A DNA stretch of 42,110 nucleotides from Cystobacterineae bacterium (GCA_009782175.1 WRKR01000026.1:1-42110), one strand, 5' to 3'; counted from the first letter of the stretch, positions 1 to 42,110 are shown. Notes: generated from the sequence alone by a model not told the origin. Program-made: numbers and translations.

Positions 1-120
1 CCACTCTCCGAGGGCCCTGCGGGGCTCATCGTCGGTTGCTTCCTAGCTCCTTCCTTGCTGCACCAACTACTTTTGCCCCGTCGGCGGCGGCGAATATTAG
101 TGTCTAGAAACACTTTCGCA
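1..120. repeat. Left copy of 120-bp direct repeat found at both window ends
   Basis: Bases 1-120 match 41991-42110 in the same orientation, with four differences (positions 66, 72, 78 and 80 of the unit). At the right end the unit follows directly on the palindrome-rich repeat and a run reading aaagtaaccaaaaaaaac. No convincing coding frame crosses it. The mismatches argue against a simple circular assembly overlap and favour two diverged copies of a dispersed repeat. Confidence 0.9.
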
Positions 121-154
121 AACACCCGTTGAGTTGCCCTAAGCTGCAATTCGC

Positions 155-171
155 CGCCTCAAAAAGAGGCG
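155..171. repeat. Small hairpin, 6-bp stem
   Basis: cgcctc, an AAAAA loop, then gaggcg form a perfect stem-loop in the non-coding left end. It has no T-tract that would make it a clear terminator. Confidence 0.5.
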
Positions 172-234
172 TCCGGAATCCTTCCGTGAGCCCCCAAAAC
201 CGCGTTGAATTTTTTTTCAAAACCTCAACGTTAT

Positions 235-309
235 GGTTGGGGGAAGTTTTTCGAGCCTCAACGTTTTGGAGTGAATGGGAAGTTGAGGCTCGAAAAACTT
301 TCACCAACC
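235..309. repeat. Large inverted repeat, 28-bp arms
   Basis: The arms at 235-262 and 282-309 are reverse complements at 26 of 28 positions, with the inner 19 bp (244-262 and 282-300) perfect. The loop is 19 nt. The region is non-coding: open frames here on both strands are mirror images created by the palindrome. It could be a MITE-like remnant or a structured RNA, and nothing in the sequence decides between them. Confidence 0.85.
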
Positions 310-373
310 CACGCGCTAACGTTTTATGTGCCCATGATGCAGTCTGCGAAGCAGAGAGTTTCGGAATCTGCAA

Positions 374-455
374 GCCCCAGGGAGGTTTTAATTCCGAGTT
401 GCGCCCAGAGAGTTTAATGCGCCGGCGGTTGCTCGTATTAAAACCTTCCTGGGGC
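374..455. repeat. Inverted repeat, 19-bp arms with 44-nt loop
   Basis: Bases 374-392 (gccccagggaggttttaat) pair with 437-455 with one mismatch. The phrase ccgtgagccccc occurs near 183-195 and again just after this hairpin near 459-470, so the two hairpins probably belong to one composite repeat. Confidence 0.8.
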
Positions 456-478
456 CATCCGTGAGCCCCCGGCAGGGT

Positions 479-775
479 GGTTTTTTTTGGTTACTTTTTT
501 TGTCCAGACAAAAAAAGTGACTCGCCGGGAGGCGAAACCTCCCCCCGCTGAAAGCGAAAAAACCCTTCGCCGGAGGCGACACTACTCCCCCCTGGAGGGG
601 AAAAAATAAAAACAAAAAAAGTGACTCGCCGGGAGGCGAAAAACCCTGCCCGGGAGGGCGAAAAAACCCTTCGCCGGAGGCGACACTCCCCCCCCGGAGG
701 GAAAAAAGAAATATTTTTAAAAACACCCCCCACAAAAAAACTTTTTCCTTTGGAAATAGCCGGGCCGCAGGCCCA
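479..775. repeat. REP-like palindrome cluster, inverted copy of right-end repeat
   Basis: A chain of short GC palindromes (ctcgccgggaggcga, ttcgccggaggcga, cctgcccgggagg, gggccgcaggccc) is joined by A-tracts and begins with ttggttactttttttg. The reverse complement of 41706-41990 reproduces the same order of modules with indels; 611-775 against 41706-41862 is the best-matching part. Open frames across it translate to low-complexity Gly/Pro/Phe/Lys sequence and are not genes. Confidence 0.85.
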
Positions 776-823
776 TTCTAAAAACAACCCTCAAAACTCC
801 TCATTGAAATTCTCACTTTAACT

Positions 824-1060
824 TTGTTGCATTGGCTCAAAACGCTTGAGCGCCTGCCGGAAAACAAACGCCAGCATTTTGAGGCTACGGTTGCAGATTT
901 GGACGCCATCCACGCGCGTGCCAGAGAGATAAAAAAGCGCATACGCCTCTGCGTCCTCGAAGCGTTGGGAGGCCATAAAATAGACATGGCCAAAAAGCGC
1001 CACTCCGCACTCTGGAAACGCATAAAATACCTGCTTAAGCAAATGCAGTTCTTCAAATAA
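824..1060 (+). CDS. Small hypothetical protein, possibly a gene remnant
   Basis: A 78-residue, Lys/Arg/Leu-rich frame from a TTG start that is open from 782 and ends TAA at 1058-1060. The sequence looks like two or three amphipathic helices (ERLPENKRQHFEATVADLDA, then a basic segment, then KRIKYLLKQMQFFK). I recognise no family. There is no clear ribosome binding site, and the reading frame emerges directly from the palindrome repeat, so it may be the 3' end of a gene cut off by repeat insertion. The opposite strand is also open, which lowers confidence. Confidence 0.3.
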   Translation: MLHWLKTLERLPENKRQHFEATVADLDAIHARAREIKKRIRLCVLEALGGHKIDMAKKRHSALWKRIKYLLKQMQFFK

Positions 1061-1179
1061 ACATTTTTTTATAGTGAAAAATTACCCATTTAACCAACAT
1101 AGCCCCAAAATTGACATCCATCATTATTCCCCCAAGGCGCGCTTTTCGCTCCCCAACAGTGCAGTCTTTTGCTGATATG

Positions 1180-1286
1180 ATGTCAGAAAATGTTGACATT
1201 GTGTTGTTTAAAACACGACACCATGTCAGAAAATGTTGACATTTTTCTGTTTAAAACACGACACCATGTCAGGTTTTGTTGACATT
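1180..1286. promoter_or_regulatory. Three regularly spaced dyads (TGTCA-N8-TGACA), operator-like tandem repeat
   Basis: A 43-bp unit occurs 2.5 times: 1180-1222, 1223-1265 and 1266-1286. Each unit begins with an 18-bp dyad, TGTCA-N8-TGACA. The third copy has a different centre (ggttttgt instead of gaaaatgt) but intact arms, so the arms look selected. The spacer contains gtttaaaacacgacacc. A lone TTGACAT half-site lies at 1111-1117. A 43-bp period is about four helical turns, placing the dyads on one DNA face. The next gene downstream on plus starts at 1580. A cooperative repressor or activator site is the simplest reading; plasmid-type iterons are the alternative. Confidence 0.6.
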
Positions 1287-1312
1287 TGGGTGCAGGGGCT
1301 TGAGCTGTGTTC

Positions 1313-1359
1313 TTTCATGGAGTGGAGTGCAGGTGAGCTTTAGCTTGCCTCCATGGAAA
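1313..1359. repeat. Palindromic element of the 'gagctttagctygcc' family
   Basis: tttcatgga and tccatggaaa form the outer arms and gagctttagcttgcc the inner part of an imperfect hairpin. Related wording (catggagtggaa, then a gctttagctcgcc core) recurs at 25496-25540, and a shorter version lies at 39913-39934, so this is a dispersed repeat. Confidence 0.55.
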
Positions 1360-1383
1360 GCGGGCTGGAACCCGTCTCAAGCG

Positions 1384-1440
1384 GTTTTTTTAGCCTCCCC
1401 ACAAGCCTTTGCGCCCACTGCCCGGTGGGCTAAAAAAAAC
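1384..1440. terminator. T-tract / hairpin / A-tract, possible bidirectional terminator
   Basis: gtttttttagcc (1384-1395) pairs with ggctaaaaaaaac (1428-1440) around a GC-rich centre. This gives a hairpin flanked by T on one side and A on the other, able to terminate on both strands. It lies 140 nt before the lipoprotein gene and would insulate it from upstream transcription. Confidence 0.45.
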
Positions 1441-1579
1441 TCCCTTTTCTCCGCAGTATTTTCCTTCAAAACATGCTAGGCTATATGCCGCATACGTTGG
1501 GGCTTAAAAGTGGCCATACCGTGGCCATGCGCCGCTGCGTGGCCCTGCACCATAGGGGTGCAACAAAAGGAGCGTACCG

Positions 1580-3283
1580 TTGAAAACATGGAAGCTTTTG
1601 AGCATAGGTTTGAGCACAGGAATGTTGTTGGCCATGGGTTGCGGTGGCCTTAGCTCCGTGGATGAGGAGGGGGCGAAGGACAGGTGCCAGCATGGCCCAC
1701 AAGACAACTGCGGCGAGGGCTTCACATGTATGCTGTCGGCGGAGCAGAGGATTTATACTTGCGTGTCCACACCCAAAGCAGATTGTCTGGTGGGTGACAA
1801 CGCCCCCTGTCAAGAGTGGCAAACATGCGTGGGCAAGGATGGGGACACCCCAGGCGCCCCGGGCACATGCCAGGATGAGTGTCGCGTGGGCAGTGTTGAC
1901 TGTGGCAAAGGCTATGAGTGTGTTTCGCCGGGCAGGTGCCAGAAAGAAGAAACCCCTGTGGGGAGGCTTTGTGGCGACAACGAGTGCCGCTCCGACCAAG
2001 TTTGCTTGGAAAACCAGTGTGTTACCTGGACACCCTCCAGCCGCCTGGAGTGCTCTCATACCTTGACGTCCCAGAGTACGGTGACAGAGCCTTTGGTTGT
2101 TTCAGGCCGGCGTCTGGTGTTTGGGGCTAGCACCCAGCTCCATGTGTTTGACACCGCCACCTGCAGACCTATAGGGCAGATGCAAACGGGCCGTGTACAA
2201 GGCCCCATGGTGGCCTTGGGTGACAGCGGGCGGGTGGCTGTGGCCATAGGCACTGGTGGGCTTGGCTATCGAAATAACCGGCTTTCTTTGGTGAATGTAG
2301 CAGGTGGAACGCCAAGTTTTGTTTATAATATTAGCGACGGCAGGGATTGTGCGCAAAATAGCCTTCAGACCCTGAACAACGCTAATTTCAACCAAGGCCT
2401 TTCTTTGCTCACCAGGGGGAATGCAAGTGGCACAGAGGATTGGGCTTTTGCGGCACCCGCCAACAACAACAATCGATTGGTTGCTTATAGGCCCTACAGA
2501 GCAGACCATCGTTGTGTGACTTCAGACCCGGTGCCACACCCTTTTATAGTGCCAATAGCCCAAGATCTTTATAGCAGGGTGGTGGGAATTTCTAGAGATT
2601 CCAATCCCCCAAACAGTGTCTCTATTCAATGGGGAGGGTTTCCTGCAAACACCGGAGTATGGGATGCGTTTACTAACCCCGACACCATAGCAATCCAGAA
2701 CCCTACGTTTATGGCTATTGTTGATCAGAACAGAATGTGGGTGAGCGATTCATCCATTGGAAGCCCGGCAGCCGTTGACAGCGAGGACCTGGTTTATGTT
2801 GTGGAAAGGGTCGAAAATACCCCCGGTGACTATCAACTTAACAGTTATCATATAAACATTGGACCCAGTCTAGTCCTCACCGGAGCAGATCGCACACTTG
2901 GGCCCCAAAGCGATCCTTTCACCGTCCCCGCCCCTGCTGGTGGTGGCATAGACATTGTGGGCTCTCCCCTGCTGGGTGAACCCATTCCGGGCAACCTCGC
3001 CGAGGTTTATGTGGTGACAATGGATGGCCAGGTGCTTGCCTTCCGCGCGGACACTTTGGCGCTTTTGTGGAGAGAGGAGTTGAATATTCACATTTCTCGC
3101 TCGGCACAACCCGTGCTCCTGGGCAGCACCTTGTGGGTGGTGGGTGAGGGAGGCCAAATACGCGGCATTCGCACCAACAGCAGGGGCTTAAAGCGCGACG
3201 CTGATTGGCCCAAGGCTTTTCGCGACAACTGCAACACCAGCAGCCGTGTGGAACCCTCAGCCAACATGCCTGGGTGTTATTAA
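1580..3283 (+). CDS. Cys-rich lipoprotein with beta-propeller-like C-terminal half (family member 1)
   Basis: 567 residues. The TTG start is chosen because aaaggag sits 8 nt upstream. The signal peptide ends in a lipobox LAMG-C21, so the mature protein should be lipid-anchored, probably on the outer membrane. Residues 30-150 are Cys-rich without a strict tandem repeat (pattern C-x-VG-x4-C-x6-C). From about residue 155 comes the head shared with the other four members: QGPMVALGDSGRVAVA, then FNQGLSLL and WAFAAPAN, then SPLLGEP and a PQQ-like strand pair (EVYVVTMDGQVLAFRADTL). It ends WPKAFRDNCNTSS and a terminal MPGCY. RDNCN resembles the WPxFxxDxxNTG motif that closes many PQQ/FG-GAP propellers (known from memory). 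It is the shortest member and converges on the Gcr-like gene. Ligand unknown. Confidence 0.85.
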   Translation: MKTWKLLSIGLSTGMLLAMGCGGLSSVDEEGAKDRCQHGPQDNCGEGFTCMLSAEQRIYTCVSTPKADCLVGDNAPCQEWQTCVGKDGDTPGAPGTCQDECRVGSVDCGKGYECVSPGRCQKEETPVGRLCGDNECRSDQVCLENQCVTWTPSSRLECSHTLTSQSTVTEPLVVSGRRLVFGASTQLHVFDTATCRPIGQMQTGRVQGPMVALGDSGRVAVAIGTGGLGYRNNRLSLVNVAGGTPSFVYNISDGRDCAQNSLQTLNNANFNQGLSLLTRGNASGTEDWAFAAPANNNNRLVAYRPYRADHRCVTSDPVPHPFIVPIAQDLYSRVVGISRDSNPPNSVSIQWGGFPANTGVWDAFTNPDTIAIQNPTFMAIVDQNRMWVSDSSIGSPAAVDSEDLVYVVERVENTPGDYQLNSYHINIGPSLVLTGADRTLGPQSDPFTVPAPAGGGIDIVGSPLLGEPIPGNLAEVYVVTMDGQVLAFRADTLALLWREELNIHISRSAQPVLLGSTLWVVGEGGQIRGIRTNSRGLKRDADWPKAFRDNCNTSSRVEPSANMPGCY

Positions 3284-3363
3284 GGCAGCTTCAATTTAAG
3301 CAGCTGAATATATTATTTAAATATATTTAAGCATGTTCAAACATGTTTAAGCAGCGGCACACC
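3284..3363. other. AT-rich gap between convergent genes, with palindrome
   Basis: Contains a perfect 14-bp palindrome ttaaatatatttaa (3317-3330) and a direct repeat of catgtt (3332-3337 and 3342-3347). It separates two genes that end toward each other, so a termination role is plausible, but no GC stem with a T-tract is present. Confidence 0.45.
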
Positions 3364-5655
3364 TTATGGCGCAGAGGGCGGTGTTCCCCCATTGCCATGG
3401 GGGCTGGGCGGCTTGGGAGCGGGTGGCGCACCGCCATGAGCGGAGGGTGGCGTTTCCCCATTGGGAGAAGCGGTCGTGGCCCCATTGGAGGCGGGAGCGG
3501 AGTCTGCCAAGGCGGGTGGGGTTTTGGGGGCCAGCACAAAGTCCAGGGGGCGTTTAAAAAATTGTTTTAACAGCTCTTTCATGAGGAGGCGGTCTCCGGA
3601 AAAGCCCACCTCTCTGGCGCGCAGGGCCACCACGAGGGCCAGGGAGAAGGAGACGCCGAAATTTAACAAGGCAATGCCGGCAAGGCCGCCCAAGGCCCAG
3701 GCAAAGGCCGGTGTCTTCATGGTTTCAACCCCCAGGGTGGCCACCGCATAAGTCAGCTGCCCGGCCGCAAAAGTAATATGGCGTATATCCACATCCATGC
3801 CAAAAAAGGCACCAATGGCAAAGGTGAGGCCCAACATAAAACCCAAGCCAATGTTGCCCGCCAAACCAGAAGCATTGTTGGAAATAAATTTCCCTAGGTA
3901 TTTTGTGCGTTTGGCCCCCATCCACTTGCTGAGTTTGCGGTTGGTTGCAATGGCGTTGGGCAGTTTGCGCAGCACCACCCAGTTTTCTACGGTACCGGCT
4001 AAAATGCTGGAAAGCCAGAGGTAGCCGCCGGTCAGCGCCGCAAAAGCCAAACTGCGGCTCTCATAGAGGTGAAAGGAGTGGAGGCTTTCCAGGGCTTGCT
4101 CCTCATCCATCAACGGCCTTCCCCACATATATTGCAAGCCCATATTTATCAGCAGCGCCACGGGAATGACGAGGCCCACATTGCCCAAAAGCGCAAACAG
4201 CTGCGTGCGTATGGTGCGTATAACCAGCTCAGCCAGAGAGGCCAGGGAGCGTTTTTCTGCCTCGGTGGAGCTGGTATATTCCTTGAGGGCTCCCGCCAGC
4301 GTGGCCGCCGTCATGGAAGGCTGCTTGGTGGCCAAACTAAAACCCAAAAGCTGCATCGTCACAAAAACGCCGGCATAGTTAAAGCCCGAGGCCAGCCCCT
4401 TATATAAATAGGTGGCAATGTGGTGCAAACTGGCTTTAATGCCCACGGCAATGGCCGTCAGCACGCCGCCGCCCGCGGCCGAGGCCAACATGTGCAGCTG
4501 CTCTTTGCGCGTCTGCGCAATATAGTGTTCCCCGCTGTGGCCCGCCCTCTCAATAACGCGGCGCGCCAGCAAACGGCTGTTGCGGCGTATTAACTCGCCC
4601 AAGCTTCTGTCTTTCTCGCAACCCCTCACCAGGGTGCCCACCAGCTTCAGCCCCATTCCCTCAGGGGGGGTGGGGGCACACAGGGAAACCAAAGCATAGA
4701 GGCGGTCCAAGCGGCGGATGAGCAAATCCATGCGGTAAACCAAATCCACGCTAATGCCGGTGTGGTTAAAGGAGTCCATCACCTCCCGCACAATGCGGCG
4801 GCAAGAGGCAATCAACTCCCTGCAGGCCACCTTCTGCGTCTCCTTGTCCTCCATCCTGTTGTGCCTGCCGCTTTTGGTGGGCTCCACCTTCTCGCTGGGC
4901 TCGGGTACCTCCTCCACATAGGCAAAAATACAGTCCGGAAGCTTCAAAAAAGGAGAGTCCACAAAACGCGCCTTCTCCAAGCGCTCCTCCACATCATTCG
5001 CCAGGCCATTGGCCGCAATACGCATGGCCAATACGCGGGAGGCCCTGCGCATTTGCTCTTTCCAATGCCCCCCCAAACGGTTTTCTTCTCCAAAAAACAC
5101 TTGCAACAACAGGGTTTGCCCTTCAACCCCCAAACTCTCAAAGCGACCTACGGCGCGCTCTGAGGGGAAAAGCCGCATTAACAAAGAGGAAAGCTCCTCA
5201 TCCACGGGCGGCGTCGGCAATATATTCAACATTAACCGGTCTATCAGCTCCCCGCCAAAAGCATGGCGCACCGGCAGCCCCATGTCCGTCAACACATGGG
5301 CAACATTCATGCTTTGCACCAGGGAGGCAATAAAACACTGCAGCTTTTCATGCAGCGCGGGCATGGCTTTTATGGCCGTATGCAGAAGGCGCGCGCGTGC
5401 CAAAGTCCGGCTGTCCGAGGGGACGGCCTTGGGTATACGGCCGGATTGCCACAGCCAATGCGCCACCTCCTCCAGCCACATGAGGCCCTCCTGCTCCAAT
5501 GCCGCTGCCTCCAACTGCAGCAACAAACGGTAGAGGCGCTTTAAGGCCGCACTCAGCAAAAACCCCTCCCCAAACAGCGTTTTAAAGTGGCTCCACTCCA
5601 GAGGGTTTCCACCGTTTTGGGGCGTTTCTTTTTTTTCCACAAACACCTCACTCAA
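3364..5655 (-). CDS. Gcr / 'SpecificRecomb' family membrane protein (PF10136-like)
   Basis: 763 residues from a TTG start preceded by a G-rich stretch. Residues 1-385 are soluble and helical. From about 395 to 690 there are several hydrophobic segments carrying the family's hallmark blocks: AAGGGVLTAIAVGIK, GFNYAGVFVTMQLLGFSLAT followed by KQPSMTA, and SGLAGNIGLGFMLGLTF with a downstream DVDIRH-TFAAGQL. These match my recollection of PF10136 (Neisseria Gcr, Ralstonia homologues). The name 'site-specific recombinase' is historical: there is no tyrosine or serine recombinase motif, and the protein looks like an inner-membrane protein. The last 55 residues are a Pro/Ala/Gly/Ser-rich tail not expected in the family. 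Stands alone on minus. Confidence 0.8.
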   Translation of the reverse strand: MSEVFVEKKETPQNGGNPLEWSHFKTLFGEGFLLSAALKRLYRLLLQLEAAALEQEGLMWLEEVAHWLWQSGRIPKAVPSDSRTLARARLLHTAIKAMPALHEKLQCFIASLVQSMNVAHVLTDMGLPVRHAFGGELIDRLMLNILPTPPVDEELSSLLMRLFPSERAVGRFESLGVEGQTLLLQVFFGEENRLGGHWKEQMRRASRVLAMRIAANGLANDVEERLEKARFVDSPFLKLPDCIFAYVEEVPEPSEKVEPTKSGRHNRMEDKETQKVACRELIASCRRIVREVMDSFNHTGISVDLVYRMDLLIRRLDRLYALVSLCAPTPPEGMGLKLVGTLVRGCEKDRSLGELIRRNSRLLARRVIERAGHSGEHYIAQTRKEQLHMLASAAGGGVLTAIAVGIKASLHHIATYLYKGLASGFNYAGVFVTMQLLGFSLATKQPSMTAATLAGALKEYTSSTEAEKRSLASLAELVIRTIRTQLFALLGNVGLVIPVALLINMGLQYMWGRPLMDEEQALESLHSFHLYESRSLAFAALTGGYLWLSSILAGTVENWVVLRKLPNAIATNRKLSKWMGAKRTKYLGKFISNNASGLAGNIGLGFMLGLTFAIGAFFGMDVDIRHITFAAGQLTYAVATLGVETMKTPAFAWALGGLAGIALLNFGVSFSLALVVALRAREVGFSGDRLLMKELLKQFFKRPLDFVLAPKTPPALADSAPASNGATTASPNGETPPSAHGGAPPAPKPPSPHGNGGTPPSAP

Positions 5656-5966
5656 ACTGCACCCCCCAAAATATGGAGGCTGGTTTGCTTTCTATTCCTC
5701 TCCCCAGGGCTTTGCCACCAGAGAGCAACTCCAGGCTCTAGTAACCCATATATGCAAAGTGTATAGAGTGTTTTTGGCTTTATATAAAAAAGCATAACGC
5801 CTTCGCACCATGCACCCTGCCCACGGCCTCAATGCGCCTGCGCTTTGGGCCCTCGGCCATAAGGCCTGTTGCCTCAAGCCATGGGCTACACGCCCCGTGT
5901 TTGTGGGCATGGGTTTTCCCCGCTTTCTTCTCTTGACTTTGCCTGCAAATCAGGTGCTGCTGAGGC
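5656..5966. other. Intergenic region between divergent genes, no gene seen
   Basis: An AT-rich stretch around 5758-5800 (tttatataaaaaagc) is the likeliest place for promoters of the two divergent neighbours, but no -35/-10 pair with standard spacing could be assigned. Open frames here show no protein-like character. Confidence 0.3.
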
Positions 5967-6287
5967 ATGGACCAAGCCCCTCCTCCCCTGCCGGGGACGC
6001 TTATTTCCATCCTCCAAAGCCAAAGGCCACTCACCCAGGAGTTGGTGGCCTCCTTGGTCGAGGTGGCCTTCGCCCTCTATCAAACAGGGCAAGCCTTTGG
6101 GGTCGTGGATGGCCCTCATGCCCAAGGAAAAGTCTTCAACAAAAACAAAGAGGTATTGCTGGGTGCCCTCGGCGGTCCCCTCTTCGAGGCCCGCCTTCAA
6201 CTCCTCGAAGGCCAAAGCACCGTCCTCTTCTTCCTCACGCGCTCCGGCTGTGCCTTCCTCAAAGAGAGAGAAAAAACCTTGGCCTAA
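5967..6287 (+). CDS. Hypothetical 106-residue protein upstream of serA
   Basis: An ATG frame with an alternating helix/strand character (LTQELVASLVEVAFALYQTG, then LLEGQSTVLFFLTRSG) that reads more like a protein than the overlapping frames, which are Pro/Arg-rich on plus or Glu/Gly-rich on minus. A GAGG lies too close to the ATG to act as a binding site; an agg 12 nt upstream is weak. No family recognised. It sits 99 nt before serA and could be cotranscribed with it. Confidence 0.45.
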   Translation: MDQAPPPLPGTLISILQSQRPLTQELVASLVEVAFALYQTGQAFGVVDGPHAQGKVFNKNKEVLLGALGGPLFEARLQLLEGQSTVLFFLTRSGCAFLKEREKTLA

Positions 6288-6386
6288 ACCGAAGGTGGGT
6301 TGAGCCGGTTCCAGCTTTTTTTCTGCAAAACCCAAGCTTTGGGAATTTTACTTTCTCTTTTGGGGCCGGCGCGCTAGTCCTACACC

Positions 6387-7595
6387 ATGAGAGCCCTCAA
6401 AGCCTTGTTGTTGGAAAACATTCACCCCATTGCCCAAAAATATTTGGAAAACCAAGGCGTCCACGTGGAGCGCCTGGACAAAGCCCTGGAAGAGGAAGCC
6501 CTCCTTCAACGCTTGGAAGGTGCACACCTCTTGGGTATACGCTCTAAAACCCACCTGAGTGAAAGCTTTTTTGAAAAAGCAGAGGGCCTTCTGGCGGTGG
6601 GCGCTTTTTGCATCGGCACCAACCAAGTGGCGCTGGAGGCCGCTGCCCGGCGCGGCATTGCTGTGTTTAATGCGCCTTTCAGCAATACACGCTCCGTGGC
6701 TGAAATGGTTATGGCTGAAATTGTTATGCTGGCCAGGCACTTGGGGGAGCGCGTCATCCAAATGCACAGGGGCCAATGGCGCAAAGTCTCCACGGGCGCC
6801 CATGAGGTACGCGGCAAAACCCTGGCCATCATTGGTTATGGGCATATAGGCAGCCAGGTCGGTGTGCTGGCCGAGGCCTTCGGCATGCGCGTCATTTTTT
6901 ATGATATTGCCACCAAACTCCCCATGGGCAACAACCAACCCAAATCCTCCCTCTTGGATGCCCTCTCAGAGGCCCACTATGTCAGCCTGCATGTGCCCGA
7001 AACACCCCTCACCAAGGGAATGCTGGGAAAAGCCCAAATAAAAGCCATGCGCAAAGGCTCCTCCCTCATTAACGCCAGCCGCGGCAGCGTCGTGGATATT
7101 CAGGCCTTAACCGAAGCCCTCAAAGAGGGCCACCTCGCCGGCGCCGCCGTGGACGTCTTCCCCGAAGAGCCCGCCGCCAACTCCTCTGACGGGTTTTCTT
7201 CTCCCCTGCAAAACCTCCCCAATGTCATTTTAACCCCACACATCGGCGGCTCCACAGATGAGGCCCAAGTCAACATAGGTACCGAAGTGGCCGTCGCCTT
7301 AAGCAAATATTTTCAACTCGGCTGCACCGCTACCTCCGTTAACTTCCCCCAGGTGGACTTGGCTCCTACCCCGGGGGCTCACCGCGTCCTCAATATACAT
7401 AGGAATGTCCCCGGTGTGCTCAGAGATGTGAACCGCATTGTCAGCGAGCAGCATGCCAATGTTTTGGCCCAGGTGCTCGCCACCACAGCAGAGCTGGGCT
7501 ATTTGCTCATGGACTTGGACAAGCCTGTCAATGGCAACGTCTGCGATGCCATGAAAACTTTGCCCGATACCCTCTCGGCACGGGCCCTCTATTAA
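6387..7595 (+). CDS. serA: D-3-phosphoglycerate dehydrogenase
   Basis: Catalyses NAD-dependent oxidation of 3-phosphoglycerate to 3-phosphohydroxypyruvate, the first step of serine synthesis, in the cytoplasm. 402 residues, close to the E. coli enzyme (410) and alignable throughout: FCIGTNQVALEAAARRGI, FNAPFSNTRSVAE, Rossmann loop GYGHIG (150-155), catalytic Arg232 in NASRGSVVD, Glu261 in FPEEP and His285 in TPHIGGST. A C-terminal ACT domain (about 333-402, ending SARALY) is the expected serine-feedback module. It is the short E. coli-type form, without the extra domain of the long form. No clear Shine-Dalgarno precedes the ATG. It leads a block with metY and the thrA-like gene. Confidence 0.96.
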   Translation: MRALKALLLENIHPIAQKYLENQGVHVERLDKALEEEALLQRLEGAHLLGIRSKTHLSESFFEKAEGLLAVGAFCIGTNQVALEAAARRGIAVFNAPFSNTRSVAEMVMAEIVMLARHLGERVIQMHRGQWRKVSTGAHEVRGKTLAIIGYGHIGSQVGVLAEAFGMRVIFYDIATKLPMGNNQPKSSLLDALSEAHYVSLHVPETPLTKGMLGKAQIKAMRKGSSLINASRGSVVDIQALTEALKEGHLAGAAVDVFPEEPAANSSDGFSSPLQNLPNVILTPHIGGSTDEAQVNIGTEVAVALSKYFQLGCTATSVNFPQVDLAPTPGAHRVLNIHRNVPGVLRDVNRIVSEQHANVLAQVLATTAELGYLLMDLDKPVNGNVCDAMKTLPDTLSARALY

Positions 7596-7596
7596 G

Positions 7597-7633
7597 GGCA
7601 GCGCCTTAAACTATGAACGGCAGCGCCTTAAAC
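7597..7633. repeat. Direct repeat between serA and metY
   Basis: ggcagcgccttaaac occurs twice (7597-7611 and 7619-7633), directly after the serA stop, with a 22-bp period. It could be a regulator site for the downstream metY-thrA pair or just a small duplication. Confidence 0.5.
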
Positions 7634-7714
7634 CCTTGGGTTCGGGTGGGCTGAACATTATGCTTTCCAAATGTCGCGCTTGGCTTTAGCAAGGACTCTT
7701 GGAGGAGCTGCTTG

Positions 7715-9001
7715 ATGAACTCTCGAAAACTTCACCCCGAAACCCTGGCCTTGCATGCTGGCTATGTTGTGGAGCCCACCACCCTCGCCCGCGCTGTGCC
7801 CATCTATCACTCCACGGCCTTCGTCTTCAAAAATGCCCAACACGCCGCTGAAGTGTTTGCCCTCAAAACCCCAGGCAATATTTATTCGCGCATTACCAAC
7901 CCCACCAATGCCGTTTTTGAGGAACGCCTCGCCGCCATGGAAGAGGGCGTCGCTTCCCTCGCCCTCTCCTCCGGACAGTCCGCCATCCTCACCGCCATCC
8001 TCACCCTCGCTAAAGCCGGAGAGGAAATACTCGCCTCCTCCAGCCTCTATGGCGGTACCCATAACCTGTTGTGCCGCACCCTTCCCCGCCTCGGCATAGG
8101 CTGCCGCCTCGTCGATAGCGCCAACCTCGAGGCTGTGCAAAACGCCATCTCCCCCCATTGCCGCGCACTCTTCGTCGAAATGCTCGGCAACCCCCGCTTG
8201 GATGTGGCCCACCTGGAAGCCCTCTCGGATATTGCCCGCAAAGCCGGCATCCCCCTCATGGTGGACAATACCTGCGCCACCACCGCCCTCGTGCGACCCC
8301 TTCAACATGGCGCCAACATTGTCCTCCACAGCGCTACCAAATTTATTGGCGGACATGGCCAGGCCCTCGGCGGCATTCTCGTCGACGGCGGAAACTTCCC
8401 CTGGGACAATGGCCGCTTCCCGGAGTTTACGGAGCCCAACCCCAATTACCACGGGCTGAAGCTGCTTGAGGCTTTCGGCAGGGCCGCCTTTGCCGCAAAG
8501 GCACGCATTGAAATTCTGCGCGACCTGGGGCCCTGCTTGAGCCCCTTCCATGCGCATGCCTTTATTAATGGCCTTGAAACACTGCACCTGCGCATGGCAC
8601 GCCACAGCGCCAATGCTCTGGCCGTCGCCAGGTTTCTCCAAAAGGCGCCACAAGTGGCCTGGGTGCGCTACCCAGGCCTCGAGACCGACCCTTTCCACGC
8701 CCTCGCAAAACATTATTTTAAAGGTGGCTTCGGCGCCCTCGTCTGCTTCGGCCTCAAGGGCGGCCTGGAGGCAGGCAAAAAACTCTCGGAAAGCCTCAAG
8801 CTGTTTTCTCTGCTGGCCAACATCGGGGATGCACGCTCCATTGTGACGCACCCCGCCTCCACCACCCACCAACAACTCAGCGTGGAAGAGCAAAAAGAAA
8901 CCGGTGTCAGCCCCGAGTTGGTGCGCCTCTCCGTGGGCCTAGAACACCCCAGCGACCTGCTCGAAGACTTGGCTTCAGCCCTCGCGGAGTCCTCACCATG
9001 A
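7715..9001 (+). CDS. metY: O-acetylhomoserine sulfhydrylase (MetY-type PLP enzyme)
   Basis: A Cys/Met-metabolism PLP enzyme that should make homocysteine from O-acetylhomoserine and sulfide. 428 residues. The ATG at 7715 is preferred over the TTG at 7712 because ggaggag (7701-7707) is then 7 nt upstream. Diagnostic blocks: LALHAG near the N-terminus, VPIYHSTAFVF, GNIYSRITNPTNAVFEERLA, LSSGQSAI, SLYGGTHNL, VDNT (Asp184 for the PLP ring nitrogen) and HSATKFIGGHG with Lys209 as the Schiff-base lysine; near the C-terminus DARSIVTHPASTTH. The GNIYSR block and SLYGGT wording fit MetY better than cystathionine gamma-synthase. Its TGA overlaps the ATG of the thrA-like gene, so translation is coupled and the product of that gene (homoserine) feeds this pathway after acetylation. 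Confidence 0.93.
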   Translation: MNSRKLHPETLALHAGYVVEPTTLARAVPIYHSTAFVFKNAQHAAEVFALKTPGNIYSRITNPTNAVFEERLAAMEEGVASLALSSGQSAILTAILTLAKAGEEILASSSLYGGTHNLLCRTLPRLGIGCRLVDSANLEAVQNAISPHCRALFVEMLGNPRLDVAHLEALSDIARKAGIPLMVDNTCATTALVRPLQHGANIVLHSATKFIGGHGQALGGILVDGGNFPWDNGRFPEFTEPNPNYHGLKLLEAFGRAAFAAKARIEILRDLGPCLSPFHAHAFINGLETLHLRMARHSANALAVARFLQKAPQVAWVRYPGLETDPFHALAKHYFKGGFGALVCFGLKGGLEAGKKLSESLKLFSLLANIGDARSIVTHPASTTHQQLSVEEQKETGVSPELVRLSVGLEHPSDLLEDLASALAESSP

Positions 9002-11553
9002 GCGCCTGGAATGTTTTTCGCATCGGCGGCCCCTCCCTCAAAAACCATTTGGCCCTCGTCATCCGCCTCATAGAAGAAGCCCCCAAACCCCTCGCTGTGG
9101 TGGCCTCCTCCCTCGGAGAAGCCAATGACGCTCTGCTTCTGGCCGCCACCGCCGCCGAAAATGGGGACATGGACAAAGCCAAAACACATGTGCAAAGCCT
9201 TCGCCTCCTGCTGCAAGGGCTTGCGGCTGAGCATACAGAGGCTGAGCATACAGAGGCTGAGCATACAGAGGCTGAGCATACAGATGCTGAGCACACAGAG
9301 GCTGAGCACACAGAGGCTGAGCACAAATACAACGTGGAAAACGCCCCACGCCTTCAGGCCTGCTTTGAGGAGCTGGAGCGCTTCCTCACCGCCATTTCAC
9401 TGCTGCGCCTGTGTAGCGCTGAAATGCAAGAAACTCTGCTGTGCCTCGCCTCGCGCCTCGTCGCTGAGTTTCTGGCCTGCATCCTCCAGCAAAAAAATAT
9501 CCCCGCCGTGGCTGTGGAGCCTCGCACTTTTTTTGTCGTGGACACCCAGGCCGGAAAAAAACGCATCGGCCTGGAGCAAAGCCGCACACAACTTCAGGCC
9601 TTGCTGCCTTCCTGGGAAGGCAAAATACCCATTGTTGCCGGCGCCGTCGGCCAAAGCCTTCAAGGGCAATGCGCCTACCTCGGCAGAAATGGCGCGGACT
9701 ATTCCGCCACCGCCCTGGCCTATGCCCTTCAGGCCAAAGAGGTTAGCTTCTGGACGGATGTGCCGGGGGTTATGACGGCCGACCCTTCCCTGGTGCCTGA
9801 CGCATACCCCGTGCCCAACCTCACCTATGCCGGTGCCCTCGAGTTGGCCCACTTCGGCTTCCGCATGCTGCACGCACGTACCCTCATTCCCCTCATCGCC
9901 TGCAAAGCACGCCTCACCGTCAAAAGTACCCTCTCCCCAGAGCAGGCCGGTACCCGTATTGATGAGTTTGGAAATATAAACCCCTCCCTGCCCACCTGCA
10001 TCACCAGCCTCGAAAAACTCGCCTTGGTGGGCGTCGAGTCACATATTTCGGATGAGCCCACACGCTTGGGTGCACGCGCCCTCTCAGCCCTGGAGAAGGC
10101 CAATATTCGCGTGTGGATGTCCACAGAGTCCGCGCTGGGGCAAAACATTACGCTGGCTGTGCCCCAAAACCAAGTGGCCCAGGCCTGTGCACTGTTGGAT
10201 GACTGTTTTGAGGAGGAGCGCCTGAGCGGAAGCATTGTACGCTGGGAGCCGCATGCGCCCGTCACTTTGCTGACACTGGTGCTCGAAAACATGGGCACCA
10301 CCCCCAACATTGCGGGACGCTTTTTTTCTACGCTGGGCAATTTGGGCATTGATGTGCGCGCCATCTCCCAAAGCGCCTGCGAGCGCAGCATCTCCTGCGC
10401 CATTGACGGCGCCCAAACCAGCATAGCCGTGCGCGCCGTACATGCCGCTTTTAACCTCGCGCATACGGAAATAAACCTTCTGCTCCTGGGCAAGGGCGTT
10501 GTCGGTAAGTCTCTGCTGAGCCACCTGGCTCAGCAGGCCACCACCTTGCGCGACAACCACCACCTCGCCCTGCGCTTGGTGGGCATTGCTGATTCCGGCC
10601 GCCTCTTGATGGACCCCAAAGGACTGGATGCGGCCACCGCCCTCCAACACCTTAAAAGCCTGCCCAAAAGCCAACAGCCCCCCCCCTTGCAAGAGGCCTT
10701 CATCCGCCTGGGCCACATGCCTTTGCCCGTGCTGGTGGACTGCACCGCAAGCCCAGGCATGGAGGCTCTCTATGAGAAGGCTTTCGCTCAGGGCATTAAT
10801 GTGGTGGCCGCCAACAAACAACCCCTGGCCTTGCCCTGGCTAAAAAGAGAGCAACTGTTGCAGACAGCCACGCATTTCCACCGCGCCTACCACTATGAGA
10901 CCACCGTGGGCGCAAGCCTCCCCATTATTGAAACCCTCAAAAACCTTGTGCGCACGGGGGATGAGGTGCAGCGCGTCGAAGGCTGCTTTTCTGGTACCCT
11001 GGGCTTTTTGTGTGACTGCCTCATGCGCGCAGAGCCCCTCTCCAGGGCCGTGCGCAAGGCGCGGGACATGGGCTATAGCGAGCCCAACCCCAGGGATGAC
11101 TTGTCCGGCTTGGATGTGGCGCGAAAAGCCGTCATCCTCGCGCGCGAGCTGGGCATGCGGGTAGAGCTTGAAAACACCAACATAGAGCCTTTTGTGCCTG
11201 CGGAATTCCTGAGCGAAAACAACCCGGAGGCCTTTCTCCTCTCCCTCGAAAAACTCGACGCCGCCTTCTCCCAACACATGAAAGCCCTGGACTATAAGGG
11301 CTTGCGCCTGCGCTATTTGGCGCAAATTGAGCCCTCTGAAAACCTCATACGCGTGGGGCCCACCCCCGTGGACGCCTCCCACCCCGCCTGGGGCCTCGTT
11401 GAGGCCGAAGCCCTCGTCGCCTTTTATACCAAACGCTATAGGCAATACCCCCTCATTGTACGCGGGGCAGGGGCAGGGGGAGAGATAACCGCGGCAGGTG
11501 TGCTTTCAGATATTTTGCGTATTGCCGAAAATGTGCGCGGGCGCAGGCGCTAA
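8998..11553 (+). CDS. thrA: Bifunctional aspartokinase / homoserine dehydrogenase, kinase half degenerate
   Basis: 851 residues, aligning with E. coli ThrA end to end. Residues 1-320 are aspartokinase-like, 330-485 tandem ACT-like, 490-851 homoserine dehydrogenase. The dehydrogenase half looks intact: LLLLGKGVVG nucleotide loop, VDCTAS, ETTVGASLPIIE, NPRDDLSGLDVARK (about 697-710) and RGAGAGGEITAAGV. The kinase half keeps LGRNGADYSA (228-237) and WTDVPGVMTADP but has FRIGGPS where the family has KFGGTS (catalytic Lys to Arg8, Thr to Pro12), and LCLASRLV where E. coli has ICRGEKMS (Gly-Glu lost). A run of seven AEH(T)E-type units is inserted at about residues 77-110. Homoserine synthesis is likely; kinase activity is doubtful. 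Overlaps metY by ATGA. Confidence 0.9.
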   Translation: MSAWNVFRIGGPSLKNHLALVIRLIEEAPKPLAVVASSLGEANDALLLAATAAENGDMDKAKTHVQSLRLLLQGLAAEHTEAEHTEAEHTEAEHTDAEHTEAEHTEAEHKYNVENAPRLQACFEELERFLTAISLLRLCSAEMQETLLCLASRLVAEFLACILQQKNIPAVAVEPRTFFVVDTQAGKKRIGLEQSRTQLQALLPSWEGKIPIVAGAVGQSLQGQCAYLGRNGADYSATALAYALQAKEVSFWTDVPGVMTADPSLVPDAYPVPNLTYAGALELAHFGFRMLHARTLIPLIACKARLTVKSTLSPEQAGTRIDEFGNINPSLPTCITSLEKLALVGVESHISDEPTRLGARALSALEKANIRVWMSTESALGQNITLAVPQNQVAQACALLDDCFEEERLSGSIVRWEPHAPVTLLTLVLENMGTTPNIAGRFFSTLGNLGIDVRAISQSACERSISCAIDGAQTSIAVRAVHAAFNLAHTEINLLLLGKGVVGKSLLSHLAQQATTLRDNHHLALRLVGIADSGRLLMDPKGLDAATALQHLKSLPKSQQPPPLQEAFIRLGHMPLPVLVDCTASPGMEALYEKAFAQGINVVAANKQPLALPWLKREQLLQTATHFHRAYHYETTVGASLPIIETLKNLVRTGDEVQRVEGCFSGTLGFLCDCLMRAEPLSRAVRKARDMGYSEPNPRDDLSGLDVARKAVILARELGMRVELENTNIEPFVPAEFLSENNPEAFLLSLEKLDAAFSQHMKALDYKGLRLRYLAQIEPSENLIRVGPTPVDASHPAWGLVEAEALVAFYTKRYRQYPLIVRGAGAGGEITAAGVLSDILRIAENVRGRRR
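9226..9325 (+). repeat. 15-bp in-frame minisatellite inside the thrA-like gene
   Basis: Unit gctgagcatacagag, six full copies plus a partial seventh. One copy ends gat (Asp) and later copies have gcacac for gcatac. It encodes Ala-Glu-His-Thr-Glu repeats. Because the period is divisible by three, slippage would change length without breaking the frame. Confidence 0.95.
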
Positions 11554-11583
11554 AAAACCACAAGCGCAGGAAGGCTGCAGCTT

Positions 11584-12093
11584 ATGCCAAAAGCCAGCAG
11601 CAGGTTTTTAAAAATACACCACCCCAAACGAAACCAGGGGAATGCCGCTATGGGAAACACCACCCCCTCCACCCCCTCCATGGAAACACAGCTATTAAGG
11701 GAACCGGATATTTTCCCCTCCAAGGAGGTGTTGCAAAAGGCGCTTGGAAAGGCCTACGCCGTGTTGGAGGCCCTGGAGGCGCGGCTTGGCCAGGAGGACT
11801 TTGCCCTCCACTTTAGCTGGCACTATTATAGGGACAGCAAAGCCTGGCTGTGCAAAGTGTGCCACAAGAAGAAAACCGTTTTCTGGCTTTCGGTGTGGAA
11901 GGGTTTTTTCAAAACCAGCTTTTTCTTTTTAGAGCGCCACATGGAAGGCATTGCCGCCCTGGAGCTGGCAGAAGGCGCCTATACAACAGAGAAGGAATGG
12001 GGGAGGATGATTCCGCTGGTTTTCAACCTCTCCCACCCCCAACACATGGCGGACGTGTTGAAACTCATTCAATATAAAAAAGCCACCACATAA
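11584..12093 (+). CDS. DUF3788-like protein
   Basis: 169 residues. The ATG at 11584 has aggaagg 9 nt upstream; an internal ATG at 11650 is an alternative that would remove a poorly conserved basic leader. The core (about 48-165) matches my recollection of DUF3788: SKEVLQKALGKAYAVLEAL, then WHYYRDSKAWLCKVCHKKK, TVFWLSVWKGFFKTSFFF, and a C-terminal helix HMADVLKLIQYKK. Function of the family is unknown. It follows the thrA-like gene by 30 nt on the same strand and may ride on its transcript, though its composition gives no link to amino-acid synthesis. Confidence 0.75.
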   Translation: MPKASSRFLKIHHPKRNQGNAAMGNTTPSTPSMETQLLREPDIFPSKEVLQKALGKAYAVLEALEARLGQEDFALHFSWHYYRDSKAWLCKVCHKKKTVFWLSVWKGFFKTSFFFLERHMEGIAALELAEGAYTTEKEWGRMIPLVFNLSHPQHMADVLKLIQYKKATT

Positions 12094-12141
12094 GCGCTGG
12101 GGGGCCCTGCGCGCGTGGTGTTTGTGCAGGGAAAGTTGTGG

Positions 12142-12303
12142 CTAGACCGTTTTTACCTTGAAGTGATTTGATTCTCCAGACCGGTTTCAATTTGACATGA
12201 GGTCGAGGCGGACGAGGCTTTTGTGAGGGGAGTGCACTTAAGTGCATGACCCGAACAAAAACGAGTCCAACGAAGAGATCATGTCAAAGTGGAAGCGGTC
12301 TAG
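12142..12303. mobile_element. MITE-like element, left copy
   Basis: Bounded by CTAGACCG and CGGTCTAG. The core has 23-bp terminal inverted repeats at 12178-12200 and 12279-12301 (agaccggtttcaatttgaca-tga against its partner). In the middle is a perfect palindrome tgcacttaagtgca (12233-12246). It encodes nothing. The reverse complement of 17648-17889 is clearly the same element with about 80 bp more, so the two copies flank the large lipoprotein gene in opposite orientation. Confidence 0.8.
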
Positions 12304-12533
12304 CCGCCGGGGAATGCCCAGCAGCTGCGGGAGAGCCTTTGGGGCTTCATCCATACCATGCCCCCCCATTTAAATGCCCCCCCACAGAAAGGGGTGCGTG
12401 CCTATAGGGCCCTGGTTAACAAATGAAACAGCTTCAAGCACAGGCTAACAACAGTGGCATAAAGGCGCACATACACAAGAGAATTTTTCTAAAAAACAGT
12501 TTTAAAAAAACAGGTTTTTAAAAGGAGTCCAAG
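12304..12533. other. Leader region of the large lipoprotein gene
   Basis: No gene seen. It holds a symmetric ccccccatttaaatgcccccc (about 12361-12382) and an A/T-rich stretch with a twice-repeated acag-ttttaaaa motif immediately before the ribosome binding site aaaggag. A promoter is expected here, but no confident -35/-10 pair was found. Confidence 0.3.
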
Positions 12534-15500
12534 GTGTCAACACGAGGTATTTCAGCCATACATTTAACAACAAGCAAGGGTTTAGCCCAAGGCTTAACTC
12601 TGGTAACGGCGGTTGTTTTGTGGGGTTGCGGCGTAGGGGGTATTACTGTGGAAAGTTGCACGCTGGGCGAAGACGGGGAATGCCCACAAGGCCATATATG
12701 CCGAGCTACGACCACCACACCCCCGGGGCAAGGCATATGTATGCCGGGAGAGAGGCCCCCCATAGGCAGCTGTACACCGGGCGAGGCGGATGCATGCCCC
12801 GAAGGACAAACATGCCGGGACACAGCGGACACACCCGCCGGACAAGGTACCTGCCTGCCCAGTGAGCGGTGCATGCTGGATGGAAGCTGGGCCTGCCAAG
12901 CGGATGAAATATGCTTGGACACCCACAACACACCCGCCGGAGAAGGCACCTGCTTTCCCCAAGGCACTTGCACGCTGAGCAGCGGCACAGAGTGCGCGCA
13001 GGGCGAGCAATGCAAAGAGGCGGTGGGTTTGCCCCCCGGGCTGGGGACTTGCATGCCCCAAAGCTGTATACCGGGTGATGACCAAAGCTGCCCAGGCAAT
13101 TGGATATGCTGGAAGCCAGAGCATGCAGAAGAAGGAAGTTGCGTCCCCCCAAACCATTGCGAAGGGCTAGGCACAAGCTGCGGAGAGGGTGTCGGCCTGG
13201 AGTGCAAACCCGGGCTGGGGCTGCCTGAAGGCTCAGGCCTGTGTTTGCCGGAGGAGGAGTGCATTGTGGGCTCAGCCGGTGGATGCGGTGGCAACCAGGC
13301 CTGCAAACCCTCCAACCTCCCCAACGGCTCAGGTTTATGCCTGGAGCTCAACGCGTGCGTCCTCGGAGCCGAAGGCGGATGCGCTGCAAACCTCGAGTGC
13401 AAACCGGCAGACGAAGGAGCGGAAATAGGCCTGTGCATGGAGGCTGACAAATGCATTCCGGGAGTGAGTGGCGGCTGCGGCACCGGCACCTGCTGGAGCA
13501 GTGGAGACTGTGTACCCGAGAACACCTGCGAGCTGGCCAATGACACCTGCGGCGTGGGCCTGGAGTGCAAGCCTAGCACAGGGGTGATGGACACTTTAGG
13601 CTTGGGCCTATGCTTGGCTCCAGACAAATGCGTCCCCGGAGCGCTGGGCGGCTGCGGAACCGATGAAAGCTGCTGGAGCACCGGAGACTGCGTGCCCACC
13701 GACACCTGTGAGTTGGCCAACGACACCTGCGGCACGGGCCTCGAGTGCAAACCGGCAACCGACCTGCCCCAAGGTGCAGGGCTGTGCATGGCACCCGACA
13801 AATGCATTCCCGAAGCGCTGGGCGGCTGCGGAGCCGAGGAAACCTGCTGGAGCACCGGTGACTGTGTACCCGAGAACACCTGCGAGCTGGCCAATGACAC
13901 CTGCGGCGTGGGCCTTGCGTGCAAGCCTACCACAGGGGCAATGGACACTTTAGGCTTGGGCCTATGCTTGGCTCCAGACAAATGCGTCCCCGGAGCGCTG
14001 GGCGGCTGCGGAACCGATGAAAGCTGTTGGAGCAGTGGTGACTGCGTGCCCACCGACACCTGTGAGTTGGCCAACGACACCTGCGGCACGGGCCTCGAGT
14101 GTAAACCGGCAACAGGGCTTCCCGAAGGCGCAGGGTTGTGCCTGGCAGAGGACAAATGCATTCCAGAAGCAGTGGGCGGCTGCGGCACCGGAACCTGCTG
14201 GAGCACCGGAGACTGCGTGCCCACCAACACCTGCGCGTTGGAAAACGACACCTGTGGCGTGGGCCTCGAGTGCAAACCGGCAACCGACCTGCCCGAAGGC
14301 GCTGGGCTGTGCCTGGCAGAGGACAAATGCATTCCAGAAGCAGTGGGCGGCTGCGGCACCGGAACCTGCTGGAGCACCGGGGACTGTGTGCCCACCAACA
14401 CCTGCGAGCTGGACAATGACACCTGCGGCGTGGACCTCGAGTGCAAACCGGCGACAGGGTTGCCCGGGGGCGCGGGCCTGTGCCTGGCAGAGGACAAATG
14501 CATTCCAGAAGCAGCTGGCGGCTGCGGCACCGGAACCTGCTGGAGCACCGGAGACTGTGTGCCCACCAACACCTGCGAGTTGGAAAACGACACCTGCGGC
14601 GTGGGCCTCGAGTGCAAACCGGCAACCGACCTGCCCGAAGGCGCTGGGCTGTGCCTGGCAGAGGACAAATGCATTCCAGAAGCAGTGGGCGGCTGTGGCA
14701 CCGGAACCTGCTGGAGCACCGGTGACTGTGTGCCCACCAACACCTGCGAGTTGGAAAACGACACCTGCGGCGTGGACCTCGAGTGCAAACCGGCGACAGG
14801 GTTGCCCGGGGGCGCGGGCCTGTGCCTGGCAGAGGACAAATGCATTCCAGAAGCAGCTGGTGGCTGCGGCACCGGAACCTGCTGGAGCACCGGAGACTGT
14901 GTGCCCACCAACACCTGCGAGTTGGAGAACGACACCTGTGGCGTGGGCCTCGAGTGCAAACCGGCAACCGACCTGCCCGAAGGCGCGGGGCTGTGCCTGG
15001 CAGAGGACAAATGCATTCCAGAAGCAGTGGGCGGCTGCGGCACCGGAACCTGCTGGAGCACTGGAGACTGTGTGCCCACCAACACCTGTGAGAACATAGG
15101 CGAGGCATGCGGCGAAGGCGAAAACCTCGAGTGCAAGCCGGCGACAGGGCTGCCCGGGGGCGCTGGCCTGTGCTTGGCAGAGGACAAATGCATTCCAGAA
15201 GCAGCTGGCGGCTGCGGCACCGGAACCTGCTGGAGCAGTGGAGACTGTGTGCCCACCAACACCTGCGAGTTGGAGAACGACACCTGCGGCGTGGGCCTCG
15301 AGTGCAAACCGGCAACCGACCTGCCCGAAGGCGCTGGGCTGTGCCTGGCAGAGGACAAATGCATTCCAGGAGCAGGGGGTGGCTGCGGCACCGGAACCTG
15401 CTGGAGCAGTGGAGACTGTGTGCCCACCAACACCTGTGAGAATATAGGCGAGGCCTGCGGTGAAGGCGAAAACCTCGAGTGCAAGCCGGCAACAGGGTTG

Positions 15501-17651
15501 ATGGAAACTTTAGGTTTAGGCTTGTGTCTGCCAGAAGACAAATGTGTCCCCGGCTCCACCGGCGGCTGCGGTGAAGGCATTTGCCTGAGCAGTGGTGACT
15601 GTGTCCCCCCCAATACCTGCACGCTGGCAGGTGGAACAGAGTGTGACGAGGCCGGCCTCAGCTGCAAGGGCGCGTCGGGCTTGCCCGAAGGCATAGGCCT
15701 GTGCTTAGCGGAGAATGCCTGCATACCGGCAGCAGGGGATGCGTGGTGCGCAGGCAGCAACATATGCTGGGACAGCGGAGCAGCCCTCGGCTCCTGCGTG
15801 CCCAACAACACCTGCGAGTTGGACAATGACCTGTGCGGCGGCGGGCTGGTCTGCAAACCGGCACCGGGCCTGCCTGAAGGCGCGGGCCTGTGCCTGGGCA
15901 TAGATGACTGCTACCTTGAAATGGGAGGCGGATGCCTTGAGGGTTTTGAGTGCAAGCCTATATACCCAGGCCTGGAAAATGGTTTGTGCATGGAGGCAAA
16001 CAAGTGCAGCCCATTGTCAGGCGGCGGATGTGGCGACGGAATGTGCTGGAACACCGGCGACTGCGTACCGTCAAATGCCTGCACGCTGGACGGGACAGAA
16101 TGCAGCGCAGCAGGTTTTGAGTGCAAGGCAGTGACGGGGCTGGGGCTTCCGGCAAACATAGGGCTATGCCTTGGGGTAGACGAGTGCGTTGTTGGAGCGG
16201 GCGGTGCGTGTGGAGCTGGGCTCGCGTGCAAACCCTCCAGCATAGAAGGTGGGCCGGGGTTGTGCCTGGCTCCAGAGGCGTGTGTCCCCGGAGCGAGTGG
16301 GGGTTGTGAAGAGGGCTATAGCTGCTCTCCCCCGGAGAGCGGTGAAATAGGCACCTGCATCATCCCTGACATTGCAGTGGAGACGGGGCTGACGCAAACC
16401 ACGCTGCCTTTGGCTTGGACAGACGGCCATGTGGTGATTGGAAGCTCTGACGGCTCCAACAATGGCTCTGTACATTTCTATGACACCCGCCAGGGCACAC
16501 TGTCCAGCTCCGAAAACCTGGGGCCGCTAACAGGCCTTTCCAGCTTGGGCGACAGCGGACGCGTGGCCATCACCACCCTTGAGCGGATTTCCGTGCTGAA
16601 TTCCAATGCTCAGTTTGTGGATATAACCCACGCCACGGATTGCCGGAGCGCTCAAGGCAACATCCACGAGTCCACGCGTTTCCGCTATGGACTCAGCTTG
16701 CTTTCCGTGGGCAATAACGATGGTAGCGGCAATTGGCGCTTTGCGGTGCCCGGCAATGCCAACTCGGGCAACAACCATCAGCTGGTGGCCTATCTCCCCC
16801 CGGGCAGCAGCGGGAGCGAAGGCGGCCATTGCTGGACATATAATTGGTCCTTAATAAATCCGGCCGCTCCCTTGGCGGTGCAATCCAACGCAGAAGTGCT
16901 GCTGATGCGCAAGGACCCTGTCACCAACAACCAAAATTATGTGTATAGGCTTGCATGGGACAACAGCACTTCCACCTGGTCATCTCTGGGCAGCTATCAG
17001 AGTTTTGAGCCGGCTTTCCTCACCTCAGTAGGCGTTGCGGCCAGCGACAACCGCTATTGGGTATCTGCCCAGCACAGCGCGGGTGCAACCTTGGCACATG
17101 ACGGCTACCATGGATTTCTGCTCTCCATCACCGACATCGGCGCCGTGGCTTTGGATGCAAATGACAGCGCCTATGTCGTCGTGAAGAGCGCGTTGGAGGC
17201 GCTCAACTATAACTATGAGTTCCGTCGCTATAGCTCCACCATGGAGTCTTATGAAGAGCCCGACAGAAGCACCTCGCTGCTCCAAAACTCTGTTCCACCC
17301 GTCGGCAGCCCCATTTTGGGCGAGCCCACTTCCGGCAACCCCGCTGACGCTGAAGTCTATCTCGTGATGACTGACGGAACCCTTCATGCTTTTAACGCTG
17401 GAAATTTGAGTTTGAAGTGGACCAAGCAACTGCAAAGAAGCAATGGCCAGCCCTTAAGCATTTCTCCCACGGCACAGCCCCTGCTGCAGGGCAACCGCCT
17501 ATGGATAATAGGGACGCAGGGAGAGTTGCGGGGCATAACCGTGGACAGCAACGGCCTGAGAAAAAACGCCCCGTGGCCCAAAATGCACAGGGACAACTGC
17601 AACTCGGGCAGCCAGCTTTCCACCCCCACCACCCTGCCCAGCTGCTTCTAG
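12534..17651 (+). CDS. Giant Cys-rich repeat lipoprotein with propeller-like head (family member 2)
   Basis: 1705 residues. The GTG start is chosen because aaaggag lies 7 nt upstream. Signal peptide with lipobox VLWG-C32. Residues about 40-330 carry shorter Cys-rich units (C-x2-GEADACPEGQTC type). Residues 332-1028 are twelve 57-61-residue units with the pattern CELENDTCGVGLECKPAT, then GAGLCLAEDKCIP, then GGCGTGTCWSTGDCVPTNT (8 Cys per unit). Three more diverged units follow. From about 1280 comes the shared head: PLAWTDGHVVIGSS, LGDSGRVAIT, WRFAVPGN, SPILGEPTSGN, YLVMTDGTLHAFNA, QPLLQGNRLWIIG, then WPKMHRDNCN and terminal LPSCF. Probably a disulfide-rigid stalk holding a surface binding head. 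The TAG stop is formed by the end of a MITE-like element. Partner unknown. Confidence 0.85.
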   Translation: MSTRGISAIHLTTSKGLAQGLTLVTAVVLWGCGVGGITVESCTLGEDGECPQGHICRATTTTPPGQGICMPGERPPIGSCTPGEADACPEGQTCRDTADTPAGQGTCLPSERCMLDGSWACQADEICLDTHNTPAGEGTCFPQGTCTLSSGTECAQGEQCKEAVGLPPGLGTCMPQSCIPGDDQSCPGNWICWKPEHAEEGSCVPPNHCEGLGTSCGEGVGLECKPGLGLPEGSGLCLPEEECIVGSAGGCGGNQACKPSNLPNGSGLCLELNACVLGAEGGCAANLECKPADEGAEIGLCMEADKCIPGVSGGCGTGTCWSSGDCVPENTCELANDTCGVGLECKPSTGVMDTLGLGLCLAPDKCVPGALGGCGTDESCWSTGDCVPTDTCELANDTCGTGLECKPATDLPQGAGLCMAPDKCIPEALGGCGAEETCWSTGDCVPENTCELANDTCGVGLACKPTTGAMDTLGLGLCLAPDKCVPGALGGCGTDESCWSSGDCVPTDTCELANDTCGTGLECKPATGLPEGAGLCLAEDKCIPEAVGGCGTGTCWSTGDCVPTNTCALENDTCGVGLECKPATDLPEGAGLCLAEDKCIPEAVGGCGTGTCWSTGDCVPTNTCELDNDTCGVDLECKPATGLPGGAGLCLAEDKCIPEAAGGCGTGTCWSTGDCVPTNTCELENDTCGVGLECKPATDLPEGAGLCLAEDKCIPEAVGGCGTGTCWSTGDCVPTNTCELENDTCGVDLECKPATGLPGGAGLCLAEDKCIPEAAGGCGTGTCWSTGDCVPTNTCELENDTCGVGLECKPATDLPEGAGLCLAEDKCIPEAVGGCGTGTCWSTGDCVPTNTCENIGEACGEGENLECKPATGLPGGAGLCLAEDKCIPEAAGGCGTGTCWSSGDCVPTNTCELENDTCGVGLECKPATDLPEGAGLCLAEDKCIPGAGGGCGTGTCWSSGDCVPTNTCENIGEACGEGENLECKPATGLMETLGLGLCLPEDKCVPGSTGGCGEGICLSSGDCVPPNTCTLAGGTECDEAGLSCKGASGLPEGIGLCLAENACIPAAGDAWCAGSNICWDSGAALGSCVPNNTCELDNDLCGGGLVCKPAPGLPEGAGLCLGIDDCYLEMGGGCLEGFECKPIYPGLENGLCMEANKCSPLSGGGCGDGMCWNTGDCVPSNACTLDGTECSAAGFECKAVTGLGLPANIGLCLGVDECVVGAGGACGAGLACKPSSIEGGPGLCLAPEACVPGASGGCEEGYSCSPPESGEIGTCIIPDIAVETGLTQTTLPLAWTDGHVVIGSSDGSNNGSVHFYDTRQGTLSSSENLGPLTGLSSLGDSGRVAITTLERISVLNSNAQFVDITHATDCRSAQGNIHESTRFRYGLSLLSVGNNDGSGNWRFAVPGNANSGNNHQLVAYLPPGSSGSEGGHCWTYNWSLINPAAPLAVQSNAEVLLMRKDPVTNNQNYVYRLAWDNSTSTWSSLGSYQSFEPAFLTSVGVAASDNRYWVSAQHSAGATLAHDGYHGFLLSITDIGAVALDANDSAYVVVKSALEALNYNYEFRRYSSTMESYEEPDRSTSLLQNSVPPVGSPILGEPTSGNPADAEVYLVMTDGTLHAFNAGNLSLKWTKQLQRSNGQPLSISPTAQPLLQGNRLWIIGTQGELRGITVDSNGLRKNAPWPKMHRDNCNSGSQLSTPTTLPSCF
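13527..15617 (+). repeat. Twelve tandem units of about 171 bp coding the Cys-rich stalk
   Basis: Units are 57-61 codons long. Units 5, 7, 9 and 11 carry TDLPEGAGLCL and units 6, 8 and 10 carry TGLPGGAGLCL, so the array has a 342-bp dimer periodicity laid over the 171-bp unit. Units 7 and 9 are identical in amino-acid sequence, and unit 5 differs from them by one residue. This points to recent unequal recombination in two-unit steps. Confidence 0.92.
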
Positions 17652-17889
17652 ACCGCTTTCACTTTGACATGATCTCTTCGTGAGACTCGCTTCGCTCGTC
17701 TATTCCGCTCCAGGAATCATTTGAGAAAGCATGCTTTCTCAAATGATTCCCTCCGCTCCATTGGGCTCCGGTTTCACTCAGGTCATGCACTTAAGTGCAC
17801 TCCCATCGTGAAATCCTCGCCCGCCTCGACCTCATGTCAAATTGAAACCGGTCTGGATAATCAAATAACTTTAACCTGGAACCGGTCTA
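17648..17889. mobile_element. MITE-like element, right copy, overlapping the stop of the giant lipoprotein gene
   Basis: Begins CTAGACCG, where the TAG is the stop codon of the preceding gene, and ends CCGGTCTAA. The 23-bp inverted arms at 17650-17672 and 17832-17854 differ at two positions. It shares the palindrome tgcacttaagtgca (17786-17799) with the left copy, in inverted orientation. Relative to the left copy it holds about 80 extra bp containing gcttcgctcg-type repeats and a 38-bp palindrome. No coding capacity. Confidence 0.8.
17713..17750. repeat. Perfect 38-bp palindrome
   Basis: Left half ggaatcatttgagaaagca, right half its exact reverse complement, centred on gcatgc. It lies inside the right MITE-like copy and is absent from the left one, so it is probably a nested insertion. 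The ccgctcca direct repeat on either side (17705-17712 and 17752-17759) could be a duplicated target. Confidence 0.9.
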
Positions 17890-18220
17890 ATGTGTTGGGC
17901 TGTGTCCCCACAAGCCGCCTCCCCCTGCCTGAGGGAGGCGGTTTTTTTATGCCTTTTAAGGCCTATACACCTAAGGCATAGATACCTAAGCCCTAGGCAG
18001 CGAAGCCCCAGGGAAAAAGGAGCTCTACGCGGAGCTGTATACAAAACTCCCTAAGAGAATGCGGGCTACCTATATGGATGCCAGGGCAGCCCTAAAAAAA
18101 TTTCCAATGAATTTTAATTGGATAGCTATACCCCCCTTCAGAAGTGCTGCGCCTACATTGTGTGGAGGTTAAAAAAAAGACAGAGCGTTAAGGGCCGGAG
18201 ACATAGGAGAATTTGAATAT
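17890..18220. other. Intergenic region before lipoprotein member 3
   Basis: After the terminator the stretch carries a near-repeat (tacacctaaggcatag, then gatacctaagccctagg; 17965-17998), a small agctc/gagct hairpin near 18020, and AT-rich sequence from 18095. No gene seen; promoter not assigned. Confidence 0.3.
17914..17948 (+). terminator. Rho-independent terminator
   Basis: ccgcctccc and gggaggcgg form a 9-bp GC stem around a short loop (cctgcctga), followed by TTTTTTT. It lies 263 nt after the stop of the giant lipoprotein gene, so the MITE-like element would be transcribed into its 3' UTR. Confidence 0.85.
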
Positions 18221-21200
18221 ATGCAGAATGAAGTTTTTTTGAGAGCAAAGGTGTGGCTAAGCAAAGCAGGCCATGCCAAGCACTCTATAGGTTTAAAAAA
18301 GGAATGGAACAAAAGCGTTTCCGTTATGGGCCTTGGCCTGTTTGCCGCTGCCTTATGGGGTTGCGGCAACACAGGAGGGATTACCATAGACAGTTGTACA
18401 CTGGGAGCGGAGGGGGCCTGTGCACCAGGCCATATATGCCAGGCCACCACGGGTATGCCCGCCGGACAAGGGATATGCGTGCCCAAAGGCAGGTGCACCC
18501 TGGACGGGGCCTGGGCCTGTGAGCAGGGAGAAATATGCTGGGATACGGCAGACACGCCTGAAGGCATGGGTACCTGCATGCCCGAAAATACCTGCACCCT
18601 GGATAACCCCCAGGAGTGCGCTGAGGGAGAAATATGCTTAAATACCCCACACACCCCCGAAGGGCTCGGCACCTGCACGCCTGCAGGCCTCTGCACCCTG
18701 CCCGAGGGCAAAGAGTGCGCTGAGGGACAAAGTTGTTTTAATACTACACACACACCTGAAGGCATGGGCACCTGCCTCCCCAAGGACACCTGCACCCTGG
18801 ACAACCCCCAAGAGTGCGCTGAGGGACAAACATGCTTAAATACCACACACACCCCCGAAGGGCTCGGCACCTGCGCACCTGCAGGCAGCTGTACCTTGCC
18901 TGAGGGCGAAGAGTGCGCACAGGGAGAAATATGTTTTGATACGGCGGACATGCCTGAAGGCATGGGTACCTGCATGCCCGGAAATACCTGCACACTGAAC
19001 AACCCCCAGGAGTGCACCGAGGGAGAAATATGCTTAAATACCACACACACGCCCGAAGGCATGGGCACCTGCGCCCCCGAAGGCAGCTGTACCTTGCCTG
19101 AAGGCGAGGAGTGCGCTGAGGGCCACAGCTGTTTTGATACAGCGCATATGCCTGAAGGCATGGGCACTTGCGCCCCCGAAGGCAGCTGCACCTTGCCTGA
19201 GGGCGAGGAGTGCGCTGAGGGCCACAGCTGTTTTGATACAGCCTATACGCCTGAAGGCATGGGCACCTGCGCCCCTGAAGGCAGCTGTACCTTGCCTGAG
19301 GGCGAGGAGTGCGCCGAGGGCCACATTTGTTTGGACACAGCGCACACGCCGGATGGCCTGGGCAGCTGCGCGCCTGAGGGCGGTTGTATATTGGGGCAAC
19401 CCGAGGCGTGTTTAGAGGGGTGGGAGTGTTGGCACCCAGGGGACACCCCGGCATGGCAAGGGATATGTACGCCCCAGGGTGGAAGGCTCCTCCAGTGGAG
19501 GCTTGTGCAAGGCGGCGTGGAAATAGTGCCCTTGAGGGACATAGGCGAGTTGGCAGACAACCCGGGTGCGGGGTGGTTGGGAGCGGCGGCAGGCGAGTTG
19601 GAGCTGTTGAGTGAAGGCCCCGGCAGTGGCACAGGCCTTCAAGTATATGTGGGGAGTGAGGCGGCAAGCTGCACGGCAACGCAGCAAGGCAGCATAGAGC
19701 GCTATAGGTGGAATTGCAGCCTGGGGGCAGGTTTTATTGGTCCGGGGCCGACGCTGGTGGTGCAGGCGCAACTGGGCAGTGGTGCGCTGCAGGAGAAAAC
19801 ATACCAAGCGGCGCCACATGCACCCGAGTTGGTGTTGAGTGTGGTGGGCGGCGGGCCCAACGGGAGCGGATTGCTGGGCAGCACGGTGACGGTGTGCGTT
19901 GAGGCCGAAGCCAGAGGAAGCGCTGCCGTAGACTCGCTGTCCGTTGGCCCCCTTTCCGTGAGCATTGGCAGCAACACCTTGGCCTGGGCATGGGAAGTGC
20001 TGGAGGAAAACACGCTGACACGGCAATGCTGGAGAGCTCCCTTGCCACAGGAGACGGAGCTGGGCACATTGACGGTGAGCGCCAACGTTGTGGTAACGGA
20101 CACAGCACGCAACACCGCTTCCAGCGAGCAGACAGCACAGCTGGTGCTGACACGCGTTATGCTCCATGCCTCAACGGGCATTTCCGGAGCTGTTATGCCT
20201 TTGGCTTGGACAGACAAATATGTGGTGGTGGGCAGCTCCACCCAAAGCCAGGGGCAGGTGTATTTTTTTGACAGTGAGGAAAGCAGGCTGGAGAACGAGA
20301 ACCCTCCAGAGGTGGGGCCCTTAACAGGGCTTGCAAGCTTGGGCAACAGTGGGCGCGTAGCCATCAGCACAGCTGGGGATATGGCGCGCACCTCGCTGGT
20401 GGACTCCAGCGGCAACTTTGTTTATGGAGCCGGCATGGACTGCAGGAGAGGCTCTGGCGCCAGTGGCGGCATGGGTGAAAATGTGAGCTTCCCCCATGGG
20501 CTGACTTTGCTTTCTATAGGCAATATAGAGGATGGCAGCGGAAACTGGCGTTTTGCGGTGCCCGTTAATACGCCCTCTCAAGGAAGCATTTTGGCCTATA
20601 CTCCCCATGGAGGAAGCGTTGCCAACAATTGCCACCCAAGCGGCCCCCTCTCCAGCACGGTTATTGCTCACTTTGTGGGGATGGACAACGCTTTAGAGGT
20701 GATGACGGTGAGCGGAACGGACCCCATTGCTGTACGGCGCTGGGCATATAACCCTGCAACCTCCCTGTGGGCAGACACACTCGAGTCTACAGGCGGCATT
20801 GCAAGCCCCATTTATAACACCATTGGACTTGCAGCGAGTTTTGCCTCGGGAACCTATCATTTTTGGTTGACGGCTGCATGGGCGAATAATGACAGGTCCG
20901 GGTTTGACGTCATGCGCGGCAGAATGGAAGACGGCACCACCGCCTTTGTCGCCACACTGGAGTCCACCGGCGCCGTGGCTTTGGATGAAAGTGGCCGCGC
21001 CTATGTCGTGGTGCAACCCAGAGACAGTGCTCTACACGAGCTTCACCGCTATGCCCCCTATGCCAGCGGCACAGCAGCGCCTCTGACAAGCGTGGCGCTG
21101 CCTCAGACAAGCGCCGCCACACCCGTCGGCAGCCCCATTTTGGGCGAGCCCCTCTCAGGCAACCTCGCTGATGCGGAGCTTTATGTCGTCACGACGGATG

Positions 21201-21475
21201 GCACTGTTTATGCTTTCAACGCCGACACTTTTGCGCACCTATGGACGCAGCCCCTGCTCACCGCAAGCGGCCAGCCCATTGCCGTCGCCTCCACAGCACA
21301 GCCCGTGCTGAAGGGCAACCAACTGTGGGTTATGAGCGAAGGCGGAGAGTTATATTCCGTGCTTGTGAGCAGCAACGGCCTAAGCCGCCTAGCGCAGTGG
21401 CCCACCATGCACAGGGACAATTGCAACTCCAGCAGCCGCTATTCCACCTTCGGCAGGCTGCCCAGCTGCTTCTAA
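18221..21475 (+). CDS. Cys-rich repeat lipoprotein with Ig-like and propeller-like parts (family member 3)
   Basis: 1084 residues from ATG with aggaga 10 nt upstream. A long, basic n-region leads to the lipobox AALWG-C48; an internal ATG at 18326 would leave only a 12-residue leader. The first mature residues (GNTGGITIDSCTLG) closely resemble member 2 (GVGGITVESCTLG), so these two are close duplicates. Residues 59-421 are eleven 33-residue units (CTLPEGEECAEGHSCFDT, then PEGMGTCAPEGS; 4 Cys each). Residues about 425-645 look like two Ig-like strands-rich segments (TVCVEAEAR, VVVTDTARNTASSEQ). The shared head follows, with SLGNSGRVAIS, WRFAVPVN, SPILGEPLSGN, YVVTTDGTVYAFNADT, WPTMHRDNCN and terminal LPSCF. 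Followed by a strong terminator. Confidence 0.85.
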   Translation: MQNEVFLRAKVWLSKAGHAKHSIGLKKEWNKSVSVMGLGLFAAALWGCGNTGGITIDSCTLGAEGACAPGHICQATTGMPAGQGICVPKGRCTLDGAWACEQGEICWDTADTPEGMGTCMPENTCTLDNPQECAEGEICLNTPHTPEGLGTCTPAGLCTLPEGKECAEGQSCFNTTHTPEGMGTCLPKDTCTLDNPQECAEGQTCLNTTHTPEGLGTCAPAGSCTLPEGEECAQGEICFDTADMPEGMGTCMPGNTCTLNNPQECTEGEICLNTTHTPEGMGTCAPEGSCTLPEGEECAEGHSCFDTAHMPEGMGTCAPEGSCTLPEGEECAEGHSCFDTAYTPEGMGTCAPEGSCTLPEGEECAEGHICLDTAHTPDGLGSCAPEGGCILGQPEACLEGWECWHPGDTPAWQGICTPQGGRLLQWRLVQGGVEIVPLRDIGELADNPGAGWLGAAAGELELLSEGPGSGTGLQVYVGSEAASCTATQQGSIERYRWNCSLGAGFIGPGPTLVVQAQLGSGALQEKTYQAAPHAPELVLSVVGGGPNGSGLLGSTVTVCVEAEARGSAAVDSLSVGPLSVSIGSNTLAWAWEVLEENTLTRQCWRAPLPQETELGTLTVSANVVVTDTARNTASSEQTAQLVLTRVMLHASTGISGAVMPLAWTDKYVVVGSSTQSQGQVYFFDSEESRLENENPPEVGPLTGLASLGNSGRVAISTAGDMARTSLVDSSGNFVYGAGMDCRRGSGASGGMGENVSFPHGLTLLSIGNIEDGSGNWRFAVPVNTPSQGSILAYTPHGGSVANNCHPSGPLSSTVIAHFVGMDNALEVMTVSGTDPIAVRRWAYNPATSLWADTLESTGGIASPIYNTIGLAASFASGTYHFWLTAAWANNDRSGFDVMRGRMEDGTTAFVATLESTGAVALDESGRAYVVVQPRDSALHELHRYAPYASGTAAPLTSVALPQTSAATPVGSPILGEPLSGNLADAELYVVTTDGTVYAFNADTFAHLWTQPLLTASGQPIAVASTAQPVLKGNQLWVMSEGGELYSVLVSSNGLSRLAQWPTMHRDNCNSSSRYSTFGRLPSCF
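18395..19483 (+). repeat. Eleven 99-bp tandem units in lipoprotein member 3
   Basis: 33-codon units, each with four cysteines. Two flavours occur, CTLDNPQEC and CTLPEGEEC; the later copies (about 19088-19384) are three successive CTLPEGEECAEGH units that are almost identical, marking the most recent duplications. Confidence 0.9.
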
Positions 21476-21483
21476 GCAAGCCA

Positions 21484-21518
21484 GACCGCCACCTCCAGGA
21501 GGTGGCGGTTTTTTTTTA
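21484..21518 (+). terminator. Rho-independent terminator after lipoprotein member 3
   Basis: accgccacctcc and ggaggtggcggt form a perfect 12-bp stem with a two-base loop region (ag), followed by a run of T. It begins 8 nt after the stop codon. Confidence 0.92.
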
Positions 21519-21818
21519 AAATGCTTTTGCTGTGTGGCACCCCCACCCCCTCAAAGTTGAACCCGGCGAGCGCCACATGTAGAGGGTGTATATACGTGTT
21601 GTTTTGAGACAGCGTCTCCTTTTAGGACTGTGTCTGATATTGTATACATGCCCTTAACCCAAAGTATTCTTTTTGAAAGCCTGTGGCATAAAATTTGCGG
21701 GCATAGACTTTAGGGTGAGTTAGGACGTTGTTTTGGACGTTGTTTGGTTAAGTTATTCCAGGGTGCAGCACAAACTGAAATTCCGGGGTACCGTTTTTCA
21801 AAGCCGAGAGGAGGGGCT
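21519..21818. other. Intergenic region, no clear gene
   Basis: Contains a gagacagcgtctc palindrome (about 21606-21618) and AT-rich sequence before the next gene (ttgaaagcc..cataaaattt around 21673-21697), a possible promoter that does not meet standard spacing. Confidence 0.3.
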
Positions 21819-22517
21819 GTGAAGTGTTCAGGCCTGAAAGTACCTCCGCTGCTTGCGGGGAAAGAGGCAGAGGGCTCTTTGCCAGGCAATGTTTTTGCGG
21901 AGGCTTCTGCCGAAGCTGTATTGGCCAGTGGTGAGGCAATAACAGAGGCCTGTGTGGCCGGTGAGGAGCAGGGCCAAGCGCCTGCTCCAGCGGGCAAGCC
22001 GCCTCTGAGAGAAAGCCTCAACCGCTTGGATACGCAGCTGTGTTTTGCCATGGCACGGGAAGACTTGGCCTTGGAAGCCCAGCTTCTGCAGCAGCGCCGG
22101 GAGATGGTGACGGAGGAGGAAGAAATGGAAGCCAACGCCCCGGACAAGCTGTTGCCTACGCCGGCTTTGCAAAGCAAAAAATATACGGTGGAGTTGGAAA
22201 TGGCCAGGGCCCAGCTGCAGCCCCAGGCCCAGCCCAGCACCCCCCCCATGGAGTTGTGGGAGGCCCTGGAAAGAGAGCTCAACCGCCGCATTCCCGGCCG
22301 ACGTGCACAAAAATCCAAAGAGGAAGCCTTCCTGAGGGCACTTTCCAACAGCGAGTTCCTCGAGGCCTACCGCTTGAGGGCCCAACACCTCTATGCACAA
22401 GCCCATGCCCCTGAAACCCCTTATGAGGACTTGCTCTCCTCCTGGGAAAAATGGCACACCTGCTCCAAAGAGGCCCACACCCGCTTCGGCGCCGCCTGGC
22501 TTTGGCAATATATTTAG
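21819..22517 (+). CDS. Hypothetical helical protein
   Basis: 232 residues from the GTG at 21819, chosen because aggagg lies 4-5 nt upstream; a TTG at 21744 in the same frame would add 25 residues but has no binding site. No signal peptide. Residues about 15-75 are Ala/Glu/Pro-rich, about 80-130 strongly helical and acidic (LDTQLCFAMAREDLALEAQL, then EEEEMEA), and the C-terminus has a compact Trp-rich helical part (ELWEALERELNRR, YEDLLSSWEKWHTC, FGAAWLWQYI). I recognise no family. It lies between two lipoprotein genes and converges on the minus-strand one. Confidence 0.6.
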   Translation: MKCSGLKVPPLLAGKEAEGSLPGNVFAEASAEAVLASGEAITEACVAGEEQGQAPAPAGKPPLRESLNRLDTQLCFAMAREDLALEAQLLQQRREMVTEEEEMEANAPDKLLPTPALQSKKYTVELEMARAQLQPQAQPSTPPMELWEALERELNRRIPGRRAQKSKEEAFLRALSNSEFLEAYRLRAQHLYAQAHAPETPYEDLLSSWEKWHTCSKEAHTRFGAAWLWQYI

Positions 22518-22578
22518 CCGGGCGAAGGGTTTTTTGCCCTCCACCCACCTGTCGAAGCGGTTGAACACTTAAGAGCGC

Positions 22579-22614
22579 TTTCCATGGAGCCTCGCACAGC
22601 GAGCCTCCAGTGGA
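22579..22614 (-). terminator. Hairpin after lipoprotein member 4
   Basis: Read on minus, ttccactggaggctcgc pairs with gcgaggctccatggaa (one bulge, one mismatch) just past the stop codon. There is no T-tract, so it may stabilise the message rather than terminate it. Its gcgaggctcc wording recalls the palindromic repeat family seen at 25496-25540. Confidence 0.5.
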
Positions 22615-22620
22615 ACCCCT

Positions 22621-25092
22621 CTAAAAGCAACTGGACATGGAGGTGTTGCTTGAGCTGACGGCGGTGCTGCTGGTGTTGCAATTGTCCCTAAAAGCCTTGG
22701 GCCAAATGGCTGTGCGGCTCAGGCCCGGGCTGTTGACGCGCAGGCCGCGCACTTGGCCTTGGGCACCCACCACCCACAGGGTGCCTCCACCGTGGGGATG
22801 GGGCACCAACACCGGCTGCGCCGTGGGCAAAACGCGCATCCCCAGGCTTTGCACCCACAAGGGGCCGAGGCTATCCACTTCCAGGGCCAGCACGGTGCCG
22901 TTGGTGGAAACAACATACATTTCGCTATAGGGGCTGCCTGGTGCCCGCTCCCCCAGAAGGGGGCTGCCTACAAAATCCTCATCAAAAGAAACACTGCTCG
23001 CCCGGCAAAGCCCTATGGCGCCAAGGGATTTGTCGCCATTCAAACCAAAACAGTCTTCTGGGGGTATACGCAAGGGTTGGTTACCTGGGCGACAGGGGTT
23101 GTTGTTGATGTCGCCGACAAAGCATATCTCCGAAAAACGCCACATTTCATGGCCTGAGCGGGTGCCCACGGCCACATAGGCGCGGTTTTGGCTGTCAACA
23201 ACCGCCGGGCTTGTGCGCTCCTGGAGCACCGTCTCCATTCCCAAAAAATAGTCCGCATAGAGCAAGCCATCACCACTCAACCATAAATATTCATAAGGCT
23301 CTTGGACGGTGGTGGGGGCTGAATATCTTCCCACAGCCGCACCTGAAGGCTTCTTGAGCGCCATGTCGTATGTCTGAGCGTCCGATGGGTTGAAAGCACA
23401 GTTTTCACAAAACCACCATCGGTTCAGCTTTGCTTCGTGAAAGCTGGCGATGTTGTGACCATAGATGTCCCCATATCCAACATAGTGCAGGGGTGTCAGG
23501 GTGAAGCGCTCTGAAACAGGCGGCTGCGCCATTTTGTCTTCCTCAATGCAACGCCCTTCCAGCCTTTGGATATTGGGCCCAAAAACCATGAGCCGACTTT
23601 CCCCCTCCAGCGCGCTGTTGGCGGGTGCTGCCAAATACCAGTTGGGGCCGTTGGGGTTGTCCATAATGAGAGAAAGGCCCTTGTCAAACAGGGCTTCGGG
23701 GTGGCTTCCTCCCGTGCCGGGAACACAATCCATCTCACTGTTGTTGGAAAAGCCTGGCGCCGCATGGGCCTGTGGCGCATTCACCACAGAAAGGCGCGGC
23801 GTGCTCCTTCCTGGGGGCCCACCCTCGCCCAGGGCCAGGGCGATTTGTCCGCTGTGGCCCAAAACCACCATGGGGCCTTGTACGGCCCCCACATGCACGT
23901 TGGAATGCAGCTCACAGGCCTCGGCGTCCACAAAATACAGTGCATTGTCGGCCGCCAAAGCCCCTGCACCCATGCTGCTTCCAAAGGTTAAAAAGCCATT
24001 CGAAAAAGCCAAAGGCGCTTTCACCGCATTGGCCGAAAGCCCCTCCACTTGAGCGCTGCAGGACAGACGCTGGAAGCTTCCATAAATCTGATCCTTAAAC
24101 AGGTTTTCTGCCTCATCTCGAGCGCCTACCTCCAAGCTGAAATAGAGGGACTCAAGGGATTGAGGCCAGGCCTCTGTTGTTCCTGTCCAGCATGTAGAAA
24201 GTGTATTGGCTGCCCCACCTTCATGCACCCATGCAATCTCCACCACCCCCTCCAAGGGCTCGGTTGAAGCCCAGGGAGAATAGGGCGTTTCAATGCCCAC
24301 TATTTTGCTTTGAGTTTCTGTCGCTTTTTCTATTTGCGCGCATACATGCACGGTGGTTCCGTCAAAGGCGGGGGAGCCGCAGGTGCCTGGCATGCCGGCT
24401 TGCTGGGTGCCGCCAATGCCCAGGCAGGCAGAGCCGTCAGCACAGTTGTTGCCGACGCGGCACTTGGTGCCTGAAAAAACCATGAGCCCCACCCGTGGCG
24501 CCTCTATGTCCACGCGGTATATGCGCTCGCGCTTGGGGGCACCCGCTCCAGGCTGAATGCTGAGCTTCACCGTCTCCAGGAGTTCTGCCGACCTCTCCTC
24601 GGGCAGAGCAGGGGCCAGCCAAGCTTCAGGCAAAGCGCAGCTCCACAGCTGGGCTCTGCTGTCTTCTATTTCTGTCACCTCTGAGGACGCGCATGCTATT
24701 TCTTCACCCTCAACCCAGAGGCTTGGCTTTTCATCAGGCTTTAAGCCCACCACCTCGGCCTCCAGGGTCGCCGCCCTCTTGTTCACCCATTCCGTGGAGG
24801 TGGTGGCGTTGCCTGGGGGGCTGGGCTCTTCCGCGCTGTCCCATGCCAAAGGCACCACCTCCGCTTGGTTGGAGAGCAGCAAACGCCACTGCTTCAGCTT
24901 TGGCACCAGTGTATATTCTGCAGAAAGCTCCCCTAGGGTGCATACGCCGGGGCCCTTTTGTACCCCCTCTCCACCATAGCAAACCGTGTCAGAAGGACAG
25001 TTGTTTCTGCCCACTTTGCACACGCCCACTTCATTGCAGCCAGAGGCGAAGAGTGCCAACACCACCACTGGGCCCCATTTTTGTGTTCTCAT
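22621..25092 (-). CDS. Lipoprotein with Cys motifs, Ig-like section and propeller-like head (family member 4)
   Basis: 823 residues. The frame is open further upstream, but the ATG at 25092 has ggaagga just before it and gives a textbook signal peptide (MRTQKWGPVVVLALFASG-C19). There is no tandem array: one Cys cluster follows the lipid anchor (CKVGRNNCPSDTVC) and a second, similar one (CRVGNNCADGSACLG) is embedded after an Ig-like stretch around residue 210. The shared head has QGPMVVLGHSGQIALALG, FDKGLSLIMDN, WYLAAPANS, SPLLGERAPGS, YVVSTNGTVLALEVDSL and QPVLVPHPHGGGTLWVVG, then WPKAFRDNCNTSS and terminal SMSSCF, with two residues more than its relatives in the tail. Probably surface-exposed and lipid-anchored. 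Confidence 0.83.
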   Translation of the reverse strand: MRTQKWGPVVVLALFASGCNEVGVCKVGRNNCPSDTVCYGGEGVQKGPGVCTLGELSAEYTLVPKLKQWRLLLSNQAEVVPLAWDSAEEPSPPGNATTSTEWVNKRAATLEAEVVGLKPDEKPSLWVEGEEIACASSEVTEIEDSRAQLWSCALPEAWLAPALPEERSAELLETVKLSIQPGAGAPKRERIYRVDIEAPRVGLMVFSGTKCRVGNNCADGSACLGIGGTQQAGMPGTCGSPAFDGTTVHVCAQIEKATETQSKIVGIETPYSPWASTEPLEGVVEIAWVHEGGAANTLSTCWTGTTEAWPQSLESLYFSLEVGARDEAENLFKDQIYGSFQRLSCSAQVEGLSANAVKAPLAFSNGFLTFGSSMGAGALAADNALYFVDAEACELHSNVHVGAVQGPMVVLGHSGQIALALGEGGPPGRSTPRLSVVNAPQAHAAPGFSNNSEMDCVPGTGGSHPEALFDKGLSLIMDNPNGPNWYLAAPANSALEGESRLMVFGPNIQRLEGRCIEEDKMAQPPVSERFTLTPLHYVGYGDIYGHNIASFHEAKLNRWWFCENCAFNPSDAQTYDMALKKPSGAAVGRYSAPTTVQEPYEYLWLSGDGLLYADYFLGMETVLQERTSPAVVDSQNRAYVAVGTRSGHEMWRFSEICFVGDINNNPCRPGNQPLRIPPEDCFGLNGDKSLGAIGLCRASSVSFDEDFVGSPLLGERAPGSPYSEMYVVSTNGTVLALEVDSLGPLWVQSLGMRVLPTAQPVLVPHPHGGGTLWVVGAQGQVRGLRVNSPGLSRTAIWPKAFRDNCNTSSTAVSSSNTSMSSCF

Positions 25093-25495
25093 AGACGTCC
25101 TTCCGAAGGTTTTGCACCCATTGCCATTCAAGTTGCCGCTCAAGCCAACACGCCGCTCAAGCCATACGCTGTTCAGCCCATACGCTTTTAAACGCATATG
25201 CTGTTCAACCCACACGTCCCCGGCCGCACTGCTGTTGCGCCCCTGTTCCCCCCCCCTGGGCTGCCCTTTGTTTGCTCCCTCTAAGCCCCCCCCACTCTAA
25301 ACCCAAGCCTCTTATAGCACAGGGGAGGCTTTCAAAGTGTTTTTTAGATATAGTTGAGCTCTGCCTTCAAGCGGGGTGTGCAACAGGGTTGAGCCGTCCA
25401 ACTCTTCCCTACAGCCCAGGGGCAGCCTTCTGCAGTGGGGCCAAGCGGCCTCCCTCCGCAGCCTTATGGGGTTGTGGGGAGCCCCCATGGAGTGG
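25093..25495. other. Region between two lipoprotein genes, with relic-like sequence
   Basis: No intact gene. At 25148-25210 a short phrase (gctgttca-gcccatacg and variants) recurs three or four times. On plus, 25457-25480 reads ccgcagccttatggggttg-tgg, a 22/24 match to the lipobox-coding region of member 3 at 18346-18369, and could be a relic of a lipoprotein gene start. Confidence 0.35.
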
Positions 25496-25567
25496 AATAG
25501 GCGAGCAACGCGAGCCTCGCTTTAGCTCGCCTCACGAAAAGCTTATGTCCAAGTGAAAGCGGTCTAG
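25496..25567. repeat. Partial MITE-like end with palindromic core at the stop of lipoprotein member 5
   Basis: Read on minus it starts CTAGACCGCTTTCACTT and continues through a gtgag-rich, gcgagctaaagcgaggctcgc palindrome to ctattccactcca. This parallels 17648-17712 (CTAGACCGCTTTCACTT to ctattccgctcca). As there, the TAG of the element is the stop codon of a lipoprotein gene. The rest of the element is missing. Confidence 0.75.
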
Positions 25568-28500
25568 AAGCAGCTGGGCATATGGGCCCAGGTGGTGCGT
25601 GCGTTGCTGGTATTGCAGTTGTCCCTGAAGGCTTTGGGCCATGGCGCGGTATGGTTGAGGCCGTTGCTGGCTACGCGGATGGCGCGCACCTGGCCTTGAG
25701 TCCCCACCACCCACAAGGTACCTCCGCCCTGGGCATGGGGCACCAGCACGGGCTGAGCTCCCTGGGAAATGTTAAAGCCCAACTCCATCATCCACAGGCG
25801 CGTCAGCGTGTTGGCATCAAAGGCAAACACTCTGCCGTTGCCCCTCACCACATAAAGCTCCGGGTTGCTGGAAGAGGCGGGCTGTCCCAGCAGGGGGCTG
25901 CCGACCAGGTTTCCTGTGGAGCCTGTGGGGAGGGTTTGGATGGCTTCGACGGTGCCGTCACTGTTGAGGCGGACCAAGTCATACCTTGAGCCTCCGAGGG
26001 TTTCATAGCCCACCACATAGGCCCGGCCCCAGCTGTCCACCGCGGCAGGCCCTGTGCGATAGATAGGGGAGAGCGGCGTATTCAGTGGAGCTGCAGTCCA
26101 CCTTTCAAAAAATTGAAGGGCATGGTGGGGTGAGCTGGTATAGGCAGAGAGCCAGAAGCTTCCGCCATTCAGTGCAATGCCCGAGAGGGTTCCTTCTGTG
26201 AGGTCGTTAAAGGTCGAGGGGTTGTCTGCCCAATAGCCATTCTCGTCAAAGGCCCATTCCGCCCGGGTATGTATATTCTCATGGACCACCACCAGCCAAG
26301 CGTCAAAGCTTTGGGGTGGCGTCAGCGCAACGGGGGCCGGGAGGGGAGTGGGTGTGGCCATACAGCGCTCTGCGGCTGTTGCTGCGGAGGGCATATAGGC
26401 CACCAGCACAGCATCATTGGAGGTATTGGCTGGGGCGGCAAGGCGCAAGGGGTTTGAGCCAAGCAGGGAAAGCCCCTTGTCAAAATGTGCTGAGGAGACA
26501 TGGGTGTTGGCCGCCCCTACGGCACAATCCTCCGCGGCTGCAGAGGCGAAGCCCGGTTGGGTTGCTGTTGCATCCACCACCAGGAGGCGTGAGCTTGTTC
26601 GCCCTGCGGGCCCTCCCGTTCCTGTGGTAGCCACAGCCAGGTTTCCATTTTCCAATGCCACCATGGGACCAATCACATTGCCCGTTTGCAAAGGAGCTCC
26701 AACCTCAAGGCAGGTGTCCGCATCGATGAAATGGAGGGAGTTGCCTGCAGAAAAAACCAAGCGGCCCTGCACAAAAGTCAGCGGTGCGTTGACGCCATTG
26801 GCCGTGGCTATTTCACAGGAAATGCGTGTCAACCTCAACGGCGCGCCATAAACCGCACTCTGGAGGTTGCCGGCCACATCCACAGCAGTGATGGCAAACT
26901 CCACATCTACACTCTCCCATGTCCATTCCAAAGGCAGGGTGGTTGTCCAACATTTTTCTCCTTGGGCCAAGGCACCTTCTGTCCAACTCAGCGGCAAGGC
27001 TGTGCCGCTTTGCCCCAGTTGCAGTTGCGTTAAGAGGATGTTGTCCAGGGGGGCGAAGGTGCTTGTTGCAGAAGCGCAGACGCGCAGCGTTTCACCCAGC
27101 ACGCCCACAGAAGGCACCTCAAGGGAGGCCTGGGGGAGCTCAAGGCTGGTCTGATAAGTCCACACCTGCGCGGCCTCGCTCTCGATGCTGGCCAGCACCT
27201 CTATGCGAGGGCCAGTGCCTGCCCAAGCCGCAGGCAAAGCGCAACTCCACTCACAGGTGGTGGGGTTGGCCGTACATCTGGCCTTGCATGCCAAGGGGGT
27301 GGGGTTTTGAGAGGTGCGTACATAGAGGCTCTCCATGGCCTCAGCCCCCTGAGTGCTCAGGCGTATTTCCGCCTCACCCAGGCCTACCCAACCTGCATCC
27401 GGGTTGTCTTCAGTGGCGCCGTCAGCACGCAGAGGCGTCACCAGCTGCTCGCCAATGAACAATTGAAAACCGCTGAGGCTCGTTAACTCTTGGCAAACGC
27501 TCTCCTCACAGCTTTCTCCTGCAGGGCAATAGGTGCCACCGCTCTCACAGGGGACCTCCTCGGGCAGCTCACAGGCATTTTGATAGCAAAGAAGTCCAGC
27601 TGAGCAATAGGTGCCGCCGTTTTGACAGGGAACCTCCTCGGGCAGCTCACAGTCACTTTGATAGCAAAGGAGTCCAGCTGAGCAATAGGTGCCGCCGTTT
27701 TGACAGGGAACCTCCTCGGGCAACTCACAGGCATTTTGATAGCAAAGGAGACCAGCTGAGCAATAGGTGCCGCCGTTTTGACAAGAAACATCTTCGGGCA
27801 ACTCACAGTCACTTTGATAGCAAAGAAGTCCAGCTGAGCAATAGGTGCCGCCGTTTTGACAGGGAACCTCCTCGGGCCGCTCACAGTCATTTTGATAGCA
27901 AAGGAGACCAGCTGAGCAATAGGTGCCGCCGTTTTGACAGGGAACCTCCTCGGGCAACTCACAGGCATTTTGATAGCAAAGGAGTCCAGCTGTGCAATAG
28001 GTGCCACCGTTTTGACAAGAAACATCCTCGGGCCGCTCACAGGCATTTTGATAACAAAGGAGTCCAGCTGTGCAATAGGTGCCACCGTTTTGACAAGAAA
28101 CATCCTCGGGCCGCTCACAGGCATTTTGATAGCAAAGGAGTCCAGCTGAACAATAGGTGCCGCCGTCTTGGCAGGGGACCTCCTCGGGCCGCTCACAGGC
28201 ATTTTGATAGCAAAGGAGTCCAGCTGAGCAATAGGTGCCACCGTTTTGACAAGAAACATCCTCGGGCCGCTCACAGGCATTTTGGTAGCAAAGAAGTCCA
28301 GCTGAGCAATAGGTGCCGCCGTTTTGGCAGGGGACCTCCTCGGGCCGCTCACAGGCATTTTGATAGCAAAGGAGTCCCCCAGGGCAATAGGTGCCACCGT
28401 TTTGGCAAGCGTTGGGTTCCGCCTTGCACTCGCGTATGCCCCCTTCTTCCACGCAGCTTTGCCCGGTGGGGCAAACCGTGCCGCCGTCTGCGCAGGCAGC

Positions 28501-28806
28501 GGCTGGTGGTTGGCAGTGGCCCGGGGCGCCTGTCTCTGGGCTGGCAATGCCTATGCAGGTTTCGCCTGGTGCACAGGGGCTGTTATCGCCGACATGGCAG
28601 TCCCCAACGTCCCTTAGGGGTGGGTTCTGCTCACAATAGCCCCATTGCCCAGCGGATGCCCCTGTGCAATATTGCCCCGCAGGACAAGCACCGGGTGCTC
28701 CCACTCTACAGGTGTTGAATGCATCTCCAAGCCTAATGCCCCCCGTGTCACAAGCGGCGCCCATGGCTAAAAACACTCCCAGAGCGAGGAATTTCCATAT
28801 CCGCAT
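25564..28806 (-). CDS. EGF-like-repeat lipoprotein with propeller-like head (family member 5)
   Basis: 1080 residues. The ATG has aggaga 7 nt upstream. Signal peptide LGVFLAMGAA-C19. Residues 30-130 hold irregular Cys pairs (CRVGAPGACPAGQYC, CHVGDNSPCAPGETC). Residues 134-419 are eleven 26-residue units CQNGGTYCSAGLLCYQNACE-RPEEVP, five Cys-containing positions including the next unit, reminiscent of EGF/notch-like CxNGGxC, plus one degenerate unit. An Ig-like stretch follows (about 445-640; LRVCASATSTF, FAITAVDVAGNLQSA). The shared head has IGPMVALENGNLAVATTG, FDKGLSLL, SPLLGQPASSSNPELYVV, GRVFAFDANTLTRLW, WPKAFRDNCNTSN and terminal MPSCF. The stop codon lies in a MITE-like end. Confidence 0.85.
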   Translation of the reverse strand: MRIWKFLALGVFLAMGAACDTGGIRLGDAFNTCRVGAPGACPAGQYCTGASAGQWGYCEQNPPLRDVGDCHVGDNSPCAPGETCIGIASPETGAPGHCQPPAAACADGGTVCPTGQSCVEEGGIRECKAEPNACQNGGTYCPGGLLCYQNACERPEEVPCQNGGTYCSAGLLCYQNACERPEDVSCQNGGTYCSAGLLCYQNACERPEEVPCQDGGTYCSAGLLCYQNACERPEDVSCQNGGTYCTAGLLCYQNACERPEDVSCQNGGTYCTAGLLCYQNACELPEEVPCQNGGTYCSAGLLCYQNDCERPEEVPCQNGGTYCSAGLLCYQSDCELPEDVSCQNGGTYCSAGLLCYQNACELPEEVPCQNGGTYCSAGLLCYQSDCELPEEVPCQNGGTYCSAGLLCYQNACELPEEVPCESGGTYCPAGESCEESVCQELTSLSGFQLFIGEQLVTPLRADGATEDNPDAGWVGLGEAEIRLSTQGAEAMESLYVRTSQNPTPLACKARCTANPTTCEWSCALPAAWAGTGPRIEVLASIESEAAQVWTYQTSLELPQASLEVPSVGVLGETLRVCASATSTFAPLDNILLTQLQLGQSGTALPLSWTEGALAQGEKCWTTTLPLEWTWESVDVEFAITAVDVAGNLQSAVYGAPLRLTRISCEIATANGVNAPLTFVQGRLVFSAGNSLHFIDADTCLEVGAPLQTGNVIGPMVALENGNLAVATTGTGGPAGRTSSRLLVVDATATQPGFASAAAEDCAVGAANTHVSSAHFDKGLSLLGSNPLRLAAPANTSNDAVLVAYMPSAATAAERCMATPTPLPAPVALTPPQSFDAWLVVVHENIHTRAEWAFDENGYWADNPSTFNDLTEGTLSGIALNGGSFWLSAYTSSPHHALQFFERWTAAPLNTPLSPIYRTGPAAVDSWGRAYVVGYETLGGSRYDLVRLNSDGTVEAIQTLPTGSTGNLVGSPLLGQPASSSNPELYVVRGNGRVFAFDANTLTRLWMMELGFNISQGAQPVLVPHAQGGGTLWVVGTQGQVRAIRVASNGLNHTAPWPKAFRDNCNTSNARTTWAHMPSCF
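27550..28407 (-). repeat. Eleven 78-bp tandem units in lipoprotein member 5
   Basis: 26-codon units with near-perfect identity. Variable positions are limited: N/D in CQNGG, S/T/P after TYC, QNA/QND/QSD, ER/EL and EEVP/EDVS. These variants are shuffled between units, which suggests gene conversion as well as duplication. Confidence 0.93.
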
Positions 28807-28946
28807 GGCTTTCTCCTAAAAAATATATTTTCAACAACTCTTAACTGAAAGGCCCAGCCCGCGCCTTAAAAAGAGCTGCTATATTCAAACGCAGGTGTTT
28901 ATAGGGGTTTGCAAGGAGAAAGGCTGTTCTGCCTGTGCGATATGCC

Positions 28947-30071
28947 TTAAGCATCCGCATGGGTTTTTTTATAACGCCAAATGGACAAGCCCAGGGCGAG
29001 GGAGGCCAAGGAGGCCACGGTTAAAAAAGAGGTTTTGAGGTGCTCAAAACTAGCGCCTTTGAGGAGGATACGCCTGGAAACCTCAACAAAATAGGCAATG
29101 GGGTTGGCTTTGTTTAAAGTTTGGGCCCAGGGGGGCATGCTTTCCACCGGCGTAAAAACGCCACTCATTAAAATAAACAACATAAAAAAGAAGGCGGTGA
29201 CGAACATGGCCTGGGATTGGGTGCGGGAGATGTTGGAAATGAGGAGCCCCAAGGCCAAAATGAGAAACATATATATTCCGCAAAAGGCATAAAGCAAAAG
29301 CAGATTGCCCTCTAAGGGAATGTGAAATACCCAGCGGATGACGAGAAGCCCCAAGGTTATTTCAAAAAGGCCAATTATCCAAAACGGCAAAAGTTTGGCC
29401 AGAATAAATTGCCATTTTGCAATGGGCGAAACGTTGAGCTGCTCCATGGTGCCCATTTCTTTTTCGCGCACAATGTTGAGCGCGGCCAGCAAGCCCGATA
29501 CCAAGGTGACCAGAACAGCCAAAAGCCCAGGAAGAATGAGTGTTTTATATTCCCAAATGGGGTTATACCACAGCGTATAGGTGGTGTGAATGGGAGGGCT
29601 TGGGTTGCCCACAGGCAGGCCCAATGTGGGAGCCAACTCTAAAGCCGCATCCATGAGTATATGGGAGGCATAATGGGAAGCAAGGCCGGCTTTCATGCCG
29701 TTGATGGCATCGGCAAGCAAAGCAACGGTGGGAGAGAGGCCCAAACTCCATTCTTTTTCAAAATGAGGTGGAATAACAACCACCACATCCACTTTGTTGT
29801 CTTCCATGGCCTGCAAAGCGGGGGTTTGTGAGTGGAGGACTTCCTGGAGAAGGAAATAGCGAGAGGCCTGGAATTTTGTGGATATGCGTTGTGAGGTTGA
29901 AGAGTTGTCCAAATCCACAAGCATGAGGCTTAAGTTTTTCATCTCAAAATTAATGGCTTGAGAGAGAATGCACAATTGCAAAATGGGCACCAGAAGCAAC
30001 AACCTCAAAATGAAGGTATTGCGTTTTATTTGAAGGAATTCTTTTTTGAGAAGTGCCAGAACAATTCTCAT
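28947..30071 (-). CDS. ABC-2 type permease, last gene of export operon
   Basis: 374 residues, ATG with aaaggtga upstream. One N-terminal membrane span after the KKEFLQIKRN motif, a large extracytoplasmic loop (about 45-170), then five spans, including the ABC-2 signature area VREKEMGTMEQLNVSPI at about 200-216 and GVFTPVESMPPWAQ near 310. Same fold and length as E. coli YbhR (family knowledge). With the next gene upstream (24 nt away) it should form the heterodimeric channel driven by the two ATPases. Confidence 0.9.
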   Translation of the reverse strand: MRIVLALLKKEFLQIKRNTFILRLLLLVPILQLCILSQAINFEMKNLSLMLVDLDNSSTSQRISTKFQASRYFLLQEVLHSQTPALQAMEDNKVDVVVVIPPHFEKEWSLGLSPTVALLADAINGMKAGLASHYASHILMDAALELAPTLGLPVGNPSPPIHTTYTLWYNPIWEYKTLILPGLLAVLVTLVSGLLAALNIVREKEMGTMEQLNVSPIAKWQFILAKLLPFWIIGLFEITLGLLVIRWVFHIPLEGNLLLLYAFCGIYMFLILALGLLISNISRTQSQAMFVTAFFFMLFILMSGVFTPVESMPPWAQTLNKANPIAYFVEVSRRILLKGASFEHLKTSFLTVASLASLALGLSIWRYKKTHADA

Positions 30072-30094
30072 AACAAAGTCACCTTTCTGAAAAC

Positions 30095-31207
30095 TTAAGT
30101 TGCCTGCTTTCGCGAGCGGCGCATGCTGATGGCAAGCAAGAGGACAGCCATTCCTGTTAAGACATATATTTGTTTCAGCACGCTGTGCAGCGTGGCCCCT
30201 TTCAGCATCATCAGCTTCATGGCCTCAATGAACCATTTGGCCGGAACAATATGAGCGATGGGTTGAAGCCAAGCGGGCATATTTTCAACAGGAAATATAA
30301 ACCCTGACAAAAAAGTTGTAGGCAAAAACAACCCCACCATGGAGGCCAAAATGGCTGCTTGTTGTGTATTGGTTATGGAAGAAATGAAAATCCCCAGGGA
30401 GAGGGAGGTTAATATAAACAAAAAACATACCCCCAGCAATCCCCAAAGGCTTCCATGGATGGGCATTCCAAAGACGGAGGTTGCCAAAGCCAGAATGAGA
30501 CAGGAATTGATGGCTGACAACAAAAAATAAGGAATTAATTTCCCAACAATAATAACCATAGAAGGGAGGGGTGTAGAAGAAAGCAGGCGCCATGTGCCGA
30601 ATTCTTTTTCGCGCACCAGCGTAATAGACGTCATCATCGCCGACACAATCATCAACACCAGGGCGAGGATGCCGGGAATAAACATAAAAACATCTTTCTG
30701 CTCAGGGTTATAATGCATTCGGGGAAGCACCCGAAAAGGCGGTGGGGCCCTTAAGGCGACGGATGTTTCTTGAGCAAATTCCTGAATAATGTTGCTTGCA
30801 TTGCCAATGAGTGTGGTGGCGGCATTCAAGTCTGAGCCATCGGCAATGAGTTGAAGGGTGGAGGAAGCATTGTTTTCCACATTTTTGCTGAAATGTGGAG
30901 GAATGAGAATGGCAAGCCTGATGTTTTGCGCGCGAAAAACTTCTTCAAGGTTTAAGGTGGAATGCAGGTATGCAACGGTTTGGAAATAACCAGAGGAATT
31001 TATTTTTTCAATGAGTTGTTGTGAGCGAACTTTGTCCGACAAGTCAACAATGGCTATTTTTGCGTGATGGATTTCTGTTGAAATAACCACACCAAAAATC
31101 ATCACCAAGGCGATGGGCATGCAAAAAATAACAAGCAAGCTTCTCTTGTCGCGAAAAATATGCAAAAATTCTTTTTTGATAAAAGCGGCAAGTGCACGCA
31201 TGGGCAT
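30095..31207 (-). CDS. ABC-2 type permease, YbhS-like
   Basis: 370 residues; ATG at 31207 or, two codons on, at 31201 (neither has a clear binding site). Starts with KKEFLHIFRDKRSLLVI, then a periplasmic loop (about 45-180) and five more spans with VREKEFGTWRLLSSTPLP and FLSGFIFPVENMPAW. Partner of the following permease gene. An unusual 89-nt gap with a G-rich run on the plus strand separates it from the ATPase gene. Confidence 0.9.
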   Translation of the reverse strand: MPMRALAAFIKKEFLHIFRDKRSLLVIFCMPIALVMIFGVVISTEIHHAKIAIVDLSDKVRSQQLIEKINSSGYFQTVAYLHSTLNLEEVFRAQNIRLAILIPPHFSKNVENNASSTLQLIADGSDLNAATTLIGNASNIIQEFAQETSVALRAPPPFRVLPRMHYNPEQKDVFMFIPGILALVLMIVSAMMTSITLVREKEFGTWRLLSSTPLPSMVIIVGKLIPYFLLSAINSCLILALATSVFGMPIHGSLWGLLGVCFLFILTSLSLGIFISSITNTQQAAILASMVGLFLPTTFLSGFIFPVENMPAWLQPIAHIVPAKWFIEAMKLMMLKGATLHSVLKQIYVLTGMAVLLLAISMRRSRKQAT

Positions 31208-31266
31208 AGGGTTTGGGGCTGACGGTTTTAAAGCGGATTGTTTTTGGACTGCTGGTATGAGGTATA

Positions 31267-31294
31267 GGGTTTTGGGTTTGGTTTTGGTTTTGGG
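31267..31294 (+). other. G-run cluster (possible G-quadruplex) in an intergenic gap of the export operon
   Basis: Five G-runs (GGG, GGG, GG, GG, GGG) separated by 3-4 T on the plus strand, which is the template strand of the operon. The transcript here reads CCCAAAACC-type repeats. Two-tetrad quadruplex potential, telomere-like in appearance. Confidence 0.5.
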
Positions 31295-31296
31295 TT

Positions 31297-32028
31297 TTAT
31301 GGTTTCTTGCGCGCCAGCAATGAAAAAACATCATCCATGGTGGGTGCGGAAAATTGTTCTCTTATTTTTTGAGGCGTGTCCAAAACTTGAATTTGGCCAT
31401 CCACCATAATGGAAACCCTGTCGCAATATTCCGCCTCATCCATATAATGTGTGCTGACAAATACCGTGGTGCCTGCCTTGGCGGTGTCAGAAATCATCTC
31501 CCAAAACTGTCGGCGGGTGATGGGGTCCACACCGCTGGTGGGCTCATCCAAAAAAACAATGCGTGGCTGGTGAATGATGGCCAGAGAAAAAGCCAGTTTT
31601 TGTTTCCAACCCAAAGGCAAAGTAGAAACAAGGCTTTTGAGTTTGTTTTCAAGTCCAAATTGAGAGGCCAATTGCTTCATTCGCTCTTGGGTTTGTGCGG
31701 ATTTAAGGCCATAGATGGTTGAAAAGAGTTGAATGTTTTCTTTGAGCGTCAAATCATCATAAATAGAAAACTTTTGACTCATATAGCCGATGTTTTTTTT
31801 GACCTGCTCTGTTTGTGTTGCAATATTAAAACCTGCCACCATGGCATGTCCGAAGCTGGGCTTTAAGAGGCCGCACAGCATGCGCATGGCGGTGGTTTTT
31901 CCGGCGCCATTGGCGCCTAAAAACCCAAATATTTCCCCCGGTTGGACTTCCAGACTCAAGTCCTTGACAGCCACAAAATGCCCGAAAGTTTTTGAAAGTT
32001 GATGGGCTTGAATGCTAAGAGCGCTCAT
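31297..32028 (-). CDS. ABC transporter ATPase, YbhF C-terminal-half-like
   Basis: 243 residues. Walker A GANGAGKT, Q-loop YMSQKFSIYDDLT, Walker B VFLDEPTSGVDP and H-loop STHYMDEA are intact. The signature is TLPLGWKQK instead of LSGGQ; the same LPLG form is known from the second half of E. coli YbhF. Its ATG overlaps the end of the first ATPase gene by 14 nt. In E. coli the two halves are one protein; here they are separate genes. Confidence 0.92.
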   Translation of the reverse strand: MSALSIQAHQLSKTFGHFVAVKDLSLEVQPGEIFGFLGANGAGKTTAMRMLCGLLKPSFGHAMVAGFNIATQTEQVKKNIGYMSQKFSIYDDLTLKENIQLFSTIYGLKSAQTQERMKQLASQFGLENKLKSLVSTLPLGWKQKLAFSLAIIHQPRIVFLDEPTSGVDPITRRQFWEMISDTAKAGTTVFVSTHYMDEAEYCDRVSIMVDGQIQVLDTPQKIREQFSAPTMDDVFSLLARKKP

Positions 32029-32935
32029 GGTTTTCTGAATGCATCAATTCTATAAAACAATCTTCAATACCTGCTTGCATGCGCCACACCTCCACATGCT
32101 CGTGCCCCTGGGTTTTTAAATACTCAACAATGTCATTTTCGGAGACGGAAGCGTCTTTCACTGTGAGGTGCAGGGTTTTCCCGAAAGCAAAACAATGTTG
32201 TGTTTTTTCAAATTGCCGAAGGGGTTTTAAGAGTGTGTTGGCGTGCGCGGACTGAACGCCAAACAAATGAAATTTAAATTGTGCCTGAATGCCGGAGGGC
32301 GAGTTGACGGCGAGAATTTTCCCATTTTGAATGAGGGCAATACATTCACACAGCTGGGCTTCATCCATATAAGGGGTTGAAACCAGGGTTGTTATATTGT
32401 GTAACTTTAAGCTTTGAAGCATTTCCCAAAACTCTTTTCGTGAAACAGGGTCCACCCCGGTGGTGGGCTCATCCAAAAGCAAAAGGGTGGGCCTATGCGC
32501 CAGTGCGCAGCACAGTGCGAGTTTTTGTTTCATTCCGCCCGAGAGTTTTCCTGCGGGGCGGTGCTTGAAAGGCGCAATGTGTTGCCATATGTCACGCGTT
32601 AAGGGGGAGGACTCATCAAAATGAACGCCATAAACATGGGCAAAAAATTGGATGTTTTCCAAAATGGACAAGTCCGGATAAAGCGAAAACTGCCCCGGCA
32701 TAAACCCAATTGTTTTTCGGATTTGCTTGGCTTTGCTTTGAAGGTCGAAGCCGTGGATGGTGGCTTTGCCTGAAGAAGGAAGCCTCAATGTGGCCAAAAT
32801 CTCAAACAAGGTGGATTTGCCGGCGCCGTCGGGGCCGATGAGGCCGAAAAGTTGCTTGGGTTTTATGTGCAAATGAATATTGGAGAGGGCTTGAAGGGCC
32901 CCAAAATTTTTGCTGAGGTTTTCAATATAAACCAA
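32015..32935 (-). CDS. ABC transporter ATPase, YbhF N-terminal-half-like
   Basis: 306 residues from a TTG with aaagg about 9 nt upstream, 12 nt after the adaptor gene. Walker A GPDGAGKST, signature KLSGGMKQK, Walker B LLLLDEPTTGVDP. The H-loop reads STPYMDEA, with Pro where the catalytic His is expected, so only one of the two ATP sites in the pair is likely fully hydrolytic. The C-terminal 80 residues (after about 225) form an extra domain. Confidence 0.92.
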   Translation of the reverse strand: MVYIENLSKNFGALQALSNIHLHIKPKQLFGLIGPDGAGKSTLFEILATLRLPSSGKATIHGFDLQSKAKQIRKTIGFMPGQFSLYPDLSILENIQFFAHVYGVHFDESSPLTRDIWQHIAPFKHRPAGKLSGGMKQKLALCCALAHRPTLLLLDEPTTGVDPVSRKEFWEMLQSLKLHNITTLVSTPYMDEAQLCECIALIQNGKILAVNSPSGIQAQFKFHLFGVQSAHANTLLKPLRQFEKTQHCFAFGKTLHLTVKDASVSENDIVEYLKTQGHEHVEVWRMQAGIEDCFIELMHSENHERS

Positions 32936-32947
32936 GTGAAGTGGCCT

Positions 32948-33865
32948 TTAGGGTTTGGGGTTTGGAGAAAAAAGCACTTCGGCGGGCATGCCCATTTTGA
33001 GGGCCCCATCATTGGGCACCCCAATTTTAATGGCATAGACCAGGTTGACGCGCTGCTCTCGGGTTTGAACCATTTTGGGCGTAAATTCCGCTTTGTCAGA
33101 AATCCAAGCCAGCGTCCCCACATAGGTTTTGTGTGTATTGTCGGGCCCATCTATCAGCACACTCACCCTTTGGCCGATGTATATTTGCGAAAGCTGCTTG
33201 CCGGACACAAATGCCTTCAAAGTCATCTGTGTCAAATCCGCAATTCTATAAATGGGTTTTCCAACCGTCAGCAACTCATGGGGCTCCACATATTTGCTTA
33301 ACACTGTTCCTGAAATGGGGTTGATAATTTTGCATTTTTCAAGGTTGTTTTCTATTTGGAGGATTTGAGCTCGCAGTGTTTCTGCCTGAGAGAGAATGGA
33401 GCGTGTCTGTATATTGAGGTTGGATTTGAGTGCATGGATTTGGCGCTCGAGAACTTGGCGTTGGGATTTGAGCTCATCCAACTGTTTGGAGGTGGCGGCT
33501 TCTGCTTGAAACAATTGCTGAATGCGAAGCTCTTCTTTTTTGGCGGCGGCCCATTGCTGCTCCAGGCTGGCCAGCTGCACAGGAATGTCAGGCATGCCCA
33601 CCATTAAAGCTTCAATGGATTTTTCCAAAACCTCTTTTTGGAGTTTCAAGGGGACAGGGTCAATTTCTCCAACCAAAACACCTGCTTCCAGTTGGCTTCC
33701 CTCTTCGAGAGAAAGCGTCAACAATTTGCCGTTGGATTCTGCGGACACAAGCGTTTCTATAGCTTCAAAATTGCCATAAGCATCTGAAGGGTTAGGGTTG
33801 TTTTTGCAAGAGAGGCATATAAGCCAACAAGAAAAACAAAGAATAAAGGCTTTGTATTTTATCAT
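32948..33865 (-). CDS. Membrane fusion (HlyD/YbhG-like) adaptor, probable lipoprotein
   Basis: 305 residues from the ATG at 33865, placed one base after the TolC-gene stop (coupled translation); the ATG at 33886 would add seven residues and overlap. N-terminal hydrophobic segment ending CLSC20-KNN, a plausible lipidation site. SAESNGKLLTLSLEEGSQLE is the first lipoyl half, a long coiled coil spans about 75-165, the second lipoyl half is NPISGTVLSKYVEPHELL, followed by a beta-barrel (MTLKAFVSGKQLSQIYIG). It should connect the inner-membrane ABC permeases to the TolC-like channel. Confidence 0.9.
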   Translation of the reverse strand: MIKYKAFILCFSCWLICLSCKNNPNPSDAYGNFEAIETLVSAESNGKLLTLSLEEGSQLEAGVLVGEIDPVPLKLQKEVLEKSIEALMVGMPDIPVQLASLEQQWAAAKKEELRIQQLFQAEAATSKQLDELKSQRQVLERQIHALKSNLNIQTRSILSQAETLRAQILQIENNLEKCKIINPISGTVLSKYVEPHELLTVGKPIYRIADLTQMTLKAFVSGKQLSQIYIGQRVSVLIDGPDNTHKTYVGTLAWISDKAEFTPKMVQTREQRVNLVYAIKIGVPNDGALKMGMPAEVLFSPNPKP

Positions 33866-33866
33866 T

Positions 33867-35222
33867 TTATGTGCCGCCCACAACATGTTCGAATGTCAAA
33901 ATGGCTTGAAGACGCAGCAATTTATGGCGTTGTTGATTGAGCATGGCTTGTTTTTCGGCATTTAAGTCCAAAATATAGTCATTGGGAGTGACGATGCCGT
34001 TTGACAAGGCTTGCGCAGTGCGCTGCGCAATGTTTTTTCGTTTTTGAATAATTTCATTGTCACTCAAAATGAGCACTTCATATTTTTTCTGTGCTTCTTT
34101 GAGGCGGATGAGCTCGCGTTGCTGAGCGGACTCAAAGTCTGCCTTTTGGGCTTGGATGGCTTTTTGTTTTTCAAATATGGCGTCTTTTTGTTTGGACATG
34201 GCCCACCATTCTGTGAGGGGAACATGAAGCCTGAGGCCAACAATGCCGAAAAAATTAAACTTGTTTTTTAAAAAATCAAACCCAGGGCGGCCATAAGCAA
34301 AGCTTGCATTTAGACTCAATTGAGGCATTGCTTTTGAAAATATTTGGTTTTTTTGGGCCTCTCCCTGAGCCAGTTGTGCATGATAGAGCTGAATTTCTGG
34401 GCGGTTCAGTTGTGCTGAGGTGTCCAGGAAGGGCTCTGCACGTTGAGGGGTGACAAAGACAGTCTCAAGGGGAATTTCTTTGCCTGTCATTTCAGACAAA
34501 ATTTTGATGGAAGCCTGTTTGTTGGCTTGGATTTCGAAAATGTTTTGTTCTGTTTTCAAAATTTCAGCGTCCAGTGTGTCCACATGGTTTTTTAAAGCGA
34601 CACCTGCCGAAAGTTGGTTTTGCAGGGTTTTTTGTTGAAGAGCCAAATCCGCCTTGAGGGTTTTTAAAATATTTTGTTGCTCTTCGAGAAACAATATTTC
34701 CAAAAAAACCTGAAGCAGCTGTGTTTGGAGTTGAAACAAGGCCATGTCGGCTTGTTTTAATTCCATGTCATGGGCGGCATTTTGAAGTTGCTTTTGTGCA
34801 GAAAGGCGGCTTCCATCATATAAAAGCTGCTGAAATTCAATGGAAACCCTATATTGCTCTTTGGAGAGAGGGGCCATGCCAAAGCCCGGTATACTGGGGA
34901 GTGTGGTGACTTCGGATTGCCATGAAGCTTGTGCATTCAACTCCAATTGGGGGAAATAGCGCGTATGAAGCGCAGAGAGGTGGTTTTGGTTTGCCTCAAC
35001 AAGGCTTTGTTTTTGCGATGAAATTTTCGAGTTTTGCGCTGTCCACTCCTGACACAACTCCAAAGTCAACGCCAAAGGCTTTTCTGTGGACAAGGGCTTT
35101 TCTGTGGACAAAGGCTTTTCTGTGGACAGGGGCTTTTCTGTGGACAAGGGCTTTTCTGTGGCCACAATGCTGTGGAGAAAAACATGGCCCGCCAAAGAGA
35201 AGACAAAAAATAGAGCATTCAT
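33867..35222 (-). CDS. TolC-like outer-membrane efflux protein
   Basis: 451 residues, signal peptide at residues 1-20. Directly after it come five TEKPL units (about 22-50), then an outer-membrane efflux fold: two copies of a long helical hairpin rich in Gln/Ala/Glu (QNSKISSQKQSLVEANQNH; QPQLELNA-like strand FPQLELNAQASW; second copy MPQLSLNASFAYG). ATG overlaps the TetR-gene TGA (ATGA). It provides the exit duct for the ABC exporter. The repeat insertion after the signal peptide is not expected in this family. Confidence 0.9.
   Translation of the reverse strand: MNALFFVFSLAGHVFLHSIVATEKPLSTEKPLSTEKPLSTEKPLSTEKPLALTLELCQEWTAQNSKISSQKQSLVEANQNHLSALHTRYFPQLELNAQASWQSEVTTLPSIPGFGMAPLSKEQYRVSIEFQQLLYDGSRLSAQKQLQNAAHDMELKQADMALFQLQTQLLQVFLEILFLEEQQNILKTLKADLALQQKTLQNQLSAGVALKNHVDTLDAEILKTEQNIFEIQANKQASIKILSEMTGKEIPLETVFVTPQRAEPFLDTSAQLNRPEIQLYHAQLAQGEAQKNQIFSKAMPQLSLNASFAYGRPGFDFLKNKFNFFGIVGLRLHVPLTEWWAMSKQKDAIFEKQKAIQAQKADFESAQQRELIRLKEAQKKYEVLILSDNEIIQKRKNIAQRTAQALSNGIVTPNDYILDLNAEKQAMLNQQRHKLLRLQAILTFEHVVGGT
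35077..35166 (-). repeat. 18-bp in-frame minisatellite in the TolC-like gene
   Basis: Five units of ggcttttctgtggacaag (plus strand), coding Thr-Glu-Lys-Pro-Leu-Ser on minus. Three units contain TTGTCCACA and one CTGTCCACA on minus, which resemble DnaA boxes, but the phase is fixed by the reading frame. Confidence 0.95.
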
Positions 35223-35908
35223 GGTTTTTCTGAAGCGGTGTCCGAAGAAAAAGAAACAGGGGGAGAGGGCAATGGGTTTGGAATATAAATAGCGTTTAAA
35301 ATAAAAGGGACAATTTGGGTTTTTCGCCTGAGCATTAACTCCCTGAAGTCAGCAGCTTGCAGGCCAAAAGCACATTTGAGTTTGGGAGCTGCAATGAAGG
35401 GAAAAACACAAAGAGAGATACAATTGAGCAGCAATTCTGAAGGTTGAATGTTTTGAATGCGTCCTTGGGCGACTTCACTTTCCACTTGCTCGAAAAAATT
35501 TTGAAACAAGTTGGGAATGAAGTTTTTTTTCTGGAAGGTTTGCAAAAAAAGCTCTGGATGTTGAGCCAATATGTTGACCATAAAAAGAGGCAACTCTTCG
35601 GTTTCCAGAAGAGCGTCAATATAAGTACACACCAATGAGGCAATGCTTTCTGCAAGCGTTGTTTGGGTTGTGAAAGACTTCGAAAGCCTGGAATACATTT
35701 TGTCAATGAATTTTGAGCAAACGGTTTTGAAGAGGTTTTCTTTGGAGCGAAAATAATAGTTGAGCAAAGCCAGGTTTGTGTTGGCCTTTTGCGCAATGAC
35801 GCGCATGCGGGCGCCGTGATAGCCTGAAGCCATGAAGACTTGCATGGCCGCAGCCATAATTTTCTCTTCCGTAGACGAAGTTAAAAGGGGTTTTGAGGCC
35901 TTAGTCAT
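35219..35908 (-). CDS. TetR-family repressor, CecR/YbiH-like
   Basis: 229 residues. Residues 13-60 are a TetR helix-turn-helix (EEKIMAAAMQVFMASGYHGA, then VIAQKANTNLALLNYYFRSK, ENLF). The longer C-terminal ligand domain matches the CecR/YbiH type in length (inference). First gene of the operon for a tripartite ABC exporter, overlapping tolC by ATGA, the arrangement expected of a local, self-regulated repressor responding to the exported compound. No ribosome binding site is visible before the ATG. Confidence 0.9.
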   Translation of the reverse strand: MTKASKPLLTSSTEEKIMAAAMQVFMASGYHGARMRVIAQKANTNLALLNYYFRSKENLFKTVCSKFIDKMYSRLSKSFTTQTTLAESIASLVCTYIDALLETEELPLFMVNILAQHPELFLQTFQKKNFIPNLFQNFFEQVESEVAQGRIQNIQPSELLLNCISLCVFPFIAAPKLKCAFGLQAADFRELMLRRKTQIVPFILNAIYIPNPLPSPPVSFSSDTASEKP

Positions 35909-35920
35909 CTGTATAAAACG

Positions 35921-35949
35921 TTTGTATCAGTCATTTGTTTAACTGTCAA
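35921..35949 (-). promoter_or_regulatory. Candidate promoter of the export operon
   Basis: On minus TTGACA (35949-35944), a 17-bp spacer and TACAAA (35926-35921), 4/6 to TATAAT. The start would fall only about 6 nt before the TetR ATG, so the transcript may be leaderless, matching the missing ribosome binding site. An AAACGTTT palindrome overlaps the -10 and could be the repressor site. Confidence 0.5.
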
Positions 35950-35994
35950 CGCCACAGCAGTCCTCAGCTTAATAGGCTTGTTTTATTGGTGTTT

Positions 35995-37674
35995 TTATTT
36001 TTCCAGCACCACCATGCTGCGTGTATTCGGCTCATAAGAGACCCTGACCCTATCGCCGACTTCCCAGGGCAGCTCGGCTGAAGAAGACAGATACCTCACC
36101 CTTCGCGTCACTTTTTCCCCGCCATAGTTGATGGACAAGGTGAAAACCACTTCTGGACAAGCGTTGAATTGAGCCCCCGTATAAGCAATGTTCTCAATCA
36201 TCGCCCTCAACCGCACCTCGCTTGGCGTTGTTTCGCTGTGAGAGGGTTTGGCTGAGCGCCTGAAAATGCGCCAGAGCACCCAGGGCACTATCAACATGCT
36301 TATAGAAAGAATGAGGCTCCCTTTGCTTTTTATTTTTTCTATAAAACTGTCCATATTGGGAAAAATTTCTCTGAGCGCATCCTCAAAAGAAAGGCTCTCA
36401 GCCTCGGGAGCCCCTTTGGCCCCAGCAGCCCCCCACCTGGAAGCTATTGAAGCAAGGCCGCTAAAAGGACGTGCTTTGAACGGGAGCACAAGGGCATCTG
36501 CCTTTCCTTTCCTTTTGAAAATTAAATGCTTGGACCAGGAAGAGATAAGAGAATGAATTTCTTCCAACTCAAAATGCTCAAAGGTGGGAAGCGGCGTCGA
36601 CACTTTGCTTTGAATGTCATATATATATCCGCTGACAGAGGCGTTTTGAGGGTTAACATCCGTATACCCCAAAACCATTTGCGTTGAGCTGTCTTGTTCA
36701 AAGCGCCGGGCATGATAAAGCTTTTGAAAACCCTCGGGCATATAGCTGGATGTAGGCTGTTTTGAAAGGGAATGCGCTTGAGAAACAGGGATGAAAAAGA
36801 GCCTGGACAAGCCGTTTTCCTGAATAGAAACAGCCAACAAAAGGTTGTTTCCATAATAGGCTTGGAGGAATGGCACATAGGGGTCGTCAGAAGGGCTGAA
36901 CTCTGCAATCAGAGGCACATCGGCTCTGGTGAGAAAGGGGGAAATATAAAACATTTTGTTATTATATAAAGTTATTTTAATAACAGGCATATAGCTGTCA
37001 TTGTCCACATGTTCAAACTGCACAGACTTAATGCCCTCTGCAAAGGCTTCAATGGAGCTGAGCGGAAAAACGGTGGCTTTGCCCTCCTGTATAAACATCA
37101 GCGCATCTGCACCGCTTGGGTTTTTGCCCACCAACACGGCGTGGTTTTGCCAGAAGAGGGGTTTTTCAAGAGGGTTATTCAGATGAAATGCTTCGCTGAT
37201 GCGTTCCGGGGGGCGCGTGGGACTGAGCCTATATACATGGCAGTTGGCAGGCTCGTTTGGGTTTGAGCCCTGTGGAACAATCAACAGCGTGTCTGGGTTT
37301 TGGTTGAAAAAACTCTCTGGGTTTTGGTTGACAAAATAGGCATGTCGAAAAAAACCACTGGGCACGAAATAGGAGAGTTTCCTGGTGTTGGTGGACAGCT
37401 CTATCGCTTCCAGATGGATGGCGCTCAAGTCCTGCAGGGTTGTAGAGGCGCGATAAAGCACCTGGCCGTCTGCGGATATGCTCGAGTCAATCCTTTGTTG
37501 TTCTTTTATATTTTCGCTGGGGTGCGGGGCTTGCCTTTCGCCCGACAAGAAGCTTGTCGTCTCAGGCAGGGTTGTTTCTGCACGAGGCGTTGACTTAAAG
37601 CCAGACAATGCCAATACGCCCATCCAAGACAAGCACAAACTTCCCCACAACAGCCTTGCTTTTCTCATAAACAT
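35995..37674 (-). CDS. Membrane-anchored exported protein with C-terminal OB-like domain
   Basis: 560 residues or close to it. The ATG at 37674 (or 37668) is preferred, as caggaag lies upstream and the product begins with a clear signal peptide (MRKARLLWGSLCLSWMGVLA). The frame is open to 37737. Residues about 40-430 are strand-rich with propeller-like repeats (DSSISADGQVLYRAS, DTLLIVPQG) facing the periplasm. A single span (SILSISMLIVPWVLWRIF, about 453-472) precedes a 90-residue domain (AMIENIAYTGAQFNACPEVV, then ELPWEVGDRVRVSYEPNT) that resembles the small beta domain of DUF3592-like proteins and should be cytoplasmic. Family not otherwise recognised. Divergent from the next gene. Confidence 0.7.
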   Translation of the reverse strand: MFMRKARLLWGSLCLSWMGVLALSGFKSTPRAETTLPETTSFLSGERQAPHPSENIKEQQRIDSSISADGQVLYRASTTLQDLSAIHLEAIELSTNTRKLSYFVPSGFFRHAYFVNQNPESFFNQNPDTLLIVPQGSNPNEPANCHVYRLSPTRPPERISEAFHLNNPLEKPLFWQNHAVLVGKNPSGADALMFIQEGKATVFPLSSIEAFAEGIKSVQFEHVDNDSYMPVIKITLYNNKMFYISPFLTRADVPLIAEFSPSDDPYVPFLQAYYGNNLLLAVSIQENGLSRLFFIPVSQAHSLSKQPTSSYMPEGFQKLYHARRFEQDSSTQMVLGYTDVNPQNASVSGYIYDIQSKVSTPLPTFEHFELEEIHSLISSWSKHLIFKRKGKADALVLPFKARPFSGLASIASRWGAAGAKGAPEAESLSFEDALREIFPNMDSFIEKIKSKGSLILSISMLIVPWVLWRIFRRSAKPSHSETTPSEVRLRAMIENIAYTGAQFNACPEVVFTLSINYGGEKVTRRVRYLSSSAELPWEVGDRVRVSYEPNTRSMVVLEK

Positions 37675-38102
37675 ACGCTTCCTGTTTTTTTCCAGAAACA
37701 CGCTCATCCGTTCCCGAAGCAAAAATGGTGTTGCCAAGCTCTACAGTCTACAGCCTGCCCCCCGGGCGCTTGGAGCCTGATGTGAAACGCGGCTGTTATC
37801 CGCTATAAAAGCGTTGCCAAGCAGAGGCTTATAAGCTCTATATGAGCCTCTCTCCTTTGCAAAGGTTTTTTTGCGCTCCACAGCGCCTGAAGCCACTGTG
37901 CTTTGCCCTCTCAGGCAAAGGTTTTGAGGCGAGTTTATGCGCTGCTCCCCCTTTTTCAAACAGGCATGCTTTGTATTTGCCAACATATGCCACCTCCAAA
38001 GCACACCGTGTCTGGCTTTGGTGTCTTTTCCCTACACCCTGTGTTGGTGTTGTGTTAAACAACCTGGACTATATGGCCGGAACCACGCAGGAAGAGTCCA
38101 CA
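37675..38102. other. Divergent intergenic region
   Basis: Upstream frames of both neighbours run into this region but have no ribosome binding site. It holds a perfect palindrome cctttgcaaagg (37854-37865) and a ctttgcc/ggcaaag hairpin (37901-37920), and several tata-rich spots around 37803-37842. Promoters for both genes are expected here. Confidence 0.35.
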
Positions 38103-39827
38103 ATGGAACCCACTGGAAACATAAAACTCAGCACCTCAAAGGAATTTTCTGTGAAACGTTTTGCTCTGGGCACGCTGTGTGTGTTGCTGGCGATGGCTTT
38201 GGGGGCCTGCTCTGAGGAGTCTTCTCCTTCTTCTTCTTCTCCAGGGGGAAGAGACAACCCCATAGAGTGGGATGGTGAGGGCTATCTGGTTATTTTTGAC
38301 GAAAATGGTGGGGACACCCTGGCAAACCCGCAAAACAAAATAGTGCTGCCCCCAGAAACAACTGTGGATGCTTTGCCTGAGCCCCCCACGCGAGAGGGCC
38401 ATAATTTTATGGGGTGGAATATGGAGGCGGATGGGAGTGGAATGCCTTTCACCACCAACACCCCGGTGAGTGAGCACCTCAGGGTTTATGCGCAGTGGGA
38501 GCTTTCTTCTGCGGTGGGCACCCCCAGCTTGAGTGTTTCCATCAGCCCCAGTGCGGAAATACTCACGCCTATGCTCAATGGGGCCTATAGTGAGCGCTCC
38601 ACCACCTTTGCTGTGGTGGTTTCGGGGCTTGCCAGCGCGGCCGAGGCCAACAACACCAGGCTCAGCATCAGCGTCACCAATGGGCTCTTATTCGCCGTTG
38701 AAAGCAACCCCACCAACAACACTCAAAACTTCAACGTCACCGTGGGGTATGATGGGGAGGCAGCCTTTCCTGAAGGGGTTGCAACCTTTAGTTTGTTCAT
38801 CCATGTGCCGGGCTATGAGACGGAAAGCAGGACGACGCGCGTCAACATCCGAGATGGCTTGGCTGCAGAGAGTGCCATTCCGCTGAATGAGGGCAACATC
38901 CTCCATTTTAACAGCTATGTGAGGACGGCCGCTGGCCTGGTGCGGCATTATAGGTTGGCCGAAAACATTAGCCTCAACACCTCCTCCAACAATTGGACGG
39001 CCATAGGCACCAGTGCTGCCCCCTTTATGGGCAGCCTCAATGGCGACGGCCACACCCTCTATGGCATTCGCATCAGCAACAGCAGCACCCACCAGGGTTT
39101 CTTTAGCTATATAGGCGAAAATGCCGTGATAGAAAACCTGGGGCTGACCGATGTCAGCGTCAGCGCAGGCCAATATACGGGCGGCCTGGTGGGCTATAAC
39201 CGCGGCGGCATCGTGCGAAGTTGTTATACCACGGGAGTCGTCAGTGGGCAGAATGACACGGGCGGCCTGGTGGGCCAAAACCGCGGCACGGTGCACAACA
39301 GCTATGCCGCAACCAATGTCTGGGGTCACGGCAATACCGGCGGCCTGGTGGGAAGAAACTTCGGCACGGTGGAACATGTCTATGCCACGGGCATTGTGGA
39401 CGCCTCCGTCGGTCGCACCTCCGCCCGCCAGAATGTGGGTGGCTTGGTGGGGGGAAATGACGGCACGTTGCGCAACAGCCTGGCGCTCAACTCAAGGGTT
39501 AACGTCTCCTATCAGATATACGAGTATCCTAACGGCGGGGGCGCAGTTTTGGTCACCCGGTGCTCCACCAACAACGTCGGGCGTGTGACGGGAACCGCCG
39601 GCACTTTGTCAGGCAATTATGCATTTAGCGGCATGCTCAACTGCTTGGGCGCCACATTGTCCTCAAGCACAAATGCCAACAGCACCCAAGGCGAAAACAG
39701 GACGGCCTCCGCCCTGCAAGTGCCCGGAGGCTTTCCGGCTGCATTGCGCACCACCCCGTGGACATATGAAGCAGAAAGGCTCCCCGGCCTCGGGCAGTCG
39801 GTGGCTATGCCCTCGCATCTACGGTGA
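38103..39827 (+). CDS. Lipoprotein with InlB-type repeat and GLUG repeats
   Basis: 574 residues from the ATG at 38103 with aggaagag 6 nt upstream; the frame is open to 37842, but the upstream part is not protein-like. Lipobox ALGA-C36, then a Ser-rich linker. Residues 61-132 match a Listeria-Bacteroides (InlB B) repeat: VIFDENGGDTL, REGHNFMGWN, RVYAQW. Residues 135-265 look Ig-like. From about 358 to 460 there are four GLUG repeats (TGGLVGYNRGGIVRSCYTTG, TGGLVGQNRGTVHNSYAA and on). Such combinations occur in adhesins and surface proteins (family knowledge). Not a member of the CF-ending family. Confidence 0.85.
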   Translation: MEPTGNIKLSTSKEFSVKRFALGTLCVLLAMALGACSEESSPSSSSPGGRDNPIEWDGEGYLVIFDENGGDTLANPQNKIVLPPETTVDALPEPPTREGHNFMGWNMEADGSGMPFTTNTPVSEHLRVYAQWELSSAVGTPSLSVSISPSAEILTPMLNGAYSERSTTFAVVVSGLASAAEANNTRLSISVTNGLLFAVESNPTNNTQNFNVTVGYDGEAAFPEGVATFSLFIHVPGYETESRTTRVNIRDGLAAESAIPLNEGNILHFNSYVRTAAGLVRHYRLAENISLNTSSNNWTAIGTSAAPFMGSLNGDGHTLYGIRISNSSTHQGFFSYIGENAVIENLGLTDVSVSAGQYTGGLVGYNRGGIVRSCYTTGVVSGQNDTGGLVGQNRGTVHNSYAATNVWGHGNTGGLVGRNFGTVEHVYATGIVDASVGRTSARQNVGGLVGGNDGTLRNSLALNSRVNVSYQIYEYPNGGGAVLVTRCSTNNVGRVTGTAGTLSGNYAFSGMLNCLGATLSSSTNANSTQGENRTASALQVPGGFPAALRTTPWTYEAERLPGLGQSVAMPSHLR

Positions 39828-39840
39828 GGGTGTGTTTTTG

Positions 39841-39893
39841 GCCCTGCCGGGTGGGGGCTTTGAGTATTTTTTCGCCTGCACGGCAGGGCTTTT
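39841..39893 (+). terminator. Terminator-like hairpin with long loop
   Basis: gccctgccg (39841-39849) pairs perfectly with cggcagggc (39881-39889), followed by TTTT. The 31-nt loop is longer than usual, so it is a weak candidate for ending the GLUG-lipoprotein transcript. Confidence 0.45.
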
Positions 39894-39912
39894 AAAAAAG
39901 GTTTCTTTGTTA

Positions 39913-39934
39913 GAGGCGAGCTTTGGCTCGCCTC
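39913..39934. repeat. Short member of the gcgagctttrgctcgcc palindrome family
   Basis: gaggcgagc-tttg-gctcgcctc, a perfect 9-bp stem with a 4-nt loop. The same core appears in 25517-25534 and, diverged, in 1330-1350. Confidence 0.6.
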
Positions 39935-40077
39935 ACTTTGTCCCACCGTTGAAAACTTTTGGCACCTCTGAAAATACAGTGCTACATGCCTGGGCGTGGT
40001 ACCGAAAACCGTATAGCCGGGTTTAACACCCCGAGCTCTATATGGTGAAGCAGTTAACCACCCTATAGGGAGGCAGC

Positions 40078-40542
40078 ATGGTTGAGAATGGAGCACATAA
40101 AAACCCAAAGCAACGCCTGCACAACGGACAAAGCTCAAAAGGCGAGCAGCCAACGGATGAGCAGCCAATGGACGAGCAGCCCATGGATGAGCAGCCCATG
40201 GAGACAGCCAGCAGCCTCAGCGAGGGGAAACCCCTTCAGCTGAGTGAGCTAGAGTCCCCGCTGCCGCCCCTAAAACCTCCTGCTCCACTGCCGTGGCCGC
40301 GCAAGCCAGAGCTACCCAGGGCACCGCAACAACCGCGCCCGCCACCCTCCTTGCTGCCGCCGCAACCGCCACCAGGCAAAGCGCCCTCACCGCTGCCCTG
40401 GCCGCGCAAAGCAAAGCCCGAGGCGTCCCCAACACGCCAGGCGACGCAAGCAGCAGCGGCGCCACCTCAACCACAACCCTTGCCGTCGCCCGCAGAGCAA
40501 CTGCCCGAGGTGGCGCCTGAGCCACCACACCCTGTAGGTTGA
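40078..40542 (+). CDS. Proline-rich low-complexity protein
   Basis: 154 residues with a good ribosome binding site (agggagg, 5 nt before ATG), which argues that this is translated despite its composition. Residues 23-41 are DEQPM repeats; residues 60-150 are Pro/Ala/Gln/Arg-rich and contain PLPWPRK twice. No signal peptide and no recognised domain; probably disordered and cytoplasmic. Its 3' end faces the SprT-like gene. Confidence 0.6.
   Translation: MVENGAHKNPKQRLHNGQSSKGEQPTDEQPMDEQPMDEQPMETASSLSEGKPLQLSELESPLPPLKPPAPLPWPRKPELPRAPQQPRPPPSLLPPQPPPGKAPSPLPWPRKAKPEASPTRQATQAAAAPPQPQPLPSPAEQLPEVAPEPPHPVG
40144..40200 (+). repeat. 15-bp in-frame minisatellite in the proline-rich gene
   Basis: Unit gatgagcagcccatg, nearly four copies, coding Asp-Glu-Gln-Pro-Met. 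The first copy is shortened and diverged. Confidence 0.9.
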
Positions 40543-40658
40543 CAAATGCACAAGGGGCGAAGCGCTTTCGGCAGGGTTTTTTAAGTTTAAAGCATTTTTT
40601 TGCGCCTTTTGGAGGCAGCGCGGCGGAATGCGCTGATGGAAGCGGAGGTGTTGTTTTT

Positions 40659-41474
40659 TTAACCTTTGTCTGCAGGAGGCGGCTTTGGGGTGCGCCTAAA
40701 GAGGACTTGGTTGAGTTTTGCTTTTTCCCAAGCCATGGCCAGGGTGAAAGCGGGAAAGCTTTTTTCGTGAGCGCGAAAGGCCCTGGAGTGCAGGCAGCGG
40801 CGAGCGCTGGCTTCTGTGGGGGCAAAGCGTTGGTGCAGCATTTCGTGGAAGACGACAAAGTCCACATAAAAAGGGGGTACTTCAGGGCTGTCCAAACTGG
40901 GGTGTATCCGTATTTGTTTGCGCTCATGCTCATAAACACCCAGGCGCAGGGAGCTGCGTGCTTTGCGTTTGGGCACTTGGGCCCAGCCTACGGAGGCCAC
41001 AATTTGGTTGTCAAAGTATAGTTGGTTGAGGCGTGTAAAAATTTCTTGCAAGTTATAATGTTTGCCCAGGGCACGCAGAGGTTTGGCCGCTTTGGGAGGG
41101 GAGGGGAACTTGGGGAGCTGCTCTCTAATAAAGGCATTCAGCTGACGGCTGGCCCGCTTGCAGCGGCGTCCCAAATAATCCCCGAGGGCTTTGCGCGTCC
41201 TCAAGTCCGCCGAGAGGAACATGCGGTGCATGCGTACCTCCAGCCCCGCGGCTTTGTGTTTGCAACTGAGCATGGTGCGCTGGTTGCTGTTGAGCAGCAG
41301 ACACACGGGAAAACCCAAGCGCGCCGACAACTCTCTTGCCAAAACCTGAGAGGGCAACTCCTGGAAGGAGAGGGCCTGCATAGAGTTAATGAGTGCCACC
41401 TTCAGAGGCTTTGTCACCTCTGGAGGCCCAGAGGCAAACAACTCAAGCTGGAGTGGAGTGGCGCTGCTTTTCAT
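40659..41474 (-). CDS. SprT-like zinc metalloprotease-fold protein
   Basis: 271 residues. HEMLH at 210-214 gives two zinc ligands and the catalytic Glu211; the third ligand is probably His229 or His236 in LHSRAFRAHEKSF. The sequence before it (IFTRLNQLYFDNQIVASVGW, then LGVYEHERKQIRIHPSLDS) is the usual SprT-like lead-in. The N-terminal 130 residues are less typical and basic, possibly for nucleic-acid contact (SprT/SPRTN proteins act on DNA-protein crosslinks; transfer to this protein is inference). It begins MKSSATPLQLELFASG. Single gene, convergent with the proline-rich gene. Confidence 0.82.
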   Translation of the reverse strand: MKSSATPLQLELFASGPPEVTKPLKVALINSMQALSFQELPSQVLARELSARLGFPVCLLLNSNQRTMLSCKHKAAGLEVRMHRMFLSADLRTRKALGDYLGRRCKRASRQLNAFIREQLPKFPSPPKAAKPLRALGKHYNLQEIFTRLNQLYFDNQIVASVGWAQVPKRKARSSLRLGVYEHERKQIRIHPSLDSPEVPPFYVDFVVFHEMLHQRFAPTEASARRCLHSRAFRAHEKSFPAFTLAMAWEKAKLNQVLFRRTPKPPPADKG

Positions 41475-41705
41475 GAGCTTTCTCTTTTCCCACCCCCATG
41501 GCTAACATAGCCGCCAGGCCGCTTCAATGTCCCACCCGCTGCCCTAGGGCCTGGGTTAGACGGGTTTTATTTTGGATTGAGCTCATGAGAGCCAGATTTT
41601 GCGCACATATTTTCGCATATTCCCCTGAGGGTTAGGGGGAGAAATCCCCCTCCCCCCCCCTCATTCCAGTGGGCTTTTTCCATATAAAAGGGTTGTTTTT
41701 CAGAG
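41475..41705. other. Intergenic region, nothing recognised
   Basis: Carries runs of C around 41647-41660 and AT-rich sequence near 41600-41620. A promoter for the SprT-like gene should lie here but none could be assigned. Confidence 0.3.
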
Positions 41706-41990
41706 GGGGCCTGCGGCCCGGCTTTTTTCAAAGGAAAAAGTTTTTTTGTGGGGGGTTTTTGTTTTTTTCCCTCCGGGGGGGGAGAGTCGCCTCCGGCGAA
41801 GGGTTTTTTTGCCCTCCCGGGCAGGGTTTTTCGCCTCCCGGCGAGTGACTTTTTTTGTTTTTGGTTTTGTTTTTTCCACTCCGTGGGGGGGAGGGGGCCT
41901 GCGGCCCGGCTATTTTCGCCCTGCGGGCGCAGCTTGCCTTCGGCAAGTCACTTTTTTTTGCCTGGGCAAAAAAAAGTAACCAAAAAAAAC
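41706..41990. repeat. REP-like palindrome cluster, right copy
   Basis: The same modules as 479-775 in the opposite orientation (gggcctgcggcccg, gtcgcctccggcgaa, gccctcccgggcagg, tcgcctcccggcga), plus gccctgcgggcg and ttgccttcggcaag hairpins not present on the left. It runs straight into the right 120-bp repeat. Confidence 0.85.
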
Positions 41991-42110
41991 CCACTCTCCG
42001 AGGGCCCTGCGGGGCTCATCGTCGGTTGCTTCCTAGCTCCTTCCTTGCTGCACCAGCTACTCTTGCCTCTTCGGCGGCGGCGAATATTAGTGTCTAGAAA
42101 CACTTTCGCA
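41991..42110. repeat. Right copy of 120-bp direct repeat found at both window ends
   Basis: 116 of 120 bases match positions 1-120 in the same orientation. The sequence immediately before it (aaagtaaccaaaaaaaac) suggests that the full repeat is larger and that the left copy is cut by the window edge. Confidence 0.9.

Follow-up and report, generated by a model that had tools for sequence, protein, structure and literature searches.

The two inverted repeats on either side of the giant lipoprotein gene are very probably independent TA/CTAG insertions of one family of non-autonomous MITEs bounded by terminal inverted repeats (TIRs), with the stop codon rebuilt and the protein unchanged where an element lands in a stop, so that gene 3′ ends would be safe sites. 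The family, the TA/CTAG target, the stop-codon coincidence, the unchanged ORF ends and the empty sites in congeners were observed directly. In the mechanism that we propose, the element would enter at a TA, mostly within CTAG, and duplicate it; should that TA belong to a TAA or TAG stop, TAG would be rebuilt and the protein left the same, and gene 3′ ends, mainly those between convergent genes, would tolerate it. The copy at 17649 would thus have entered the stop of the giant lipoprotein gene, presumably turning TAA into TAG, and copy 1 at 12142 would be a separate intergenic insertion.

Two repeats flanking the giant lipoprotein gene

The window, that is, the whole stretch of 42,110 nucleotides analysed, contains a cluster of Cys-rich repeat lipoprotein paralogs (1580-3283, 12534-17651, 18221-21475, 22621-25215(-) and 25564-28806(-)). 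The features concerned are as follows.

12142-12303, plus strand: MITE copy 1, 160 bp, TA..TA at 12143-12302, L (left) end at 12143 and R (right) end at 12302; between a DUF3788 ORF and the giant lipoprotein ORF, not seated in a stop codon
12143-12168, plus strand: outer L terminus of copy 1, TAGACCGTTTTTACCTTGAAGTGATT
12177-12199, plus strand: inner L′ terminus of copy 1, CAGACCGGTTTCAATTTGACATG, which equals the outer end of a 126-bp form in congener G002
12277-12302, minus strand: R terminus of copy 1, TAGACCGCTTCCACTTTGACATGATC
12534-17651, plus strand: 1705-aa Cys-rich repeat lipoprotein with a C-terminal BamB/PQQ_2-like region (weak match), ending ...LPSCF-stop
17649-17889, minus strand: MITE copy 2, 241 bp, running from its R end at 17649 to its L end at 17889, orientation opposite to copy 1; target CTTC-TA/A
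17649-17651, plus strand: TAG stop of the 1705-aa ORF, TA from the target and G from the element; original stop probably TAA
17713-17750, no strand: 38-bp perfect palindrome, GGAATCATTTGAGAAAGCATGCTTTCTCAAATGATTCC, inside the extra module of longer variants
18221-21475, plus strand: paralog without an element at its stop, ending ...LPSCF-stop with TAA; taken as the reference for how the 3′ end looked ancestrally
22599-22623, minus strand: sequence like a degenerate R end, TAGAGGGGTTCCACTGGAGGCTCGC, where paralog ORF 22621-25215(-) stops
22621-25215, minus strand: paralog with the degenerate R end at its stop, ending ...MSSCF-stop
25541-25566, minus strand: third R end in the window, its TAG being the stop of paralog ORF 25564-28806(-)
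25564-28806, minus strand: paralog with an element at its stop, ending ...MPSCF-stop

The stretches at 12142-12303 and 17648-17889 were related as reverse complements, with 87% identity across a 112-bp stretch and 91% across a 45-bp one, and their exact borders were TA...TA (12143-12302 in copy 1 and 17649-17889 in copy 2). An additional module of about 80 bp, which contains the 38-bp perfect palindrome, was present in the second copy only, and both copies folded into hairpins far more stable than shuffled sequences (z of -6.7 and -8.6). Three statements of the preliminary description thereby held: that the two repeats are reverse-complement copies, that they are MITE-like (TIRs, TA duplication and at least 90 dispersed copies or remnants), and that copy 2 supplies the TAG stop of the gene, as the TAG at 17649-17651 ends ORF 12534-17651.

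According to the same description, the repeats bracket the gene like a composite mobile unit. On such a reading they would be the termini of a composite transposon, or of a cassette able to invert, and the 5.1-kb lipoprotein gene would travel or flip with them. The copies are indeed inverted, have termini in common, and could recombine through their homologous 112- and 45-bp stretches. However, each copy has its own TA insertion site, in separate CTAG and CTAA contexts, instead of a duplication at the outer ends only; the two belong to different length classes and differ by about 13% in sequence; and copy 2 sits in the gene's own stop, a position that elements also take in two further paralogs and in dozens of genes unrelated to them. 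Further, adjacent element pairs within about 5.5 kb numbered about 10 vs. 15 expected at random, and a region closely matching the C-terminal region of the gene occurs only once in the genome. A composite unit is therefore very improbable, and independent insertion remains the preferred reading.

The paralogs also bear on the suggestion that copy 2 may have reset the 3′ end of the gene. The host genome has nine lipoprotein paralogs, and the two congeners have about ten or more; they have a common C-terminal motif, RDNCNT...PxCF-stop, with a weak BamB/PQQ_2 match. An element lies at the stop of three of the nine host paralogs (P1, P3 and one on contig C48), and most of the others end with TAA. 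In all three genomes nearly all paralogs end at or within one residue of ..CF-stop or ..CY-stop, element present or not. Since the C-terminus of the giant lipoprotein (...PSCF-stop) is the same as that of element-free paralogs, its 3′ end was not reset, contrary to that suggestion; and since the rebuilt target at 17649 reads CTTC-TAA, the conversion of TAA into TAG was most likely the sole effect of the insertion.

Copies, anatomy and distribution of the family

The host genome (2.70 Mb in 65 contigs) yielded at least 90 separate copies or remnants in nucleotide searches combined with a terminal-motif search and in the stretches analysed, a minimum count because many contigs end within a copy. 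The terminal motif matched 148 times in this genome vs. once for a reversed-pattern control, well beyond what chance would give. Other copies and empty sites, whose absence the preliminary description had taken as refuting its proposal, were thus both found, the latter in congeners (see below), and mobility is favoured.

The elements are about 105-405 bp long, without coding capacity and too short for a transposase gene. TAGACCGnTT.. stands at both ends as terminal inverted repeats, and the elements fold into hairpins. At the R end the sequence is TAGACCGSTTYCACTTTGACATGATC; L ends vary more, e.g., TAGACCGnTTTTACTTAGAACTGATT, and a second, inner L end, the one listed for copy 1, lies 34 bp inside the outer one. 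In longer copies (window 17713-17750; L032-L039, L043 and L056), nested palindromic modules were seen, with a 38-bp GGAATCATTTGAGAAAGC... and CTTCCGTCAGCAAGCTCCACCGGAGCTTGC; these may be separate small repeats that inserted in the MITE. An Rfam search of the element returned no family above threshold.

Family matches numbered 24 and 16 in the two congener genomes, and none was found in 57 other genomes of the family or order that were searched, nor in the viral contigs searched with the R end. An exact R-terminus search over one genome per GTDB species, in which the window's own genome was possibly left out, returned only the MAGs WQYA01 (Cystobacterineae bacterium Emb289P3bin65) and WQTM01 (Co191P4bin16), whose isolate names we take to be from a higher-termite-gut MAG set. 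As far as searched, the family is confined to a small-genome myxobacterial genus with MAG members presumably from the termite gut. The three genus genomes (G000, G001 and G002) are 2.1-2.7 Mb, compared with about 4-13 Mb in relatives of the same family, as in a reduced myxobacterial lineage. Between species, the compared genes were 72-78% identical (22-28% different), while the closest elements were 91-99% identical, a gap that on sequence comparison would imply recent movement, transfer between species or constraint.

Target site, stop codons and orientation

TA is duplicated on insertion, and most complete copies have TA at both ends. When the target sites of the 33 complete copies were rebuilt (R-end base first), CTAG was found in 24, CTAA in four, CTAT in three and TTAG in two. 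As background, a 280-kb sample offered 1194 TA sites that were intergenic or in stops, and CTAG made up only 46 of these (p about 3e-27 against 24/33 copies). CTAG itself was strongly under-represented: for the window and L070-L119 together (250 kb of G000), base composition predicts 969 occurrences and 141 were observed, so the target of the element is rare. An empty site was seen directly, as G000 reads GTTTAT-TAA where the element-filled G002 reads GTTTAT-TAG-AGCGG. A second species comparison also gave empty sites: at one convergent junction, G000 and G001 carry independent insertions in opposite orientation, with each R end in the stop of the gene that adjoins it.

The element ends read TA-GACCG; because GACCG follows the TA, insertion into a TAA or TAG stop rebuilds TAG and leaves the protein unchanged. 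Pooled over the three genomes, the TAG of R ends was in frame 0 of a long ORF in 51 cases and in the other two frames in six (51:4:2), and the TAG of L ends was in frame 0 in seven cases and in other frames in eight. That the element's TAG is the stop codon of about 50 ORFs might be read as truncation, the element supplying a new stop and resetting 3′ ends. However, the frames are far from equal thirds, and element-free orthologs and paralogs stop at the same residue. In detail, the congener orthologs of genes that we take, from their C-terminal sequences and not from a family search, to be clpX, fabI, guaB, bamA, nadA and murA have the same last residue with TAG or TAA stops, several of them without an element at the stop and others with a remnant only. 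Truncation is refuted for the genes checked by these ortholog and paralog ends, and as a general account it is extremely unlikely. Since conserved genes marked by the element (clpX, guaB and bamA) end exactly at the element, that an element supplies a stop codon is not evidence of truncation.

Among complete copies at CTAG sites, 13 of 24 were at stops vs. 14 of the 46 available CTAG sites (p 0.02), so CTAG preference alone may not suffice. CTAG preference together with loss of harmful insertions accounts for most of the stop-codon seating, and a modest excess remains. The placement would accordingly be owed to purifying selection and CTAG preference, not to active recognition of stop codons. 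An element whose ends rebuild a stop codon on landing in one has a simple route to being harmless.

The copies at stops were mostly oriented in one direction, a bias that was strong overall, with R vs. L ends at 51:7, and weaker among complete copies, at 13 vs. 3 counted exclusively. The R end nearly always joins a C, as in C-TAA stops, and this asymmetric use of targets contributes to the R:L bias at stops and explains part of it. Two further explanations of the orientation were tried. A replication-strand explanation was rejected, as both orientations occur within single contigs (e.g., C8, C4, C15, C6 and C11); a reason in mRNA structure was unsupported by the copies away from stops, which showed no orientation bias toward the upstream gene (9 vs. 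12).

The hairpins were polar as well. In 31 of 33 copies, RNA folding favoured the L-to-R strand by about 14 kcal/mol, and in core copies from the three genomes the paired positions varied through G-U (65 cells) over A-C (5 cells), with compensatory changes. The L-to-R strand thus pairs through G-U at positions that would be A-C mismatches on the opposite one. The pattern points to past constraint on one of the strands, either as RNA or as single-stranded DNA; the evidence is suggestive only, because the copies are related. In the common orientation, the stronger-folding L-to-R strand is antisense to the gene that ends at the R end.

These observations, together with the short R-end remnants that persist at stop codons and the location of 30 of 45 R-at-stop copies (67%) between convergent genes vs. 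38% of all genes, would fit a domesticated 3′-end module, whose hairpin shields genes from the transcription of convergent neighbours or shapes the 3′ ends of their mRNAs, and which is for that reason retained at stops in one orientation. Against such a module, the off-stop copies lack the bias, the R:L difference was not significant in complete copies at CTAG sites (7 vs. 3), genes with CTAG stops are in general also mostly convergent (9/14), the strand polarity comes close to one observation given the common ancestry of the copies, and no U-tract terminator was evident at the element ends. We consider domestication quite unlikely. A wider proposition is likewise judged unlikely, namely that in this lineage the element lands by preference in stop codons and in a specific orientation, with insertion or retention biased so that R abuts the stop and the structured strand is antisense, and that it acts as a 3′-end module or insulator and not just as a tolerated MITE. 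The orientation bias and the polarity of the hairpins are accounted for in part only. As filled and empty orthologous stop codons exist in three species, tolerance vs. a 3′-end function is directly testable.

Possible mobilising transposase and comparison with known systems

A DDE transposase of IS630 or IS5/IS427 type would mobilise the MITE in trans. The preliminary description had proposed a search for a transposase with the same termini, and no transposase-bearing element with MITE termini was found in the loci examined. DDE_3, the IS630 transposase, was absent from the host genome. In the MITE-carrying congener G001, an IS630-type DDE_3 fragment was seen on contig C219 (L202 about 2300-2425), which may be what is left of the mobiliser. 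Only one transposase came up with the four families searched, that of an apparently intact element, presumably of the IS5 family, IS427 group (L201 1093-1930, at about 56.3-57.1 kb on contig C7 of G000). This element has two ORFs that overlap (DUF4096 and DDE_Tnp_1), its boundaries are CTAGAGCG...CGCTCTAG, and its insertion point is the CTAG end of a MITE remnant. Similar to the MITE, this element uses a CTAG site, but its TIR likeness to the MITE is limited to TAGA(G/C)CG plus scattered bases, and it is a single copy absent from the MITE-carrying congeners. The parent of the MITE may be extinct, unsampled or of a family outside those searched.

In size, lack of coding capacity, TIRs, TA duplication and a copy number of about 100, the present MITE resembles IS630-derived MITEs such as RUP of pneumococcus, Correia/NEMIS and Nezha; RUP is described as IS630-derived (PMC2229807). 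IS630 itself favours TA within CTAG, to judge from the title of Tenzen and Ohtsubo (1991) as cited in PMC2170065, and to that extent the target and its CTAG preference are alike. In contrast to IS630-derived MITEs, the present one has a host without DDE_3, a different TIR sequence and a modular interior, and about half of its complete CTAG insertions are in stops. As no DDE_3 with the same TIR was found, we do not place it among the derivatives of IS630/Tc1-mariner and say only that it works in the manner of such MITEs.

The supply of a stop by a repeat terminus has, by analogy, its published precedent in GTAG REPs, as the TAG stop of the ORF next to them often comes from a REP terminus (PMC3733652). 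Like the present MITE, these REPs lie near 3′ ends and between convergent genes, with G-T pairing in their stems (PMC3733652), which could point to a REP/RAYT-type system of GTAG palindromes moved by a Y1 transposase. However, GTAG REPs are palindromes of 20-40 bp associated with Y1 (RAYT) transposases, and Y1_Tnp (PF01797) was absent from all three MITE-carrying genomes; the MITE is several times longer than a REP, has TIRs and TA duplication, and stands in a C-TAG, not a G-TAG, context. A REP/RAYT origin is thus scarcely credible.

The enterobacterial repeats ERIC/RU-1 and YPAL/RU-2, palindromic and MITE-like at 127 and 168 bp, are also comparable, and some of them fuse to ORF 3′ ends (PMC2759123, PMC2229807). 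YPAL, unlike the present MITE, has no TA termini. RU-1 can remove the normal stop and so extend the protein, whereas the present MITE regenerates the stop in place.
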